Positions 1-64,000 of a stretch of 64,000 nt of DNA are shown one piece after another. The translations under genes were made by a program, and so were the position numbers. This DNA comes from an uncultured Nitrosospira sp. Its GTDB lineage: Bacteria; Nitrospirota; Nitrospiria; Nitrospirales; Nitrospiraceae. The stretch is from positions 62,001 to 126,000 of the forward strand of contig CAADGK010000056.1 of assembly GCA_900696515.1 (NCBI GenBank), given 5' to 3'. How positions within the stretch are numbered: the first letter of the stretch is position 1; each line of letters starts with the position of its first letter. The notes under the pieces were generated by a model that saw nothing but the letters and a program-made list of their open reading frames with translations, did no database searches and was not told where the DNA came from.

Positions 1-557
1 TCGAGATGCTCGTCGCGCGCGCTCGGCAAGCCATTACCGCACAGTGTTTGGATCAGCATCAGCGACTCGATCTCGTGTTGGCCCAGATGGGTCATGTTCG
101 GCTACGGATTCTTAAAGAGGCCCAGCGGGTGGATGAGGCTGTGGCGGGCATGCGAGAAGCGACACAGGCCAAGCTGAGGGGTGCGATGGGCGATGCCCGA
201 GTTTGGACACAAGCCCTGATGTCGCATAATCCGGTCTTCCTCGTGCGTCGGGATCTGGGGATTGTGCCGCAGCTGCAGTCGCGGTTGACCGCAGCGATGG
301 GTCATGTCCTGACGCAGAAGATGCAACTGACACGCGGTACCCTCTGGCGATTGAACGGGCTGAGCCCGCTTGCGATTCTGGAACGCGGATATGCGATTCT
401 CGAAGCGGTGCCGGGGCGTCAGATCATTCGAGATGTCGGGCAGGTGGCGGTTGGAGACACGGTGGTTGCCCGTCTGGCCAACGGGCAGGTTCGTTGTACG
501 GTGAATGACGTGACGGCGAATCCATCGGTTTCAAATCGTGCCGGAGCTTCGCTATAA
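1..557 (+). CDS. xseA: Exodeoxyribonuclease VII large subunit, C-terminal part (5' cut by window)
   Basis: Catalytic large subunit of exonuclease VII, which degrades single-stranded DNA to short oligonucleotides in the cytoplasm. The reading frame is open to the left edge, so the OB-fold and most of the catalytic domain lie outside the window. About 184 residues remain: a helical, coiled-coil-like stretch and the family's C-terminal signature LNGLSPLAILERGYAIL. The small-subunit gene xseB starts 25 bp downstream, the usual operon order, which supports the call. The extreme C-terminus (NPSVSNRAGASL) is unstructured. Confidence 0.93.
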   Translation, partial: EMLVARARQAITAQCLDQHQRLDLVLAQMGHVRLRILKEAQRVDEAVAGMREATQAKLRGAMGDARVWTQALMSHNPVFLVRRDLGIVPQLQSRLTAAMGHVLTQKMQLTRGTLWRLNGLSPLAILERGYAILEAVPGRQIIRDVGQVAVGDTVVARLANGQVRCTVNDVTANPSVSNRAGASL

Positions 558-582
558 TGACCGTTCTTGAAGGGAGAAGGTT

Positions 583-840
583 GTGGCTGGAGTGAAATTC
601 GAACAGGCGATGGCTCGCTTGGAAGTCATCGTGGGGGAGTTAGAAAAAGGGGATCTGCCTCTCGATGAATCATTGAAGATTTTCGAGGAGGGCATTCGAC
701 TGTCCAAGAATTGCCTCAAAGTCTTGGAAGAGGCCGAACGCAAGGTCGAAGTGCTCGTTCAGGATAACAATGGGAAGAAGCAGCTTCGAGCGTTCACCTC
801 GGATGATATTGATGTCGTCGGTACCGCCGAAGATGCCTAG
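583..840 (+). CDS. xseB: Exodeoxyribonuclease VII small subunit
   Basis: The 85-residue XseB partner, several copies of which bind the coiled coil of XseA. The sequence has the family pattern: FEQAMARLEVIVGELEKG near the start, then LDESLKIFEEGIRLSKNC, then a basic/acidic helix. The start is GTG with the purine-rich stretch GAAGGGAGAAGG just upstream. It follows xseA by 25 bp and is surely co-transcribed. Its TAG stop lies inside the left end (CTAG) of an inverted-repeat element at 837-1032, so the last bases of the gene coincide with the repeat terminus. Confidence 0.95.
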   Translation: MAGVKFEQAMARLEVIVGELEKGDLPLDESLKIFEEGIRLSKNCLKVLEEAERKVEVLVQDNNGKKQLRAFTSDDIDVVGTAEDA

Positions 841-1032
841 CCCACATTATTCATGAACACTTCTGCTGCAATCGCCGATCCGCTGTTCCGACGAGCCTGC
901 GGCCAGCGGGCTCGCCCCTCGAACCCTCAACGTACTGCACGAGTACGCTTCGGGTTCTCTGGGCTCCGCGCGCCGGTCTCACGACGCGGCTGAGCGATTT
1001 CGCCACGAACTGTCATGAATAATGCGGGCTAG
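837..1032. repeat. 196-bp imperfect inverted-repeat (MITE/REP-like) element
   Basis: The first 20 bases (837-856, CTAGCCCACATTATTCATGA) and the reverse complement of the last 20 (1013-1032) differ at one position. Near the middle is a short palindrome, CGTACT-gcacg-AGTACG (931-947), and the intervening arms also pair imperfectly (for example GCAATCGCC at left against GGCTGAGCGATTTCGCC at right). The element fills the xseB-tlyA gap and codes for nothing evident. Its left end supplies the xseB stop codon. A second element of like size and symmetry lies at 20219-20404, and diverged termini are seen at 62562-62703. It could act as a bidirectional terminator or be a non-autonomous mobile element. 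Confidence 0.75.
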
Positions 1033-1082
1033 TCAGTTGTTCCGCTGATCCGCAGTTCTTTTTTCTCCCCTTTCCGACGCGC

Positions 1083-1853
1083 ATGGCGATACGAGTGCGA
1101 CCCGAGAAGCATCGATGTGACCAGGTGTTGACGGCTCAGGGCCTCGTTCAGAGTCGTGATGCCGCCGTACGGATCATTCTGGCGGGAAAGGTCAAGAGCG
1201 ACGGCGTGCTCGTCGACAAACCGTCCAGGCTGATCCCGATCGATGCTTCCATCGAGATTGCCGGAGGGGACCAACCGTTTGTCGGCCGAGGTGGGGAGAA
1301 GCTCGATGCGGCGCTGAACGCAGGCGCGATTGATCCGCGGGGATGGATCTGTCTCGACGTCGGCTGTTCGACGGGCGGGTTCACCGACTGTTTGCTCCAA
1401 CGGGGTGCGACGAAGGTCTACGCCGTTGATGTGGGCTATGGACAATTCGATTGGCGGCTCCGTCATGACCCGCGCGTCGTGCTGCTTGAGCGAACCAATA
1501 TCCGCCACATGGAGCGATCCGCTGTTCCGGACCCGATTCACCTGGTCGTCATCGATGTCTCGTTCATCTCGTTGACGAAAGTCCTTCCGGCCGTCACGCA
1601 GCTTCTCCGGCCGCAGGGTCTGGTCGTGGCCTTGATCAAACCGCAGTTTGAAGTCGGCAAAGGTCAGGTTGGTCGGGGGGGAATCGTACGGGATGAGGGA
1701 CAGCGGGCGGAGGTCGTCCAGCGAGTGGTACGATTTGCCGGGGAACTCGGGTTACAGACTCTGAAAACCGTTCTCTCCGCCGTCAAGGGAAAGAAGGGGA
1801 ATCAGGAGATATTCGCAATCTTTGAGTACAATGCGCCGATTCATGATATGTAG
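1083..1853 (+). CDS. tlyA: TlyA-family rRNA 2'-O-methyltransferase (hemolysin A-like)
   Basis: 256-residue protein of the TlyA family, which 2'-O-methylates cytidines in 16S and/or 23S rRNA using S-adenosylmethionine. Residues 1-65 form an S4 RNA-binding domain, followed by the linker PFVGRGGEKLDAAL. An FtsJ-like Rossmann methyltransferase domain runs from about 88, with SAM motif LDVGCSTGGFTDCLL (91-105), VVIDVSF (155-161) and ALIKPQFE (183-190); K73, D158 and K186 would belong to the catalytic tetrad. The length is typical. The gene sits just right of the inverted-repeat element and appears monocistronic. Some members were called hemolysins; there is no evidence for that role here. Confidence 0.9.
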   Translation: MAIRVRPEKHRCDQVLTAQGLVQSRDAAVRIILAGKVKSDGVLVDKPSRLIPIDASIEIAGGDQPFVGRGGEKLDAALNAGAIDPRGWICLDVGCSTGGFTDCLLQRGATKVYAVDVGYGQFDWRLRHDPRVVLLERTNIRHMERSAVPDPIHLVVIDVSFISLTKVLPAVTQLLRPQGLVVALIKPQFEVGKGQVGRGGIVRDEGQRAEVVQRVVRFAGELGLQTLKTVLSAVKGKKGNQEIFAIFEYNAPIHDM

Positions 1854-1893
1854 AGAGCATCGATAACAAAGGAGTGTTCATTCAGGAGGGCCA

Positions 1894-2817
1894 ATGAAAG
1901 TACTCGTCACGGGTGGCGCGGGGTTTATCGGGTCGCATGTGGTGGATCGGCTGATTGAGGAGGGGCATCAAGTCGTCATCGTCGACAATCTGGCGACCGG
2001 GAAGCGCAAGAATGTCAATCGCGCGGCCAGCCTCTATAAGACCGACATTACCAGCTGGCGCCTCGAGCGGATCTTTCGCAATGAACGGCCGAACATCGTG
2101 CTGCATCTCGCGGCGCAGGTCAGTGTGCGAAAATCCGTAGAGGATCCGGGGTTTGATGCCCAGGTCAATGTGCTGGGGACTATGAACGTGCTGCAACAAG
2201 CGGTGAGGTACGGCTGCAGAAAGGTGGTGTTCTCGTCGTCCGGTGGGGCGATCTACGGTGAACAGGAGGCCTTTCCGGCCCCGGAATCGCATGCCACCAA
2301 TCCCTTATCGCCTTATGGCATCAGCAAGCTATGCGGCGAACATTACCTCTCGTACTTTCAGCGCGTCGGCGGGATTCCCGTGGTCAGCCTCCGCTACGCC
2401 AATGTCTACGGACCGAGACAGGATCCGGAAGGCGAGGCGGGTGTGGTGGCAATCTTCATTCAAAAGATGTTGAACGGCGAGCAGCCCATCATCAACGGCA
2501 ATGGCCGTCAAACCAGGGATTTTGTGTTCGTCGAAGATGTGGCCGAGGCCAATCTGGCCGCCATGGGTCAAGATGCGCGTGGAGTCTATAACGTCGGCAC
2601 CGGTGCCGAAACGTCTGTGAACGAGCTATTCCGCATGCTGGCCGGATTGACCGGGTCCAGTGCCAAGGAGGTTCATGGGCCGGCCAAATCCGGGGAGCAG
2701 ATCCGGAGCGTCGTTGACGCGGCGAGGATCAAGCAAGAGCTTGGGTGGGAGGCCAAGATGGACCTCGCAGAGGGGCTCAAGCAGACGGTGGAGTTCTTTC
2801 AAGGAAAGACTCGATAA
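1894..2817 (+). CDS. NAD-dependent epimerase/dehydratase, UDP-glucose 4-epimerase-like
   Basis: 307-residue extended short-chain dehydrogenase (SDR). The N-terminal NAD-binding motif GGAGFIGSH (7-15) and the catalytic Tyr141-x3-Lys145 (SPYGISK) are intact, as is the upstream serine-rich strand VVFSSSGGAIYG. The fold and motifs match GalE-like enzymes that interconvert UDP-sugars for LPS or exopolysaccharide, but substrate cannot be read from sequence. AGGAGGG lies directly upstream of the ATG. It is followed by a convergent rhodanese gene, with a hairpin between them. Confidence 0.85.
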   Translation: MKVLVTGGAGFIGSHVVDRLIEEGHQVVIVDNLATGKRKNVNRAASLYKTDITSWRLERIFRNERPNIVLHLAAQVSVRKSVEDPGFDAQVNVLGTMNVLQQAVRYGCRKVVFSSSGGAIYGEQEAFPAPESHATNPLSPYGISKLCGEHYLSYFQRVGGIPVVSLRYANVYGPRQDPEGEAGVVAIFIQKMLNGEQPIINGNGRQTRDFVFVEDVAEANLAAMGQDARGVYNVGTGAETSVNELFRMLAGLTGSSAKEVHGPAKSGEQIRSVVDAARIKQELGWEAKMDLAEGLKQTVEFFQGKTR

Positions 2818-2859
2818 CCACGATCAGACTTGAGCACGCAACGTCCCCTTACGCGCGTA

Positions 2860-2891
2860 CGACTTCGCCTGCAGCAGCGGATGCGAAGTCG
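2860..2891. terminator. Hairpin between convergent genes
   Basis: Perfect 9-bp arms CGACTTCGC (2860-2868) and GCGAAGTCG (2883-2891) with a 14-base loop, placed between the convergent epimerase and rhodanese genes. There is no U-tract on either strand, so it may be a weak bidirectional terminator or an RNA-stabilising stem. Confidence 0.45.
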
Positions 2892-2909
2892 CCGGTGTGC
2901 CGAGTCGGA

Positions 2910-3230
2910 TCAGTAGCGGGGAACGCTTCCGTCCACTTGGATCGACCAGGCATCGATCCCACCGATCAAGTTCTTGACGTTCGAAAATCCCTGCTGAAGC
3001 AGAAACCCCGTCGCATCCCCGCTGCGCATGCCATGATGGCAGTAGGCGATGATCTCGGTATCCCTATCCAATTTGGACAGTGACTGAGGCAATGTGCCGA
3101 GTGGAATCAGCACGGAGTTATCCAGCCTGGCCAACTGATTCTCCCAGGGCTCACGGACGTCCAAGAGTACCAGCTGATCCCCTTTATCGATCCGAGCCTT
3201 CAGCTCTTTCGGTGTAATCGTAAAGCTCAT
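2910..3230 (-). CDS. Single-domain rhodanese-like protein
   Basis: 106-residue single rhodanese domain. The active-site loop is CHHGMRS, with the cysteine and the C-x-x-G-x-R-S form typical of thiosulfate/persulfide sulfurtransferases (GlpE-like). LLDVREPWE and GGIDAWSIQVDG are the other family motifs. It is predicted to be cytoplasmic, since there is no signal peptide. A strong ribosome-binding site (AAAAAGGAGG) precedes the ATG. The role is probably sulfur transfer or detoxification; the donor and acceptor are unknown. Confidence 0.9.
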   Translation of the reverse strand: MSFTITPKELKARIDKGDQLVLLDVREPWENQLARLDNSVLIPLGTLPQSLSKLDRDTEIIAYCHHGMRSGDATGFLLQQGFSNVKNLIGGIDAWSIQVDGSVPRY

Positions 3231-3306
3231 GTGACCGCCTCCTTTTTATTGAAGCAAATCATAAGCGAGTGAAGAAAAGACTGTCAAATGCGGTCGGCTG
3301 GCCTGG

Positions 3307-4026
3307 TTAACCAGACTCCTCTGATCGTCCCGTATCCGATGCCTTGTCGAACTCCCATCGACCCCGCCGGTCTGGAAGTTTTAGTGCTGCGATAAGCTGA
3401 TCCACGAAATCCGACCGGGCAATCTCTTCCGCGCCGAACCGCATGACATGGGGAGAGGACTGTTGGCAATCGATGAGGCGGAAGTTCCAGGCCTGGAGCT
3501 GTGTGACGAGCTTCACGAGGGCCACTTTGGATGCATTGTCGACTCTGGTGAACATGGATTCGGCAAAGAAGGCGCCGCCGATAGCCACACCATAGACTCC
3601 CCCGACCAAACGACCCTCCTGCCAGGATTCGACGGAATGGGCGTAACCGAGTTCATGCAGGTGCGTGTAGGCGTCCAACATGTCCTCTGTGATCCATGTT
3701 CCTCCTTCGGGATATTGGGGACGCGGTCCTGCACATTGCTCCATGATCTGCCGAAAACAGGTGTCGAGCGTGACAGCGAATGCATTTGAGCGCAATCTTT
3801 TCTTCAGACTACGCGGTACATGGAGCTTATTGGGAAACAACACCGCCCGGGGGTCCGGTGACCACCAGAGAATGGGATCGTTCTCGTTGTACCAGGGGAA
3901 AATGCCGTGCCGGTACGCTTCGAGTAATCGCTCAGGACGAAGGTCTCCACCGACGGCAAGCAGGCCTTCAGGAGTGGCTTGTTCAACGGGTGGGAAACGA
4001 AGATCGTGCGGCCTCAGGCGAAACAT
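3307..4026 (-). CDS. aat: Leucyl/phenylalanyl-tRNA--protein transferase
   Basis: Aat adds Leu or Phe to proteins with N-terminal Arg/Lys, marking them for ClpAP through the N-degron pathway. Diagnostic motifs are EGLLAVGGDL, AYRHGIFPW, PILWWSPDPRAVL, GTWITEDML, GYAHSVE and GGVYGVAIGGAFFAESMF. I chose the ATG at 4026, giving a protein that begins MFRLRPHDLRFPP, because known family members start about ten residues before the RFP motif. An in-frame ATG at 4077 would add 17 unconserved residues. Neither start has a clear Shine-Dalgarno. The last 15 or so residues (DTGRSEESG) are a nonconserved tail. Confidence 0.93.
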   Translation of the reverse strand: MFRLRPHDLRFPPVEQATPEGLLAVGGDLRPERLLEAYRHGIFPWYNENDPILWWSPDPRAVLFPNKLHVPRSLKKRLRSNAFAVTLDTCFRQIMEQCAGPRPQYPEGGTWITEDMLDAYTHLHELGYAHSVESWQEGRLVGGVYGVAIGGAFFAESMFTRVDNASKVALVKLVTQLQAWNFRLIDCQQSSPHVMRFGAEEIARSDFVDQLIAALKLPDRRGRWEFDKASDTGRSEESG

Positions 4027-4276
4027 CACTGTACGATACGTGAAGCGGGGGGAAAAGACCATGTTGGTCGAGCGCAACAGTTTCTTACATGCTTAAGAAC
4101 GCGCTAAATTGAAGGGGTACGATTCAGGAAGGGCTGGAAACACGTAGCACTCGGTGAGTCGACAGGTGCCTCCTCGGTGCCGGAGCCGCTTGCACACGGC
4201 TCCGGCCCGTACTCCCGTTCCGGCAGTAGGCACGCACTTCTTCACACTCCAGTGGCGGCAATCAGCTACACACGAC

Positions 4277-4405
4277 TCATCTCATGAAACCGCCGAAATA
4301 AAGTGCAAATCCAACGATTCCGACAAGAAGCACGCCATACAAATACACCCATCCTGGCTCGTGAGTAAGATCATCCTTTATGTCCTTTAGGTGTAGATCA
4401 CTCAT
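4277..4405 (-). CDS. 42-residue single-pass membrane protein (small ORF)
   Basis: Reading the minus strand from 4405 gives a 42-codon ORF preceded by a near-perfect ribosome-binding site, AAGGAGGTG, five bases before the ATG. The protein has a charged amphipathic N-terminus (MSDLHLKDIKDDLTHEPG), then one hydrophobic segment, WVYLYGVLLVGIVGFALYF, and ends GGFMR. That layout fits a small inner-membrane subunit or regulator with one transmembrane helix. I do not recognise the family. The strong SD, good hydropathy and isolated position between aat and the cassette-like region make a real gene likely. Confidence 0.7.
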   Translation of the reverse strand: MSDLHLKDIKDDLTHEPGWVYLYGVLLVGIVGFALYFGGFMR

Positions 4406-4858
4406 AGAGCACCTCCTTGTTTGAAACTTCCTATGTTCCCTAGAAGAGTGGTTGGACCGTCCTCTCTGTTGGCTACATGCTAATAAGCGGAACGTTCCTT
4501 CGCCATCGCCCGGAAGAATGAATTCGCAGCTACACCGAATGGGTGAGGGGGCAGGTATGCAGAGGACGGATCAATGGGCTTTGAGGTATGCAGAAGTGCC
4601 TACCTGCGACCCAAACTAATCGATCACCAAATTGAAAAACAGCCGGTCAGCCTCTGCTTGTGTAGTGGGCTAGGGAATGTAAGTCTTCTCAATAGAGGGA
4701 GCTTATGCGGATCCGTACCAGATCTATCGAGAAATAGTCCCGTAGGCGCAATTCATTGAAATGAAAACAGTTCTGGCGTATTGTTCGCGAACGGTAACGG
4801 CGTGTTATAAGGACAGGAATTGGTGGATCCGGTTTTTATGCGGATCCGCCTAAACATA
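4406..4858. other. Gene-poor spacer left of cassette-like region
   Basis: No convincing gene. It holds the upstream region of the 42-aa ORF (minus strand) and two copies of the 13-base string TTATGCGGATCCG (4703-4715 and 4836-4848). The second copy is part of a longer near-palindrome around GCGGATCCGC. A perfect 10-base palindrome GTTCGCGAAC occurs near 4783. The spacer ends at GTTGGGTGG (4859-4867), the left edge of the proposed cassette. Base composition is lower in GC than its neighbours. Confidence 0.5.
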
Positions 4859-4863
4859 GTTGG

Positions 4864-5523
4864 GTGGTGTGGGATCGGATGTTGGCAATGAGCGAGGTCC
4901 CGAAGAATGCGACGCACTTATTCGAAAGACCGACGCGTCGTTACCACAGCTCGGAATCTTGGTGGACATCCTTCTTTTCGCTGCTGCTACTGTATCGCAG
5001 CCGTAACGATCCTCAATGGACGCTTCCGACATACACTTGTCGTAGTGGGTACCCGGTCGAACCTGTACCGTTTTCGCCAGGGCGACTCAGCCCGGAAAAT
5101 TTGATCGTGGAAGCGCCATTGTCGAAGAATACTTTTGGCATCGCTTGTTGGCCGGTTGAGTTCCTTCAGTTGAAGCCAGATGTATGCATTCTCCGTAGTG
5201 ATTGCTGCCGGGTAGTCTTCATCGAAGTGAAGACCATCGGTGCGAGCATCGCGAGAAATCACACCCGATACCTTCAAACACGCGACCATCTTCGCCATCT
5301 GGGGTGGTCCGCTGACGTCTATTACCTACTTTCTCATGGTCACGAATGTGTGGACGACTGGCCGCTCATCGAACACGACGAAGTTCGGGTGATGCTTTGG
5401 GAGGATGTATTTCAATTCGCCATAGATACGCCATTTGGCGATCTCTTCGATGAACCCCTGGCACACTATGCTAGCCGACCAAGCGCACCACCCAACCCGC
5501 CGCTGCAGCTGGCTGGCGACTGA
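4864..5523 (+). CDS. Hypothetical protein with PD-(D/E)XK-nuclease-like core
   Basis: 219 residues, family not recognised. The middle contains LKPDVCILRSDCCRVVFIEVKTIG: an Asp about 15 residues before an E-x-K on a hydrophobic strand, then a serine and a basic helix (RNHTRYLQTRDHLRHLG). That is the arrangement of PD-(D/E)XK nuclease folds (restriction enzymes, Holliday resolvases, nuclease-related domains), but similarity by eye is weak. The GTG at 4864 is the first start; ATGs at codons 6 and 9 are alternatives, and no good SD is visible. The C-terminus (PPNPPLQLAGD) reads through a degenerate attC-like sequence, which suggests the ORF was extended or is a cassette gene. Confidence 0.55.
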   Translation: MVWDRMLAMSEVPKNATHLFERPTRRYHSSESWWTSFFSLLLLYRSRNDPQWTLPTYTCRSGYPVEPVPFSPGRLSPENLIVEAPLSKNTFGIACWPVEFLQLKPDVCILRSDCCRVVFIEVKTIGASIARNHTRYLQTRDHLRHLGWSADVYYLLSHGHECVDDWPLIEHDEVRVMLWEDVFQFAIDTPFGDLFDEPLAHYASRPSAPPNPPLQLAGD

Positions 5524-5560
5524 GCAGCCAGGTCATTCTGGCTATTTAAAAGGTGCTTAC

Positions 5561-5842
5561 ATGCAACACGTCTTAATCATTCATGAGGTCAATGCGTATC
5601 CGGCCTGGAAAGCAATTTTTGACCAAGCAGCGGACATAAGAAAGCAGGCCGGGGAGATCAGCTACCAGTTGCTCCGCTATGACGACGATGCGAATAAGAT
5701 CGTCCACTTTTCGGAGTGGGCTTCGCTGGACAAGGCTCGACGTTTCTTCGAGTCTCCTGAACTGGCAGAAATCCGAAGAAGGGCTGGCGTCAAAGTGCCC
5801 GACTTTATGTACCTGCAAGAGATAGAGCGTGCGGTGCTCTAG
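5561..5842 (+). CDS. ABM-domain (antibiotic biosynthesis monooxygenase-like) protein
   Basis: 93-residue protein with the dimeric alpha/beta-barrel pattern of ABM-like small proteins: a first strand HVLIIHEV, helix YPAWKAIFDQAADIRKQAG, strand SYQLLRY, strand IVHFSEWAS, helix LDKARRFFESPELAEIRRRAG, and a last strand FMYLQEIE. Members include small quinone or heme-degrading monooxygenases and many uncharacterised stand-alone domains, so activity cannot be assigned. The ATG at 5561 follows AAAAGGTGC; upstream in-frame codons overlap the preceding gene and look noncoding. The stop codon overlaps the start of an attC-like palindrome, typical of integron cassettes. Confidence 0.8.
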   Translation: MQHVLIIHEVNAYPAWKAIFDQAADIRKQAGEISYQLLRYDDDANKIVHFSEWASLDKARRFFESPELAEIRRRAGVKVPDFMYLQEIERAVL

Positions 5843-5893
5843 CCCTAACCTATCGCTCAAAAGGGACGCCGCAAGAGTGCGGCGCCGTTAGGC
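5842..5893 (+). repeat. attC-like site
   Basis: The left core CCCTAAC (5843-5849, fitting RYYYAAC) and right core GTTAGGC (5887-5893, fitting GTTRRRY) are nearly complementary. They enclose a perfect inner stem CGCCGCA-agag-TGCGGCG (5867-5884). The site begins at the stop codon of the ABM gene, where cassette attC sites usually sit. At 52 bp it is slightly shorter than most attC sites. A plain terminator stem is the alternative, but no U-tract follows. Confidence 0.4.
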
Positions 5894-5988
5894 ATCGGAT
5901 GCGCAGGGCTGAGGACGGATTTTTGACGGTGTGATCTCACTACCGAACTTCTGCGCTTGGCCGATGGCAGTTCTTGGCTATGAGACGA

Positions 5989-7698
5989 CTACTCTTTGGG
6001 TTTCTCCGCTGAAGCCAGAATCGGCTGAAACATCGGATCCGCATCGAGCACCGCTTTCAGTCGTTCAGTGTGAAGGAAGTACCGCCAGACCTCGTCATCT
6101 TTTCCGGACATGTCATCGAACCAGCGTTTGGCTTCGGTGAGATGCTGTAGCATCTTCCCTTTGTCGCCATAGTTCGGCATGAAGATCATGCTGTAGGCCA
6201 TGGTGTATTCGGCGAGAAACTTGTCGAGTGGGCGTTCCGCGATCTCTAATGACGCCTTGGCATTGTCATAGGCTCGGACACTATCCTGGTCATGCAAGAT
6301 TCGATTCCACGCGACTTTGTTGATGCGGGACCAGGCCAGTTGTAACAGGGCTTCAGCCTTGGGACCTTTTCGGTCAGCCAGAATATCGTTGACCAACGCT
6401 TCAAAGGTTTCAATCATCGGCACCTGGTCATTGTTCCAGCGATAGGCCATCCCAAGTCGGAATCGGTTCTCCAACTGCTCAGGATGGGTTCGCGCGAGGA
6501 TTTGCAGCGCCGGCAAGAGCCGGTACAGCAGATCCGCAGAAGTCGGCTGCGAAAACCCACCGACCTCCATCCCCAACGAGAGATCGAGGCGGTCCGAGGC
6601 GGCGGCGATCGTCCAATAAAACTCGTTGACCGTCTGGGCAAGTATGGGATCCTTGATGACGAGCTTGTGGTTCCTGGCCGCGTCCTGCAGCAGCACGGTA
6701 TAGAGATTCTTGGTTAAGACGGTGAGCGCCTCGGTCTGTTGTGGATCAATGAGGAGAATGCGATTGAGGAGCGCCACACGATCGCGGAGCTCAGGAAATG
6801 AGGCAGCCCGAGCCGCAGCCGCGGTGAGTGTGCCAGGTTGGTCGGCGGGACTCCACCAGACGATGGAGTCTGGAAGGGCGCGGCTTCTTTCAGTGGTGAA
6901 CGGGATGCGTTCCTGGACCATGCCTGGAGCCTCAGGCTTGGTGTCCACCGGGAGATGAGCGACGGCTGTGTCGCGCGGAAACCCGTGTGGACGGAGTCCG
7001 CTGAGCACGACCCATTGCGTGGCAATGGATTTGATGGCGCGGCGTTCACGCTTGACCGTACTGGTCCATTGAACCATGCCCGGCCCGTAGCCAATCGGGG
7101 ATGTGAGTGGGTCATGGTAGTGAACGGTCAGCTCGACCAACGTTGCAGGCACCCCAATCACGGTCCCGTTCAGTTTCAACCGGAAAGATCCGTTCGGGAT
7201 AGTGCGGGTCCCAGTGACGACAAGGTCAAGGCCTGTTCCTGGAGGGGAGGTGCCGAGCACATCCATCACGAAGGCCGAGGCCTCTGCACTGGGCAGCGTA
7301 TCTCCATAAAACACGAGAGGACCTGTGCTGGGCCAGAGGATATCCATCCCAATATCCGACCGATTCAGGAATGGAGCATGCCCCACAGTGAGCGCCTTCC
7401 AGCACTCGTCGTAAGAAGGTTCCTTCGCAACGGAAGATTTTGCTCTTGCAGAGGGAGCTGTTACCGAGTTGTACTGGCAGGCAAAGTCGAATTGCCCGGC
7501 CACGATCTTGTCGCCGTTGGCAAGGGCCGTCGCATAGCGAAGGGCGGTGTCGATGGCAGAGGGATGAACGGCTTTGTGCTTCGTCTGGCTGAGCGGCGCT
7601 TTCGGCGTGGCGCTCGCCACGACCGGCAGACTCGTCTGAACGATGGTCAAGAATCCAACAAGGAGGAGCAACCCACGAAAAGATGTCATGGTGATCAT
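5989..7698 (-). CDS. Large exported hypothetical protein with helical-repeat C-terminus
   Basis: 569 residues. The N-terminus (MITMTSFRGLLLLVGFLTIVQTSLPVVASA) is a classical signal peptide with an A-S-A cleavage site, so the protein is probably periplasmic or secreted. The first half includes a mixed alpha/beta part (RYATALANGDKIVAGQFDF... LELTVHYHD-type strands). The C-terminal half is helical, with TPR-like spacing (HPEQLENRFRLGMAYRWN, AEALLQLAWSRINKVAW, LAEYTMAYSMIFMP). It is the last gene of a minus-strand group with the ECF sigma and anti-sigma genes, 24 bp below the latter, suggesting a stress-response product. No specific family is recognised. A start at 7689 is equally possible. Confidence 0.75.
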   Translation of the reverse strand: MITMTSFRGLLLLVGFLTIVQTSLPVVASATPKAPLSQTKHKAVHPSAIDTALRYATALANGDKIVAGQFDFACQYNSVTAPSARAKSSVAKEPSYDECWKALTVGHAPFLNRSDIGMDILWPSTGPLVFYGDTLPSAEASAFVMDVLGTSPPGTGLDLVVTGTRTIPNGSFRLKLNGTVIGVPATLVELTVHYHDPLTSPIGYGPGMVQWTSTVKRERRAIKSIATQWVVLSGLRPHGFPRDTAVAHLPVDTKPEAPGMVQERIPFTTERSRALPDSIVWWSPADQPGTLTAAAARAASFPELRDRVALLNRILLIDPQQTEALTVLTKNLYTVLLQDAARNHKLVIKDPILAQTVNEFYWTIAAASDRLDLSLGMEVGGFSQPTSADLLYRLLPALQILARTHPEQLENRFRLGMAYRWNNDQVPMIETFEALVNDILADRKGPKAEALLQLAWSRINKVAWNRILHDQDSVRAYDNAKASLEIAERPLDKFLAEYTMAYSMIFMPNYGDKGKMLQHLTEAKRWFDDMSGKDDEVWRYFLHTERLKAVLDADPMFQPILASAEKPKE

Positions 7699-7722
7699 GA
7701 GTATTGGTCAAGCGATTGGAGG

Positions 7723-8028
7723 TTAGCGAGTGCCGGTGGTTTCCAAGATCTTTTTCCGCATCAACGCTCGGCTTGCCGCCGACAATGTCGGTGAGGGGCT
7801 ATGGCGACAGAGCGACACGGTTTGACGCAGTGACGTCACGAAGGTCTCACAATTCGGGCAGGTGCCCAGGTGTCGACGAATTTCATCGCAAATATCTCCG
7901 GAGAGTTCGTCGTCGATATAGGCGGACAACTGGCGCAGGATACGCAGGCAGTGGGCTTTCCCATGCGCCTGTTTCCGCCGGGTCGATGCCGAAGGTCGTT
8001 GTCGTTTAGAGGTGTTCCCTTGTGCCAT
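7723..8028 (-). CDS. Zinc-finger anti-sigma factor
   Basis: 101-residue protein with an N-terminal basic stretch and the anti-sigma zinc-finger pattern H-x3-C-x2-C: HCLRILRQLSAYIDDELSGD...RRHLGTCPNCETF. Proteins of this ZAS/zf-HC2 type bind and inhibit the ECF sigma factor encoded just upstream and can respond to redox or envelope stress. There is no transmembrane segment, so it would be a soluble anti-sigma like RsrA. I prefer the ATG at 8028, which has GGAGGAG about eight bases upstream, over a GTG at 8037. The gene overlaps the sigma gene by 23 bp, implying translational coupling. Confidence 0.85.
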   Translation of the reverse strand: MAQGNTSKRQRPSASTRRKQAHGKAHCLRILRQLSAYIDDELSGDICDEIRRHLGTCPNCETFVTSLRQTVSLCRHSPSPTLSAASRALMRKKILETTGTR

Positions 8029-8674
8029 GTGAAGCACTCCTCCGCGTTCTCACCGGGGTATGGTCATGGCCGGTGAGTGGCTCGCCGAGTCCCCGTGCGC
8101 TCAATTGACGGCGCACGAACAAGCGAGCTCTATGTAATCGTGATTTTACCGCCCGTTCATTCAACCCCATGATCGTTCCAACCTCCTTGGCGCTGACTCC
8201 CTCCATATCGCGGAGCACCAAGACCATCTTATACTTCTTCGGCAGTTGATTGATCGCGGTGTCGAGTGCCTCCCGCAACTGCTTATTGTGGAGTGCGGCT
8301 TCCGGGCTCAGGCCATCGATTGGAATCTGCAACCGAAACTCACCGTCGGATGTGGGGATGAATTCCTCGAGTGATAACTCTCGCTCAGGCGCGCCCTTCC
8401 GTTTTCGCCGCATGCGGAGACAGGCGCGCGAGGCGATCGTGTACAACCACGTGGAAATCTGGGCATCGCCACGAAACCGATCCAGGCCCCGATAGGCATT
8501 CAAAAATGTCTCCTGGACCAAATCCTTCGCCGCCTCCGCTTCCCCGCACAAACGGTGGGCGAAACGATACATGAGATCCACATGATCTCTGTACAGCGCA
8601 TCAAAATCCTTCGCCGATCCGGTCCTGGCCGAGGATTCATCAGGCCGGGGGCCTGTCGCGGGTGACGCATGCAT
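8006..8674 (-). CDS. ECF-type RNA polymerase sigma factor
   Basis: 222-residue sigma-70-family ECF factor. Region 2 is FDALYRDHVDLMYRFAHRLCG...AKDLVQETFLNAYRGLDRF...ISTWLYTIASRACLRMRRKRKG. Region 4 is AINQLPKKYKMVLVLRDMEGVSAKEVGTIMGLNERAVKSRLHRARLFVRR, with the expected helix-turn-helix. There is no sigma-1.1 or region 3. The cognate anti-sigma gene overlaps its 3' end and a duplicated-domain lipoprotein lies 67 bp upstream, so the group is probably one autoregulated envelope or oxidative stress operon. No clear AAC-type -35 element was pinned down. Confidence 0.92.
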   Translation of the reverse strand: MHASPATGPRPDESSARTGSAKDFDALYRDHVDLMYRFAHRLCGEAEAAKDLVQETFLNAYRGLDRFRGDAQISTWLYTIASRACLRMRRKRKGAPERELSLEEFIPTSDGEFRLQIPIDGLSPEAALHNKQLREALDTAINQLPKKYKMVLVLRDMEGVSAKEVGTIMGLNERAVKSRLHRARLFVRRQLSARGLGEPLTGHDHTPVRTRRSASHGTREHL

Positions 8675-8741
8675 ACGCCGCGCAGTCTACGGGGTGGCGG
8701 AAAAGAGAGTCAAGATGAAGAACGAAGAGGCAGAGGCTGGA

Positions 8742-9956
8742 CTACTTCACACGGTGCAGTTCAACCACCTCGCCGAGGCCGTTGAGTTCCACGGTGACGG
8801 GGGTTCCTTCTCGTGCTCCGTTCAGCGCGGCTTTTCCGGCTCCGACGGGGTAGGTCTGTTCTCCCTCAGGGGTCCAGAGTCTGACCATGGCATGATCCTG
8901 GGCGGTGAAGTCCAATGGTCCTGTGACGAAACGGCGGATCAGAGCCGAATCGCTGGAGGTTGCCAGATCCGCGACGACGGAGTCGTTATGCATGTGCAAC
9001 GTCATGGTCTGTCCGATCTTGGCGCTCTTGATACCGATCTTGGTGTTGACGTTCACGATGCCGATGGGCGTCTTGAAGAAGATGAAATTCGACTTCATTT
9101 TGGAGATCGTGCCGGTAAGTAATAGATGGACCCTGCTACCCGGGGGAGCGATCTGGCCGATTTGCAGATCGAACTGGAGGTCATGCACGCCGATAATGTT
9201 TCCCGTGCCGTCCACTTCCACCGTCACAAACTCCCCGTTCTTGGGGGCGGTGAGTGCGGATTCATAGGCTCCCATGTGGAATGCCTTCATGCCGCTGCTG
9301 GGTGTCCATAGCAACAACTTGGTGTTGTCTGCGCTGTCCCGCTTGAACGGTCCGGTGAGGTAGCGGTGGACGAAGGTCCCATCGGTCCGCCGCACAATAT
9401 CAATGACGATATAGTCATCGTGGACGATGAAGGAGACTTCATGCGAAGCGGGGAGGGTTTTGAGCGTAGTCTTTGAGCTGAGCGACATGAGCCCGATCGG
9501 CGTCTTCAGAAAGACGATTCCAGGCTTGGCTCGCCAGACCCGGCCGGTGAGCTCAATGGATGGGTTGACGTCAACGCGAACGGGTGCCGGTTCCACTATT
9601 TCTGGTTGAGCGACCGGTGGAGGATTGTCCGCTGGCGGCTGAACCGCTGGAGCGGTGTCCGTGATCTGAGCAGGGGGTATCTCGATCTCTTGCGGCTGAA
9701 CGGCCGGTGGCAGATCGTTCTGAGGTTGTGCGGGAGTGATCTCATCGGCCTCTGGTTGTCTGGGGGAAATCCCGTCGTTCTGGGCCTGGAGAATCGTCTC
9801 GGTAACGAGTTGAGTTTCAAAGGGAGGCGGGTCGGAGGGTTGCGCCGGGAGCCTGTCGCCGTTCGCAAGGCTGGCCGTGGCACAGCCGGCGCTGACGACT
9901 CCCATCAGAAATACCACAAGCAATGACTGTCGAGCCTGTCCAAATTGATCCATCAT
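8742..9956 (-). CDS. Lipoprotein with proline-rich linker and two repeated beta domains
   Basis: 404 residues. The N-terminus MMDQFGQARQSLLVVFLMGVVSAGCATA is a lipoprotein signal with lipobox VSAG-C. A Pro/Gln/Glu-rich linker of about 95 residues (APAVQPPADNPPPVAQPE) could cross peptidoglycan. Two homologous halves follow: the first has PGIVFLKTPIGLMSLSSKT, YLTGPF and LLLWTPSSG; the second has SNFIFFKTPIGIVNVNTKI, FVTGPLDF and VRLWTPEG. Each ends with a VTVE(V/L)-x-G-x-G strand. The internal duplication is clear; the family is not recognised. It is upstream of, and probably co-transcribed with, the ECF sigma operon. Confidence 0.8.
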   Translation of the reverse strand: MMDQFGQARQSLLVVFLMGVVSAGCATASLANGDRLPAQPSDPPPFETQLVTETILQAQNDGISPRQPEADEITPAQPQNDLPPAVQPQEIEIPPAQITDTAPAVQPPADNPPPVAQPEIVEPAPVRVDVNPSIELTGRVWRAKPGIVFLKTPIGLMSLSSKTTLKTLPASHEVSFIVHDDYIVIDIVRRTDGTFVHRYLTGPFKRDSADNTKLLLWTPSSGMKAFHMGAYESALTAPKNGEFVTVEVDGTGNIIGVHDLQFDLQIGQIAPPGSRVHLLLTGTISKMKSNFIFFKTPIGIVNVNTKIGIKSAKIGQTMTLHMHNDSVVADLATSSDSALIRRFVTGPLDFTAQDHAMVRLWTPEGEQTYPVGAGKAALNGAREGTPVTVELNGLGEVVELHRVK

Positions 9957-10420
9957 GAAAAGGCTAAGTCCGGCTAGAGGTGAACGTTGGGATCTGTCTA
10001 AATAGAGACTCCCTCTTGTGCGAAAGGGGGAATGAGGTGATCAGCCCCAATATCCGAGGGTTATTCTATGCGAATATCATGAGGTCAGAATGGGAGTCAA
10101 CTTGAAATCAGATTTGATCTTGGATGGGAGAAGCTAAGGACGAATCGGCTTCAATATGAACCGAGATACAACAGCGGAATGGCTGCGATGAGACATTCAG
10201 ACAGCCAAACGGTTTGTCATTTGCCAGCAAGTTCATGACTCAGAGTGGGCACTTGTGCCATGTTGCCACAGTGGTTGAGACTGGTTCATGGGCCAGGATC
10301 TCAAAACTATGATGCCAAGCAATTCGCTCGTGCTAATGCGGGATTCATCGCGCCATTCCGTGGTATCTCGGGCGGGTGAGGATAGCCTCGAGTCGACGAA
10401 AGATACGCAGGGACTATCCT
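9957..10420. other. 464-bp intergenic region
   Basis: No gene I can support. Minus-strand frames running in from der lack a ribosome-binding site and family resemblance. The stretch should hold the promoter of the lipoprotein/ECF operon (right to left) and the 3' region of der. A short dyad GGGCAC-TT-GTGCC occurs near 10245. No U-tract terminator is evident at the end of der. Confidence 0.5.
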
Positions 10421-11776
10421 TTACTTCTTTCTCACCATAATGCGGAGCGGTGTGCCGGTGAAGAGGTAGGTCTCGCGGAGTTGGTTCTCCAGATATTTCA
10501 GATATGCGGGGGTAATGTCTTCCGGATGGCCGACGAACAATACGAAGACCGGAGGTTTGGTGGCCACTTGAGTCATAAAGGCCGACTTCGTTCCAGCTGT
10601 GGGTTTGTGCTTCCGGGCCGGCAACGGATGGGTCTCCAGAATTTTCTGCAGCCAGGTATTCAACGCGCCGGTGGAGACACGCTTGGTAAACATGCCGTGC
10701 ACGTCCTTGAGCAGAGGAAACAGGCGTTGAACGGACTCCGGTTTGAGGGCTGAACCATAGAGGACAGGGGCCCAGGCCAGAAAGGGAAAGCGGCGGCGGA
10801 ACTCGAGTTCGTAGGCTTGTCGCGCGCTCTGGTCCCCGGCCCGTAGATCCCACTTATTGATCAAGAGAATACAGGCACGGCCCTGTTTGAGAATCGCCCC
10901 GGCGATCTTTGTATCTTGTTCCGTGACGCCTTCTACTCCGTCCAGGAGCAGAACGGCGATATCGGATCGTCCGATGGCACGGAGCGATCGGAGGACACTG
11001 TAGCCTTCGATGCCGCGGTCAATCTTGCCACGTCGTCTGATCCCCGCGGTGTCGGTGAAGACGTAGGATTGATCCTGGTGGGTCACCAGTGAATCGACCG
11101 GATCGCGCGTGGTTCCCGGCACGTTGCTGACGACGACGCGCTCCTCTCCGAGCAGCGCGTTCACGAGCGTGGATTTGCCGACGTTCGGACGGCCTACGAT
11201 GGCCACACGGGGGAGTAGTTGCAGCTCGTCTGATTCCTCGGTCGCGGGAAGCAGTGGATAGAGGGCATCCAAGAGTTCAGCCACCCCGAGGCCATGTTCG
11301 GCGGAGATGGGATAGAGCTCGGCGGCGCCCACTTTGTAGAAGTCGGCGAGCAAAGGCTCAGATTTCGGCGTGTCGATCTTGTTGATGGCGTAGAACAGAG
11401 GCTTCGTCACGCCGCGCAAGAGTTTCACGACCTCGTGGTCCGGCGGGGTCAATCCTGACCGGCCGTCCAGCAGCATGATGAGGATATCCGCTTCGGCGAT
11501 CGCCAGTTCCGATTGACGGCGGATTAAGGTCAGCATGCTGTCCGACGAAGAGAGATCTAGTCCCCCAGTGTCGACCAGCCTGAACTTTCTGGTGCGGTAC
11601 GTGGCATCGGCATAGTTGCGGTCTCGGGTCACGCCGGGCACGTCATCCACAATGGCAATCTTTTGGCCGAGAATCTTGTTGAACAACGTCGATTTCCCCA
11701 CATTGGGGCGACCGATGATCGCAACGAGCGGAACAGGTGAGGGGTCAGGCGTAATGGGTAAGGGGTAGGAGGTCAT
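10421..11776 (-). CDS. der: Ribosome-associated GTPase Der (EngA)
   Basis: 451-residue essential GTPase of 50S ribosome assembly with two tandem G domains. The first has P-loop GRPNVGKSTL (22-31), DTGG and INKID. The second has GRPNVGKSTLVNALLGEE, DTAGIRRRGKI and NKWDL. A C-terminal KH-like domain follows (VLFVGHPEDITPAYLKYLENQLRE..TPLRIMVRKK). Length and order are standard. The first dozen residues (MTSYPLPITPDPSP) are probably a nonconserved tail. It is divergent from yrfG, with about 90 bp between starts. Confidence 0.97.
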   Translation of the reverse strand: MTSYPLPITPDPSPVPLVAIIGRPNVGKSTLFNKILGQKIAIVDDVPGVTRDRNYADATYRTRKFRLVDTGGLDLSSSDSMLTLIRRQSELAIAEADILIMLLDGRSGLTPPDHEVVKLLRGVTKPLFYAINKIDTPKSEPLLADFYKVGAAELYPISAEHGLGVAELLDALYPLLPATEESDELQLLPRVAIVGRPNVGKSTLVNALLGEERVVVSNVPGTTRDPVDSLVTHQDQSYVFTDTAGIRRRGKIDRGIEGYSVLRSLRAIGRSDIAVLLLDGVEGVTEQDTKIAGAILKQGRACILLINKWDLRAGDQSARQAYELEFRRRFPFLAWAPVLYGSALKPESVQRLFPLLKDVHGMFTKRVSTGALNTWLQKILETHPLPARKHKPTAGTKSAFMTQVATKPPVFVLFVGHPEDITPAYLKYLENQLRETYLFTGTPLRIMVRKK

Positions 11777-11866
11777 GGTCGTTTTGTGAAAGACCTGACC
11801 GTATCACAGGGATTTTCGGAAACACAATGTCTCGTCTTTGATGTGCCCGTCCTTTATACTTCCTTC

Positions 11867-12565
11867 ATGACCCCTGACTCTTCACCCTTGACGCCTCACG
11901 CGATCGATTGGAATGAGATCGACGACGTGCTCCTCGATATGGACGGCACGTTGCTGGACCGTCACTTTGACAACTTCTTTTTTGAAGAGGAGCTTCCGCG
12001 TCGGTATGCGGCACTTCATGCCATCCCGTTCGGAGAGTCGCGTGCTCGTCTCATGGCGATGTACCGATCAGTCGAAGGAGAGCTCGAGTGGACTGACCTG
12101 GACTATTGGACAAGGCGGGTTGGGATCGATGTGGTGGCGATGCACAAGGAACTGGCTCACATGATCGGCTTTTTGCCTGGCGCGGAGGCGTTCTTGCGCC
12201 ATCTGCGGCAACTTGAGAAGCGGGTAACGATCGTGACGAATGCCCATTCGACGGGAGTTTCCGTCAAAGTGGCCAAGACGGGACTCGATGGCTACGTGGA
12301 CCGGATTGTCGATGCGTTTGAGGTGGGCTATCTCAAGATGCGGCCGGAGTATTGGCCGAATTGTCAACGGTTACTGGGCTTCGAGCCGTCGCGCTCCCTG
12401 TTTATGGATGACGATGAAGGCTGTCTGACGGCTGCGAAAGCATTCGGGGTGGCCCATCTGATCCACAGTGCCAAGTCGAGCTCGCGGTTACCGCCGGCTC
12501 CGCTTCCACAGTTTTTCTCGGTCACGGGGTTCGCACCGCTCTTGAACGGCAGGTCGACGGGCTAG
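11867..12565 (+). CDS. yrfG: HAD-family GMP/IMP nucleotidase, YrfG-like
   Basis: 232-residue haloacid dehalogenase-type phosphatase. Motif I is DDVLLDMDGTLLDRHFDNFFFEEELP, matching the YrfG group of 5'-nucleotidases that hydrolyse GMP and IMP; motif II is IVTNAH; motif III/IV is K...FMDDDEGCLTAAKAFG. The start at 11867 (MTPDSSPL) is preferred, since upstream in-frame codons include unlikely protein sequence. The TAG stop lies in a GGGCTAGCCC palindrome shared with the stop of the convergent methyltransferase gene, so the two coding regions overlap by 4 bp. Specificity is inferred from motif I only. Confidence 0.8.
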   Translation: MTPDSSPLTPHAIDWNEIDDVLLDMDGTLLDRHFDNFFFEEELPRRYAALHAIPFGESRARLMAMYRSVEGELEWTDLDYWTRRVGIDVVAMHKELAHMIGFLPGAEAFLRHLRQLEKRVTIVTNAHSTGVSVKVAKTGLDGYVDRIVDAFEVGYLKMRPEYWPNCQRLLGFEPSRSLFMDDDEGCLTAAKAFGVAHLIHSAKSSSRLPPAPLPQFFSVTGFAPLLNGRSTG

Positions 12566-13182
12566 CCCTGTCCGACTGCTGTGCCTCGGTACATTTCACC
12601 GCCCACTCGTGGTACGCCTTGCATGGCAAATCGATCGAGCTGCGTGATGGTCAATCCGGCTTGAGCGATCAGATCATCGATCCGGCGATTCAGATTACAG
12701 CCGCAGCCGATGATGTTCTGAACAGGGTTGAGTCTGTCCTGCCAGCGGGCAATCTTCCGGTCGTCGCTCCGACCATGTTCCAAAAAGAGAAACTTGCCTT
12801 CGGGTTTCAGGACACGCCCCACTTCTTGTAGCGCGCGCACCGGGTCGAAGATCGTACAGAGGGTCCAGGTGCTGACCACGCAATCGAATGTGTGATCATC
12901 ATAGGGAAGCCGCTCGGCATTTTGATGGGCAATCTCAACCGGAAAGGATACACCCCTACGCCGTTCTGCCACACGCGCAGGGAGCATGGGGTTGGGATCG
13001 ACGGCCCGTACCCGCGACACATTGGGTCCGTAGTGACGAAGATTAAGCCCGGTCCCAATCCCGATTTCCAGCACCTCATCGGCCACTGATTGGAGGACCT
13101 CCGTGCGTAATCGTTGGAACTCCTCCCCATGCATGACGTGGTCCATCAGGCGAGGGAAGACATGTTTGCAGTAAAATCCCAT
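12562..13182 (-). CDS. Class I SAM-dependent methyltransferase
   Basis: 206 residues with the UbiE/Methyltransf_11 pattern. Motif I is VLEIGIGTGLNLRHY; RAVDPNP is the acidic-end strand; AERLPYDDHTFDCVVSTWTLCTI is motif II; LKPEGKFLFLEHG is motif III. The N-terminus (GFYCKHVFPRLMDHVMHGEEFQRLR) and C-terminal CNLNRRIDDLIAQAG match a common group of uncharacterised small-molecule or lipid methyltransferases of about 200 residues. Substrate unknown. The stop overlaps yrfG's stop. Confidence 0.85.
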   Translation of the reverse strand: MGFYCKHVFPRLMDHVMHGEEFQRLRTEVLQSVADEVLEIGIGTGLNLRHYGPNVSRVRAVDPNPMLPARVAERRRGVSFPVEIAHQNAERLPYDDHTFDCVVSTWTLCTIFDPVRALQEVGRVLKPEGKFLFLEHGRSDDRKIARWQDRLNPVQNIIGCGCNLNRRIDDLIAQAGLTITQLDRFAMQGVPRVGGEMYRGTAVGQG

Positions 13183-13297
13183 GGTTGGGAGAGTATCATA
13201 AAGGCAATGGTCAGGTCGTTTCGGAACTTGTGACCCCTGGGGGGCTATGTTAGAGTCCTGCGACTTTTTTGAGGTTTGACGCTATGAGTAGGCAATC

Positions 13298-15733
13298 ATG
13301 AGTAAAGGATACGATCACCGCACGATCGAGACGAAGTGGCAGCAGTATTGGGATCAGTATGCCACGTTTCGTGTGACGGACGATTCCAGCAAGCCCAAAT
13401 TCTACTGCCTCGATATGTTCCCCTATCCTTCAGGGTCCGGGCTCCATGTCGGTCACCTGGAAGGGTATACCGCGACGGACATTGTCTCCCGGTATAAACG
13501 GATGAAGGGGTTTAATGTCCTCCATCCGATGGGCTGGGACGCCTTTGGGCTTCCCGCAGAACAGTATGCGGTGAAAACCGGCATCCACCCGGCCAAGACG
13601 ACGGCGGACAACATTGCCACATTCAAACGCCAGATGAAGCGCGTGGGCCTTTCGTATGACTGGGAGCGCGAGCTCAGTACAACGGATCCCGGATACTATC
13701 GCTGGACACAGTGGATTTTCCTCAAACTCTTCGAGCGGGGATTGGCCTACGTGGCGGAAGTGCCGGTGAATTGGTGCCCACAGCTGGGAACGGTGTTGGC
13801 GAACGAAGAAATCATCGACGGCAAGAGCGAGGTCGGCGGGTTCGATGTGATTCGCAAGCCGATGCGGCAGTGGGTGCTGAAGATTACCGCCTATGCCGAT
13901 CGCTTGCTGGAGGACCTGAAGCTTGTGGAGTGGCCTGCCAGCACGTTGGAGATGCAGAAGAATTGGATCGGACGTTCAATCGGTGCGGAGGTGGACTTCG
14001 CCCTCGCTGATCGGGTGGGCGCCATCCGAGTGTTCACGACCAGGCCTGATACGCTGTTCGGGGCGACCTACATGGTGCTTGCGCCGGAACACCCTCTTGT
14101 CGATGTCATTACGAGCGAGGCGCAAAAATCCACTGTCCAGGCTTACCGCGAGAATGCGGCGCGGAAGAGCGATCTTCAACGGCAAGAGCTTGACAAGGAG
14201 AAGACGGGAGTCTTCACCGGGGGCTATGCTGTGAATCCTGTGAACCAGGAGCGATTGCCGATCTGGATCGCCGACTATGTGCTGATGGGTTATGGGACCG
14301 GTGCCATCATGGCGGTCCCGGCGCATGATGAGCGTGACTGGGCGTTCGCGCATCAATATCAGCTTCCGATTCGCGAAGTCATTGCCGGGGGGAATGTGCA
14401 GGAAGCGGCCTTCACCGACACGAGCCGTGGGACCGTCGTCAATTCAGCGACCAGTGACGGCAGTTTTTCAATCAACGGGCTTATTCCCTCCGAGGCGATT
14501 CCAACAGTTACTGAGTGGCTTGCGAAGCAAGGGAAGGGAACCAAGGCGGTCAACTACAAACTGCGGGATTGGCTCTTTGCGCGACAACGTTATTGGGGAG
14601 AACCCTTTCCGATTGTTTGGGTTGATGGCGAAGCGTGTCCGATTCCTGAACAACAGCTTCCTCTGATATTGCCGGAGACGAGCAACTTCAAGCCATCAGG
14701 CACCGGTGAAAGCCCACTCGCAAACTTAGAGACTTGGTTGGCAACAACCGACTCTTCTACCGGTAAGCCCGCTCGGCGCGAGACGAATACCATGCCGCAG
14801 TGGGCCGGTTCCTGCTGGTATTACCTGCGATTCATCGATCCGAAGAACTCAACCCAGCTTGTCGACCAGACCAAGGAACGCTATTGGATGCCGGTGGATC
14901 TGTACATCGGCGGTAGCGAGCACGCGGTGCTGCATCTCCTCTACGCTCGGTTTTGGCACAAAGTGTTGTTCGATATCGGTGTGGTGAGCACGCCTGAGCC
15001 ATTCTTGAAACTCGTGCATCAGGGCATCGTCCTGGGAGAAGATAATCAGAAGATGTCCAAATCGCGGGGCAACGTGGTCAATCCCGATGAGATGATCGAC
15101 CAGTTCGGCGCGGATGCGGTACGGCTCTATGAAATGTTCATGGGACCGCTGGAGGCGATGAAACCATGGAGTACCAGAGGCGTCGAAGGCGTAACCCGTT
15201 TCTTGGAACGGGTCTGGCGTCTCATCGTCGATGACCAAGGCTGCTTGTCCGGCACCGTGGTTTCGACCGCTGCGAGCCTTGATCATCAGCGACTCCTCCA
15301 CCAGACGATCAAGAAGGTGACGGAGGACATTGAGGCGCTCCGGTTCAATACGGCGATCTCGCAGATGATGATCTTGACCAATGAGATGACGAAAGCTTCG
15401 CAGCGGCCTCGATCCGTCATCGAGCCGTTTGTGTTGCTACTTGCGCCGTTCGCCCCGCATGTGGCGGAGGAGCTCTGGGGCGTGCTCGGTTACCGGCCCA
15501 GTGTTTCGCAACAACCTTGGCCGACGTTTGATCCGGCCATGATCGTCAGCGAGCGCGTCACCATTCCCATTCAGGTTAACGGGAAGCTCAGGGCAAAGCT
15601 CGATGTGGCGCTTGATGTCTCGCGAGAAGAAGTTGAGCGACTGGCCCGTGCGGAAGCAGCAGAATGGCTCCAAGGAAAAGAGCCGAAGAAGGTGATCTAC
15701 GTCGAGAAGAAGCTGCTTAATTTTGTGATCTGA
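13298..15733 (+). CDS. leuS: Leucyl-tRNA synthetase
   Basis: 811-residue class I aminoacyl-tRNA synthetase. The HIGH-type motif is [18 protein letters not shown] (HVGH at 50-53), and KMSKS is intact at 585-589 ([16 protein letters not shown]). The CP1 editing domain ([36 protein letters not shown]) and the [10 protein letters not shown] motif are present. The C-terminus ends with a canonical VNGKLRAKL and a short domain. The gene starts the leuS-lptE-holA operon, and its TGA stop overlaps the next ATG by one base. Confidence 0.97.
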
Positions 15734-16401
15734 TGCAGTGCGAGGAGCGCGACGTGCGGGAAAATCGGGACGTCCAAAAAAGGCGTATCTTGCGCGATCG
15801 CCGGGGGTGGCGTCGCGCGAGTCTCGCCTGTCTCGCGGCGGCGAGCCTTGCGCTCGCCGACTGCGGGTATCAGTTCCGGGTTGGGGGGGCTGGTCCGACC
15901 ATCGGTGGTGCTCCCGCTCCCGTATCCACGGAGCCACCTCCTCGACTTGCGATCAAGACGTTGATTAACAACAGTTTTGAGCCGAATTTAGAGGCGCGCT
16001 ATACCAACTACTTTCGTGACGAATTTTCCACCGGCAGTGGGGCGCACGTTGTCTCCGAGTCTGACGCGGCGGACCTTGTGTTGAGCGGACAAATTCTGTC
16101 TGTCTCCGTGCCGACGCTCAGTTTTTCGCAGACGACGACCTTGGAAAGCCGGGCAGAAGTTGTCGTGCTGGTTCGCGTGGAAGAGGCCCGTTCGGGCAAG
16201 GTCGTCTGGACGCAACTCGCCAAGGGAGGGTCAGAGTTCTTCATTACGCCGGACCTCCAATTCAACCGTACCCTTCAGAGCCGGGCGGTGGAGCAGGCCG
16301 GGCGTATTCTCGCAGCGGATTTGGCATCGCGGTTTCTGCTAGAGGTAGAGACCGGTGCATTGACGAAGCGGGCCTCAACGACGGAATCTTCGCCGCGGTA
16401 G
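15733..16401 (+). CDS. lptE: LPS-assembly lipoprotein LptE-like
   Basis: 222 residues. A basic N-terminus is followed by a hydrophobic stretch and lipobox LALAD-C44, then GYQFRV, the hallmark of LptE/RlpB. Strand LAIKTLINNSFEPNLEARYTNYFRDEF, ADLVLSGQILSVSV and a Thr/Ser-rich strand pattern fit the LptE fold, which plugs LptD and helps insert LPS in the outer membrane. The position between leuS and holA is the widely conserved context. The first 20 residues ([20 protein letters not shown]) look unusual for a signal peptide, so the true start may be further in. Confidence 0.85.
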   Translation: MQCEERDVRENRDVQKRRILRDRRGWRRASLACLAAASLALADCGYQFRVGGAGPTIGGAPAPVSTEPPPRLAIKTLINNSFEPNLEARYTNYFRDEFSTGSGAHVVSESDAADLVLSGQILSVSVPTLSFSQTTTLESRAEVVVLVRVEEARSGKVVWTQLAKGGSEFFITPDLQFNRTLQSRAVEQAGRILAADLASRFLLEVETGALTKRASTTESSPR

Positions 16402-16420
16402 TCCGAGGACATTGTCACCG

Positions 16421-17533
16421 ATGGCTTTAACCATGAATCATGTACAGCTTGAGTCGGCCCTGAAACAGCAGGGACCCGGATGTCTCTACCTCGTGGTGGG
16501 AGAAGAGGATTTGCTGCGGGACTCCGCTCTGAACGCCCTTACCCAAGCGGTGCTCGGTGCTGAAGGGGATGCATTCAATTATGAGCAGTTCTATGGAGAT
16601 GAAGCGAGCGGAGCCGATATTCAGAACAGCATTGCCGCCGTCCCGGTCTTTGCCGTGCGCCGCTTGGTCGTGGTGAAAGCAGCGGAGAAGCTGACCGCGC
16701 GTGAAAGCGAGCCTTTGCTCGACTGTGTGAACAATCCCGTAGAATCCACAACCGTGGTCTTCGTCAGCTCAAAGATGGATGGCCGACTGAAATTCTCTCA
16801 AGCCCTTGCCCGATCGGCTGTGGTGGTCGATTGCTCACCTTTGCGGGATGTTCAGTTGCCGGCCTGGATCAGCCGGGAGGCCGAACGCATCGGCCTTCGC
16901 CTAGAAGAAGCTGCCGCTCAATTGCTGCAGGAGGTTTGCAGTACGTCATTGTATAGCGTGCGAAGAGAGCTGGAAAAACTTGCGTCGTATGTACCGCCTG
17001 ATCGTGCAGTTACCGCCGCGGATGTCTATCAGCTACGCGGTATGGAGCCAGGTGCGTCGGTGTTTGACCTGGCGCTGGCCATTGCCGAAGGTCGTCGGGG
17101 ACGGGCGCTGTCGATCCTGGCGCGGAATCTTGACGCGGGAGAAGCACCGCTTCGGATTCTCGGGTCACTCGCGTGGCAGTATCGCCGCATCTGGAAGGTC
17201 AAAGAATCGCTGGCCCGAGGAGGGCGTGAAGGGGAGGCTGCAAGAAGTTTACGAATGGACCCGGGGAAGGTCCGGACATTTCTGGATCACTTTTCCGAGT
17301 CTCACCTTGAACGGGCGATCCGACTTTTTTTGGATGCCGACGGACGACTCAAGGGAGGAAGCAGTAGTCGTCCTAAGATGATCTTGGAGCGAGTGCTCTT
17401 AACGCTCTGTGAGAAGTCCGACGGCACACAAAGCGAGACCACGCCACCCTCACAGGCCCCGCTCAAGCGGGGTGCGACGCGGACCGTCTCAAACGTGCGA
17501 ACGATTAAGAGCCGGAACCGGCCAATGCGTTGA
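16421..17533 (+). CDS. holA: DNA polymerase III delta subunit
   Basis: About 370 residues. HolA is the clamp-loader subunit that opens the beta clamp. N-terminal PGCLYLVVGEEDLLRDSALNAL, then FNYEQFYGDEASG, VPVFAVRRLVVVKAAEKL and the C-terminal collar region (FDLALAIAEGRRGRALSIL...SLAWQYRRIWKVKE) are family features. I prefer the ATG at 16421; a TTG three codons upstream is in frame. The 3' end overlaps the convergent rpsT gene by 29 bp. The last 45 residues (SETTPPSQAPLKRGATRTV) are a nonconserved tail. Confidence 0.88.
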   Translation: MALTMNHVQLESALKQQGPGCLYLVVGEEDLLRDSALNALTQAVLGAEGDAFNYEQFYGDEASGADIQNSIAAVPVFAVRRLVVVKAAEKLTARESEPLLDCVNNPVESTTVVFVSSKMDGRLKFSQALARSAVVVDCSPLRDVQLPAWISREAERIGLRLEEAAAQLLQEVCSTSLYSVRRELEKLASYVPPDRAVTAADVYQLRGMEPGASVFDLALAIAEGRRGRALSILARNLDAGEAPLRILGSLAWQYRRIWKVKESLARGGREGEAARSLRMDPGKVRTFLDHFSESHLERAIRLFLDADGRLKGGSSSRPKMILERVLLTLCEKSDGTQSETTPPSQAPLKRGATRTVSNVRTIKSRNRPMR

Positions 17534-17783
17534 CGCGATGGGCTAACCGTGAAATGCGACGGGAGGCGGTATTGCGATGAAGAATGCCTTTGGAAACAGC
17601 TTTCCCGATCGCCGAGGTTGCCTCCAGCAAGCTGGTCTTGGCCTCATCAGCCTTTTTCCCGGTCACCGCGGACTGGACCTTCTTGATGAGCGTTCGTACG
17701 GTGTTGATGGTGGCTCGATTTCGCTCGTGGCGTCGATCGGCTTGGCGTGCGCGTCGAATCGTCGATTTGTGAACTCGTGGCAT
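17505..17783 (-). CDS. rpsT: 30S ribosomal protein S20
   Basis: 92 residues, very basic and all-helical, with the S20 pattern HKSTIRRARQADRRHERNRATINTVRTLIKKV and C-terminal KGILHRNTASRRISRLAHRVNAL. It binds 16S rRNA in the body of the small subunit. The ATG is preceded by AGGAGTACCCG. Its 3' end overlaps the tail of holA on the other strand by 29 bp, an unusually tight convergent arrangement for a highly expressed ribosomal gene. Confidence 0.97.
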   Translation of the reverse strand: MPRVHKSTIRRARQADRRHERNRATINTVRTLIKKVQSAVTGKKADEAKTSLLEATSAIGKAVSKGILHRNTASRRISRLAHRVNALAGSGS

Positions 17784-17880
17784 CGGGTACTCCTGTAAGG
17801 ACAGTAGGTAAAGAAGAAAATTTGTATCATGGGGTATCGGTAACCGTCAAGGATCAGTTTTCAAGAAGGAGCAAAGCGAG

Positions 17881-18594
17881 ATGGCGAAGATTGTGGCACG
17901 CGATCGGCTGATGTTTGCATTGGATGTCCCCTCATCAGCGGAGGCTGATCGCCTCTTGGATCAACTCCAAGGGCATCTGACGTTCGTCAAGGTAGGGCTT
18001 GAGCTCTATACGGCGGCGGGACCGGAGATGGGGAAGCGGATCGTGGAGCGAGGCATGCGGGTGTTTCTTGACCTGAAATTCCTCGACATCGAAGAAACGG
18101 TTCGTCGCGCGACGAACCGGGTCGCCGCCATGGGGGTCGAGTTCTTGACCGTTCATGCCAATCGCAAGGCACTGCTAGCTGCCGTGCAGGGACGTGAAGG
18201 CTCATCGCTCAAGTTGCTCGCCGTGACCGTGTTGACGAACTTCGACGGCAATGACTTGCGAGAGATGGGAATCCAGCGGACGGTCCAAGATCTCGTCACT
18301 GCTCGCGCGGTGCTGGCGGCAGAAGCCGGTTGTGACGGTGTGGTTGCGTCCGGTGAAGAAGCCAAGGCACTCCGCCAGAACGTCGGGCCGCAGTTCACGA
18401 TTGTGACGCCGGGTGTCCGGCCGGCCGGCAAAGGGGTTGATGACCATGCTCGCGCGACGACGCCGACCCAAACCATTGCTGCTGGGGCGGATTATCTGGT
18501 GATCGGGCGACCGATTCGTGATGCCGCAGATCCTGCCGCGACGGTCGCCTCGATACTGGCGGAGATGCAAGCGGCATTTGATGCACGTGGTTAG
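17881..18594 (+). CDS. pyrF: Orotidine 5'-phosphate decarboxylase
   Basis: 237 residues; catalyses OMP to UMP, the last step of de novo pyrimidine synthesis. The catalytic D64-x-K66-x2-D69 motif lies in VFLDLKFLDIEETV. FALDVPS opens the barrel, FVKVGLELYTAAG follows, and the phosphate-binding end is IVTPGVRP...DYLVIGRPIRDAADP. A strong ribosome-binding site (AAGGAGCAAAGCGAG) precedes the ATG. tRNA-His follows 62 bp downstream on the same strand. Confidence 0.97.
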   Translation: MAKIVARDRLMFALDVPSSAEADRLLDQLQGHLTFVKVGLELYTAAGPEMGKRIVERGMRVFLDLKFLDIEETVRRATNRVAAMGVEFLTVHANRKALLAAVQGREGSSLKLLAVTVLTNFDGNDLREMGIQRTVQDLVTARAVLAAEAGCDGVVASGEEAKALRQNVGPQFTIVTPGVRPAGKGVDDHARATTPTQTIAAGADYLVIGRPIRDAADPAATVASILAEMQAAFDARG

Positions 18595-18656
18595 GAGAAG
18601 TCTGGTTGCGGTAATAGTCGGCCCTTTGTTATGATCTCCGTTCCTCAAGCCTGTCT

Positions 18657-18734
18657 GGTGGGTGTAGCTCAGTTGGTTAGAGCGCCGGATTGTGGATCCG
18701 GAGGTCGCGGGTTCGAAACCCGTCATCCACCCCA
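18657..18734 (+). tRNA. tRNA-His (anticodon GTG)
   Basis: Cloverleaf by eye: G-1 at 18657 and acceptor strand GTGGGTG (18658-18664) pairing with CATCCAC (18724-18730); D arm GCTC...GAGC; anticodon stem CCGGA/TCCGG around TTGTGGA with anticodon GTG at 18692-18694; T arm GCGGG-TTCGAAA-CCCGT; discriminator C then encoded CCA (18732-18734). The extra 5' G pairing with C73 is specific to tRNA-His. A truncated integrase gene abuts the 3' end on the opposite strand, so this tRNA was probably an attachment site. Confidence 0.96.
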
Positions 18735-19051
18735 CACGCCCTTCTCGGAACTACTGAATACCCAAGCTGATCTGAAGAAACCGGCCCCATAACGGCAGGC
18801 ACCGGTTGCGCCGTGGTTGCAGAATTGGGCAGTCCCACGGGTGTATCCAGCCGATCGACGGCTTGCTTGTTCCCACCTGGGATGAGGTGTCCGTAGAGGT
18901 CCACGGTCACCTGAATGGAGCTGTGGCCCATCTGATCTTTCACATAGACCGGGAGTTCCCCGTTTTGCAGCAGGAGGGAGGCGAAGGAATGACGGAGGTC
19001 ATGGAACCGGACTTGTCGCACGCTTGCACCCTTGGCTAGGTAGGGCCGCAT
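18735..19051 (-). pseudogene. Truncated tyrosine recombinase (phage/island integrase), C-terminal fragment
   Basis: The minus strand encodes the end of a tyrosine integrase: VRFHDLRHSFASLLLQNGELPVYVKDQMGHSSIQVTVDLYGHLIPG. This holds the H-x-x-R box, the GHSS strand and the catalytic Tyr in VDLYGH. The N-terminal and core-binding domains, including the first catalytic Arg, are missing upstream of about 19051. The frame runs on into the tRNA-His gene in antisense (ending DLRIHNPAL), a known read-through signature of integrases that target tRNA 3' ends. A remnant of a lost prophage or genomic island, not functional. Confidence 0.85.
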
Positions 19052-19166
19052 TTGAATGAACAGGCATCCGATGATTTTTCTTGGAGAATCGGCCCGCGCT
19101 TAAGCGTGTTCCTGTTTTCCCATGGGAGGCCGTTGTCATGAGACCTAGGTTGTAGGGCGGGAAGGG

Positions 19167-19817
19167 CTAATTCTCCGGAACCGGATTTCGGCCGGTTCGG
19201 CCACGGACGGCCTTGATTGCGAGCATGCGATGTACAATGTAGCGCGCCTCACACCAGATTTTCTCAGGCACGTCGTCGACGGGTATGTTGGTCTCGGACT
19301 GGGGAAAGTCGGACCTGTTATGTCGAGATGCTTTTGCGGGCAGAACAGTCGAAGCGAGATCCGCTGCAGTGACCCGGCGTAGGATGTCTTCCAGGGATGG
19401 AAGAGCAGGTTCTGGTGGAAGGAGTTCGCAGTGGAGTTGTGTCGCTCTGGTTTGATGCGAAGGATCTTGGTCGGTGGTTTGCGGCATCCACATGAGCCCA
19501 AGTTTATTCCGGAGGAACTCGGCAACCCAGGCTTGATCCTCCGGAGCGACCTCATTCGCTTCAATTGCAAACTCCTGCTCTTTCACCCACAGCACGATTG
19601 CACGATGAATGCACAGCGGGGTAGATCTGTCCGGGACGGATACCTTCAAGGTCAGTTGCATGCCCGGTACGACGTGGATTGACCCGGTGATCCGCCAACC
19701 GCGAGCCGTCAGATCGAGGACCGTTCCTTCTGCGAGAAATGCATCATTCCCATACAATACGGGCCAGCTCACCGGAAACCGACTATGCCGCCGCATGGGG
19801 TCTGTTCGATGACTCAT
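19167..19817 (-). CDS. PilZ-domain protein
   Basis: 216 residues. The N-terminal PilZ domain shows RRHSRFPVSWPVLYG (the R-x3-R c-di-GMP-binding motif) and VLDLTARGWRI in place of the usual D/N-x-S-x-x-G, so c-di-GMP binding is plausible but the second motif is altered. The remaining 110 residues are low in recognisable features. The start has a purine-rich GGGAGCGTCC upstream. Two other c-di-GMP-related genes are in the window (GGDEF at 42527, PilZ at 47586). Confidence 0.8.
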   Translation of the reverse strand: MSHRTDPMRRHSRFPVSWPVLYGNDAFLAEGTVLDLTARGWRITGSIHVVPGMQLTLKVSVPDRSTPLCIHRAIVLWVKEQEFAIEANEVAPEDQAWVAEFLRNKLGLMWMPQTTDQDPSHQTRATQLHCELLPPEPALPSLEDILRRVTAADLASTVLPAKASRHNRSDFPQSETNIPVDDVPEKIWCEARYIVHRMLAIKAVRGRTGRNPVPEN

Positions 19818-20218
19818 GGACGCTCCCTGTATTTGTGTCCATCAGGTTGTCAATGCAAGGGTAGCGGGAGAGTAACTGAACGCCTTCCTCGAAATATTTA
19901 CCTCAAAAGAGGGGGATATGGTTTTGAGGAAACGGCTTTCCGATGCAAGCCTCTTTGCTTCACCGGAGTTTGAAGCATGAGAGACTGGATAGTGCACTGT
20001 TTGGATGGTCAATGGCAAGGCCGATCTGATGCGAGCGGCCTTGTTCGCTATCCGAATTGACGGAGAGGGAAAGAGAGACGTATTGAACATGAAATATCTC
20101 TCTGTGGTGGGATTCGCCCCATATTGTACGCAGTGCGTTGCGACGTCGGTTTATGTCCCGCGAATGGACACGGTGGGGCTGCAGGCCTTCTAGCCTGGTA
20201 GAATGACAGACGATATCT
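19818..20218. other. 401-bp spacer before inverted-repeat element
   Basis: No supported gene. Short frames exist (for example a plus-strand one at 20005-20193), but none has a clear ribosome-binding site or family look. The segment is the 5' flank of the PilZ gene and borders the element at 20219-20404. Confidence 0.45.
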
Positions 20219-20404
20219 AGGAGCCTGTCCGACATGGACCTTTCTATTGCGGCAAACGATCTGGGACCATCTGCGTCGTTCTCGGCCCGAAACAATCCTC
20301 AACGTATTCCAGCGAATACGCCCCCTGTTTTTCCGGGCCTTGTGCCGCTCATCCGGCCGCACATCTTTCGCCTTGCCACGAATGGCAATGTCGGGCAGGT
20401 TCCT
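20219..20404. repeat. 186-bp inverted-repeat (MITE/REP-like) element with central palindrome
   Basis: The ends AGGAGCCTGTCCGACAT (20219-20235) and ATGTCGGGCAGGTTCCT (20388-20404) are complementary at 15 of 17 positions. The palindrome CGTATTC-cagc-GAATACG (20303-20320) lies exactly at the midpoint, and the arms are partly complementary throughout. The central block CCTCAACGTA..TACGC is shared with the element at 837-1032, though the termini differ. It has no coding capacity and is probably a non-autonomous mobile or structural repeat. Confidence 0.75.
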
Positions 20405-20485
20405 AACGGTAAGAGAACCGATCAATGGTCAGGATCCTCGCGTGGTGACGAATCGCGAGTACATGAGTCGAGAGGAGCTGTCGTT

Positions 20486-20776
20486 ATGAAGAGACTTGTA
20501 CGCCGAATCGCGGGTGGGTTGATGCTCTTAGCCGTAACGATGGGTAGCGTGCCCAGTTCCGCTTGTGCGCTTCCGCCGGTCCAAGGAGAAGTGATTTCTC
20601 TGACCACAGGGATTCCTGGAACGATGGTGATTCGGGACGACAAAGGGCAGCTTCACATTCTGAATCTTACCCAGCAGACGCAACTCGGGGCTCAGTTCAA
20701 GGTGGGCGACAAGGTGTTAGCCTTCTTCAGTCCCTATGGCGTCAGTGCGGTCCAGCTCCAGGGAGGAAACCGATAG
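20486..20776 (+). CDS. Small exported protein
   Basis: 96 residues. The N-terminus MKRLVRRIAGGLMLLAVTMGSVPSSACA is a signal peptide; the mature part is about 68 residues of predicted beta structure (GEVISLTTGIPGTMVIRDDKGQLHILNL..VGDKVLAFFSPYGVSAVQLQ). The GAGGAG eight bases before the ATG fixes the start; longer in-frame versions would run through the repeat element. It resembles small OB- or DUF-type periplasmic proteins, but I cannot name a family. Confidence 0.75.
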   Translation: MKRLVRRIAGGLMLLAVTMGSVPSSACALPPVQGEVISLTTGIPGTMVIRDDKGQLHILNLTQQTQLGAQFKVGDKVLAFFSPYGVSAVQLQGGNR

Positions 20777-20839
20777 CGGGGCTTGCGGGAACAACAGCGA
20801 TGGATCGGGCCGGTTTTCCCCCGTCAAGAGATGCTGCTC

Positions 20840-21058
20840 TCAGTGCCGGGTCGCCGTCAAAAGTCCTGCACAACCGAGAAGTGCACCTATGATGATGAGG
20901 AATGAAGACGTGTCCGGCAGACCGGTATCCTGTGCCGGTGACCAGTCGGTACAAAGGCCCAGCGCCATGAGGATGGCACTCAAGGTCAGCATTACCTTCC
21001 AGCGCAGTCTGATGCGCTGATGATTCTCGGCAGTGTCTTCCGGTCGATCCTCTGACAT
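20840..21058 (-). CDS. Small two-helix membrane protein
   Basis: 72 residues from the ATG at 21058 (MSEDRPEDTAENHQ), preceded by GGGAGAGG. A charged N-terminus is followed by two hydrophobic segments, VMLTLSAILMALGLC and SSFLIIIGALLGCAGLLTA, separated by a polar loop. Probably an inner-membrane protein of unknown function. It is divergent from the next gene (start 21198). Confidence 0.65.
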   Translation of the reverse strand: MSEDRPEDTAENHQRIRLRWKVMLTLSAILMALGLCTDWSPAQDTGLPDTSSFLIIIGALLGCAGLLTATRH

Positions 21059-21197
21059 TTCCTCTCCCAGGCTGATCAATCAGCAGCATGCGGAATGCAG
21101 CCGCTGGGAGTCAAGGCGAAGGCATGCCCTTGTCTGGAACTCCTCCAAGGGCGTATGTTTACGACCGGTTGGATGGAAGGACTCAGATGAGTGTTGC

Positions 21198-22022
21198 ATG
21201 GAGAGTCTAAAAAAAGGCTGGGCGTGGTTCTGGCGGCAAAGCGTCCTCAGCAAGGTTGCCATCCTTGGCCTTATCGCCGCCTTTGTCCCCTTCGTGCTGC
21301 CGACGGTCGTGGCCTGGTTTAGGCCGACGATGATTCACGTTGGGGTGTCGTTCTACACCTATGAGCGGGGGGTTCAGCCACAGGGTATGAACACACTGTA
21401 TTTTTTTGAGCGGCGTAATCTTGTTTCAGATTGCAGCATCCGACGGGAGGAGCAGTCCCTCCCCAAGGGACGGGCGAAGACGATCGATCCGCAGGGCTGG
21501 GTGCTCATCAAGCTTCTGCTTGAAAATGTGTCCAATCGTGACCTGACGAACCTTCGTGTCGGCGTACGGTCTCCTGCCATCAACCAGACGACGCAGTTGA
21601 CGGCCGCTCCCACCTTGGTGGTTACCGGGAACAAGGAAGCACCTCCCGATGTGAAGCCCTTGTACGTGATGTCGATCGCGACCTTGCCGGCAGAGAGTTC
21701 GGTGGTGGTTACGTTGAAGACACCCCTCGACGATAATTTACGGGACTTTGTTTATACCAAACGTCGTCCTGTAACCATCCAAGTTCCATATGTCTCGGCA
21801 GAGCAATTTAGAGAGTATCCTCCGATTGTGTCACGCACGAACGCGGTCAAAATGTTGAATCGTGAAGGAGTCTTACGGAGCCGCAATGAGGGCTTCTCCG
21901 ACGAAACGCTTCAAGTCGTGATGTTACCTTCCAACGAGCCCACGCGGGAGGGCGGAGAGATCCCTTATCGGCCTCTCCCGAGAGCCAAGGTGTGTTCGGA
22001 AGCGGAGGCGGGTACGTGGTAA
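21198..22022 (+). CDS. Membrane-anchored hypothetical protein
   Basis: 274 residues from the ATG at 21198. One transmembrane helix near the N-terminus (VAILGLIAAFVPFVLPTVVAWF) is followed by a long extracytoplasmic domain with an apparent immunoglobulin-like beta pattern (WVLIKLLLENVSNRDLTNLRVGV, LPAESSVVVTLKTPL). Not recognised. The upstream in-frame extension lacks coding character, hence the later start. The C-terminus is unstructured. Confidence 0.7.
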   Translation: MESLKKGWAWFWRQSVLSKVAILGLIAAFVPFVLPTVVAWFRPTMIHVGVSFYTYERGVQPQGMNTLYFFERRNLVSDCSIRREEQSLPKGRAKTIDPQGWVLIKLLLENVSNRDLTNLRVGVRSPAINQTTQLTAAPTLVVTGNKEAPPDVKPLYVMSIATLPAESSVVVTLKTPLDDNLRDFVYTKRRPVTIQVPYVSAEQFREYPPIVSRTNAVKMLNREGVLRSRNEGFSDETLQVVMLPSNEPTREGGEIPYRPLPRAKVCSEAEAGTW

Positions 22023-22062
22023 TTGTTGCCTTGACCGATGCGGGCTTATAAAAGTAGATATC

Positions 22063-23361
22063 TCATTTGAGCGATGAGTCCTGGTGAGTGGGAGTCTTCC
22101 CCTTGGGAAGGCTCCTGGCCGCCGATTTCCCAGCCAGCCACCCTGTTGCCCAAGCCCATTGAAAATTGAATCCACCGATTCTGCCGTCACAATCGAGCAT
22201 TTCCCCGAGAAGGTAGAGCCCGGCGACCAGTTTCGACTCCATTGTTCGATAGTTGATTTCCTCGAGTGGAACCCCGCCGGCGGTAACTTCAGCCACGTTC
22301 CACCCGCGGTCTCCTATAATCGGAAAGTGAAAGCGAGTGAGTGCATTCAATAGCCGATCTCGATCGTGGCGCGGGATCTGGGCCACTGCTGCTAGCGATT
22401 CACATGCCTGGTGACGACAGAGGGATTCGGCAAAGCGATCCGGGACCAGGGATGACAGCGTTCGACCCAGTGAACGTCTGGGATGCCGAGCCGCCTGGGC
22501 AACGAACCATGCCCGAAGTTCATCAACGGACTGTCCGGGAACAAAACTGCCGTACATTTCGACGACGGTGCCGTGTTTCGGTGCCAAGGTCCAGAAGCGG
22601 CTGGCGTCTAGGACCACGGGGCCGCTAATTCCGAGATGGGTCCAGAGGAGGCTTCCCGTTCGACGGTCCACTTCTCGCTTCCCTGCCAGCGTCGTGAGTT
22701 CCACATCATGGGAGAGGCCTGAGAGGGCAGCGTGGAACATGGAGGGGTCAAGTATCAGTGGAACTAAGGCTGGAGCGGTCGGATTGATCTGATGCCCGAA
22801 CCTGCGTGCCAGCTGAAACCCGAATCCGTCACTCCCGGTTCTTGGTAACGATTGACCGCCGGTGGCAAGCATGACGCGAGAGGCCTGTGTGATGCCATGG
22901 CTGTGTTGTACGAGAAACTCGGTGTCGGTGCGGGAAATTGCATCGACACGGTGGTTCGGGCAGATCGTCACACCGGCGCGTCGAGCGCTCTCGATCAATG
23001 CCTGAAGCACGGTGCGTGCCTTGTCAGTGACGGGGAAGAGCTTACCTGTCGGTTCATGCTTCAGCTCAAGGCCGAGGGAAGTGAACCAGGCGATCGTTCG
23101 CTCAACTGGAAAAGCCGCCAGCACATTTCGGATGATGTTGCGATTCCCGAAATAATCTTTCGGTGTCACCACGTCATGAGTCACGTTACATCGTCCCCCG
23201 CCCGAGACAAGGATTTTCGCTCCGATGTGCTTCGCGCCATCCAGCAGGAGGACGCGGCCGTCGATTTGTTCTTGTGTGAGCGTTTGGGCTGCCGCGATCG
23301 CGCCGGTCAACCCAGCCGCGCCTGCACCCACGATGACGATAGTGGCCGGATGGTCGGTCAT
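22063..23361 (-). CDS. BaiN/HI0933-type FAD-dependent oxidoreductase
   Basis: 432 residues. The dinucleotide motif is IVIVGAGAAGLTGAIAAAQ at the N-terminus. The family signature HIGAKILVSGGGRCNVTHD and the C-terminal ETMESKLVAGLYLLGEMLDCDGRIGGFNFQWAWATGWLAG are present. This is the HI0933/BaiN/RdsA family of soluble flavoproteins, some of which reduce unsaturated or sulfonated substrates; many have no assigned reaction. Full length, apparently single-gene unit on the minus strand. Confidence 0.9.
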   Translation of the reverse strand: MTDHPATIVIVGAGAAGLTGAIAAAQTLTQEQIDGRVLLLDGAKHIGAKILVSGGGRCNVTHDVVTPKDYFGNRNIIRNVLAAFPVERTIAWFTSLGLELKHEPTGKLFPVTDKARTVLQALIESARRAGVTICPNHRVDAISRTDTEFLVQHSHGITQASRVMLATGGQSLPRTGSDGFGFQLARRFGHQINPTAPALVPLILDPSMFHAALSGLSHDVELTTLAGKREVDRRTGSLLWTHLGISGPVVLDASRFWTLAPKHGTVVEMYGSFVPGQSVDELRAWFVAQAARHPRRSLGRTLSSLVPDRFAESLCRHQACESLAAVAQIPRHDRDRLLNALTRFHFPIIGDRGWNVAEVTAGGVPLEEINYRTMESKLVAGLYLLGEMLDCDGRIGGFNFQWAWATGWLAGKSAARSLPKGKTPTHQDSSLK

Positions 23362-23669
23362 TTCATCACTGCTTCTTCATAGGATGGCATGGGTGTAGGC
23401 CCTTCAGGCAGCCTCTGCAAGAAGGCCGCACGCGGTGTTCTGCCAGAACATTCTCGGGAAGCCGGATGAGGGGGCATGACGAGCCTTCCGATGATAGGTG
23501 TGGATAAGCCGCTCATGATGGCGTGCAAGATTGTGAAAACAGGGAAGGAACTTCCGTTTCAGCGAAAGGGACCGGAAAGAACATTAGATAGTTTTAACTG
23601 ACCGTTAACAAGACGTTAATGTTTCAGTGTTAAGAGAGACGGGTCGCCATTATCAAGAGGAGGGACTCC
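23362..23669. other. 308-bp spacer
   Basis: No gene seen. Near the right end the sequence becomes AT-rich (GTTTTAACTGACCGTTAACAAGACGTTAATG), with two GTTAA repeats that may be a regulatory site for the zinc-ribbon gene. One perfect DnaA-box-like nonamer TGTGGATAA occurs at 23499-23507; alone it does not indicate an origin. Confidence 0.4.
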
Positions 23670-23825
23670 ATGACCTGTCGAAAATGCAAAGGCTTGATGA
23701 TTCAAGAGCGTCAACCAGCGGTGTCTTCCAGTACCGTCATCCTTCGTTGTCTGAACTGCGGCTTGATCATTGACCCATTGATCGAGCTGAATCGCAGCAA
23801 CCATATGCGAGCGAAGGCTGCGTAG
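23670..23825 (+). CDS. 51-residue zinc-ribbon protein
   Basis: Short ORF starting MTCRKCKGLMIQE, with GAGGAGGG six bases before the ATG. It has two knuckles, C-x2-C (CRKC, 3-6) and C-x2-C (CLNC, 27-30), 20 residues apart: a classic minimal zinc ribbon with the intervening strand SSTVILR. The C-terminus is basic. It is likely a small nucleic-acid- or protein-binding factor. It is convergent with xthA, 74 bp away. Confidence 0.78.
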   Translation: MTCRKCKGLMIQERQPAVSSSTVILRCLNCGLIIDPLIELNRSNHMRAKAA

Positions 23826-23899
23826 CAGGGACTCTCCATTCCGCCCGCCGGATAACGGTGGAATCGACGGTTCGGATGGAGTGGGTGTCGCGTGCGCGG

Positions 23900-24673
23900 T
23901 CAGATCGAAAACTCTGCCCACAAGAACGTATGGTCGGAAGGGTCTTTCGCTCGTCGCGGCTCGACATCCACATCCGCCTTCACGCACTTTTCAGCCAACG
24001 GTGCCGTCGCCATCATATGATCGATGCGCCATCCTTTGTTGGCTGCCAGTGAACTGGGCGCACGATAGTCCCAAAACGTGAATTGCTGACGAGTTGGGTA
24101 GAGCTTCACAAAGACATCCTCGAATCCCCACGCGGCGGTCTGTTCATACGCTTTCCGTGCGGCTTCGTGATAACAGACATGGTTCAGATGTTTTTCCGGA
24201 CCATGGACATCCATTGGACGCGGCGCGACATTCATGTCGCCGCACCAGATCGCCGGCGTCTGGGGTGACAGATGCTTCTCGAAGTACGTTCGGAGGCGCT
24301 TGTACCAGGCCAACTTGTACGCGTACTTCGGAGAATCAATTTCAAATCCCTGCGGCACGTACGTATTGATGATGGGAATCCCGCCGATGATGACTCTTAG
24401 CAAGCGAGAGTCGTCCGGTTCTTCACCGTCATCGAATCCGTAAAAGACCGCCTCCGGCTTGTGACGGCTGAGAGTCGCGACGCCGTTGTAGGATTTCATG
24501 CCGCGAAAGGTAATGTGGTATCCACTGGGTGTCAGTGCCAGTAAGGGGAACTCGCTATCCTGAACTTTGGTCTCTTGAAGACAAAGGACATCCGGCTTGT
24601 GCTGCTCGAGCCAGGCGAGCACGATCGGAAGCCGTTTGCGCACGGAGTTGGCGTTGAATGTGGCGATTTTCAT
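23900..24673 (-). CDS. xthA: Exodeoxyribonuclease III (AP endonuclease)
   Basis: 257-residue member of the EEP phosphohydrolase family, incising abasic sites and trimming 3' ends in base-excision repair. Motifs: MKIATFNANSVRKRLP, DVLCLQETKVQD (catalytic Glu), INTYVPQG, WCGDMNVAPRPMDVH, KGWRIDHMM and DPSDHTFLWAEF. All catalytic residues are present. It is a single gene on the minus strand, upstream (5') of which lies oxyR on the same strand. Confidence 0.96.
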   Translation of the reverse strand: MKIATFNANSVRKRLPIVLAWLEQHKPDVLCLQETKVQDSEFPLLALTPSGYHITFRGMKSYNGVATLSRHKPEAVFYGFDDGEEPDDSRLLRVIIGGIPIINTYVPQGFEIDSPKYAYKLAWYKRLRTYFEKHLSPQTPAIWCGDMNVAPRPMDVHGPEKHLNHVCYHEAARKAYEQTAAWGFEDVFVKLYPTRQQFTFWDYRAPSSLAANKGWRIDHMMATAPLAEKCVKADVDVEPRRAKDPSDHTFLWAEFSI

Positions 24674-24757
24674 TGGGAGATGCTCCGGTCGACCTGTCGC
24701 ATCCTAACAAAAGCGCTCCGGGGGCAACAAGCGGCAGGAAGAGCCCGTCAAAGCTGA

Positions 24758-25666
24758 TTATTCGTCCACCATGCTGAGTCCAGGGATCTTTAAGGCTCTG
24801 ACGGATTCCCGTAGGACCTCAATCACCTGTGGGCGGGTGTATCCACGCCGCCAAGCGAGACCGATACGGCGGCCGGGTACAGGTTCCGCCAGCTTGATGG
24901 TGATCAGGCGCTTATTCTGATGTTTGGAGGTGAGAGCGCTGCAGGGCATCACGGTGATTCCGAATCCAGAGACCACCATCTGCCGAATGGTTTCCAAAGA
25001 GTTTCCTTGCCATCCTTCCGTGTCGGAGCGACTGAGTTCAGGACATGCCTCCAGGACTTGCTGTCGGAAACAGTGGCCGGCATGGGGCAACAGGACTTTC
25101 TCCGTGCCTAATTGTCGAGAATCGAGTAGCTTCTTTTTCTGCCATGGGTGACCGGCGGGAACCACGGCCTGAAACGGTTCGTCATACAAGGTGGTGGTGA
25201 GTATGCCCGGTTCTTCGAAGGGAAGGGCGATCATGACGACATCGAGTTTTCCATTCTTCAGCATGCCCGCCAAGTTTTGTGTCAGGTTCTCCTCCAGCTC
25301 CAAGGGCATCTTCGGAGCGCGCGCGGTGAGCAGCGGGACGAGATCGGGGAGAATATAAGGGCCGACTGTCGCAATGACCCCCAGCCGTAACAGCCCATTC
25401 AGCTGGTCCTTGCCCTGGGCCGCCAGGATTTTCACTCGCTCGGCTTCCTCTAACACGCGCTGAGCCTGATGGATGATTTGCTCACCGAGCGGGGTGAGCT
25501 CCACCTTGTTCTGACGCCGTTCAAAGATCGTCACTCCTAAGTCGGTTTCCAACTTCTTGATCGCCAGACTCAGCGCTGGTTGAGTCACGAACACTCGTTC
25601 AGCCGCTCGGCCGAAGTGCCGTTCTTGTGCGACGGCCACAACATATTGCAGCTCAGCGAGCGTCAC
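24758..25666 (-). CDS. oxyR: OxyR-type LysR peroxide regulator
   Basis: 302 residues: N-terminal LysR winged helix (LAELQYVVAVAQERHFGRAAERVFVTQPALSLAIKKLE) and a two-lobe substrate-like domain. The redox motif is AGHCFRQQVLEAC, placing cysteines at 199 and 208, the same numbers and spacing as E. coli OxyR C199/C208; SLETIRQMVVSGFGITVMP follows. It therefore senses hydrogen peroxide by disulfide formation. It is divergent from the diheme cytochrome c peroxidase gene, the likely target, with 388 bp between starts. Confidence 0.93.
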   Translation of the reverse strand: MTLAELQYVVAVAQERHFGRAAERVFVTQPALSLAIKKLETDLGVTIFERRQNKVELTPLGEQIIHQAQRVLEEAERVKILAAQGKDQLNGLLRLGVIATVGPYILPDLVPLLTARAPKMPLELEENLTQNLAGMLKNGKLDVVMIALPFEEPGILTTTLYDEPFQAVVPAGHPWQKKKLLDSRQLGTEKVLLPHAGHCFRQQVLEACPELSRSDTEGWQGNSLETIRQMVVSGFGITVMPCSALTSKHQNKRLITIKLAEPVPGRRIGLAWRRGYTRPQVIEVLRESVRALKIPGLSMVDE

Positions 25667-26054
25667 TCGTTCCCCCTTCTCTCATCCCATAAATGCGCCT
25701 TATGCCAAGACAATACATTATCAATTAGACTAAGTACAGCAGACGGGGTATCGTCCACCTACGCATGCGGATGGATTTTCAATTTTCTGGCCCATTGGGT
25801 TACGAGGTTCGCATAGGATCCTCACGCAGGTATGACGTGGGATCGTCTCGGAGAGTGAGGTTGTTGGTCATGATCACCCGATTGAGTCGATAGGACAAGT
25901 CATGGTATGACAAGCTCCGGTTATGATCCGGGTAAGCGCTCGCAGTGTTTCGGATGACCTTTAGATGAGGATGAGCCGGAACTCGTGCGATGGAGTGAGA
26001 CGGTCAGGGGTGGGCACTAATACACACATCAATGTGTGCAGAGAGGAGGATGTG
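25667..26054. promoter_or_regulatory. Shared control region of oxyR and the cytochrome c peroxidase gene
   Basis: 388 bp between divergent starts. A group of AT-rich tetramers at 25700-25736 (TTAT, CAAT, CAAT, AGTA) is spaced exactly seven bases apart, the spacing of OxyR half-sites, but the bases fit ATAG/CTAT poorly. It may or may not be the operator. GAGGAGG (near 26043) is the ribosome-binding site for the peroxidase gene. No confident -10/-35 pair was found. Confidence 0.4.
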
Positions 26055-27137
26055 ATGACACAGAGGAAGATATCGGGGAACGGATTGGTAACAGGGACTT
26101 TGGCGTTTGGGCTGGTGCTGGCCATGCCGTTTCTCCCTGCGATTGGCGCAGAAGGACAGGGACGGCAGGCGTTTGCGGCAGAACCGGTGACCTTGCCGAC
26201 GATCGCGGGATTGGAGGATCCGAATACCTATGTGCCGGCCGACAATCCGCTGACGAAGGAGAAGATAGAATTAGGACGGGCGATCTTTTTCGATAAGCGC
26301 ATGTCAAAGGACAACACGATCGCATGCGCCAGTTGCCATATGGCGAAGAAGGGCTTCGCGGACGGCATGCCGGTGTCGACCGGAATCAAGGGGCTCAAGG
26401 GCGGTCGGAGTGCGCCGGTGTCATTCAACCGAGTCTACAGCAAGGCCCAGTTCTGGGATGGCCGGGCGGCGACGCTTGAAGATCAGTCCATTGGGCCGTT
26501 CGCCAACCCGATTGAGCATGGGTTTGCCAACCATGATGAAATGGTCGCCAAGATGAAGAAGATGCCCGGCTATCGGAAACTCTTTCAAGAAGTCTTTGGC
26601 GGGGAGATCACGATTCAGGACGTTGGGCGAGCCGTTGCCAGCTTTCAGCGGACGGTGTTGTCCGGAAACAGCGCGGTGGACAAGTACGACATTGGCGGAG
26701 ATCAAAATGCCTTGAGCGATTCCGCGAAGCGTGGGCTTGAGCTGTTCCGCGGGAAAGCCCGTTGTACGCGCTGCCATTCCGGATTCAACTTCACGGACGA
26801 GAAGTTCCACAATTTGGGAATTGGCTGGGACGACAATAAGGTTGATCTGGGCCGATATATGGAGACGAAGAATCCTGAGGATATCGGGGCCTTTAAGACC
26901 CCAACTTTGCGAGAAATTGCCCGGACTGCTCCCTATATGCACGACGGGCGGTTTAAGACCTTGGAAGAAGTCGTGAAGTTCTACAACCAGGGTGGCGTGA
27001 AGAATCCGCACCAGGACAATACGATCATTCCTTTGGAAATGACGGATGACGAGCAACAGGATTTGGTGGCGATGCTCAAGTCGCTCAATGGCGAGGGATG
27101 GCAGCATGTTGCCCCGCCGAAGTCGTATCCCAAGTAA
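26055..27137 (+). CDS. Diheme cytochrome c peroxidase
   Basis: 360 residues from the ATG at 26055, which follows GAGGAGG; codons upstream are noncoding. The signal peptide (to about residue 42) leads to the periplasm. Two c-type heme sites, CASCH (91-95) and CTRCH (237-241), and the conserved WDGRAATLEDQ and APYMHDGRFKTLEEVVKFYN mark the bacterial CcpA/MauG family. It reduces hydrogen peroxide to water with electrons from small cytochromes. The OxyR gene lies divergently upstream. A strong terminator follows at 27171. Confidence 0.94.
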   Translation: MTQRKISGNGLVTGTLAFGLVLAMPFLPAIGAEGQGRQAFAAEPVTLPTIAGLEDPNTYVPADNPLTKEKIELGRAIFFDKRMSKDNTIACASCHMAKKGFADGMPVSTGIKGLKGGRSAPVSFNRVYSKAQFWDGRAATLEDQSIGPFANPIEHGFANHDEMVAKMKKMPGYRKLFQEVFGGEITIQDVGRAVASFQRTVLSGNSAVDKYDIGGDQNALSDSAKRGLELFRGKARCTRCHSGFNFTDEKFHNLGIGWDDNKVDLGRYMETKNPEDIGAFKTPTLREIARTAPYMHDGRFKTLEEVVKFYNQGGVKNPHQDNTIIPLEMTDDEQQDLVAMLKSLNGEGWQHVAPPKSYPK

Positions 27138-27170
27138 TTCGAACCGTTCACGAGCGTGAAGCACAGGGGA

Positions 27171-27199
27171 GGGCCATCGCAAGATGGCCCTTTTCTTTT
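27171..27199 (+). terminator. Rho-independent terminator of the peroxidase gene
   Basis: Perfect 8-bp stem GGGCCATC-gcaa-GATGGCCC (27171-27190) with a GCAA tetraloop, followed by TTTTCTTTT. The convergent MscS gene ends at 27198. Confidence 0.92.
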
Positions 27200-28052
27200 A
27201 ATCCCGAGGCAAGGACTCGGGATCGTTCACGTGGAGAAGATAGCGACGGATGATGGCCTGCTCGATGCGGGAGCGCCCACGATCCGGAGCCGGAAATCGG
27301 AGTACCAGATGGATCTTGCCGGATTCCGGCAGTTGAATGGTGATACGGGGTTCCGGGGAAGGAGCCTCGAGCAGATTCGCTTGTTCTAAGAGCTTCATGT
27401 GCCGGACAGCTTCTTCCATGAACGGCGCACATTCGAGTTTTGCCGCTTCCAGGAGCACTCGCTCCGAACGCTGCCAATCGTCATCATTTTTGATCGGCAC
27501 GACCACCGTGTACAGCCCGTATTCCTGTTCGGGGTTTTCTTTGATCAAAGGGTTCGTGAAGAGCAAACTGTTGGGGAACACGGTGACGCGCCCGGTGTAG
27601 AGGTGCGCGGACTGTCCCGGGCCGATCTCCAATAGCTTCGTGGCGAACATATCATGGTCCAACACGACTCCTCGGTGGCCTGCGATCTGAATTCGATCGC
27701 CCACGGCATAGGCCTTGCCACCCATCCGAAGTGCCGCCCCACTCCAACAGAGGATCAGTTCTTTGGTCGCCAAAACCATTGCGGCAGCCAATGCCACCAA
27801 TGACACGGCAAACGCTTGCAGTTCATGCGCCCAGATCATGACCAGGCCAATGAGGAAGGCGAAAACGACGGAGTTTCTCGTCGTGACCACCCATCGGCGT
27901 TTCGATTCCATCGAACGTGTCGGGTTTCCAGCGATCCACCGTACAATTAGGGTTCGCGCGGCAATCAAGGTCAGCAGCAGGATCAGCGATTTCAAGCTGT
28001 CCAGCGCCACCACGCTGTCGATGGGGAACCATTGGCTCTGGGGCACGGGCAT
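27198..28052 (-). CDS. MscS-family mechanosensitive ion channel
   Basis: 284 residues. Three hydrophobic segments in the first 120 residues (LKSLILLLTLIAARTLIV, VVFAFLIGLVMIWAHEL, FAVSLVALAAAMVLATKELI) lead into the MscS beta domain: YAVGDRIQIAGHRGVVLDHDMFATKL...GRVTVFPNSLLFTNPLIK. The C-terminal alpha/beta domain follows. It is predicted to sit in the inner membrane as a heptamer and relieve osmotic pressure. The pore helix lacks the usual Gly/Ala-rich run, so gating may differ. The BamE-like lipoprotein gene ends 3 bp upstream, suggesting one transcript. Confidence 0.88.
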   Translation of the reverse strand: MPVPQSQWFPIDSVVALDSLKSLILLLTLIAARTLIVRWIAGNPTRSMESKRRWVVTTRNSVVFAFLIGLVMIWAHELQAFAVSLVALAAAMVLATKELILCWSGAALRMGGKAYAVGDRIQIAGHRGVVLDHDMFATKLLEIGPGQSAHLYTGRVTVFPNSLLFTNPLIKENPEQEYGLYTVVVPIKNDDDWQRSERVLLEAAKLECAPFMEEAVRHMKLLEQANLLEAPSPEPRITIQLPESGKIHLVLRFPAPDRGRSRIEQAIIRRYLLHVNDPESLPRD

Positions 28053-28055
28053 CCT

Positions 28056-28490
28056 CTATTTGGCGGTCAGTGTCTCGCGGGTGCCAGGAACACACTCTGC
28101 TCGGTTCCAGGTTTTGAGAAGCTTCTCCTCCGAGAAGGTCAGGGTATACCGGTAACAATAGAGTGTCGGCTTGGCGGTCTCCGACCCTTTGCCCATCATA
28201 CTGGTGATTGAATGAGAAGCATCACCGAGCATGGAGGATCTCCACGATGTCAGATCCTGATCACTGAGCGGGAAGCGGTAGGTCCAGAGACTGTCTCCGC
28301 CAAGGGCAGGTGTTTTCGCAGTATGTGGGGGGCCGAGCCGTTCACGGATGTCCTCTTGCGTCAGCCGGCCAACGCCTTTCTTGAGATAGGTATCGCGCCA
28401 GGGGCCGCCACATCCGGAGATGCCCGGTGCGAGTGTGATGAGCAAAGACCACAGGAGGAGATGGAAACAGGTGTCGCGGATGGAAAACAT
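28056..28490 (-). CDS. BamE/OmlA-like outer-membrane lipoprotein
   Basis: 144 residues from the ATG at 28490 (MFSIRDTCFHLLLWSLLITLAPGISG-C). The lipobox is GISGC. After the cysteine, YLKKGVGRLTQEDIRERLGPPHTAK...GGDSLWTYRF is the SmpA/OmlA/BamE pattern (beta-alpha-alpha-beta-beta), although family members with this fold serve many roles. Further upstream starts would add a nonconserved leader. It sits 3 bp above the MscS gene; a role in the BAM complex is possible but not shown. Confidence 0.72.
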   Translation of the reverse strand: MFSIRDTCFHLLLWSLLITLAPGISGCGGPWRDTYLKKGVGRLTQEDIRERLGPPHTAKTPALGGDSLWTYRFPLSDQDLTSWRSSMLGDASHSITSMMGKGSETAKPTLYCYRYTLTFSEEKLLKTWNRAECVPGTRETLTAK

Positions 28491-28645
28491 CGAACCAGGC
28501 ATACTCAGGCATACGCTACACTGGACGAGCGGCAAGTGCAACTCTCTCGGAGTCTTCCGTGGCAGCATCATTAGGATGATGCCGGACGGGTGGGTCACTG
28601 GATTTATAGATGACTTTTCGGTACCTTACTCCACGAGAGGGAAGA

Positions 28646-29575
28646 ATGGGCGCACTACGAATTATTGCCGTGCTCCTCGCTGGTGGAGGGGGGCTATTGC
28701 TGCCCTATTGGGTCGCTACGGCGGCCGAAATCCGGGCTGTAAAGCCAGAAACACTTCTCGTCCAGGGGAAACCACAAGATCTCAATGGGGCGAACGGCGA
28801 GACCAAACTCGGTGACAAGGGAAAGTTTGCCGCAAACAGACCGGCCGTCTCTTTTCCTGAACTTCAGGGGAAAGACGGTGCCCCGATGATGCTGGTACCT
28901 GCTGGGGAGTTTATCATGGGGAGCGACAGGGGAGATGAAGACGAATCCCCTGTGCACCGGGTGTATCTCAACGCCTTTTACATTGATAAGTTTGAAGTCA
29001 CGAATGCACGATTTGCCAAGTATGTCGAGGCCATCCAGAGTGAACCGCCCTGGGGATTTTCTGATAAGGATACTCCGGTGGTTCATGCCGATCGCCCCGT
29101 GCGCTGGGTGAGCTGGATGGATGCCATGGGGTACTGTCTGTGGGTCGGGAAACGGCTTCCCACGGAAGCGGAGTGGGAAAAGGCTGCGCGCGGAACGGAT
29201 GAGCGGGTGTATCCATGGGGGAATGATCCACCGACGCCGGTGCATGCCGTCTATGGGCTCAAGGAAGGTGGGGCGGAGACGGTATCGGTCATCGGCAGTC
29301 ACCATATGGGACAGAGTCCGTACGGGGTCCAAGATCTGGCCGGCAATCTCTATGAATGGGTGATGGACTGGTACGCTGAAGACTTCTATTCAAGCTTTAT
29401 CAATGGTCCTGCCGTCAACCCCCGTGGCCCCGGCGAAGGCACGGCAAAGGTCCAGCGGGGCGGATCGTACATCAATACTCCCTATCGGCTGCGCTCATCC
29501 TTTCGAACCAAGGGCGATCCGACCGAACAGGATCCGAACGTCGGTTTCCGTTGCGCACAGGGTGTTCCCAAGTAA
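28646..29575 (+). CDS. Exported SUMF1/formylglycine-generating-enzyme-like protein
   Basis: 309 residues from the ATG at 28646 (MGALRIIAVLLAGGG, signal peptide to ATAA). The FGE-sulfatase domain runs from about 80: MMLVPAGEFIMGSDRGDEDESPVHRVYLNAFYIDKFEVTN, KRLPTEAEWEKAARG, GNLYEWVMDWY, RGGSYINTPYRLRSSFR and VGFRC. The copper/cysteine pair of true formylglycine-generating enzymes is not evident, so it may be a binding or other-activity member of this fold. GAGAGGGAAG precedes the ATG. Confidence 0.88.
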   Translation: MGALRIIAVLLAGGGGLLLPYWVATAAEIRAVKPETLLVQGKPQDLNGANGETKLGDKGKFAANRPAVSFPELQGKDGAPMMLVPAGEFIMGSDRGDEDESPVHRVYLNAFYIDKFEVTNARFAKYVEAIQSEPPWGFSDKDTPVVHADRPVRWVSWMDAMGYCLWVGKRLPTEAEWEKAARGTDERVYPWGNDPPTPVHAVYGLKEGGAETVSVIGSHHMGQSPYGVQDLAGNLYEWVMDWYAEDFYSSFINGPAVNPRGPGEGTAKVQRGGSYINTPYRLRSSFRTKGDPTEQDPNVGFRCAQGVPK

Positions 29576-29665
29576 CCCAAGTCTCAACGGTCCTGGTTGG
29601 TAACCATCGCATCTTACAGAATTCCCGGGTCACGTTCGGTGATCACCGCCTGCAAGGAGGGATCT

Positions 29666-30484
29666 TTGAAGCGATATTGCGTAAAAGGAGACCGCAGATT
29701 GTCATTGGCACACTATGATCCGGATGACACCGGTGAGTATAAGAAGAACGATCAAGGGAAAGCGAAGGCAAAAGCCGAAACGGCCAAGCTCATTGCCAGG
29801 CTTGATGGACTGCAAGAACGGTTGTATGCCAATGCCACCCGGTCCCTCCTCATTGTCTTGCAGGGGATGGATACCAGCGGAAAGGATGGGACCATCAAGA
29901 GTGTGATGTCCGGTGTCAATCCGCAAGGCTGCAAGGTGGTCGCGTTCAAGACGCCGTCCAAGGATGAATTGGCCCATGACTTTCTCTGGCGCGTGCACCG
30001 TGAAGTCCCTCCCAACGGCTACATCGGAATCTTTAACCGTTCTCATTACGAAGACGTCCTGATCACCCGGGTGCATGGATGGGTATCCGACAAAGTAGTC
30101 AAGCGCCGCTTTGATCAGATCAAGGAATTCGAGGAGCTGTTGACCGAAAGCGGTACGGCTGTGCTGAAGTTTTTTCTTCATATCTCAAAAGACGAACAGA
30201 GAGAGAGGCTTAAAGCCCGCATTGCCGATCAGGAAAAGCGCTGGAAGTGGAATTCGGGCGATCTGGAGGAGCGGAAGTTGTGGAATGAGTATCTCAAGGC
30301 GTTCGAAGATGTCATATCGGCGACCAGTACCGCCAGTGCGCCCTGGTATATCGTTCCGGCAAACCGGAAGTGGTACCGCAATCTCGTCGTGGCGGATCGT
30401 ATCGTGAATGTCTTGGAGGATATGAAGCTCAAGACACCTCCAGCGCCGGACGGTGTGGATTTCAGCAAACTCAGGATCGTCTAG
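29666..30484 (+). CDS. PPK2-family polyphosphate:nucleotide phosphotransferase
   Basis: 272 residues from a TTG start at 29666, chosen because AAGGAGGG lies five bases upstream; codons before it lack this. Walker A is GMDTSGKDG (67-75); FKTPSKDELAHDFLWRVHREVPPNGYIGIFNRSHYEDVLITRVH and the DQEKRWKWNSGDLEERKLWNEYLKAFEDVI lid module follow. The single-domain layout fits PPK2 enzymes that phosphorylate AMP, ADP or GDP from polyphosphate. Cytoplasmic. A hairpin terminator lies at 30545. Confidence 0.93.
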   Translation: MKRYCVKGDRRLSLAHYDPDDTGEYKKNDQGKAKAKAETAKLIARLDGLQERLYANATRSLLIVLQGMDTSGKDGTIKSVMSGVNPQGCKVVAFKTPSKDELAHDFLWRVHREVPPNGYIGIFNRSHYEDVLITRVHGWVSDKVVKRRFDQIKEFEELLTESGTAVLKFFLHISKDEQRERLKARIADQEKRWKWNSGDLEERKLWNEYLKAFEDVISATSTASAPWYIVPANRKWYRNLVVADRIVNVLEDMKLKTPPAPDGVDFSKLRIV

Positions 30485-30544
30485 TGCGTGGCCAAGGCAG
30501 CGGGTGAAGTGCCGTGACGGACGCCTGATCATGGGTGAGGAGTG

Positions 30545-30592
30545 CAGGAAGGAGGAATGTGGCAGGATCGCCGCGCTCCTCCTTCCTGTTTT
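30545..30592 (+). terminator. Terminator hairpin after PPK2 gene
   Basis: Perfect 11-bp arms CAGGAAGGAGG (30545-30555) and CCTCCTTCCTG (30578-30588) with a 22-base loop, then TTTTC. The following ATG (30606) is just beyond, so read-through or a separate promoter must serve the next gene. Confidence 0.75.
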
Positions 30593-30605
30593 CGGGGACG
30601 GTTTC

Positions 30606-31046
30606 ATGAACGGGATTATGCTGACATGGTGCTTTCGGCTTCTGACCGGTGGTGTGCTTCTGGCCTCTGCCTTGGGAAAGTCACTTGACCTTCAGGGGTT
30701 TGTCGACGTGTTAGCCACCTATCGTCTGTTCCCAGACCGGTCACTCTGGCTGCTGGGGCTTGGGATCACGGGGATCGAGTGGGGGTTGGCAGCGTGGATT
30801 CTTGTCGGATGGCGATTGCCGACGGGAGCACTTCTGGCGATGATGTTGAACGGTCTCTACGCCATCGGGCTCATCGTCACGCTCCTTCGCGGCCTCGATC
30901 TTCCAAACTGCGGATGCTACGGCGTATTCTTCCCGCAACCGTTGCGATGGTATTCTCCACTCGAAGACCTCGTGCTGGTTGGCATCTGCTATGCATTGTA
31001 TGCCGGTACCCAGGCAAGTGATACGACTCTTGACAAGGTTGCCTAA
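30606..31046 (+). CDS. MauE/DoxX-like membrane protein
   Basis: 146 residues from the ATG at 30606. Four hydrophobic segments are visible: CFRLLTGGVLLASALGKSLD, WLLGLGITGIEWGLAAWILV, LLAMMLNGLYAIGLIVTLLRG and LEDLVLVGICYALYAG. The short motif LPNCGCYG after the third helix is a MauE/DoxX-type cysteine pair that may exchange disulfides. MauE is involved in methylamine dehydrogenase maturation, but no such dehydrogenase is nearby, so only the fold is assigned. Confidence 0.78.
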   Translation: MNGIMLTWCFRLLTGGVLLASALGKSLDLQGFVDVLATYRLFPDRSLWLLGLGITGIEWGLAAWILVGWRLPTGALLAMMLNGLYAIGLIVTLLRGLDLPNCGCYGVFFPQPLRWYSPLEDLVLVGICYALYAGTQASDTTLDKVA

Positions 31047-31160
31047 TGGGCGTAATGAAAAAAGTGCGGCCCATCTATCAATCGAAGTTCGAGAGATCGG
31101 GTAGACCGCGCGGCTGCCATCCAGGTCTCTCGATGACGTCATCATGAGAGGAGGGTGGAA

Positions 31161-31375
31161 ATGAATGACACAACGCCACCTGGCCCATCAGGCCCACCAA
31201 TACCGAGGTGGGTTTCTCGTCGGTCCTGCTAGCCGAGTTCTTCGCCGGCTGTGCCGTGGAGGCACATGGTGCGCTTCCGAGGAAGCCCAAAGGCCATGGA
31301 GCGGAGGAGTCTTTCGGTTGCAGGAGGACACAAGTACCTGGGATTGACGAGGTCTCCCTCGACTGGAAGCCATAG
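31161..31375 (+). pseudogene. Frameshifted small gene (about 71 residues) of unknown function
   Basis: A strong ribosome-binding site GAGGAGGG (31148-31155) precedes ATG 31161, which encodes MNDTTPPGPSGP and then meets a stop in this frame. The -1 frame carries on as well-formed protein sequence (TNTEVGFSSVLLAEFFAG, then CAVEAHGALPRKPKGHGAEE, ending DEVSLDWKP at the TAG 31373-31375). Adding one C to the CCC at 31193-31195 joins the two cleanly. So this is a one-base indel, a sequencing error, or programmed frameshifting. The codons of the second part are GC-rich at third positions, as in neighbours. Family unknown. Confidence 0.6.
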
Positions 31376-31445
31376 ATCGCTGGTATTGTGTGGGTCTCGT
31401 GGGCCGCGACAAAACAGAATAATGTCGGCGTCCTAAGCGCCAAGT

Positions 31446-31489
31446 CACGGGCGACCTCCCACCTCAGTGCAAGGTCGCCCGTGTTTTTT
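31446..31489 (+). terminator. Strong rho-independent terminator
   Basis: Perfect 12-bp arms CACGGGCGACCT (31446-31457) and AGGTCGCCCGTG (31472-31483), followed by six Ts. It ends the transcript carrying the small frameshifted gene at 31161-31375, about 70 bp downstream of that gene's stop. Confidence 0.93.
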
Positions 31490-31631
31490 GAACCCACAAG
31501 TGCCCCCACATCTGATCGACGTACACGATAGTTCCGGTAAGCGTTTCTTTTTTCGGGCCGCTGTCCTACCTTGTTTCTGCGCTGAGGGCCCCTTTAGAAT
31601 AATTCGTCGTGCGTGCGGTAAGGAGGACATG

Positions 31632-31979
31632 ATGAGTCTCGCTGATCAAAAGTGTGTGCCCTGTCGTGGGGGCGTACCCCCCGTGCCAAATGATCGTGCT
31701 CAGGCCTTGCTGAAGGAGTTGGGGCGAGGGTGGTCGATGAATGCTCAAGGGCATCTCGAACGACTGTTTACGTTCCCAGATTTTGCGCAAGCATTGGCGT
31801 TTGTGAACAAGGTGAGTGCCATTGCGGAGGTCGAAGGCCATCATCCCGATCTGTATTTGGCCTGGGGGAAGTGCAAGGTCGAAATCTGGACACATAAGAT
31901 CAATGGCCTGACCGAGAGCGACTTCTATCTGGCGGCCAAAGCTGATCGGGAATTCGAACCCTTCCGGGCAGGTGCCTAG
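31632..31979 (+). CDS. phhB: Pterin-4a-carbinolamine dehydratase
   Basis: 115 residues from ATG 31632; AAGGAGG (31620-31626) is five bases upstream, whereas the ATG at 31629 is too close. The family motif EGHHPDLYLAWGKCKVEIWTHKINGLTESDF contains the His-His-Pro-Asp of PCD/DCoH enzymes, which recycle the oxidised tetrahydropterin cofactor. There is no aromatic amino acid hydroxylase in the window, so the partner may be molybdopterin metabolism or be encoded elsewhere. The N-terminal CVPCRGG is an unusual C-x2-C addition often seen in this group. Confidence 0.9.
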   Translation: MSLADQKCVPCRGGVPPVPNDRAQALLKELGRGWSMNAQGHLERLFTFPDFAQALAFVNKVSAIAEVEGHHPDLYLAWGKCKVEIWTHKINGLTESDFYLAAKADREFEPFRAGA

Positions 31980-32062
31980 CCCTCATGATTTTTAACGACG
32001 AACTGATTCGAACAGGCTGAGGCCGAGGTTAAGTCTGACTGGAGTGTAGGCTCCTCACCCTT

Positions 32063-32079
32063 AGCCTTAACCTTGACCT
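32063..32079 (-). repeat. 17-bp dispersed repeat, copy 1
   Basis: On the minus strand this reads AGGTCAAGGTTAAGGCT. A second copy with one mismatch lies at 48923-48939 on the plus strand, directly before the TPM gene start. It occurs between phhB and the radical SAM gene, next to a short dyad (GGTTAAG/CTTAACC). Function unknown. Confidence 0.5.
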
Positions 32080-32125
32080 TCATGAAGCTGGCGACGCATT
32101 GCAATCCCTGGCTACGAGGCAGCAG

Positions 32126-33976
32126 ATGAGCGACGGAACACAAGTGGCGCTCGTCAACATGCCGTTCAGTTACGCCAAGTATCCCTCCATTCAGCTCGGC
32201 ACGCTCTCTGCCCTGCTCAAATCCAATGGAATTCCCGTCGACTGTCATCACTTGAACGTGCGATTCGCCCATCTGATCGGCGCGGAGTTGCACGAGTCGA
32301 TCTGTGAGAAACGGGCGCTCTTTGGCGAGTGGCTGTTTTCCTCCTTGCTGTTTAAGGAGAATTCGAAACGGGCGGAGTATCCGAAGATCTTCAAGCCGGT
32401 GTTCGAACAGGCGTCGCAAGAGAGTGGGAAGCCGATCGGATATTTCGAGGAGATGGCCACCCGCATCGCACCTCAATTCTTAACCTGGGCGCTGCGGTCA
32501 ATTGATTGGGGACGATACAAATTGGTCGGTTTTACCTCGACGTTCGACCAGAACGTCGCGAGCCTGACAATGGCCAAGTTGATCAAGGATCTCTATCCGG
32601 AGATCGCGATTGTGTTCGGTGGCGCGAACTTTGATGGAGAAATGGGGCTTGAACATCTGCGGGCGTTTCCCTTTATCGATTATGTGGTGATCGGGGAGGG
32701 CGAACAGACCTTTCTCCCGTTTGTCCGCGAGATCCTCGACGGCCATATGGACCACATTCCTGATGGCGTTGCCTATCGGCAGGGAGGACAAATCCGCTTC
32801 ACACCGAATCCGACGCTCTTCTCCAATTTCACGAAGACCGGACCACCCGATTACGACGATTACTATCACCTGCTTGCGGAACTCGGTCAGACAACACAGG
32901 GTTTGGACCGCATTTTGCTGTACGAAGGCTCACGCGGCTGTTGGTGGGGCGAGAAGCATCACTGCACGTTTTGTGGGCTTAATGCGCAGAGCATGAAGTT
33001 CCGAGCGAAGAAGCCGGAGCAGGTCTTCGCAGAGATTGCTGAGCTCTCTCAGCGCTACGATGCGGTCCGTTTTCGGTTGGTCGATAACATCATCGACATG
33101 GGGTACATCGACAATCTGTTCGGAAAACTGGCAGAAAACCATTGTGATCTGGATGTCTTTATTGAAACCAAGAGCAATCTGCAGAAGCGCCAGATCAAAA
33201 CTTTGGCCGCCGGTGGGGTGAAGTGCATGCAGCCGGGGTTGGAAAGTTTGAGTCTCAATCAGCTCCGTGCGATGGACAAGGGCGCCACACCGATGCAGAA
33301 CATCGTCTGTCTCAAGTGGAGCTTCTATTACCATGTGACGGTACTGTGGAATATCTTGCTGGGGTTTCCGGGAGAGACGAACGAGGACTACCAACGCCAG
33401 CTTGATCTAATTCCGTCACTGCTCCATCTCCAGCCACCAGAAGCGACCGGCAAGTTCTGGCTGCAACGGTTCAGCCCCTACTTTACCAGACCTCATGAGT
33501 ATGGCGTTCGTATCATCGGGCCGGGTCTGGCCTATCAATACGTGTACGACGCAAAGCAAGTCGATCTGAAGAAGATTGCCTATGACTTCGAGCATGAACT
33601 GGATAAATGGCCAGTGGATCCCCATCTGTATCAGGAACTGGTTGCTGCAATTGAAAGCTGGCAGCGCATGCATAAGTTTGGAGAGAAGCCCTTCCTGTAT
33701 TACTCCAAAGCGCCGAACTACGTCACGATCTACGACGGGCGTAATCCGAACCGGCCGGCTCGCCGGCGATATGAAGGGGTGGCGGCACTCGTCATTGAAA
33801 TCTGCAACGAGTCAGGCAAAAGCATCGAGCAGATCCGAACAGCTGTGGCAGACAAAACCGATTGTAGTGAGGCGACCCTCAAGCCAATCCTTGACGAGCT
33901 GATGGCTTCACGGATGCTCTACGAAGAGCGTGGTAAGTATTTCACTCTGGCAGTCCCTGAAAATCCATATCTCTGA
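32126..33976 (+). CDS. B12-binding-like radical SAM protein of the RiPP-maturase group
   Basis: 616 residues from ATG 32126. The N-terminal cobalamin-binding-like Rossmann region includes VGFTSTFDQNVASLTMAKLIKDLYPEIAIVFGG and VVIGEGEQTFLPFV. The radical SAM core has an unusual cluster motif C272-x7-C280-x2-C283 in GSRGCWWGEKHHCTFCGLN, distinctive of the ribosomal-peptide maturation radical SAM protein 1 group; LGFPGETNEDY follows. The C-terminal 75 residues are a small winged-helix-like domain (possible precursor-recognition). Known relatives modify bacteriocin-like precursors, often by C-methylation. No confident precursor gene is adjacent, so its substrate is open. Confidence 0.82.
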   Translation: MSDGTQVALVNMPFSYAKYPSIQLGTLSALLKSNGIPVDCHHLNVRFAHLIGAELHESICEKRALFGEWLFSSLLFKENSKRAEYPKIFKPVFEQASQESGKPIGYFEEMATRIAPQFLTWALRSIDWGRYKLVGFTSTFDQNVASLTMAKLIKDLYPEIAIVFGGANFDGEMGLEHLRAFPFIDYVVIGEGEQTFLPFVREILDGHMDHIPDGVAYRQGGQIRFTPNPTLFSNFTKTGPPDYDDYYHLLAELGQTTQGLDRILLYEGSRGCWWGEKHHCTFCGLNAQSMKFRAKKPEQVFAEIAELSQRYDAVRFRLVDNIIDMGYIDNLFGKLAENHCDLDVFIETKSNLQKRQIKTLAAGGVKCMQPGLESLSLNQLRAMDKGATPMQNIVCLKWSFYYHVTVLWNILLGFPGETNEDYQRQLDLIPSLLHLQPPEATGKFWLQRFSPYFTRPHEYGVRIIGPGLAYQYVYDAKQVDLKKIAYDFEHELDKWPVDPHLYQELVAAIESWQRMHKFGEKPFLYYSKAPNYVTIYDGRNPNRPARRRYEGVAALVIEICNESGKSIEQIRTAVADKTDCSEATLKPILDELMASRMLYEERGKYFTLAVPENPYL

Positions 33977-33990
33977 TCGACGCCGCGCCC

Positions 33991-34323
33991 TTACATCGAC
34001 AGTTTCTCGGCTACCTTCCGCATCTGCACGCCGTGGACGAGTGAGGCTCCGCCGCGAATGGCGCAGGCGACGTGGACGGCCTCGGTCATTTCCTCGACAT
34101 TGGATCCCTTCTCCAGCGATGCCTGGGTGTAGGCATCAATGCAGTAAGGACATTGCACGGTGTGGGCGACGGCCAGGGCAATGAGCGCCTTCTCCCGTTC
34201 GGTCAGTGCGCCACCAGCAAATACAGCATCGTAGTAGCCCTTGAACTTTTCCCACAAAGCGATATTGCCTTTCCCGATCTCAGCAAACTTCCCTAAATCG
34301 TGCGAATGGTAATACGAGTCCAT
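33991..34323 (-). CDS. AhpD/CMD-like protein of the arsenosugar-associated family
   Basis: 110 residues. The core is ALTEREKALIALAVAHTVQCPYCIDAYTQASLEKGSNVEEMTEAVHVACAIRGGASLVHG, with the C-x2-C of alkylhydroperoxidase AhpD/carboxymuconolactone decarboxylase folds. The N-terminus (MDSYYHSHDLGKFAEIGKG) and C-terminus (QMRKVAEKLSM) match the subgroup usually annotated as arsenosugar-biosynthesis-associated peroxidase-like. No arsenosugar gene (arsS, arsM) is in the window. It is convergent with the radical SAM gene, 14 bp away. Confidence 0.87.
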   Translation of the reverse strand: MDSYYHSHDLGKFAEIGKGNIALWEKFKGYYDAVFAGGALTEREKALIALAVAHTVQCPYCIDAYTQASLEKGSNVEEMTEAVHVACAIRGGASLVHGVQMRKVAEKLSM

Positions 34324-34376
34324 GGGAACCTCCTCTGTCGTTCGGATGTGAAGCGAAAAACCGAGCGCCGGAACGG

Positions 34377-34733
34377 TTAGGCATTGCCGGGAGGGATCGG
34401 GTCGACTTGAGCCAGGGCTTTGGAGAATCGCTCACCGACGATGTCGGTTGCTTTCGCCATGAGATCCACCACTTCTTGCCACTCAGCGGGCAGCAGGTCT
34501 TGCTTTAACTGCGGATGGATGGCCCATTGGGCTTCAACCTGTGTGCCCTTGCGGCTCACGAGGATACGGAGTAATTCCACTTCCCATGTTGGATCACCCG
34601 GATTGTCACTGGACGCTGGGGTATTCGGTTGTTCAGATGGAGGAACGGCGCGTGCCATGAGATCCTTTGTCGCTAAATCGTAGGACCAGCATACCGTATC
34701 CTCGGTCGGATTGTATATCCGCGTGACGGACAA
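34377..34733 (-). CDS. Hypothetical protein
   Basis: 118 residues: MSVTRIYNPTEDTVCWSYDLATKDLMARAV, a polar linker (PPSEQPNTPASSDNPGD), then a predicted alpha/beta region (WEVELLRILVSRKGTQVEAQWAIHPQLKQDLLPAEWQEVVDLMAKATDIVGERFSKALAQ). No signal or membrane segment. Not recognised; it sits between the AhpD-like gene and the IMPase gene on the same strand, and is likely a real gene on codon character. Confidence 0.6.
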   Translation of the reverse strand: MSVTRIYNPTEDTVCWSYDLATKDLMARAVPPSEQPNTPASSDNPGDPTWEVELLRILVSRKGTQVEAQWAIHPQLKQDLLPAEWQEVVDLMAKATDIVGERFSKALAQVDPIPPGNA

Positions 34734-34755
34734 GCGGTGTGGATCTCTTGTGGTG

Positions 34756-35586
34756 TCACGTCTGATGCGGTGCTTGGTTCAAGACGGCGAGCATCGCCTC
34801 ATGGATCCGCCCGTTGCTGGCCACGAGTTCTTGCCCATAGATTGAGAGATTGTTCCCGCTGAAATCAGTCAAGCGCCCGCCGGCTTCACGAGCGATGACG
34901 GAGCCAGCCGCCATATCCCATGGGCTGAGTCGCACTTCCCAGAATCCGTCAAACCGTCCTGCCGCCACATAGCACAGGTCCAAAGCCGCCGACCCCGTTC
35001 GTCTCAGCCCCTGAGCCTTCAGGGCAAATTTCGCAAAATGATCGAGGTTGTTCCGCTTGGTTTCTCGGATGTCGTAGGCAAACCCGGTGACGAGGAGGCT
35101 ACTGTCGAGGGCTTTTGTATTGGACGCATGGATGGGCCGACCGTTTAGGTATGCTCCACGATGTTCAAAGGCCGTGAACAGTTCATTTCGAGAAGGATCG
35201 AAAACGACGCCCATGATGCACCGCCCCTCGTATTCAAGACCAACGGAAACGCAATATGTGGGATAGCCATGTGCAAAATTCGTGGTCCCGTCGAGTGGAT
35301 CGATAATCCACCGATACGGGGAGGATCCTTCGTCGTCACGACCGCGTTCTTCGGCTAGAAAATGATGATCGGGGAAACGAGTCTTCAGCAGATCGATCAC
35401 GCACTGTTCGGCGGCACGGTCGGCATCGGTTACCAGATTGATGGGGTTCTTGTATTCGATCTGAAACCCCGTTTCGGCATAGCGCAGTAACAGGGTTCCG
35501 GCTGCTTGACCGGCTTCGACCGCAGCTTGGAGCAGGACATCATGTGAGAGTGATTCGCGAGGAGTTGGCACGCTGGATTGTAACAT
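34756..35586 (-). CDS. Inositol monophosphatase family protein (SuhB-like)
   Basis: 276 residues from the ATG at 35586. Metal-dependent phosphatase motifs: FLAEERG, WIIDPLDGTTNFAHG and SPWDMAAGSVIAREAGGRLTDFSG. This is the IMPase/SuhB family; in bacteria the enzyme acts on inositol or related sugar monophosphates, and SuhB also takes part in rRNA antitermination. The in-frame extension to 35646 lacks family sequence. The stop is 22 bp from the next minus-strand gene start. Confidence 0.9.
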   Translation of the reverse strand: MLQSSVPTPRESLSHDVLLQAAVEAGQAAGTLLLRYAETGFQIEYKNPINLVTDADRAAEQCVIDLLKTRFPDHHFLAEERGRDDEGSSPYRWIIDPLDGTTNFAHGYPTYCVSVGLEYEGRCIMGVVFDPSRNELFTAFEHRGAYLNGRPIHASNTKALDSSLLVTGFAYDIRETKRNNLDHFAKFALKAQGLRRTGSAALDLCYVAAGRFDGFWEVRLSPWDMAAGSVIAREAGGRLTDFSGNNLSIYGQELVASNGRIHEAMLAVLNQAPHQT

Positions 35587-35717
35587 GCCCGGACTTGCGT
35601 CGAACAAAAAACATGGTACTCTTGCCAGGGCAAGCCTTATGATCAACTATCATTCAAGGATTACTTGCTTGCAAGATACAGAGCTGAATAGGCAATGTAT
35701 TATTCAAATAATCAAAC

Positions 35718-35746
35718 TTGACAAAGTTTCTAAGCAATGATATAAA
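35718..35746 (+). promoter_or_regulatory. Near-consensus sigma-70 promoter
   Basis: TTGACA at 35718-35723, a 17-base spacer, and TATAAA at 35741-35746: an almost perfect housekeeping promoter, set in a markedly AT-rich 120-bp stretch. It drives the HARE-HTH gene whose GTG start is 27 bases downstream of the -10. Confidence 0.85.
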
Positions 35747-35772
35747 GCAAGCATGCTTTCAATGAGGAGCTT

Positions 35773-36288
35773 GTGGAAGAATTAACAGACATTCTCGTTG
35801 GTCTTGAACAGCGGATCAACGCCTATAAGAGTCGGTATCAGGAGCTTGAGAAGAAGCGCCGCCGGCTCGATGACGAGATTGCCACCATCAAGAAATATCT
35901 CGAACTTGCTGAAACGCTTTATCGGGTTGAGGCCGACAAGGCCAAGCTTGCCAGTCTTTCCAACCAAATCATTACCACGGATGATTCCAAGGGGATTCGG
36001 CCTGTTCCGCTTATGGACGTGACCGATCAGTCTCGAGAAATTCTTCTTGGACGGAGTAAGTACGTAGGGAAGAGTGTTCCCCAGGCCGCCTATGAAATAC
36101 TCCGAGAATCCAATCGGTCCATGCATGCAAAGGAGCTTGTCCAGCGGTTGATCGAAGGTGGGTTGCAGATCAAAGGAAAAACACCGCTGACGTCGATTGC
36201 CACATCGCTTAAGCGTGACAAACGCTTTAGAAAAGTCGGTCCCAATACGTTCGAAGCTTTAGACGATATGTTGATTCAAGCCGTCTAG
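35773..36288 (+). CDS. Coiled-coil / HARE-HTH winged-helix protein
   Basis: 171 residues from a GTG start behind ATGAGGAG. Residues 1-65 form a charged coiled coil (INAYKSRYQELEKKRRRLDDEIATIKKYLELAE). The C-terminal 75 residues (SVPQAAYEILRESNRSMHAKELVQRLIEGGLQIKGKTPLTSIATSLKRDKRFRKVGPNTFEAL) form a HARE-HTH/HB1-type winged helix, found in DNA-modification, chromatin and restriction proteins and thought to sense or bind DNA. It is probably a DNA-binding adaptor, transcribed strongly from 35718. Confidence 0.82.
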   Translation: MEELTDILVGLEQRINAYKSRYQELEKKRRRLDDEIATIKKYLELAETLYRVEADKAKLASLSNQIITTDDSKGIRPVPLMDVTDQSREILLGRSKYVGKSVPQAAYEILRESNRSMHAKELVQRLIEGGLQIKGKTPLTSIATSLKRDKRFRKVGPNTFEALDDMLIQAV

Positions 36289-36317
36289 GGGTTGGTGTGC
36301 ACGGGCCAAACTTGACA

Positions 36318-36377
36318 ATGCGAAGGGGGGTGAGACTCTTGGCAACGAAGAAGGCAGCGAAGAAGAAGAAGAAGTAA
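36318..36377 (+). CDS. Possible lysine-rich micro-ORF
   Basis: A 19-codon ORF (MRRGVRLLATKKAAKKKKK) with GGGGGGTGA before an internal TTG that would give MATKKAAKKKKK. Lys/Ala peptides of this type occur in some bacteria near DNA-binding proteins. It lies directly after the HARE-HTH gene on the same strand, so it might be co-transcribed. Very short and low-complexity; it could be non-genic. Confidence 0.3.
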   Translation: MRRGVRLLATKKAAKKKKK

Positions 36378-36394
36378 GCCCCAATGCGATGTGA

Positions 36395-36428
36395 TACGCC
36401 GGGAGCGGGGTTCCCCACTCCCGGCGTA
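36395..36428. terminator. Long GC-rich hairpin
   Basis: Perfect 11-bp arms TACGCCGGGAG and CTCCCGGCGTA around a 12-base loop that itself pairs GGGG/CCCC. It is between the HARE-HTH gene and the convergent lpxC gene. There is no U-tract on either side, so it is probably a bidirectional transcription barrier. Confidence 0.6.
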
Positions 36429-36508
36429 CCATCCTTGCAAGTATCTCGATTGTGTCGTGAGTCCTACCAGAAACGCTCAACCCGCAAGACAGCGCAAGCG
36501 ACTCAAAG

Positions 36509-37438
36509 CTACGAAGCCTGAAGAGCCACGACTGGTTGGAGTGGAGTGCCGTACGGAGTTGAATGCACTTCCACGTCTGAGGAATCGGTATTCAGCAGCA
36601 GCCACTTGTCCGGCTGGGCCAGAATTTGCTGGACAAGCCGAGTGTGGAGTGCATGTCCAGACCGATCCGCGATGATATGCCCGATGAAGGGCATCCCCAG
36701 GAGGGAAAAATCGCCGATCAGGTCCAGGATCTTGTGACGGACAAACTCGTCGTCGAAGCGAAGCCCGGATTGATTCACAATGCCATCGGCGGAGAGCACG
36801 ACCGTATTGTCGAGCGTTCCACCCTTCCCAAGTCCGCGAGCCCACAAGGCTTGAACTTCTTGGAGAAACCCAAATGTCCGGGCCTCCGCAATTTCATTCT
36901 CAAACGTGTTGACCGAACAATCATAGTCGTATGTTTGCGTCTTAATCATCGGGTGTTCGTAATGAATCGAATAGGTAATGCGGGGGGTAGAAGATGGTTC
37001 AATCCGCACCCGCTTCGATCCGTCAGCGATTTCAATCGGCGCCGTGATCTTGAGAAACGACTGTTTCCGGTCCTGTGCCACCACGCCAGCAGACTGAATG
37101 AGTCTGACGAACGGCGCAGCACTTCCGTCCATGACGGGTACTTCAGCGGCCGTCACCTCGATAAAGGCGTTATCGATATCCATGCCGGAGAGAGCCGCCA
37201 GCAAGTGCTCAATGGTTTGGACTTGGAACCCATTTCCTTTAATGGCGGTGCACAATTCGGTCGGAATTTTATATTCGATGGAAACGGGCAGGTACGCATC
37301 AACATCGGAATTGCGGTGAACGAAAACAATGCCCGTGTCTGGCGGTGCAGGCCGCAGCGTGATAGCTGCTGATTGACCTGAATGTAACCCGACGCCGGAG
37401 CAAGTGACCGTCGATGCTAAGGTTTGTTGATTCCGCAC
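36509..37438 (-). CDS. lpxC: UDP-3-O-acyl-N-acetylglucosamine deacetylase
   Basis: 309 residues; the committed zinc-dependent step of lipid A synthesis. N-terminal QQTLASTVTCSGVGLHSGQSAAITLRPAP; zinc and catalytic motifs QTIEHLLAAL, EVPVMDGSAAPFV and HKILDLIGDFSLLGMPFIGHIIADRSGH. All key His/Asp positions are present. It is divergent from the histidine kinase gene across a 457-bp AT-rich spacer. Confidence 0.96.
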   Translation of the reverse strand: MRNQQTLASTVTCSGVGLHSGQSAAITLRPAPPDTGIVFVHRNSDVDAYLPVSIEYKIPTELCTAIKGNGFQVQTIEHLLAALSGMDIDNAFIEVTAAEVPVMDGSAAPFVRLIQSAGVVAQDRKQSFLKITAPIEIADGSKRVRIEPSSTPRITYSIHYEHPMIKTQTYDYDCSVNTFENEIAEARTFGFLQEVQALWARGLGKGGTLDNTVVLSADGIVNQSGLRFDDEFVRHKILDLIGDFSLLGMPFIGHIIADRSGHALHTRLVQQILAQPDKWLLLNTDSSDVEVHSTPYGTPLQPVVALQAS

Positions 37439-37895
37439 AGGCCCTCCCTCGTTAGAATCTCATTCCGAAGGCACCATTCGTCCAAAAAGATAAAAGCAAT
37501 TAAGGTGCCAGGAAAGGCTTAACGTAACAGCATGATTTTAAATGTAAAGTATTAAATCAATAAAATATCGCTCTGTATCAAAAAAGGCACATCTGTGTGT
37601 TTCGCAAGATTTGATGTGTAGACAAAAGTTAGATTTGTGATGGGAGGCAAAGGGTTATCAGGTGTTCATTACAAACTTTGCCGGTTCAGGGTGCGGCTTC
37701 AACATAAAAGGGACTGGGTTGAGGATACTCGTTTGAGCGAGGCGATTCCATCAAGTAAACCCCTATGAACGTCCTGCCTGGCGGATCGATAAGCCATGAG
37801 AGCAGGGAGCTGTGATGTGATAGGGACCTGAATCTTAACTTCCTCACGGGAGAAACCGAATAAGAAGAGGAAAAGCGCATGAAGGGTAAACCATT
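37439..37895. other. 457-bp AT-rich divergent promoter region
   Basis: This separates lpxC (minus) from the histidine kinase (plus). The lpxC-proximal half has runs such as ATTTTAAATGTAAAGTATTAAATCAATAAAATATCG, lower in GC than neighbours. Just before the kinase gene a six-codon ORF (ATG at 37879, MKGKPL) ends in ATGA overlapping the kinase ATG; this might be a translational leader or chance. No consensus promoter can be fixed. Confidence 0.4.
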
Positions 37896-39806
37896 ATGAA
37901 CGTGAGTCCCTTAATCTGGATCAGTTTCGGCCTCACGAGTTTGACGATCAGTCTGATGCTGGCCGGAGATGCTTTGGTCGGTCTGGTTCCTAATCATGAT
38001 CGCCAAGATTTTGAGTATCGTCGTGATGTGGCTGAAGCCTTGGCGGTTCAATACGCTGCATTGGCGGAGCATAATCAGGTTGCGACCATCAAGTTGTCGA
38101 TGGAGCGCTTCGTTCAACGGAATTCGGAAATCCGTTCATTGGCCCTGATTCTTAGCGGCGGAGAGGTTTTTGCGCAGGTGGGGGACCACGCTCACACGTG
38201 GGTGCCGCCATCCGGTGACACCTCATCACTGGAATCTCTCCAAGTTCCGATTTTTGCCGGAGACCGGTCGTGGGGTGTGCTCCAAGTCGCGTTTCGCCCG
38301 ACCCATCTGTCGGGAGTCGAGCGTGTTCTGAACGATCCATGGGTGCGTTTCCTTGCCTTCGTCGGCGTGATGGGATTTATCGGCTATCTTGCCTTCATGA
38401 AGCGCACCCTGCGTCAGTTGGATCCCTCCGGTATTGTTCCCTCCCGGGTGAAGGCCGCGCTGGATGCTCTGACGCAGGGCGTGGTCATGCTCGATACACG
38501 GGACCTCATCGTGCTGACCAACAATGCATTCAGTCACGCGGTCGGCAAATCCGTGCAAGCATTGCTCGGATCGGATCTGGGGTCGCTTTCCTGGAAAGCT
38601 GGTGGTTCAAGAGAGCTGCCGTCGGTATATCCATGGACGAGGGCGGTCATGGATCGACAGCCTCAGGACAACATTCCATTACTCCTGACACAGCCGAACG
38701 GAGAGTTGCGGAAGTTTATCGTGAATACTGTGCCGATCATAGACGAGGGAGCAACGGTCAGAGGGGCGTTGGTTTCGTTTCACGACGTCACGGAATTGGA
38801 TCGGGCTAATTCGCAACTCAAGGAAGCCAATGATGCATTGGAGGCATCTCGCGTCCAGATTCTTCAAAAGAATCAGGAACTCGAGACGACCAACACCAAT
38901 TTGCATATCGAGATGGATCACCGGAAAAAAGCCGAAGCGGAAAAGGAAAAGCTGTATCAACAGCTCATGAACGCCTCACGCCAGGCGGGTATGGCGGATG
39001 TGGCGTCGAGCGTACTGCACAATGTCGGCAACGTGCTCAATAGCATCAACGTCTCGACGGATACCTTGCTGAAGACGCTCAAGAGGCCGATGGTGGGCGA
39101 TGTCTGCCGCATCGCGGCGCTCTTCACTGAGCATCAGGACAATCTGCAGTCATTTCTGACCGTCGATCCAAAGGGAAAGCAGATTCCTTCCTACCTGGGG
39201 TTGGTCGCCGAATCCCTCAGTGGAAGCCATCAGACGATCCAACAGGAACTCGACTCGCTGGTGAAAAAGGTCGACCACATCAAGCAAGCAATCATGTCGC
39301 AGCAAGATATCGCGCGCGCGGGGAGCATTCGGGAGCCTGTTTCGGTCGAAGACATGATGGAGCAGGCATTGGGGATGGCGATGCCCGAGCCGGAGAAGTA
39401 TCACATCCGGGTGGTACGGGAATATGGTCCCATCCCTGTCATCATGACGGATCGGCACCAGGTGTTGCAGGTGCTGGTCAATCTCATTACCAATGCCAAG
39501 AACGCCATGGTTGAGCACTCGGGGCGTACGCGCTGTCTGACGCTGAGGATTGGCGTGCCGGCCGGCAGCGGCCTGGCCCGCTTGGAAGTGATCGACACCG
39601 GAGGGGGAATCAAGTCCGAACATCTCTCTAAACTGTTTGCACAGGGCTTTACGACGAGAAAGGCTGGTCAGGGATTGGGGCTGCATAGCTCGGCTATTGT
39701 CGCCAAGAATCTTGGAGGAACATTGCAAGCGAAGAGTCTCGGTGAGGGCCAGGGTGCGACATTCACGCTGGATCTTCCTCTGGTCCTTGTCGAGGCTGCG
39801 GCATGA
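37896..39806 (+). CDS. Membrane sensor histidine kinase with PAS domain
   Basis: 636 residues. Transmembrane helices are at about 6-29 and 149-167, bracketing a periplasmic sensor of about 120 residues; a PAS-like domain lies at about 185-300 (ALDALTQGVVMLDTRDLIVLTNN). A coiled coil (300-360) leads to a variant H box with H375 (SSVLHNVGNVLNSINV), then HATPase motifs NLITNAKNAM (529-538), DTGGGI (567-572) and GQGLGLHSSA (591-600). The H box is not the usual E/R-type, resembling kinases of the HWE-like/VLHNVGN group. The stop overlaps the ATG of a decayed receiver gene. Confidence 0.9.
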   Translation: MNVSPLIWISFGLTSLTISLMLAGDALVGLVPNHDRQDFEYRRDVAEALAVQYAALAEHNQVATIKLSMERFVQRNSEIRSLALILSGGEVFAQVGDHAHTWVPPSGDTSSLESLQVPIFAGDRSWGVLQVAFRPTHLSGVERVLNDPWVRFLAFVGVMGFIGYLAFMKRTLRQLDPSGIVPSRVKAALDALTQGVVMLDTRDLIVLTNNAFSHAVGKSVQALLGSDLGSLSWKAGGSRELPSVYPWTRAVMDRQPQDNIPLLLTQPNGELRKFIVNTVPIIDEGATVRGALVSFHDVTELDRANSQLKEANDALEASRVQILQKNQELETTNTNLHIEMDHRKKAEAEKEKLYQQLMNASRQAGMADVASSVLHNVGNVLNSINVSTDTLLKTLKRPMVGDVCRIAALFTEHQDNLQSFLTVDPKGKQIPSYLGLVAESLSGSHQTIQQELDSLVKKVDHIKQAIMSQQDIARAGSIREPVSVEDMMEQALGMAMPEPEKYHIRVVREYGPIPVIMTDRHQVLQVLVNLITNAKNAMVEHSGRTRCLTLRIGVPAGSGLARLEVIDTGGGIKSEHLSKLFAQGFTTRKAGQGLGLHSSAIVAKNLGGTLQAKSLGEGQGATFTLDLPLVLVEAAA

Positions 39807-40299
39807 CCACTGAGTGCTGCGCCAACAATCGTCGGATTGTACTCCTTGACGACAATGTCAATCTTCGCAAGGACTTCAGGAAAATCTTGTCCCCGCCGAT
39901 AGAATCGGGAGGGTTGGACCATACACGGGCGGCTCTCTTTGGGAGCTACGGAACAGAGGTCACCGGACGGCCAACGTAGGCACAGTCGCTCAACGGCTTC
40001 AGGAGCACCGTGCAAGCCGAATGACCGGATCGAACTCTGACGATTCACAGGAAACGGCCGGGGCGATGCGTCGCCGGAAGGAAGACTTTCTCGCGATCAT
40101 GAGTCATGCAATCCTGACGCAGGTGAGTGAACTTCTTGCGAAGGGGATCCTGTTGCTTGACAGCCCGTTGAATCCCGTCCGGCATCGGCATGTCTCGACC
40201 CTTGTGCGCTGCGTGCCGGAGCCGCTCTTCTTGCTCAAAGCTGGGCATGAGTGCGTAACCGGTGGACGACACGAGACCGGAGCGACGGATCCATCGTGA
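39803..40299 (+). pseudogene. Decayed receiver/kinase paralogue
   Basis: The ATG at 39803 overlaps the kinase stop (ATGA). It opens a 58-residue frame whose start RRIVLLDDNVNLRKDFRKIL and ARAALFG are homologous to the receivers encoded at 40342 and 42527; it stops at 39979. A second piece starting near 40021 contains RRRKEDFLAIMSHAILTQ, a worn copy of the [11 protein letters not shown] kinase H box, in which the Glu after the His is lost. The rest is unalignable. So a whole receiver-kinase hybrid once stood here and has degraded; the intact neighbour has the same order. Confidence 0.7.
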
Positions 40300-40341
40300 A
40301 GGGGCTGCAGGTTCTCGTATGGGGAGCTGGCAATAATTCAT

Positions 40342-42225
40342 ATGGGTAACCACAGCAAGAATCTTCGTGTCTTGATCGTCGACGACAATCAGGCGATTCA
40401 CGAAGACTTTCGCCGAATCCTTCAAGCGCAACCGGAAGACGAAGACCTGCATCGGGCCCGCACGGACTTGTTTGGCGGGACATCGCTTGCGGAGGCATTG
40501 GATCGTTTTGAGTTGGACTACGCGGTTCAGGGCCAGGCTGCTCTGACGTTGGTGCGGATGGCTCGGCAGGAGGGGCGGCCCTATGCCGTGGCATTTGTCG
40601 ATATGCGCATGCCGACCGGATGGGATGGCCTGGAAACGATCGAGCGACTTTGGGAGGTCGATGGCCGGATTCAGGTCGTGATCTGCACGGCTTATTCGGA
40701 TCACTCCTGGGCAGAAATTGCGGCACGATTGGGAATGAGCGATCGGTTGCTGATCCTGCGGAAACCGTTCGACGCGATCGAGGTTCAGCAGATTGCCGCG
40801 TCACTGACACGCAAGTGGGAGTTGGGACGCGATGTCCGGTTACAGATTGAAGATCTTGTGGCGGAGGTCAATGCCCGCAATAGGGAACTGCTTGCCGCTA
40901 ACCAGCATCTTGAACAACAGGTTGCCGAACGGACGGTCGAGCTTCAACAGCGCAACAGCGAACTGCAGAAATCGGTGGAAGCGCTCAAAAAGGCCAAAGC
41001 GGAAGCCGACAATGCCAACCAGGCCAAGTCCTGGTTTTTGGCGCACATGAGCCATGAGATCCGGACCCCGATGAGCGGGATGTTCGGCATGAATGAGTTG
41101 TTGCTCTCGACCCCTTTGAACGACCGGCAGCGGCATTTTGTGCAGACCATTCACAGCAGCGGCGAGCAGCTCCTGCAGATCATCAACGACATCCTCGATC
41201 TGTCGAAGATCGAGGAAAACAAGATGGAACTCCACATCGCAGGGCTCAACTTGGTCGCAACGGTACAGGATGTCGTCGATCTGTTTCTCGAGCCTTCCCG
41301 GCGAAAAGGGCTTAGCCTGGAATATCACATTGCCCCTGATGTGCCCGTCCTGTGGCGGGGGGATGCCGTGCGTCTCAGGCAGATTCTGACCAATTTAACA
41401 GGGAATGCCGTGAAGTTTACGGAACGAGGCGGCATTCTGCTTCATGTTGAGCGGGTTGAGGATCGACTGACCGATGCCTTGTTCAAAATAACGGTGTGCG
41501 ATACCGGAATCGGGATCCCACTTGATGCCCAGGAGAAGATCTTTGATCCGTTTGCTCAGGCCGACGGGACGATGTCGAGACGATTTGGAGGAACTGGTTT
41601 GGGACTGGCCATCGTGCAACGTCTTGTCCGATTGATGGGAGGTGACATTGGCCTCACCAGTATCCCGGGGCAAGGGTCGACATTCTGGTTTACGATCCGC
41701 CTGCAGAAACAGAGCAGCCAGGATACGAATGGAGCCGAGAGCCAATCGACGGCTCAGCCCACCCCGTCCGTTCTATACAGCTCGAATCTTACGACACATC
41801 CCGGTGAGGTTCCACCTAAACCTCGATCGCGCGCGCGTATCCTCTTGGCCGAGGATAATGCGATCAATCAAGAGGTGTTCTTGGGCATGTTGGATCTCTG
41901 CGGTGAATCAGCCGATGTGGTCGGTACGGGCAGAGAGGCGGTTGAAGCGATGGACCAAACTCAATATGACTTGGTCCTCATGGACTGTGAAATGCCGGAA
42001 ATGGATGGATTAACGGCCAGCAAAGAGATTCGCCGGCGCAAATTGACCAGGCCGGACGGCAAGCCTGTTCGGATTGTCGCGCTGTCCGGCTATGCCGTCA
42101 GCAGCTATCAAGCTGCCTGTCTTGCCGCCGGCATGGACGGGTTCCTTGCGAAGCCGGCGGGGCTGAAAGAGATTCGCAATGCGTTACGACGGTGGCTGCC
42201 AACGGGTGAATCGCTGGCTGCCTAA
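40342..42225 (+). CDS. Receiver-histidine kinase-receiver hybrid
   Basis: 627 residues. The N-terminal receiver (residues 8-155) has DD at 14-15, phospho-acceptor D87 (AFVDMRMP) and K141, with about 30 extra residues between the acidic pocket and D87. A coiled coil is at 160-220. The HisKA phosphoacceptor is H238 ([15 protein letters not shown]), with ATPase motifs [18 protein letters not shown] and [10 protein letters not shown] second receiver from about 498 has D548 and K604. Cytoplasmic. It lies between a decayed paralogue and a receiver-GGDEF gene with the same N-terminal receiver type, so it may act in a branched phosphorelay with the membrane kinase upstream. Confidence 0.92.
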
Positions 42226-42526
42226 TGACCGGAGTCGTTCCTCCCGTTTGATCGACCCACGTGATCGCAATGATGGCGGATCGATCGGCAACGCATCGGT
42301 CCTTGGCCGGTCCTGACTATGTGCTGATCTACCACGGAGGGCGCTGGATCCACGATGCACAGGCATCGTGAGAGGCGTCTGAGGTTGGTGGTGCGGGTGG
42401 AGACGGTAGCCATGGGAAAAGGGCGACACGGGAGCGCCTGCGGTAGCCCGGGAGTCTGACGGCTCAGTCGCTGCGTATCATAGCGGGCTCGCGCGTCCTT
42501 ATTGGGCTTTCTCGAAGAGGTGCCGG
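42226..42526. other. 301-bp spacer
   Basis: No supported gene. GC-rich; minus-strand frames are open but lack ribosome-binding sites and resemble shadows. GAAGAGG near 42514-42520 serves the GTG start of the GGDEF gene. Confidence 0.4.
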
Positions 42527-43777
42527 GTGGCAAGTGCGGAGAGCAATCGGCGTATTCTGGTCGTGGACGACAATGTGTCGATCCATCATGACTTCCTGAA
42601 GATTCTACAGCCGGAAACGAGATCGGAGGTTATGGATCTGGCACGGGCCGCCCTATTCGGTGAGCCTCATCCGCCTCGTATCAGCGACCAGTTCACGATT
42701 CATTGTGCCGACCAAGGAGCCGCCGCCCTGGCTTTGGTGGAAGCGGCAGGGAAGGACGGGAACCCTTATGCGGTGGCATTTGTGGATATGCGAATGCCTC
42801 CCGGATGGGATGGGTTGGAGACCATCGAGCGTCTCTGGGAAGCAGATGTTTCGTTACAAGTCGTGATCTGCACCGCCTATTCCGACCAACCTTGGAGTGA
42901 GATCAGGGATCGAATCGGGCGAACCGATCAGTTATTGATCCTCCAGAAGCCGTTCAATAGCGTCGAAGTGCTGCAGATTGCGACGGCGCTGTGTCGTAAA
43001 TGGGATCTTGCAAGAAAAGTTGCGGGCCAAGTGAACGAGTTGAGTCATCTTGTCGATGAACGGACCAGGGAACTCCGGGATGTGAACCGACAGCTTACAG
43101 AATTCAATGAGGCACTGATGCGGACAGTGGCGAGCCTTGAGTCCGCACAGGCCGAAATTTTGCGTCAAAACAGGGAGCTGGAGCGTTTGGCTTCTCGTGA
43201 TTCGCTGACAGGGTGCCTCAATCGACGTGCCTTTTACGCCCTGTTTGAAGAGGCATTTGCCGCGGGGCGTGGGTACGGGAATGAGCTGTGCTGTCTCATG
43301 GTTGACATCGACCATTTCAAGCGTGCGAATGATGACTATGGGCACTCCGTCGGGGATCAAGCGATCCAAGCCGTCGCGGACTGTCTTCAGTCGGGGGTAC
43401 GGTTGACGGATATGGTGGGACGCTATGGAGGGGAGGAGTTCTGTCTGATGTTTCCGGGGACGACATTGGCCGAGGCGACTGGCTTGGCGGAGCGCCTTCG
43501 AGCCCGTGTGGCAGCGGAAGCCGGTAGCCGTGTGCGAACGGTGTCCGGGATGACTCTGACGGTCAGTATCGGTGTGTCGACCAGTGGGTTTGGAGCGCGA
43601 GCTCCGTTGGAGTTGATCGATCAAGCGGACAGGGCGCTCTATGCCGCCAAGGAGAGCGGCCGCAACTGTGTCATGGCAATGGATGTGCTGGTCCCAGGGC
43701 TCAATCCGTCCGAACAGCTTGAACTTCAGGTGCGTCGAGTCACCCCACGCGAGTCGACTCCTGCCATCATCCGATAA
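42527..43777 (+). CDS. Receiver-GGDEF diguanylate cyclase
   Basis: 416 residues from a GTG start. The receiver at 9-155 is the extended type seen next door (DD 14-15, D87, K141). A coiled coil is at 165-218. The GGDEF domain (about 220-385) has RDSLTGCLNRRAFY, MVDIDHFKRANDDYGHSVGDQ, the active site GGEEF (301-305), and the inhibitory I-site R-x-x-D as RLTD (292-295). It therefore makes c-di-GMP, probably on phosphorylation of D87, and is feedback-inhibited. PilZ proteins at 19167 and 47586 are possible receptors. Confidence 0.94.
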   Translation: MASAESNRRILVVDDNVSIHHDFLKILQPETRSEVMDLARAALFGEPHPPRISDQFTIHCADQGAAALALVEAAGKDGNPYAVAFVDMRMPPGWDGLETIERLWEADVSLQVVICTAYSDQPWSEIRDRIGRTDQLLILQKPFNSVEVLQIATALCRKWDLARKVAGQVNELSHLVDERTRELRDVNRQLTEFNEALMRTVASLESAQAEILRQNRELERLASRDSLTGCLNRRAFYALFEEAFAAGRGYGNELCCLMVDIDHFKRANDDYGHSVGDQAIQAVADCLQSGVRLTDMVGRYGGEEFCLMFPGTTLAEATGLAERLRARVAAEAGSRVRTVSGMTLTVSIGVSTSGFGARAPLELIDQADRALYAAKESGRNCVMAMDVLVPGLNPSEQLELQVRRVTPRESTPAIIR

Positions 43778-44006
43778 GCTGCGAATGCACGGGATGCCGT
43801 CGACGGCATCGGCATCGATGCCATGCCCGAAACCTTTCCCCCCCGAGCCGTGTTTAGTCCCGTAAGGCGAGATGAAACGTCATCGGTTTGGGGCACAGTG
43901 GTGCAGGATAGGCGAACGGAGAGTGCCATTTGAGTCAAGATTGCAGGATGTGAGGTGATCAGGCAAAACGATCGTTCACTCTTCGTTCATTGTATAATGG
44001 TCCCTG

Positions 44007-44684
44007 ATGGTCCGCCTCTTCGCTCATTTTCAGGCGTCAGTCGGCAAGAAGATGATCATGGCCCTGACCGGGCTCGGTCTTGCGGGGTTCGTCATGGCTC
44101 ATATGCTGGGGAATCTTCAGCTGTTCGAAGGGCCCCACGCACTGAACAGCTATGCCGCCTTTCTCCGAGATATGCCGATCGTGCTCTGGGCGGTCCGCAT
44201 CGGATTACTGAGCATTGCGGTGTTTCACATCGGGCTCGCACTCCAGCTGGGCATGCGAAATCGCCGCGCTCGCCCGGTTGAGTACACCGTTCACCGATAT
44301 CGGCAGGCGTCGATCGCTTCCCGCACCATGGCAATCTCCGGGATGGCCCTATTGGTATTTGTCGGATTCCACCTCCTGCATCTCACGGCCGGAGTCATCG
44401 ATCCCGGGTTCAATGATCGCCTCGATGCCGAGGGCCATCGGGATGTCTATAGCAAGGTGGTGCATGCCTTTCAAAATCCCTTCGTGGTCCTCCTGTATCT
44501 TGCCGGCCAGCTGGGGCTTGGTCTTCACCTGAACCATGCGATTGCCAGCAGCATACAGACGATGGGGTTTGAGCATGCGGGGTTGAATCGTCTGCTGAAA
44601 GCGCTCGGCCCTGTGATCGGGCTGATCGTGGTTCTCGGGAACGTTGCGATCATCCTTGCCGTCTTTTTGGGGATCGTGCGGTGA
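44007..44684 (+). CDS. sdhC: Succinate dehydrogenase/fumarate reductase cytochrome b subunit
   Basis: 225 residues, five predicted transmembrane helices, with conserved heme-ligand-like histidines ([29 protein letters not shown]). This is the single-subunit, two-heme (type B) anchor used by fumarate reductases and by Bacteroidetes/Nitrospira-type SDH. It is encoded in the C-A-B order; the stop overlaps the start of sdhA. A TATAAT at 43993-43998, only nine bases before the ATG, may be its -10 (a leaderless transcript), without a clear -35. Confidence 0.88.
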
Positions 44685-46597
44685 TGATGAGACTGGATTC
44701 AAAAATTCCGTCAGGACCTCTGGAAAGTAAATGGGATCGGCACCGGTTCAGCGAAAAGTTGGTCAGCCCCAATAATAAACGGAACCTCACCGTGATCGTC
44801 GTCGGTGCCGGCCTTGCCGGCGCAAGTGCGGCATCGACGTTGGGACAACTCGGATATCATGTGTCGTGCTTTTGTTTCCATGATAGTCCCCGTCGGGCTC
44901 ACAGTATTGCGGCGCAGGGGGGCATCAACGCGGCGAAGAACTACCAGGACGACGGCGATAGTGTGGGGCGATTGTTTTATGACACGATCAAAGGCGGTGA
45001 TTTCCGCTCCCGAGAGGCCAATGTATACCGGCTCGCCCAGGTCAGCACGCAGATCGTCGACCAGTGCGTGGCGCTTGGTATCCCCTTTGCCAGGGAGTAT
45101 GGAGGTCAATTGGCGAACCGCTCGTTCGGGGGTGTTCAGGTCTCACGGACATTCTACTGCCGGGGACAGACGGGACAACAACTCCTGTTAGGCGCCTATT
45201 CAGCGCTCTGCTGGCAGATCGAACGCGGTCAGGTCACGATGCATCCGCGCACGGAACTGCTCGACTTGATTCTGGTCGACGGTCAAGCTCGAGGCATTGT
45301 GGCGCGGGATTTGGTCACCGGACGTATCAGCGCTCATATGGCCCATGCCGTGGTACTGGCCACGGGCGGCTACAGCAATGTGTACTATCTCTCCACCAAT
45401 GCGAGCGGGTGTAACGTGACGGCGACCTACCGGGCCTGGAAGCATGGGGCGGCCTTTGCCAATCCGTGTTTTACCCAGATTCATCCGACGGCAATCCCAC
45501 CGGGTGATGTCCATCAGGCCAAGTTGACCCTGATGTCTGAATCGCTCAGGAACGACGGCCGGCTATGGGTGCCGAAGCTGTCAGCAGATCATCGATCGCC
45601 GGGCGATATACCGTTACCCGATCGCGATTACTTTCTGGAGCGTCGATATCCGCGGTTCGGGAATCTTGCCCCGCGGGATATCGCCTCGCGTGCGGTGAAA
45701 GTCGTGTGTGACGAAGGGCGCGGTGTGGGGCCGGGCGGTCGGGGTGTGTATCTGGATTTTTCAGACGTTATGGAGCAACAGGGGTTGGAAGTGGTCCGCG
45801 AGCGATACGGCAATCTCTTCGAGATGTACCATCGGATCACGGGAGAGGATGCGTATCAGGTTCCGATGCGGATTTACCCGGCGCCGCATTATACGATGGG
45901 GGGACTGTGGGTGGATTACAATTTAATGAGCACGGTCCCGGGACTCTTCGTCATCGGCGAAGCCAACTTCGCGGACCATGGTGCCAACCGGTTGGGTGCC
46001 AGCTCCTTGATGCAAGGGCTGGCCGACGGCTATTTTATTCTCCCCTATACGATCGGCCATTACCTGGCGACGGCAACACTCCCGCCTATTCCGGACGATC
46101 ATGCGGAGGCTCGCGAGGCGATACAGCGTGTTGAAACCCGGATTCATCGCTTGCTCACGGTGAAGGGATGTCGAACCGCGGCCATGTTTCATCGAGAGCT
46201 CGGGACGCTCTTGTGGAATCATTGCGGCATGTCGCGCAACGAAAGCGGGCTCACCTCGGCGTTACGAGCGATTCCCACGCTTCGCGAGGAGTTTTGGCGG
46301 GATGTGATGGTACCCGGGTCGGGGAATTCTTTTAATCAGGAGTTGGAGTACGCGGGACGGGTCGCGGACTATCTCGAATTCGCCGAATTGCTCTGTCACG
46401 ACGCCCTCCATCGGCAGGAGTCCTGTGGGGCCCATTTTCGCGAGGAATATCAAACGGAGGATGGTGAGCCGCGGCGCGACGATGCGCAGTTCGCCTATGT
46501 GGCGGCATGGGAGTATCGGGAAGAAACGGTGCCGGTCGTGCATAAAGAGCCGTTGGCGTTCGAGTTCGTTCCTCCGACTATGAGAAGCTATCAGTAG
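44681..46597 (+). CDS. sdhA: Succinate dehydrogenase/fumarate reductase flavoprotein subunit
   Basis: 638 residues. FAD motif [22 protein letters not shown]; the FAD-His region [15 protein letters not shown]; catalytic motif HPTAIPPGD; and [42 protein letters not shown]. It converts succinate and fumarate, in the TCA cycle or in reverse for the reductive TCA cycle. GTG/ATG starts cluster at 44681-44687, overlapping sdhC by 4 bp, so it is co-translated. Confidence 0.93.
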
Positions 46598-46638
46598 CCG
46601 GGAAAAGGTGAGTCAGGGGTGAACGAAATACGAGTCGG

Positions 46639-47442
46639 ATGGTTGCACACGTTATGACATTCACCTTGAAGATTTGGCGTCAGAGTAGCCCGTCCGAACA
46701 AGGCCGGTTCGTCACCTATGAGGCGAACGATGTGAGCCCAGGCATGTCGTTTCTGGAAATGCTCGACGGCGTCAATCAGAGACTGCTGAGGAGCGGTGAG
46801 GAGCCTGTGGCGTTCGACCAGGATTGTCGCGAGGGAATTTGCGGGAGTTGCGCATTAGTCATCAATGGCATCCCGCATGGTCCGGATCAGGGCATCACGA
46901 CGTGCCAGTTGTACATGAGACGGTTTTCTGATGGAGCGAGTATTACGATCGAGCCTTGGCGAGCCAAAGCGTTTCCGATCCTGAGAGACTTGGTGGTGGA
47001 TCGCAGTGCGCTGGATCGCATCATGCAGGCGGGCGGGTATATCTCCGTCAACACCGGTGGCGCCGTGGACGGGAATGTTCTCTTGATCGGGAAGGACCAA
47101 GCAGAAACCGCAATGGATGCGGCGTCGTGTATCGGGTGCGGGGCCTGTGTCGCAGCCTGCAAGAATGCATCGGCCATGCTGTTTGTCGCTGCAAAGGTGT
47201 CCCACTTGGCGACTCTTCCACAAGGTAGACCTGAGCGAGCACGCCGTGTGAACGCCATGCTTGACGCGATGGACCGGGAAGGGTTCGGCTCCTGCGGCAA
47301 TCAGTATGAGTGCGAAGCCGTTTGTCCCAAACGCATCACGGTTGGTTTCATTGCCAAGCTTAATCATGAATACCTCCGCGCAGGCATCGTGGAATCCGGG
47401 CTCCCCAATGAACCGGAATCTCCATACGCGGAATCCTCATAG
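46639..47442 (+). CDS. sdhB: Succinate dehydrogenase/fumarate reductase iron-sulfur subunit
   Basis: 267 residues. The plant-type ferredoxin [2Fe-2S] motif is [20 protein letters not shown], with C-x4-C-x2-C; the second domain has [16 protein letters not shown] and [18 protein letters not shown] for the 4Fe-4S and 3Fe-4S clusters. It carries electrons between FAD and quinone. Start: ATG 46639 ([10 protein letters not shown]), with ATG 46654 (MTFTLK) also possible; the sdhA gap is 41 bp. This subunit completes the operon. Confidence 0.93.
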
Positions 47443-47585
47443 GAACCTCTCCGGGCTCAGGACTTTTCTCTTCCCCCTTACCGGTGGTCCACTCTGATGG
47501 ACGCGGATTGCGCCGGATGGCAATGAGCTTGACTGTGGAGGAAAGGCCTCTATAGTTCGATCAAGGGTTGTGATCAGGTTAGGAT

Positions 47586-48107
47586 ATGTCGGGGAGGATT
47601 ATGGGGCGACAGGGTGTGTGTCCGGAGTGCCGGCTGGAGGGTGCGGTCCGTGTGGAGGTCCGGTCGCCGCGTGAGTTTCTTGCGTCCCTGCTATGGATGG
47701 TGCCCTTCCAGTGTCAACGGTGTGACCACAGGTTTCTCGACCGCCGTTTGAGTCCCATGAGCCTCTCACCGCTTCCTGAACGCCGGGAGCATATGCGTAT
47801 TCCGGTCAGGCTCTGTCTCTCGTTTTCGGGCGGACGGGTACGGGGGGAGGGGATCGTATCCGATCTCTCGTTGGGAGGATGTATTATCCAGAGCGAGGCC
47901 CATGTACGGGTTGACGATATTTTTTACCTTGAGATCATTCTTGCGAAAAATGAGCCGCCGGTCGAGGCCGCAGCCATCGTGCGCTCCGTCAGCGCCCGTG
48001 GCATTGCGTTCAAGTTCCTGCGCAGAGCGCAGGAGGATAAACGCCTCACGGCGTTTATCCAGACACGTTCAGGATCCGACTCATTGGTCCCGTCCAAAGT
48101 CGCCTAG
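47586..48107 (+). CDS. Zinc-ribbon/PilZ fusion protein
   Basis: 173 residues. An N-terminal zinc ribbon has two knuckles, CPEC (12-15 region) and CQRC (about 43-46), separated by about 30 residues. It is joined to a PilZ domain beginning ERREHMRIPVRLCLSFSGG (R-x3-R motif) and ending in the D-x-S-x-x-G motif DLSLGGC, which predicts c-di-GMP binding. The fusion suggests a regulator linked to nucleic acid or protein contacts. ATG at 47586 or 47601. A probable receptor for the GGDEF protein at 42527, by inference only. Confidence 0.83.
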   Translation: MSGRIMGRQGVCPECRLEGAVRVEVRSPREFLASLLWMVPFQCQRCDHRFLDRRLSPMSLSPLPERREHMRIPVRLCLSFSGGRVRGEGIVSDLSLGGCIIQSEAHVRVDDIFYLEIILAKNEPPVEAAAIVRSVSARGIAFKFLRRAQEDKRLTAFIQTRSGSDSLVPSKVA

Positions 48108-48303
48108 CCGACTCTCGCCGATCAGATTCTCTCCGCGCAGCCGGCGGCATTTCTCGTGTGATCCCATCGGTGCCATCAAATGACGTTCTTCCCGGTATGG
48201 AGTCCCTTGACCGACATATCTTCATGGTTATCCCTCATGGTAGTCTGCAAACAGGATTGAGCGTAGGCACAGCGTCCTGAGGGTATTGCCGAAGGAGGAC
48301 ACG

Positions 48304-48906
48304 ATGGGACGTAGTTGGTGGGAAAGGACGGCGATCATCACGATGACGGTCACGGTATTGTCCGTGTCCGGCTGCGGATACAATGATCTGCAAGGTTTGG
48401 ATGAAGATACGAAGGCAGCGTGGAGCGAGGTGATCAATCAATACCAGCGCCGGGCGGATCTTATTCCCAACCTCGTGGCGACGGTCAAAGGGTATGCCGC
48501 TCACGAAAAAGAGACGCTGGAGGGTGTGGTCAACGCCAGGGCCAAGGCAACCGGAATGCAAGTCACGCCGGAGGTGCTGAAGGACCCGGCAGCGTTTGAG
48601 GCGTTTCAAAAGGCTCAAGCGGGATTGGCGTCAGCGTTGGGACGGCTGATCGCGATCGCCGAAAACTATCCCAACCTCAAGGCCGATCAAAACTTCAGAG
48701 ACCTGCAGAGTCAACTGGAAGGAACGGAAAATCGAATCGCCGTGGCCCGCAAACGTTATATCGATCGAGTGGCGGACTACAACAAGATGGTTCGATACTT
48801 TCCGACGAACCTGACCGCGAAGTTTCTCCTACATTTGGAAGAGAGACCCAACTTTACGGTGACCGACGAAAAAGCCGTGGCGACACCGCCGGAAGTAAAA
48901 TTCTAA
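48304..48906 (+). CDS. lemA: LemA-family lipoprotein
   Basis: 200 residues from ATG 48304, which has AAGGAGG upstream. Short signal with lipobox VLSVSG-C (GYND). The LemA core is helical: AWSEVINQYQRRADLIPNLVATVKGYAAHEKETLEGVVNARAKATG..., and ADYNKMVRYFPTNL. LemA proteins are membrane-attached and often co-occur with TPM proteins, as here (two follow). Function unknown. Operon with 48940 and 49820. Confidence 0.9.
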   Translation: MGRSWWERTAIITMTVTVLSVSGCGYNDLQGLDEDTKAAWSEVINQYQRRADLIPNLVATVKGYAAHEKETLEGVVNARAKATGMQVTPEVLKDPAAFEAFQKAQAGLASALGRLIAIAENYPNLKADQNFRDLQSQLEGTENRIAVARKRYIDRVADYNKMVRYFPTNLTAKFLLHLEERPNFTVTDEKAVATPPEVKF

Positions 48907-48922
48907 AAACAGGTTGAGGGCC

Positions 48923-48939
48923 AGGTCAAGGTTGAGGCT
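48923..48939 (+). repeat. 17-bp dispersed repeat, copy 2
   Basis: AGGTCAAGGTTGAGGCT, one mismatch from the minus-strand copy at 32063-32079. It sits directly before the GTG start of the TPM gene and overlaps its ribosome-binding region. Confidence 0.5.
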
Positions 48940-49833
48940 GTGGATCGGAAACAAACAGTCCCAGTTCTCGGATGGGTTGCCTCGTGTGTGATCGTAGCCT
49001 CAACCGTGGCGGTAGCTCCCCGCGCATTGGCGCTTGATGTCCCTCCGTTGACCGGGCGCGTCGTCGATCTCGCTCATGTCTTGCCGCATTCGACCGTGGA
49101 GTCGCTCACGGCTCGCCTGAATGCGCATGAAGGGCAGTCCAGCAATCAAGTCGCCGTCCTGACCATCCCTTCCCTCGACGGTGACCCTCTTGAGGAATTC
49201 GCGCATCGCGTGGCCACCACCTGGAAACTCGGTCGAAAAGGGACGGACAACGGGGTGCTTTTGCTGGTTGCGATCAAAGAGCGCAAGGTCCGAATCGAAG
49301 TCGGGTACGGGTTAGAAGGGGTCTTGACCGACGTTCGATCGGCCCAGATCATCAGAAATGAGATTGTGCCTCGATTTCGGGCCGGTGATATGTCCGGAGG
49401 GATCCTAGAGGGAACCAATGCAATTGTGAAGACCATTGAAGGAACCTATCAGGCGACCGAGAACGTTGCTCCGCACCAAGAGAGTGCCGTTGTCGAGCAG
49501 GTGGTGGTAGCGGTCATGGTCGGACTGTTCGTCGGACTTCTGTTTGCGAATGCGCATCGATTCATCGGCCTGGTCGCCGGCGCAGGGATCTCCACGCTCC
49601 TGGCCCCTTGGGTGGTACCGGCACTGATTGCGAGCGGAGTGACCATGATCTTGCTCCTGCTTATGGGTGCAGTGGGAGCGGGAGGACGGACCACTCGGTC
49701 CCGTGGGGTAGATGATTGGATGTGGTATAGCAGCCGTGGTGGCGGATGGGGTGGAGGGTCGTTCGGTGGTGGAGGGGGATTCGGCGGTGGCGGAGGCGAT
49801 TTCGGGGGAGGGGGTGCCAGTGGAAACTGGTGA
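48940..49833 (+). CDS. TPM-domain membrane protein with glycine-rich tail (YgcG-like)
   Basis: 297 residues from a GTG start. Signal peptide to about 31, then TPM domain: PPLTGRVVDLAHVLPHSTVESLTARLNAHEGQSSNQVAVLTIPSL...GTDNGVLLLVAIKERKVRIEVGYGLEGVLTD. Two transmembrane segments are followed by a Gly/Phe-rich tail (GGWGGGSFGGGGGFGGGG). This is the YgcG/DUF2207-like family, linked to LemA and suggested to be a phosphatase or photosystem-repair-type factor in plants. The 3' end overlaps the next gene. Confidence 0.9.
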   Translation: MDRKQTVPVLGWVASCVIVASTVAVAPRALALDVPPLTGRVVDLAHVLPHSTVESLTARLNAHEGQSSNQVAVLTIPSLDGDPLEEFAHRVATTWKLGRKGTDNGVLLLVAIKERKVRIEVGYGLEGVLTDVRSAQIIRNEIVPRFRAGDMSGGILEGTNAIVKTIEGTYQATENVAPHQESAVVEQVVVAVMVGLFVGLLFANAHRFIGLVAGAGISTLLAPWVVPALIASGVTMILLLLMGAVGAGGRTTRSRGVDDWMWYSSRGGGWGGGSFGGGGGFGGGGGDFGGGGASGNW

Positions 49834-50482
49834 ACGCCTTGAGCTGACGACGCAAGAGCGTGAGCGGATCAGCCTGGCTGTGCATGCGGCGGAGCAGCAC
49901 ACCAACGCTGAGATCGTTCCCATGATCGTTAGCCGGTCAGGACTCTACCGCGATACCCGGCATCGCGCCGGGTTATTGCTCTCCTTAGTTGTCCTGACGC
50001 TCATGCTCACCATGGAAACATTCTGGTTCCCCTGGGGCCGGCATGGCTCCAACGCGGCGTGGCTCGTCTTGGCGACGACTATGGCCTATGGTGGTGGCTC
50101 CTGGCTGGGGACAGTGCCCTGGTGTATTCGCCTGCTGACTCCAAGAGATCGGATGCATCAGAAAGTGCGATTTCGGGCTGAACGCGCGTTCACGACGCAT
50201 GCGGTCTCGCGGACACGTGAGCGTACCGGTGTGCTGATCATGGTGTCGCTCTTGGAACATCAGATTTATGTATTGGCGGATCAAGCCCTTGCCCAACGAG
50301 TTTCGTCGGAGCGCTGGTCCTCGGTCGTCGAGGCTGCGGTCAGCCGGCTGAAAAGGGGAGATCTCGTCGGCGGGCTGTGCCAGGGAATCCAGGTATGTGG
50401 CACGTTGCTTGCCGAGGTAAGCCCAGGTCGCCAGGGCGACAATCCCGATGAATTATCGAATGAATTGGTCATAGAGTCGTAA
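49820..50482 (+). CDS. Second TPM-domain membrane protein
   Basis: 220 residues from GTG 49820, with GGGAGGGG a few bases upstream; GTG 49814 is an alternative. The start overlaps the previous gene by 14 bp. N-terminal LTTQERERISLAVHAAEQHTNAEIVPMIV is a short TPM-like half. Two hydrophobic segments (AGLLLSLVVLTLMLTME, AAWLVLATTMAYGGG) precede a C-terminal domain with TGVLIMVSLLEHQIYVLADQALAQRV, homologous to the TPM core strand set. It completes the lemA operon. Confidence 0.85.
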   Translation: METGERLELTTQERERISLAVHAAEQHTNAEIVPMIVSRSGLYRDTRHRAGLLLSLVVLTLMLTMETFWFPWGRHGSNAAWLVLATTMAYGGGSWLGTVPWCIRLLTPRDRMHQKVRFRAERAFTTHAVSRTRERTGVLIMVSLLEHQIYVLADQALAQRVSSERWSSVVEAAVSRLKRGDLVGGLCQGIQVCGTLLAEVSPGRQGDNPDELSNELVIES

Positions 50483-50597
50483 GCGGCCCATCTCTATCCC
50501 TTGGCACTCAATAAACGCTCGCTATCAACCGATAGAGGAGAGACTCGGCGGGATCATGTGTCCGGCTCGATGAATTTCGACAAGGAGGGCGCATACG

Positions 50598-51125
50598 ATG
50601 TGGAAGAACGAGGAGGGGGTTGGGGGTGAAATGGAGCGAGGGCAGGAGCGGGAACGAGAGCGTGAGCAAGAGCGGTGGGTTGAGGACCGGCGTAGTTCGT
50701 CACCGCGACACAGCGGTCCGATTCTACCGGACGAGGTCGCGTTTGTCGGGCAAGACGTCAACTTCAAAGGTGTGATCACCTACTCAGGGACTGTCCGGAT
50801 CGATGGAGTATTGGACGGAGAAATCCATACCGACGGTGGATTGCTCGTTGGTCCTAAGGCTGTGATTAATGCGAAAGTTACGGCTGGAGCGGTCGTCTGT
50901 CACGGGCATATCACAGGAGATATTGAGGCGACCAGCCAGATCGTGCTCTGTGCTCCGGCCGTTGTGGAAGGCAGTCTGACCACCCCGGTCCTCTCGATGG
51001 AGGAGGGTGTGGTCTTCAATGGGACGCTGGAGATGAAATCCCAGGCCAAGGTCGAAGTGTTGCGGGATACGGACACGAGTCCCATGAATGTGGCCGGCCG
51101 GCCGGCCATTCGACTGGCTGCGTAA
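50598..51125 (+). CDS. Bactofilin-family protein
   Basis: 175 residues. A very charged N-terminus (MERGQEREREREQERWVED) precedes a bactofilin (DUF583) domain: IDGVLDGEIHTDGGLLVGPKAVINAKVTAGAVVCHGHITGDIEATSQIVLCAPAVVEGSL, with the regular beta-helix spacing. Bactofilins polymerise as cytoskeletal scaffolds at the membrane. GAAGGAGG-type ribosome-binding site (AAGGAGGGCG) precedes ATG 50598. The Glu/Arg-rich extension is unusual. Confidence 0.9.
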   Translation: MWKNEEGVGGEMERGQEREREREQERWVEDRRSSSPRHSGPILPDEVAFVGQDVNFKGVITYSGTVRIDGVLDGEIHTDGGLLVGPKAVINAKVTAGAVVCHGHITGDIEATSQIVLCAPAVVEGSLTTPVLSMEEGVVFNGTLEMKSQAKVEVLRDTDTSPMNVAGRPAIRLAA

Positions 51126-51294
51126 ACGACCGCCCGAAGACTCCTGGCGTGCTGTGTGCCGCCTGCGTCAGGAGTTCATCGTCCGCTTGTGTGGCCGGCC
51201 ATGGCGGCGAGTTGCCGGGCCACAAGCGTCCGGCTCACCAGACCACTGGCACCTTCCATAGACGCCCCGAGATTGTTCCGCTAGAATCCCGTCC

Positions 51295-52908
51295 ATGTCA
51301 GAGCCGACCGTCTCCTCCGCTCCACCGCCAAAACCGCAGGACGAAAATCAATCAGTCATCAAGTCGGCCGGCATCATTGGCGTTGCCACCTTCTCAAGCC
51401 GTATCCTCGGGTTTATCCGCGACATGATCATCGCGCGGCTCTTTGGGGCGACTCCGGCCGCCGACGCATTTTTTGTGGCCTATCGGATCCCGAATCTGCT
51501 TCGCGAGCTCTTTGCCGAAGGCTCGATGTCCGCCGCGTTTATTCCTGTCTTCACTGAATACCACACGCTGAAATCGAAAAAAGATGCGTGGGAATTGGCG
51601 AGCGCCGCTTTCACGACATTGCTGACCATCGTGACGGGCATTACGCTCATCGGGATTGTAGGATCCGCCGGCATTGTGTGGCTCTTGGCGCCGGGATTTC
51701 ATGACGACCCGACCCGGTTGGAAATGACGACGATGCTCACGCGCATCATGTTTCCCTATCTCATTTTTATCAGTCTGGCTGCCCTGGCGATGGGAGTGCT
51801 CAATTCATTGCGGGCCTTTGCGGCGCCGGCATTTTCACCGGTCTTTTTTAATCTGTTCATCATCGGATGTGCGCTGTTCCTGGCCCCGGCCATGCCGGAG
51901 CCCATCATCGGAGTGGCGGTCGGTGTGGTGGCCGGTGGCGCCGCGCAGTTTGCGATGCAATTGCCGGGGCTCAGGCGACGAGACATGTTGTTCGGGCTCA
52001 CATTCAATCCGGGCCATCCGGGCGTGAGGCAGATCGGCCGGTTGATGATTCCGTCGTTGCTCGGGTTATCGGTGACACAGATCAATATCACCGTCAGCAC
52101 GATTCTGGGCTCGTTCTTTGCCGGCGGCCCCACGTATCTTTTTTACGGCATGAGACTGATCCAATTCCCTCTGGGTATCTTTGGCGTGGCGTTGGTGACG
52201 GCGATCTTGCCCACGTTGTCCGCGCAAGCGGCACGGGGCGCGATTGACGAACTGCGTACGACGCTCGGGTTCGGACTGCGCATGATCATCTTTATCATGC
52301 TCCCGGCCATGGTGGGGCTGATCGTGCTGCGGACTCCGATCGTGCACCTGGTGTTTGAACATGGCACGTTTACGGCGCACGATACCGCTGAAACCGCCTT
52401 TGCGGTGCTTTGTTATTCCGTGGGCTTATGGGCTTTCGGTGGAGTCCGCATTATCGTCTCGGCCTTCTATTCGCTGAAGGACACCACGACGCCGGTTATT
52501 TCGGCGACCATTGCGGTGGCGGCAAACATTCTGTTCTCGTTGATCCTGATGTCGCACTTGGGGGCGGCCGGGCTTGCCCTGGCCACGGCCCTCGCGGCAA
52601 TGGTGAACGGCGGAATCCTGGTAGCGGTGCTCAACCGGAGACTTGGCGGTGTCGACTGGATGTCCGTGCTCCGATCGGGCAGTCGAGTCGTGGTTGCGTG
52701 TGTTCCCATCATACTGGCCTGCTGGTGGGTGGCCGGCGCAGAGATCTGGACCCATCCGGGTGCGTGGATTGAAAAGACCGCGATGCTGGCGGGTGCGGTC
52801 GGAGGGAGTATCGGGGGGTATGTCGGAGTGCATGCCATGTTTCGTTCCGAGGAACTCGGAGTCCTGTGGCCGATGGTCAGGAGAAAACTTGGCCGGGTGT
52901 TGGGGTAG
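51295..52908 (+). CDS. murJ: Lipid II flippase MurJ
   Basis: 537 residues, 14 predicted transmembrane helices. Start motif IKSAGIIGVATFSSRILGFIRDMIIARLFGATPAADAFFVAYRIPNLLRELFAEGSMSAAFIPVFTEY is typical. Flips lipid II across the inner membrane for peptidoglycan synthesis. Residues 1-25 (MSEPTVSSAPPPKPQDENQSV) are an unconserved tail. ogt follows 13 bp downstream. A long plus-frame extension of ogt into murJ was rejected. Confidence 0.95.
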   Translation: MSEPTVSSAPPPKPQDENQSVIKSAGIIGVATFSSRILGFIRDMIIARLFGATPAADAFFVAYRIPNLLRELFAEGSMSAAFIPVFTEYHTLKSKKDAWELASAAFTTLLTIVTGITLIGIVGSAGIVWLLAPGFHDDPTRLEMTTMLTRIMFPYLIFISLAALAMGVLNSLRAFAAPAFSPVFFNLFIIGCALFLAPAMPEPIIGVAVGVVAGGAAQFAMQLPGLRRRDMLFGLTFNPGHPGVRQIGRLMIPSLLGLSVTQINITVSTILGSFFAGGPTYLFYGMRLIQFPLGIFGVALVTAILPTLSAQAARGAIDELRTTLGFGLRMIIFIMLPAMVGLIVLRTPIVHLVFEHGTFTAHDTAETAFAVLCYSVGLWAFGGVRIIVSAFYSLKDTTTPVISATIAVAANILFSLILMSHLGAAGLALATALAAMVNGGILVAVLNRRLGGVDWMSVLRSGSRVVVACVPIILACWWVAGAEIWTHPGAWIEKTAMLAGAVGGSIGGYVGVHAMFRSEELGVLWPMVRRKLGRVLG

Positions 52909-52921
52909 CAGCGAGCTGAGG

Positions 52922-53443
52922 ATGCGTCACGCCATCATTTTTCAGTCATCATGGGGATGGATGGGTATTGCCGAATCTCCAAAGGGGATCCACACGATTG
53001 TTTTGCCGAAGCGCTCGAAACGAGCAGTCGAATCGGAACTCAGCGCACAATCACGCGAACTATTGCAGGGAGGAGCGTCCGGACGGCTCGAAGTCGCGCA
53101 GCGCCAGCTGCTCGAGTATCTGGCAGGCACACGGCACACCTTTGACGTGCCGCTCGATCTTTCTCAGGGAACGATCTTCCAGCGGCAGGTCTGGCGGGCG
53201 CTCCTCCGTGTGCCGTACGGCAAGCTCCGTTCGTATCAGTGGATCGCCGCGCGTGTGGGCGGGCCACAGTATGCCCGTGCGGTGGGCAACGCGGTCGGTG
53301 CGAACCCGATCCCGATCGTGATTCCTTGTCATCGGATTGTTGCTCAGGATGCCACGCTTGGGGGGTTCTCGGGAGGGCTATCGGTGAAGCGCAAGTTGCT
53401 GTCGCTGGAAGGCACGCTTCGTTACGTGAATGCCGGTCATTAG
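52922..53443 (+). CDS. ogt: Methylated-DNA--protein-cysteine methyltransferase
   Basis: 173 residues from ATG 52922. Active-site PCHR (C136) in PIPIVIPCHRIVAQDATLGGFSGGL; FQRQVWRALLRVPYGKLRSYQWIAARVG is the helix-turn-helix. It repairs O6-alkylguanine and O4-alkylthymine by suicide methyl transfer. The in-frame region upstream lies inside murJ and is not part of the protein. Could be called ada-C-terminal-like or ogt. Confidence 0.94.
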   Translation: MRHAIIFQSSWGWMGIAESPKGIHTIVLPKRSKRAVESELSAQSRELLQGGASGRLEVAQRQLLEYLAGTRHTFDVPLDLSQGTIFQRQVWRALLRVPYGKLRSYQWIAARVGGPQYARAVGNAVGANPIPIVIPCHRIVAQDATLGGFSGGLSVKRKLLSLEGTLRYVNAGH

Positions 53444-53530
53444 TCATTGGTCAATGGTCAAGGACGAAGATGCCTCGATCCAGTTCGCCCATGACTACCG
53501 ACGAATGACCGTTGACCAGTGACTCTCACC

Positions 53531-53998
53531 ATGAAAGCAGTCATTCAACGGGTCACCAGCGCCTCAGTCGAGGTTGAGGGGAAAATCACCGGCCGAATCC
53601 GACAGGGATTAATGGTCCTGTTGGGCGTCGCGAAAGGTGATGACGAGTCCGACGTGCGCTATCTGATCGACAAGATTCGAAGCCTCCGCATCTTCTCGGA
53701 TGAACAAGGGAAGATGAATCGCTCACTGATAGACGTCGGCGGCGCCGTGCTGCTGGTTTCCCAATTCACCCTATTGGGCCGGACAAACAGCGGCCGTCGT
53801 CCGAGTTTTGATGATGCGGCTCCTCCTGAGCTGGCCAAGAGACTCTATGAACAGGTCGCGACCGGCCTGCGGGAGAGCGGGACGGTGGTTGAGACGGGGA
53901 TCTTTGCCGCCCATATGCAGGTGGCCTTGGTGAACGATGGGCCCGTGACCTTTGTATTGGATAGCAGGGAAGGAGGATCCTCTCGACTCAAGATCTGA
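53531..53998 (+). CDS. dtd: D-aminoacyl-tRNA deacylase
   Basis: 155 residues from ATG 53531 ([17 protein letters not shown]). Motifs [17 protein letters not shown] and [11 protein letters not shown] (the Gly-cis-Pro of the family) identify DTD, which removes D-amino acids (and Gly from tRNA-Ala) from mischarged tRNAs. A four-codon in-frame extension was not used. Confidence 0.96.
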
Positions 53999-54095
53999 GG
54001 CACGAGTTCCGATAGATCGACAAGAGTGAAAACCCGTTCCAGGTCAGGATTTGGTATACTGACCGTAAGCCTCACCGACGACACAGGAGGTGGAG

Positions 54096-54662
54096 ATGGG
54101 AGCTCAAGTTCCTCTTCAGCATCCGCTCCGGCAGCTGTTCGGGGCTTTGACCGAGAAGAGCTTCACGGAACATCTCGGTTGGCCCGATACCAAGGTCACG
54201 TCCTACGTCTCCAACCTGCTTGTGGATTTCACCCGTACCGATCAGCTCTATAAGATTAAAAACCGGGAGGATCAGCCCGTCGATTCAGTCGTCGATCTGC
54301 TGTTCGAGTCGGAAGTGATGCTGGAAGCGCAGTCGTTGGATCGCGAGCGGGACGTTCACCGTCATATCGGGGATTTCACGTTGTTTATGGCCGGGCTGTT
54401 TCCCGAATATCTTCGTCGCCTGAAAACGGCGGGGCGGATTTACCACAAGGATTTCCTCGTCGATTATGTGAAGACCGGCAAGCGCTCCTATGGAATCGTC
54501 GCGCAGATCGGTCGTGAGGATGCGGACACCAGCCTGCCGTTGTTCAGAAAATTATCGGAGAACTTTGAACTCTGCGTGACCGGCCTGGGCTTCGTACGAT
54601 CCGATCTCGATCGGATGCAGAATCCTGCCTACCGGAGAACCAGGGACGTGCTCTTGAATTGA
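54096..54662 (+). CDS. Conserved-looking hypothetical protein
   Basis: 188 residues from ATG 54096, preceded by AGGAGG. All alpha/beta with a helical N-terminal half (QLFGALTEKSFTEHLGWPDTKVTSYVSNLLVDFTRTDQLYKI) and a middle (RDVHRHIGDFTLFMAGLFPEYLRRL) that may form a small helical bundle. No signal or membrane segment. Not recognised. The next gene starts inside its stop (TTG/TGA overlap), so it is in an operon with the isoaspartyl peptidase. Confidence 0.75.
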   Translation: MGAQVPLQHPLRQLFGALTEKSFTEHLGWPDTKVTSYVSNLLVDFTRTDQLYKIKNREDQPVDSVVDLLFESEVMLEAQSLDRERDVHRHIGDFTLFMAGLFPEYLRRLKTAGRIYHKDFLVDYVKTGKRSYGIVAQIGREDADTSLPLFRKLSENFELCVTGLGFVRSDLDRMQNPAYRRTRDVLLN

Positions 54663-55555
54663 AGACCAACCGCCCTATGATTCTCGCGCACGGGGGTGCC
54701 GGCTCCCGGGCCATGACGTCGCCACAAGCGGCCTGTCTTCGAGCCGCTCTGCAAGTCGGCTATCATCTCCTGGATCGAGGCACATCCGCTCTCATCGCTG
54801 TTGAACAGACGATTCGGGTTCTCGAGCGCAGCGGGCTCTTTAATGCCGGCAAGGGCGCATATCGTCAGTTGGACAAAATCCGAAGGATGGATGCCTCCGT
54901 CATGGAAGGCGATGGCCTGCGTGCCGGGGCCGTGGCATCCATGGAGGGTATCGTCCATCCGATCACGGCCGCCCGCCACGTCATGGAGGCCACGGAGCAT
55001 GTGTTGCTCGTAGGACCGATGGCGACGAAGTTTGCCAGACATTTTAAGATAGAACGGTATCGGCAACCGGTTTCATCGAGCCGGCTTTCTTATGACGCGA
55101 TGCTTCGCAAGTTTCAAAGAAGCAACGAGACAGGAGATCGCCATGGAACGGTCGGCGCCGTTGCTGTGGATCAGGCCGGCTCAGTGGCTGCCGGTGCTTC
55201 AACTGGAGGGATTGATCGGATGTTGCCCGGACGAGTCGGGGACACGCCGATCATCGGCTGCGGGGTCTATGCAGACAACGAGACCGGAGCCGTATCCATG
55301 ACAGGTTGGGGGGAGAGTATCATCCGCCTGGCAGTGGCGAAAGAGATCTGTGAGCGACTCAGATCCGGAAAGACACCGGCGTCGGCAGTCCGGGAGGTCT
55401 TCAGACGGCTCGTGGCAAGGGTACAGGGATCAGCCGGTGCACTGGTACTGACGCCGAAGGGGCGATTTGTCATTGCGCACGTGACCGCCAACATGGCGGC
55501 CGGGTGGTGGAATGGGAAAGGAGAGCCTACCGTGAAAGACAAGTTCGGGTATTGA
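54659..55555 (+). CDS. iaaA: Isoaspartyl peptidase / L-asparaginase (Ntn hydrolase)
   Basis: 298 residues from a TTG start overlapping the previous stop; ATG 54677 (MILAHGGAG) is an alternative. Autocleaving Ntn-hydrolase: N-terminal HGGAG, the cleavage site G-T164-V in DRHGTVGAVAVD gives a Thr nucleophile; later GDTPIIGCGVYAD and TGWGESI. It hydrolyses beta-aspartyl peptides and asparagine. It is a plant-type enzyme, followed by a WYL gene after 3 bp. Confidence 0.92.
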   Translation: MKTNRPMILAHGGAGSRAMTSPQAACLRAALQVGYHLLDRGTSALIAVEQTIRVLERSGLFNAGKGAYRQLDKIRRMDASVMEGDGLRAGAVASMEGIVHPITAARHVMEATEHVLLVGPMATKFARHFKIERYRQPVSSSRLSYDAMLRKFQRSNETGDRHGTVGAVAVDQAGSVAAGASTGGIDRMLPGRVGDTPIIGCGVYADNETGAVSMTGWGESIIRLAVAKEICERLRSGKTPASAVREVFRRLVARVQGSAGALVLTPKGRFVIAHVTANMAAGWWNGKGEPTVKDKFGY

Positions 55556-55558
55556 GCC

Positions 55559-56548
55559 ATGCCCACCCGTAAGGGGCGAAAGCCTAAAGCCTACAGCCAA
55601 GCCGCGCGCATCAATCTTATCGCTCGACGACTCACCGGCGGCGCGACGATCTCGGAGTTGGCCGAGGAGTTTCAGATCACCAAGCGGCAGGTGCATCGTG
55701 ATCTTCGACAGCTCGAAGCGTCCGGGTATCCGTTGGAACAAGAAGATGGACGGTGGAGGCTCCCGCCAGGATTCAAAGGGCTGGAGATTACGGTTTCCCC
55801 TTACGAGCTGATGTCGCTGTATTTGGCCAAAAGCCATGTCGCGTATCTGAGAGAAACTCCCTTTTTTGACGATCTGGAAGGTGTCGTGCGAAAGGTCGAA
55901 GCAGGGTTGCCCGACAAGGTCAGAAATCACCTGGAGCGAATCGTGACGACCTTCGCGCCGCTCCAGCGTCCTGTTCGTCCGTATGCCGCAAGGAAGGACA
56001 TACTCAGTGCCTTGCGCACATCCTTGCTTCGTCAACGGACCATCGTACTTCGGGGGTACTACAAGCCCGGAGTGGAACAACCGATGGATTACCTGGTCGA
56101 TCCGTACGGTCTCGTGATGTATCAGTACGGTTTGTATGTGGTCGGGCATTCGCATCAGGCAAACGAGATCAGAATCTTTGCCGTGGAACGCATTCAGTCG
56201 ATCGAGGTCACGGAGGAGCTGTTCGCCATCCCCAAGACCTTCTCTCTGGAAGAACGGTTCAATCGAGGGTTCGGTCTCATCGATGGGGAGCTTCAAGACG
56301 TGAAAATTTGGATTTCCGCTGACTGGGCCTATTTCGTCAAAGAGCGACGCTGGCATCCGACGCAGAAGCTTCAGGCTCAGAAGGATGGCTCCGTGATTCT
56401 CACCATGCGCTGCGGCGGTATAGACGAACTCACCGCCTGGGTTCTATCGTTTGGCCCAGGGGCCAAGGTGCTCGGCCCACCAGCGTTGATCGAGCAAGTG
56501 TCCGGTCAACTCACCGCCGCCGCTCAATCTTATCGGTTCTCCCGGTAA
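55559..56548 (+). CDS. WYL-domain transcriptional regulator
   Basis: 329 residues. N-terminal helix-turn-helix: ARRLTGGATISELAEEFQITKRQVHRDLRQLEASGYPL. The WYL domain runs from about 155: TIVLRGYYKPGVEQPMDYLVDPYGLVMYQYGLYVVGHSHQANEIRIFAVERIQSIEVT. A WCX-like C-terminus follows. WYL regulators respond to ligands, often nucleotides or DNA damage signals, and frequently lie beside defence or repair genes. It could control itself, the AAA ATPase or the DUF262 gene downstream. Confidence 0.93.
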   Translation: MPTRKGRKPKAYSQAARINLIARRLTGGATISELAEEFQITKRQVHRDLRQLEASGYPLEQEDGRWRLPPGFKGLEITVSPYELMSLYLAKSHVAYLRETPFFDDLEGVVRKVEAGLPDKVRNHLERIVTTFAPLQRPVRPYAARKDILSALRTSLLRQRTIVLRGYYKPGVEQPMDYLVDPYGLVMYQYGLYVVGHSHQANEIRIFAVERIQSIEVTEELFAIPKTFSLEERFNRGFGLIDGELQDVKIWISADWAYFVKERRWHPTQKLQAQKDGSVILTMRCGGIDELTAWVLSFGPGAKVLGPPALIEQVSGQLTAAAQSYRFSR

Positions 56549-56621
56549 CCGTCTCAAACTCCAGCGACCTATTCTGTCACACCTCCGTGCTAGGTTTTGC
56601 CTCCAACGAACAGAGGAGGGC

Positions 56622-57887
56622 ATGGCGATGCGAAGTTTGCTGTCGGTCAATCATGAGGTGCAGTCGTTTCTGAAGGCCCATCCAAGAGAAAACGATTGGA
56701 TCACCTATCATTGTTGTAAGCCATTGGTGCGCGATCTGTATCTGCAGTATCTCGTGGATTGGTTGGAGGATACCTGTCCTCAGATCGTGACAACATATGC
56801 TGTGGGGAAAGAATCATCAGTCCAGGAGTTACTGGGTGTGGAAGAACACGTTGTGATAGCCAATCACGACATCGACCGGAATCCCAAGAACGAGCCGAAG
56901 AGTGAAGCCTGGATCGGATCCGTTGAAATCGAGTGGCAAGGATCGGCGATCCATTTTTACTCGCCCTTTATGGAACAATGCCTCGCGCGTGAGCCGCTCA
57001 TTCTGATGGCCACCAAATCCAACGCCGCGCTTCAAAACCTGCTTTGCGGATTGAAGCAGTATGGACTGATGCGGGAACGGAATGGTAACCGTGAGATCCT
57101 GGTCGTCAATGGCCAAAACGTTCCAGTGCCCGCACACTCATGGGATGGTCTGGTGCTGCCGGCTCAGATGGCGCGGGATATTCGAACAAACGTGGAGGGA
57201 TTTTTTGCCAGTCCAGAGCGATATGCCTATCTGGGCATCCCCCACCGTCGAGGATTTCTCTTTGCCGGGCCGCCGGGCTGCGGGAAGACACTGACGCTCA
57301 AGACATTGGCCTCCAACACGCCTGCGAAGTTTATTTCCGTGCTGGGGACAGCGGATGTGGACGATGGCATGCTCCGGTACGCTCTGGATTTAGCTGAGAA
57401 GCATACACCGGCGGTCGTATTGCTTGAGGATCTTGATCGAACGGTGCAGGCCAAGGGGATTTCGCTGTCCCACTTCTTGAACCTACTGGACGGACTCAAA
57501 GTATTGAACGGGGTACTCGTGATTGCAACCTGCAACGAGCCGGATAAGTTGGACCAGGCTTTGCTCCATCGGCCAAGCCGGTTCGATCGGGTCTGGAGGT
57601 TTGAGTTGCCCAAGTACGACCAGCGCTTAGCCCTCCTGCGCAAGCGAGGGCGAGATTTCTTCTCGGAGTCAGCCTTGGAAACGGCGGCCAGGCGGTCCGA
57701 GGGGTTCTCGATGGCGTATGTCCAAGAGATCGTCGTCAGCGCATTGCTTGAATGCACGCATGACGATCAGCCGCCGAACGACGACCATCTGTTCAAGAGC
57801 CTGGATACGCTTCGAACGCAACGGAAATCGGTCTCGAAACAGACAGAATCGATGGACGAACGAGAGACGGTGGGGTTCTGCGCATGA
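56622..57887 (+). CDS. BCS1-like AAA ATPase
   Basis: 421 residues. N-terminal 170-residue domain of unknown type; AAA core with Walker A GPPGCGKT (216-223), Walker B VVLLEDLD (265-272), and HRPSRFDRVWRFELP (arginine-finger-like) and C-terminal alpha domain with ETAARRSEGFSMAYVQEIVV. This is the BCS1/AAA group seen in some bacterial defence or proteostasis genes; substrate unknown. ATG 56622 has GAGGAGG upstream. Two decayed partial copies of its C-terminal part follow in tandem. Confidence 0.85.
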   Translation: MAMRSLLSVNHEVQSFLKAHPRENDWITYHCCKPLVRDLYLQYLVDWLEDTCPQIVTTYAVGKESSVQELLGVEEHVVIANHDIDRNPKNEPKSEAWIGSVEIEWQGSAIHFYSPFMEQCLAREPLILMATKSNAALQNLLCGLKQYGLMRERNGNREILVVNGQNVPVPAHSWDGLVLPAQMARDIRTNVEGFFASPERYAYLGIPHRRGFLFAGPPGCGKTLTLKTLASNTPAKFISVLGTADVDDGMLRYALDLAEKHTPAVVLLEDLDRTVQAKGISLSHFLNLLDGLKVLNGVLVIATCNEPDKLDQALLHRPSRFDRVWRFELPKYDQRLALLRKRGRDFFSESALETAARRSEGFSMAYVQEIVVSALLECTHDDQPPNDDHLFKSLDTLRTQRKSVSKQTESMDERETVGFCA

Positions 57888-57892
57888 GGTAA

Positions 57893-58432
57893 CCCATGAG
57901 ACAGTAGTCCAAATGGCGTGCTGGGAATATCTGCAAGAAAGCGACGGTTCGGAAAGCCTGGGTTCGCAGGTGGCGAAGACCAAAGGCGTCTCGCTGTCGT
58001 ATTTCCTGAATCTTTTGGATGGATTCAAGGCGCTGAAGGGGGTGTTGGTGATCGCAATTTGTAACGAACCGGATAAACTCGACCCGGCTCTCATTCATCG
58101 ACCCAGCCGCTTGGACCGAGTTTGGCGATTTGAGCTGCCGAAGTATGAGCAGCGTCTTGAAATGCTCCGTAAGAAGGAGGAACATAATTCTCCGAATCGG
58201 CGTTGGAGATGGTGGCCAAACGGTCCGAAGGGTTTTTGATGGCCTATGTACAAGAAGTCGTAGTCAACGCCCTGCTCGAATGTGCACACGAGGAAGTCGA
58301 TCCTGCGGATGCACATCTTGTCAAGAGCCTGGATACGGTTCGCCTACAGCAGAAGTCAGCATCAAAGCCGGGGAATCGTTGGAGCAACGAGAGGTAGTGG
58401 GATTTTTCGAGTTGGCCAATGCATGAGACATT
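57893..58432 (+). pseudogene. Decayed partial duplicate of the AAA ATPase (copy 2)
   Basis: The frame around 57893-58200 gives THETVVQMACWEYLQ (a segment that replaces the N-domain) then KGVSLSYFLNLLDGFKALKGVLVIAICNEPDKLDPALIHRPSRLDRVWRFELPKYEQR, homologous to residues 278-335 of the intact protein. It frameshifts near 58190; a new frame at 58203 continues AKRSEGFLMAYVQEVVVNALLECAHEEVDP to the end of the domain. Walker A is missing. The unit is about 537 bp long. Confidence 0.85.
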
Positions 58433-58540
58433 AGTGCAAAGAGAGTTGTGGAAATGTTTCCTATTAGTTCTGCAAAATGTTTGTGATTAAGAAGGCGGCC
58501 ATCCGGAAGGCTTAGGTTCGTAGGTGGCGGAGAACTAGAC
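58432..58540 (+). pseudogene. Further degenerate copy fragment of the AAA repeat unit (copy 3)
   Basis: CATGAGACATTAGTGCAAA at 58432 repeats CATGAGACAGTAGTCCAAA of copy 2 (57895), and GGTTCGTAGGTGGCGGAGAAC matches the later GGTTCGCAGGTGGCGAAGACC. The frame is broken by stops. It shows the unit has been tandemly copied at least twice and is eroding. Confidence 0.7.
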
Positions 58541-58844
58541 TAGACCGATGCCCCTCTCGGAAGTCAGGCTGTACGTCCCTGAGAGGGGTTGGTGGCCAAG
58601 CCAGAGCGTCTTATTGGGGGCCGCGCCCATGACAGTGATGAGCTTAATGACGATTTCAAGGGGATTGGGAGAACATGATTACCAATCCACTCATGCGCAA
58701 ACTCGCGGTTCATGATGGCCGCCATCTGCGGCGCTACCACCGCGTCTTGTATTCGTAAGGCTAGACTGGAAGCAGGGTGTTGATCTGAAGGATTCTCGAT
58801 TGCTTATGTTTAAGTAAATCGTGAGGCGGAGGACTGAGGAGTAA
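58541..58844. other. 304-bp spacer
   Basis: No gene seen. It contains an imperfect hairpin (CCCCTCTC...GAGAGGGG) near 58550-58590. A minus-strand stretch could encode MNREFAHEWI, which looks like the start of NTF2-like proteins, but the frame is very short and has no support. Just before 58845 the GC content drops. Confidence 0.4.
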
Positions 58845-60524
58845 ATGTCATACGTTGGTATTTCGATCAGAGATGCAATGGACAAGATTAACATTCATGC
58901 CAATGGTTGGTACCTTCCACAAGTACAACGACAGTATGTGTGGGGTGCACGCTATGAGTCCGAGACTTATATCTGCTTGCTTATGGACTCCCTTTATCGT
59001 CGTTACCCAATTGGCGGCCTTGTACTTTGGGAAACTGATCTTCCGGTCCCTTATAGAGAGTTCTTTAACGATTACTATCCTGGCCAGTTAGCAAAACAAG
59101 TTGATGAAGGTCGCTGGGGCGCACATAAGAGCCTAGTATACGATGGCCAGCAACGTATTCAAACATTGCGGGCCGTACTATATTACACATTCAACGGCAA
59201 AGCCCTGTGCTTCGATTTGCTATTTGATAAAGATGCTGCAGAGTCAGATGACACTGGCTTCTTCTTTGTTGATAAAGGTAAACCGGCGCCTGCTAGAGCT
59301 ATCAAGATGACGGAGTTGAGCACCTTGCAATGCAACTCCAAGGAAAAGGTAAAACTGGAAACAAAGTACCTCGCCGGGAATGATTTAACTGAAGATCAAC
59401 AGCACATCGTGAGAGCTAATATATGTACGCTTTGGGATGTATTCGTCGAAAGAAATATAAAATCCATCGCTTACTTTCCAGTTATTTCTAACAGTGACAA
59501 GGAGGTCAATGAAATATTTTTTCGTCTTAATACCGGAGGAGTTGCACTTACGCAAATCGAACTTGTTCTGGGCAAGATCAAGGCCAGGTACTCTGATTAT
59601 GAGGAGAAGCTATGGGCCATTTCCTCTGACATCAACCGCGCTACTGGAAACGGATTCGAGTTTACGACTGCTGACGTCTTGCAGTTTTTCTACCTCTTGG
59701 TGTTTGAGACAATTAAGGTGGAGAGTGACCGAGTCGAAACGAAGGATGTTGAATGCTTTCATAAATTGCTGGAGGGCACTAGTGTTGTTTTACGTGAGTA
59801 TTTCGAAAACTATCTTTGGGGCACACTGAAAATAAACCATGCCTCAATTGTCAGGAAACGACTCGCAATGCTGCCCGCAATCATCTATTTGGCACATCTA
59901 AAGGAGTGTGGAAATGCCTTTCAAATAAAGAAGTTTACAGCGGCCAATCTTGAGAAAATGCATCAGTACTTTATTCTTTCACAATTTGGGGATTGGAACA
60001 CTCCCACAATGGTTAACAAATTTGCTCAAGAAGCTAGGAAGGCGGGACAGGCGGGAATGGATTTTCCCCTCCCGGCGATTAAGGCCATTGCCATTCGGAA
60101 GAATCGATCTGATGTATTGTACTATCACCAGTTTCTCTCTCAGCCTTGGTTGGCGGTGAAAGTACTGACGCCGAACCGTTCGTATATCTTTTTCGATGCA
60201 ACGCCTCAAGTTGATCATATTTTCCCACTTGCATTAGAAGGTGCCGATGATAACTACAAATCAAGAGTTGACGTCCTTTGGAATTTCCAGCCCTTGCCTG
60301 CCGGGGTCAATAATTATAAGAGAGCTCGTCACCCCAAAGAGTTTTTTTCAAGTTCAGAAGGCGCAAAATACTTGAGTGACTATGACTTTCTTCCGGAACT
60401 CAACAGCGATCGTTGGAAGGATGAACGTGCCTTTCTTAGATATAGGCATCTAAGAATGCGAAAGGAACTCCTGAAGCGATATGGGCTTCGCCTGAAGCGA
60501 TTACGGTCTAAACAACAGAGATGA
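58845..60524 (+). CDS. GmrSD-like DUF262 protein with HNH motif
   Basis: 559 residues. N-terminal DUF262 features: YLPQVQRQYVWG, VYDGQQRIQTL (DGQQR at 100-104) and IFFRLNTGGVALT. The C-terminal part has QVDHIFPLALEG followed by LWNFQPLPAGVNNYKRARHP, an HNH/DUF1524-type nuclease motif. Both halves in one chain match single-chain GmrSD type IV restriction proteins, which cleave modified (glucosylated hydroxymethylcytosine) phage DNA. Base composition is much AT-richer than flanking genes, suggesting recent transfer. GAGG-type signal before ATG 58845. Confidence 0.85.
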   Translation: MSYVGISIRDAMDKINIHANGWYLPQVQRQYVWGARYESETYICLLMDSLYRRYPIGGLVLWETDLPVPYREFFNDYYPGQLAKQVDEGRWGAHKSLVYDGQQRIQTLRAVLYYTFNGKALCFDLLFDKDAAESDDTGFFFVDKGKPAPARAIKMTELSTLQCNSKEKVKLETKYLAGNDLTEDQQHIVRANICTLWDVFVERNIKSIAYFPVISNSDKEVNEIFFRLNTGGVALTQIELVLGKIKARYSDYEEKLWAISSDINRATGNGFEFTTADVLQFFYLLVFETIKVESDRVETKDVECFHKLLEGTSVVLREYFENYLWGTLKINHASIVRKRLAMLPAIIYLAHLKECGNAFQIKKFTAANLEKMHQYFILSQFGDWNTPTMVNKFAQEARKAGQAGMDFPLPAIKAIAIRKNRSDVLYYHQFLSQPWLAVKVLTPNRSYIFFDATPQVDHIFPLALEGADDNYKSRVDVLWNFQPLPAGVNNYKRARHPKEFFSSSEGAKYLSDYDFLPELNSDRWKDERAFLRYRHLRMRKELLKRYGLRLKRLRSKQQR

Positions 60525-60659
60525 AGGCATGTTTTTCTTCGTTTTCGGATAATTATTGATCCGGTTGTGAATAAATGCACAATGCAATACTGATAAGGCT
60601 CTATTCAGGGGGCCTTTAAAGAAGTAGAACATAAACTATTTGACATTCTGTTCAGCAAG

Positions 60660-61109
60660 ATGACAGTGCCGTCTATTCTCTTCCATCTCGCCTTTCCGAT
60701 TCACGACGTCGAAGCCACGCTTCACTTCTACGTAGATGGGCTCGGTTGTACGGTCGGGCGGCAATCAAAACATGCCGTAACGCTGGGATTGGCCGGCCAT
60801 CAACTTGTCGCCCATCTCGTGCCGGAGCAACCTCCTCAACAGAAAGGTATTTATCCGCGCCACTTCGGGCTGGTTTTTCTCTCACAGGAAGAATGGCAGG
60901 TTCTGGCGGATCGTGCGAAGGCCAAGGGGCTTACTTTCTACCAGCATCCGCGCGTGCGTTTTCCCGGGACTCGTATCGAGCACCGGACATTCTTTCTGGA
61001 AGATCCGTCGCACAACTTGCTCGAATTCAAACACTACACCCTCGAGTCAGCCATTTTCGGAGAGCAGGATCACGGTCAGGTGGGTGACGCTTCCGAGTAT
61101 GCAGAATAG
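60660..61109 (+). CDS. VOC-family (glyoxalase-like) protein
   Basis: 149 residues with the vicinal-oxygen-chelate pattern: FHLAFPIHDVEATLHFYVDGLGC, HFGLVFLSQEEWQVLADRAKAKGLTFYQHPRVRFPG and FFLEDPSHNLLEFKHYTLESAIF, with metal-ligand-like His and Glu. Members range from glyoxalases to dioxygenases and antibiotic-binding proteins; no substrate can be inferred. It is convergent with mtgA. Confidence 0.85.
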   Translation: MTVPSILFHLAFPIHDVEATLHFYVDGLGCTVGRQSKHAVTLGLAGHQLVAHLVPEQPPQQKGIYPRHFGLVFLSQEEWQVLADRAKAKGLTFYQHPRVRFPGTRIEHRTFFLEDPSHNLLEFKHYTLESAIFGEQDHGQVGDASEYAE

Positions 61110-61124
61110 CCGCAGCTTGGTGGT

Positions 61125-61934
61125 TTACTCTCCGGTGACCGGCACCGGAGCCGCAGATTGCTTATCAATCCATTTCAAAATACGCTCATGGCGGCGGGTC
61201 AAGAAGGTCGTTTTTCGTAACGGATCATATCGGCGCGGTGACGGCAACATCGCCGCGAGCCAGGCGGCTTCGTCGGACGTCAGTTCATGAGCGGGTTTTC
61301 CGAAATGATGCTGTGCCGCGGCTTCAGCACCATAGATTCCATGTCCCCACTCGGCCACGTTCAGGTACAGTTCAAGAATACGCTTCTTTGTCAGGTGTTG
61401 TTCAAGTTCCCAGGTAATCAGGGCTTCCTTGGCTTTTCGAAAGAGGGACCGTTCGGATGAGAGGTAGAGATTCTTGGCCAGTTGCTGCGTAATGGTACTC
61501 CCGCCACGCTTGAATTCACCGGCTTCAAGATTGTGCATGGCGGCGTCTTTGATTCCTTCCCAGTCGAACCCTTCGTGTGTAAAGAACAACGCATCTTCCG
61601 CCGCCACCACCGCATGGCGAAGATGCGGGGAGATACGAGAAAGCGGGACCCACATCCATTGGCGTTTGGGGGAACGTCCCTGCTCCTTTGCCTGAATCTG
61701 CCGGATTTCCATCAGCGCGGTGGATGTCGGGTTAGTTCGGGTGAGATGTCCAACATCCGGCAAGGTCATGACCCAGCTCAGTGCCAGAATGCCCAGCGGA
61801 AGTCCGATCAAGAGGGCGCCCCAGAGAAAGACGCGCCGGATTTTGCTACGGCCGGTTGACTTGAGCGGAGGAGGGTCGTATGTGTAAGGTCGGAAAAAGA
61901 TCGGACTCTGACTCGCCTTTTGTTGTTCATCCAT
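61125..61934 (-). CDS. mtgA: Monofunctional biosynthetic peptidoglycan transglycosylase
   Basis: 269 residues from the ATG at 61934 (MDEQQKASQS); an ATG at 61952 overlaps the divergent engB start. One transmembrane helix (VFLWGALLIGLPLGILALSWVM) then the GT51 domain: VVAAEDALFFTHEGFDWEGI (catalytic Glu), GGSTITQQLAKNLYLS, RKAKEALITWELEQHLTKKRILELYLNVAEWGHGIYGAEAAA. It polymerises lipid II glycan strands without a transpeptidase domain. Confidence 0.94.
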   Translation of the reverse strand: MDEQQKASQSPIFFRPYTYDPPPLKSTGRSKIRRVFLWGALLIGLPLGILALSWVMTLPDVGHLTRTNPTSTALMEIRQIQAKEQGRSPKRQWMWVPLSRISPHLRHAVVAAEDALFFTHEGFDWEGIKDAAMHNLEAGEFKRGGSTITQQLAKNLYLSSERSLFRKAKEALITWELEQHLTKKRILELYLNVAEWGHGIYGAEAAAQHHFGKPAHELTSDEAAWLAAMLPSPRRYDPLRKTTFLTRRHERILKWIDKQSAAPVPVTGE

Positions 61935-61950
61935 TGGATAGCCTGACAAC

Positions 61951-62565
61951 ATGAAAATCTTTGCAGCCGAGTTTATCAAAAGTTGTGTTGCGCCTGAACA
62001 GTTTCCTTCCGGTGATCTGCAAGAGGTTGCCTTTGTCGGACGTTCCAATGTCGGCAAATCGTCCTTGATCAACTCGCTACTGAATCGTCGAGACCTGGCC
62101 AAAGTCAGCCGGACACCGGGGAAAACACAAGCCGTGAACGTGTTTCTCATCTCTACCTCAGATCCAGCCATATCACGATTCCATCTCATGGATCTGCCCG
62201 GTTATGGATTTGCGAACGTGCCAAAAACCGTCCGCAGGCAGTGGGGTCCCTTGCTGGAAAGCTATCTCCTCGGTCGTGCGGCGCTGCTCCGGGTTGTGTT
62301 GTTGGTCGACAGCCGCGTCGTGACCGACCAGGATCGACAGACCATGGCCTGGCTCCGTTCGATCGGACATGACCCGCTTGTCGTCATGACCAAGGTTGAT
62401 AAGCTGAAGTCCCAGGAGCGGGTGCGAACCCTCCGCCTGATCCATCAGAGTTTAGGACTTGCCGAAGGAGACGCCGTGATTCCCTATTCGTCCGTGACGG
62501 GGGAGGGGAAAGACCGACTGTGGGGATCGTTGCGTGACGCGGCCAGCCGACGGCAGGATGTCTAG
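61951..62565 (+). CDS. engB: Ribosome-biogenesis GTP-binding protein EngB (YsxC/YihA)
   Basis: 204 residues. P-loop GRSNVGKSSLINSLLNRRDLAKVSRTPGKTQ, DLPGYGF switch, and VMTKVDKLK. It works in 50S assembly. The stop TAG is in a CTAG that opens a degenerate repeat-like spacer. Divergent from mtgA. Confidence 0.95.
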   Translation: MKIFAAEFIKSCVAPEQFPSGDLQEVAFVGRSNVGKSSLINSLLNRRDLAKVSRTPGKTQAVNVFLISTSDPAISRFHLMDLPGYGFANVPKTVRRQWGPLLESYLLGRAALLRVVLLVDSRVVTDQDRQTMAWLRSIGHDPLVVMTKVDKLKSQERVRTLRLIHQSLGLAEGDAVIPYSSVTGEGKDRLWGSLRDAASRRQDV

Positions 62566-62703
62566 CCCGCAAGTGTGGGCTCAGAAAGTTGTGAGTGTTG
62601 AGTGCTGAGTTATTCGGATCAGATGAGAGTCTTGCACCAGACAGACCAGGCTCGGGACCCTGAGCAAGTCGAAGCAGAAGCGTTCATGAGTCATGCGAGC
62701 TAG
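62562..62703. repeat. Degenerate CTAG-ended spacer, possibly a relic of the repeat family
   Basis: The left end CTAGCCCGCA matches the end of the element at 837-1032 (whose right end reads CTAGCCCGCA in reverse complement). The right end in reverse complement, CTAGCTCGCATGACTCATGA and onward, matches its left end at 25 of 30 positions. Interior sequence is unlike. Both flanking genes, engB and surA, end in these CTAG termini. A simple hairpin AGCCCGCA-agtg-TGTGGGCT at the left end offers a terminator explanation. Confidence 0.45.
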
Positions 62704-63656
62704 AACTTGATCTCGATGTAGGATTTATTCTTCAGTTCGACGAGCCAGGCTTGATACATGTCTTCACTTTTCTGCCGATAGACGAGTTCTTGGAGCTCCC
62801 GGCGGACTTCCTCGTACGTCCGAAACCGTTTGGGTTTTCGATCGTCCATCCGGAGGATCTGGATTCCTTCAGGGCTTTCGATGATGTCGGAGATCCCGCC
62901 GGGTACCAAGCGGGCGATGGCCTGATCGATGGCGGGGAGAAGCTCACCCTGCCGAACCAGGCCGAGCCGCCCGCCTTGCAGGGCATTGTCGTCGTCGGAG
63001 TATTCCCTGGCGACATCTTCAAACTTTTCCCCTCGCTTCAGATCGCTCATGGCGCGGCGGGCTTTGATCAGTGCATCCGCCAACCCGTCTGAGGCGCGTG
63101 GGCGGATCAGGATGTGACTCAATTCGTACTCTTCCGACAGGGCAAAGCGGTCGCGATGGTCGTTGTAGTACCGCTTCAGCTCAGAATCGCCGACCATGAT
63201 ATTGCCGCGGATCTGCTGATCGGCCACTCGCATGAGCAAGAGTTGATCGCGCACGGTTTGGAGGTCGTTGGGGTTCGCGGGATCGAGGGGGGTTCCTTGC
63301 CGTTTCATTTGCTCAAGGGCCTGCTTGACTTCGCTGTCGGCCACCTCCACTTTCTTGGCTTTGGCCTCCTGCAGCTGGAGTTTCCGCTCGATCAGCTTCG
63401 TCAAGGCCATGGATTCCGCCGTCTTGAGCTGTTGGGCGAGGTCGGCCCCGCGGTGCACACGGGAGAGACGCTCTTGCTCCGCCGCAAACTCCCGGCGGAC
63501 ATCGGACAGCATGATCAGTTCGGAATTGACGATCGCCACGATACGATCTTGCAGGTGAGCCGAAGCCGGATACGGGGACCAGCCGACGAACGCGAAGAGG
63601 AGAAGCGACGAGAGGAGGCTGGTTTTCCAACAGGCTCTATGAGAAGCGGTGATCAT
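62700..63656 (-). CDS. surA: Parvulin-type periplasmic peptidyl-prolyl isomerase, SurA-like
   Basis: 318 residues. Signal peptide (LLSSLLLFAFVGWSPYPASA), SurA-N helical chaperone domain (DRIVAIVNSELIMLSDVRREFAAEQERL) and one rotamase domain (EYELSHILIRPRASDGLADALIKARRAMSDLKRGEKFEDVAREYSDD..GGRLGLVRQGELLPAIDQAIARL). It chaperones outer-membrane proteins. Another parvulin gene lies immediately upstream on the same strand. Confidence 0.9.
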   Translation of the reverse strand: MITASHRACWKTSLLSSLLLFAFVGWSPYPASAHLQDRIVAIVNSELIMLSDVRREFAAEQERLSRVHRGADLAQQLKTAESMALTKLIERKLQLQEAKAKKVEVADSEVKQALEQMKRQGTPLDPANPNDLQTVRDQLLLMRVADQQIRGNIMVGDSELKRYYNDHRDRFALSEEYELSHILIRPRASDGLADALIKARRAMSDLKRGEKFEDVAREYSDDDNALQGGRLGLVRQGELLPAIDQAIARLVPGGISDIIESPEGIQILRMDDRKPKRFRTYEEVRRELQELVYRQKSEDMYQAWLVELKNKSYIEIKF

Positions 63657-63741
63657 GGTTTCTGCACTTAGGGGCGGACAGCGCTCATCAGTCGGTCGGT
63701 AATTCTACACGAAGCGGCGGGTTCGTGGAAATCAGGCGACG

Positions 63742-64000
63742 CTAACGCTTGCCGGTGTTCTCGTTGATATATCGAGCGGCATCGGCAAACCGCACTGCTG
63801 CGTTGGTCCGAATGTCGGCGATCACCTCGTCGAATCGTTTCCGCCGCTTATCGGCCAGGAGTTCCTGGCGAAGGCGTTCCTTGGTCGCTAAATCGGTTTG
63901 GATAATGGCCTCATCCAGAGGGGACAACATGACGAGATAGTACCCATGCTCGGTCTTGATGGGGGCGCTGACCATCCCGGGCTTGAGGGTATGGACCGCT
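63742..64000 (-). CDS. Parvulin-type peptidyl-prolyl isomerase, C-terminal part (cut by window)
   Basis: The frame is open through the right edge; visible sequence is AVHTLKPGMVSAPIKTEHGYYLVML, the last part of a rotamase domain, then a basic helical tail ending INENTGKR. A second PpiC/PpiD/SurA-type protein, its stop 86 bp upstream of the surA-like start. The N-terminal region lies outside. Confidence 0.82.
   Translation of the reverse strand, partial: AVHTLKPGMVSAPIKTEHGYYLVMLSPLDEAIIQTDLATKERLRQELLADKRRKRFDEVIADIRTNAAVRFADAARYINENTGKR

Follow-up and report, generated by a model that had tools for sequence, protein, structure and literature searches.

What does a protein from a family named for RiPP maturation do in nitrite-oxidising bacteria? 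The question is raised by a gene for a B12-dependent radical-SAM (rSAM) protein in the window, by which we mean the whole stretch of 64,000 nucleotides analysed here. Taken at its word, the family name would imply a natural product in nitrite oxidisers, which the members of this order, in all likelihood Nitrospirales, would be; the evidence favours a core enzyme of nitrifier physiology. Our main reading, to which we assign a probability of about 0.45, is that the protein is a former RiPP methyltransferase that has been recruited to modify a cellular protein, the favoured target being nitrite oxidoreductase (NXR) or a maturation protein. The features of the locus are collected in Table 1.

Table 1. 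Features of the rSAM locus, with positions counted from the first letter of the window
Feature	Position	Strand	Remarks
Conserved TTGACA hexamer in front of the RNA, promoter-like	31030..31035	+	
Conserved structured RNA, ~430 nt	31055..31489	+	Covariation; no Rfam match
23-codon ORF MNDTTPPGPSGPPIPRWVSRRSC, ATG at 31161, inside the RNA	31161..31232	+	All 29 homologues keep its Shine-Dalgarno sequence and ATG
Intrinsic terminator of the RNA	31447..31489	+	GC-rich hairpin, then six T
Pterin-4a-carbinolamine dehydratase (PCD), upstream partner gene	31620..31979	+	Active-site motif intact
REP-like palindromic insert in the PCD-rSAM gap	32015..32081	.	Gap of 146 bp in the window against 30-45 bp in most relatives
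B12-dependent radical-SAM C-methyltransferase gene (P0001)	32126..33976	+	TIGR03975 homologue, 616 aa
N-terminal cobalamin-binding-type domain, residues ~7-250	32144..32875	+	Partial PF02310 match; AlphaFold model
CX7CX2C [4Fe-4S]/SAM cluster motif GCWWGEKHHCTFCGLN	32939..32974	+	C272, C280, C283
C-terminal winged helix, RRE/PqqD-like, residues 518-616	33677..33973	+	pLDDT 91

The rSAM reading frame begins with an ATG preceded by a GAGG ribosome-binding site, and in a profile search its product is covered in full by the model TIGR03975 (rSAM_ocin_1; RiPP maturation radical SAM C-methyltransferase), with a score of 601.4 bits over 1-606/606 against a curated cut-off of 281.85. This bears out the family call of the first-pass annotation, which had rested on the CX7CX2C cluster; the cluster is present as described, the motif is identical in 56/56 orthologues checked, and the arrangement is that of PoyB, PoyC and the bottromycin enzymes (PMC5682303, PMC11285071). 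The AlphaFold model (pLDDT 90.5) has its best structural matches in the B12 radical-SAM enzymes OxsB, TsrM, TokK, CysS and MgmA, and PF02310 gives a partial match to the N-terminus, at 28.4 bits below its gathering cut-off of 32.1.

The C-terminal 99 residues are modelled as a winged helix, the class of fold (beta-beta-beta-alpha-alpha-alpha) expected of a PqqD- or RRE-type domain. The top Pfam family for this domain is PqqD, at E=0.0022, which lies below the cut-off and is matched by 6 of the 17 sequences scanned. The RRE of TbiB1, which binds lasso-peptide leaders, spans the whole domain with a Z of 8.3, a score tied by unrelated generic winged helices. Matches to TAL-effector repeats in a sequence-profile search of the PDB were judged spurious, and the sole relevant row, at E=1.1, was a member of the PqqD family. 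The earlier suggestion that the C-terminus may recognise a leader is supported to the extent that the winged helix resembles an RRE; given a sub-threshold PqqD match and a tied TbiB1 score, leader recognition by the modelled domain is plausible but unproved.

Orthologues sharing at least about 59% identity are present in 192/235 genomes of the order (a total that includes a handful of genomes represented by no more than a fragment or a more distant paralogue) and in 35 of its 37 genera, usually as a single copy. In a phylum-wide sample, identity falls from ~59% inside the order to 36% outside it, the latter being the next best match in a sample that contained no orthologue from beyond the order. 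When placed in a tree together with RiPP-type members from many phyla, the order's orthologues form one clade (SH-aLRT 100) that has short branches inside and is set apart by a stem of 2.59 substitutions per site. At 20 positions the clade is fixed for residues unlike the RiPP-type consensus, including Y401 for E, W445 for R and I557 for Y. Divergent paralogues carried by a few genomes of the window's genus (L039, L050, L051 and L052) group with the RiPP-type members. The rSAM gene is a vertically inherited single-copy core gene of the order, and the long stem followed by short internal branches is the pattern that recruitment to a new, constrained role would be expected to leave.

The gene is present in three families of the order (f1, f2 and f4) and absent from a fourth (f3). 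Within the window's own genus, 19 of the 79 genomes have no orthologue, many of them near-complete, and two rSAM-less or truncated loci retain remnants of the gene. The short remnants, in L097 and L105, lie at the syntenic site and suggest recent decay or deletion.

That the protein is a genuine RiPP maturase, with a precursor elsewhere in the genome and outside the known leader families, seems to us unlikely. Its membership of TIGR03975 and the RRE-like domain that it has kept would both suit such a role, and precursors may be unlinked and unannotated; however, strong conservation and vertical inheritance across the order are unlike RiPP enzymes, and the searches for precursors gave no support. 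The NHLP leader (TIGR03793) scored over its curated cut-off in 0/79 congeneric genomes; the same search in genomes with RiPP-type relatives produced matches in 20/43, eight of them over the cut-off. In five congeneric genomes NHLP matches stayed below the cut-off and were discounted as precursors, since they lie in frames of 210-248 aa with two matched segments, as fits nitrile-hydratase-type proteins. Nif11 (PF07862) was likewise found in 0/79 congeneric genomes, with a positive control that matched, and in 51 loci no small ORF (at least 25 aa, within 6 kb) is conserved beside the rSAM gene except known neighbours and shadow frames.

One congeneric genome, G056, contains a RiPP-like cluster (L039:9961-16132) with two radical-SAM genes, an S8-type peptidase and three ORFs with the common start M[RK][LI]PxQ[SA]AG, which is possibly a new leader type. 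Its position beside a RiPP-type paralogue counts in favour of a genuine maturase with an unrecognised leader; as a precursor signal for the order's own enzyme it was rejected, G056 being the only one of the 79 genomes to have the leader.

The first-pass annotation had singled out a split ORF at 31161 as the only nearby candidate for a precursor. The ORF exists, with the start and length given in Table 1, but it sits in a conserved structured RNA missing from Rfam (no match at E<=1) that is neither a tRNA nor a tmRNA. The structure comprises 103 predicted pairs, with 97% of cells paired in 29 homologues and 32 pairs changed on both sides; sliding the structure as a control reduces pairing to 39-47%. 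No ORF is common to the homologues across the whole element. Searches with a model of the 5' domain give exactly one copy per genome in 90 of the family's genomes, some of which lack rSAM, and the RNA is missing from many genomes that carry rSAM. Wherever RNA and PCD share a contig, the RNA lies upstream on the same strand, 0.4 to about 12 kb away. Because the enclosing RNA stays where rSAM has been lost and is missing where rSAM is present, the ORF was rejected as the rSAM precursor.

The ORF has features of its own: its start, MxDxTPPGPSGPP, is largely kept and contains a PPG motif, and its frame shows a higher share of synonymous single-base codon differences (1280 against 1417 non-synonymous) than the other frames do (488:2281 and 797:1848), a comparison in which RNA pairing constrains the same bases. 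Judged from its sequence, the RNA with its proline-rich leader ORF may represent an undescribed RNA family.

The earlier picture is borne out in part. The statement that there is no obvious precursor agrees with the NHLP, Nif11 and small-ORF searches, but the new peptide natural product that was envisaged sits poorly with them and with a core gene that has its own clade. A position outside the RiPP group in a phylogeny, and the lack of a co-occurring short ORF, had been named in advance as observations that would tell against the proposal. Both are largely what we find, since the orthologues make up a separate long-stem clade with vertical core inheritance, no precursor was detected and the 31161 ORF belongs to a structured RNA.

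NXR makes most of the nitrate on Earth, and it is to this enzyme that the gene order in some deep lineages points. In two deep-branching genera (L196, 7688-12479; L197, 8406-13203) the order is nxrA-nxrB-rSAM, followed by genes for two small proteins of 109 and 128 aa that are about 90% conserved and belong to no known family. NxrA at these loci is a molybdopterin oxidoreductase of 1145 aa with a Tat signal, and NxrB is a protein of 429 aa whose top hit in the PDB is 7b04, 'Nitrite oxidoreductase subunit B' (E=2e-175). A third locus, L195, which lies at a contig end, has the C-terminus of NxrB directly upstream of rSAM. A terminator-like hairpin separates nxrB from rSAM in 3/3 of these loci (L195, L196 and L197), so that a single nxrAB-rSAM operon would be too strong a description and we speak of adjacency rather than of a proven operon. 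The adjacency is confined to one small clade of three genomes from two deep genera.

The distribution among families is consistent with a link to NXR. Among the Nitrospirales, NXR occurs in the families Nitrospiraceae, UBA8639 and NS-4, with UBA2166 alone lacking it (PMC12342949); the same paper lists 140 genes diagnostic for NXR-bearing members, and the term 'radical SAM' is absent from its text. The families f1, f2 and f4 would then be the NXR-bearing ones and f3 would be UBA2166. That f3 is probably the NXR-less family fits with its being the sole family without rSAM and with the lack of any match to NxrA in the searched portion of one f3 genome, 1.13 Mb or about 59%, in which control genes were found; a query with NxrB against the same portion returned one weak partial match of ferredoxin type.

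Two considerations count against a functional link. If the 19 congeneric genomes without rSAM have NXR, as their family predicts, then the enzyme is dispensable for NXR; and any gene gained after the NXR-less family had split off would give the same distribution profile. We found no report of C-methylation of NXR, and the paper on the structure of NXR from Kuenenia does not contain the words methylation or post-translational. A related alternative is that the rSAM enzyme modifies a different protein, conserved in these bacteria but with no connection to NXR. A core gene that has no one fixed neighbour across all lineages might be expected to behave in this way, but the adjacency to nxrAB and the co-distribution at the level of families favour NXR, and we regard another such protein as an improbable target.

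The most frequent neighbour of rSAM is PCD, whose active-site motif was confirmed by inspection of the sequence. PCD is closely linked to rSAM in 45/51 loci, and rSAM lies directly 3' of it in most lineages, even where all other neighbours differ. The REP-like palindrome in the intervening gap occurs also in L068. PCD was rejected as an obligatory partner, as it persists where rSAM has been lost and is unlinked in several deep lineages. At rSAM-less loci (L094, L098, L099, L100, L102, L103 and L104), FGE-sulfatase-like genes are found between PCD and an AhpD-like gene; such genes flank rSAM in some other genomes too, and the PCD-AhpD-like site therefore looks like an insertion spot. A protein of 118 aa belonging to no known family (34377-34733, minus strand) is encoded near rSAM in 40/51 loci. 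In another lineage (L074, L076, L078 and L079) rSAM is followed by an HTH/PBP_like regulator, an SBP_bac_11 (ModA-type) protein and further conserved ORFs.

The least likely explanation, in our view, is that the enzyme and PCD act together in molybdenum-cofactor metabolism, the methylated compound being a pterin or some other small molecule. In favour are the closeness of the pair in most lineages, the ModA-type neighbours in another lineage, the Moco role assigned to COG2154, the PCD family (PMC3223725), and the presence of PCD in a genome where no aromatic amino acid hydroxylase was found that would explain it. Against it, PCD is kept in genomes that lack rSAM and the two are not linked in deep lineages, the TIGR03975 relatives have peptides as substrates, and the RRE-like domain has been kept.

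The reading that we prefer, a former RiPP methyltransferase that now acts on a cellular protein, would imply the following history and chemistry. A RiPP-maturing enzyme would have been recruited once, in the ancestor of the order's nitrite-oxidising families, after which the gene became fixed as a single-copy core gene and its service to a RiPP cluster ended. By the chemistry of the family, the predicted activity would begin with methylation of cob(I)alamin by SAM; cleavage of a second SAM would yield a 5'-deoxyadenosyl radical that abstracts a hydrogen from an unactivated carbon, and the methyl group would pass from cobalamin to that carbon. The predicted substrate is most likely a stretch of some conserved cellular protein that would be presented by way of the retained RRE-like winged helix.

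Each element of this choice has its own grounds. A substrate of polypeptide nature is suggested by the retained winged helix; on the genetic evidence, a cellular protein is likelier than a natural product; and Mmp10 and MgmA, two enzymes that C-methylate methyl-coenzyme M reductase (MCR), provide the analogy that puts NXR or a maturation protein at the head of the candidates (PMC8828468, PMC11796369). By the same analogy NXR itself may be the substrate, although we hold this narrower proposal to be doubtful; that NXR bears an as yet unseen C-methylated residue, installed by a B12 radical-SAM enzyme that once matured RiPPs, is a shade more doubtful again. Were NXR or a maturation factor the substrate, bacteria would have an equivalent of the MCR methylations, and a need for vitamin B12 in nitrite oxidation would have a direct biochemical explanation; with NXR itself C-methylated, nitrite oxidation would be tied to the supply of cobalamin.

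Among known systems, TsrM, TokK, OxsB and CysS have the same fold as the rSAM protein in the N-terminal domain and the radical-SAM domain (Z about 17-22), but at 13-18% identity and in alignments that leave out its C-terminal winged helix; their substrates are small molecules or carrier-bound. The RiPP enzymes of TIGR03975 (PoyB/PoyC-type) share with it homology over the full model, the CX7CX2C motif and a domain order that ends in a putative RRE-like winged helix. They differ from the order's enzyme in that the latter is single-copy and vertically inherited, has no precursor that we could find, and occupies a separate long-stem clade marked by Y401, W445, I557 and 17 other fixed substitutions. 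In the role we propose, the nearest parallel lies with MgmA (TIGR04014) and Mmp10. The rSAM protein is no member of TIGR04014, scoring 42.5 bits against a cut-off of 360, and its protein target is putative; what it would share with both is the character of a B12 radical-SAM C-methyltransferase that is carried in core genomes and directed at a large metabolic enzyme.
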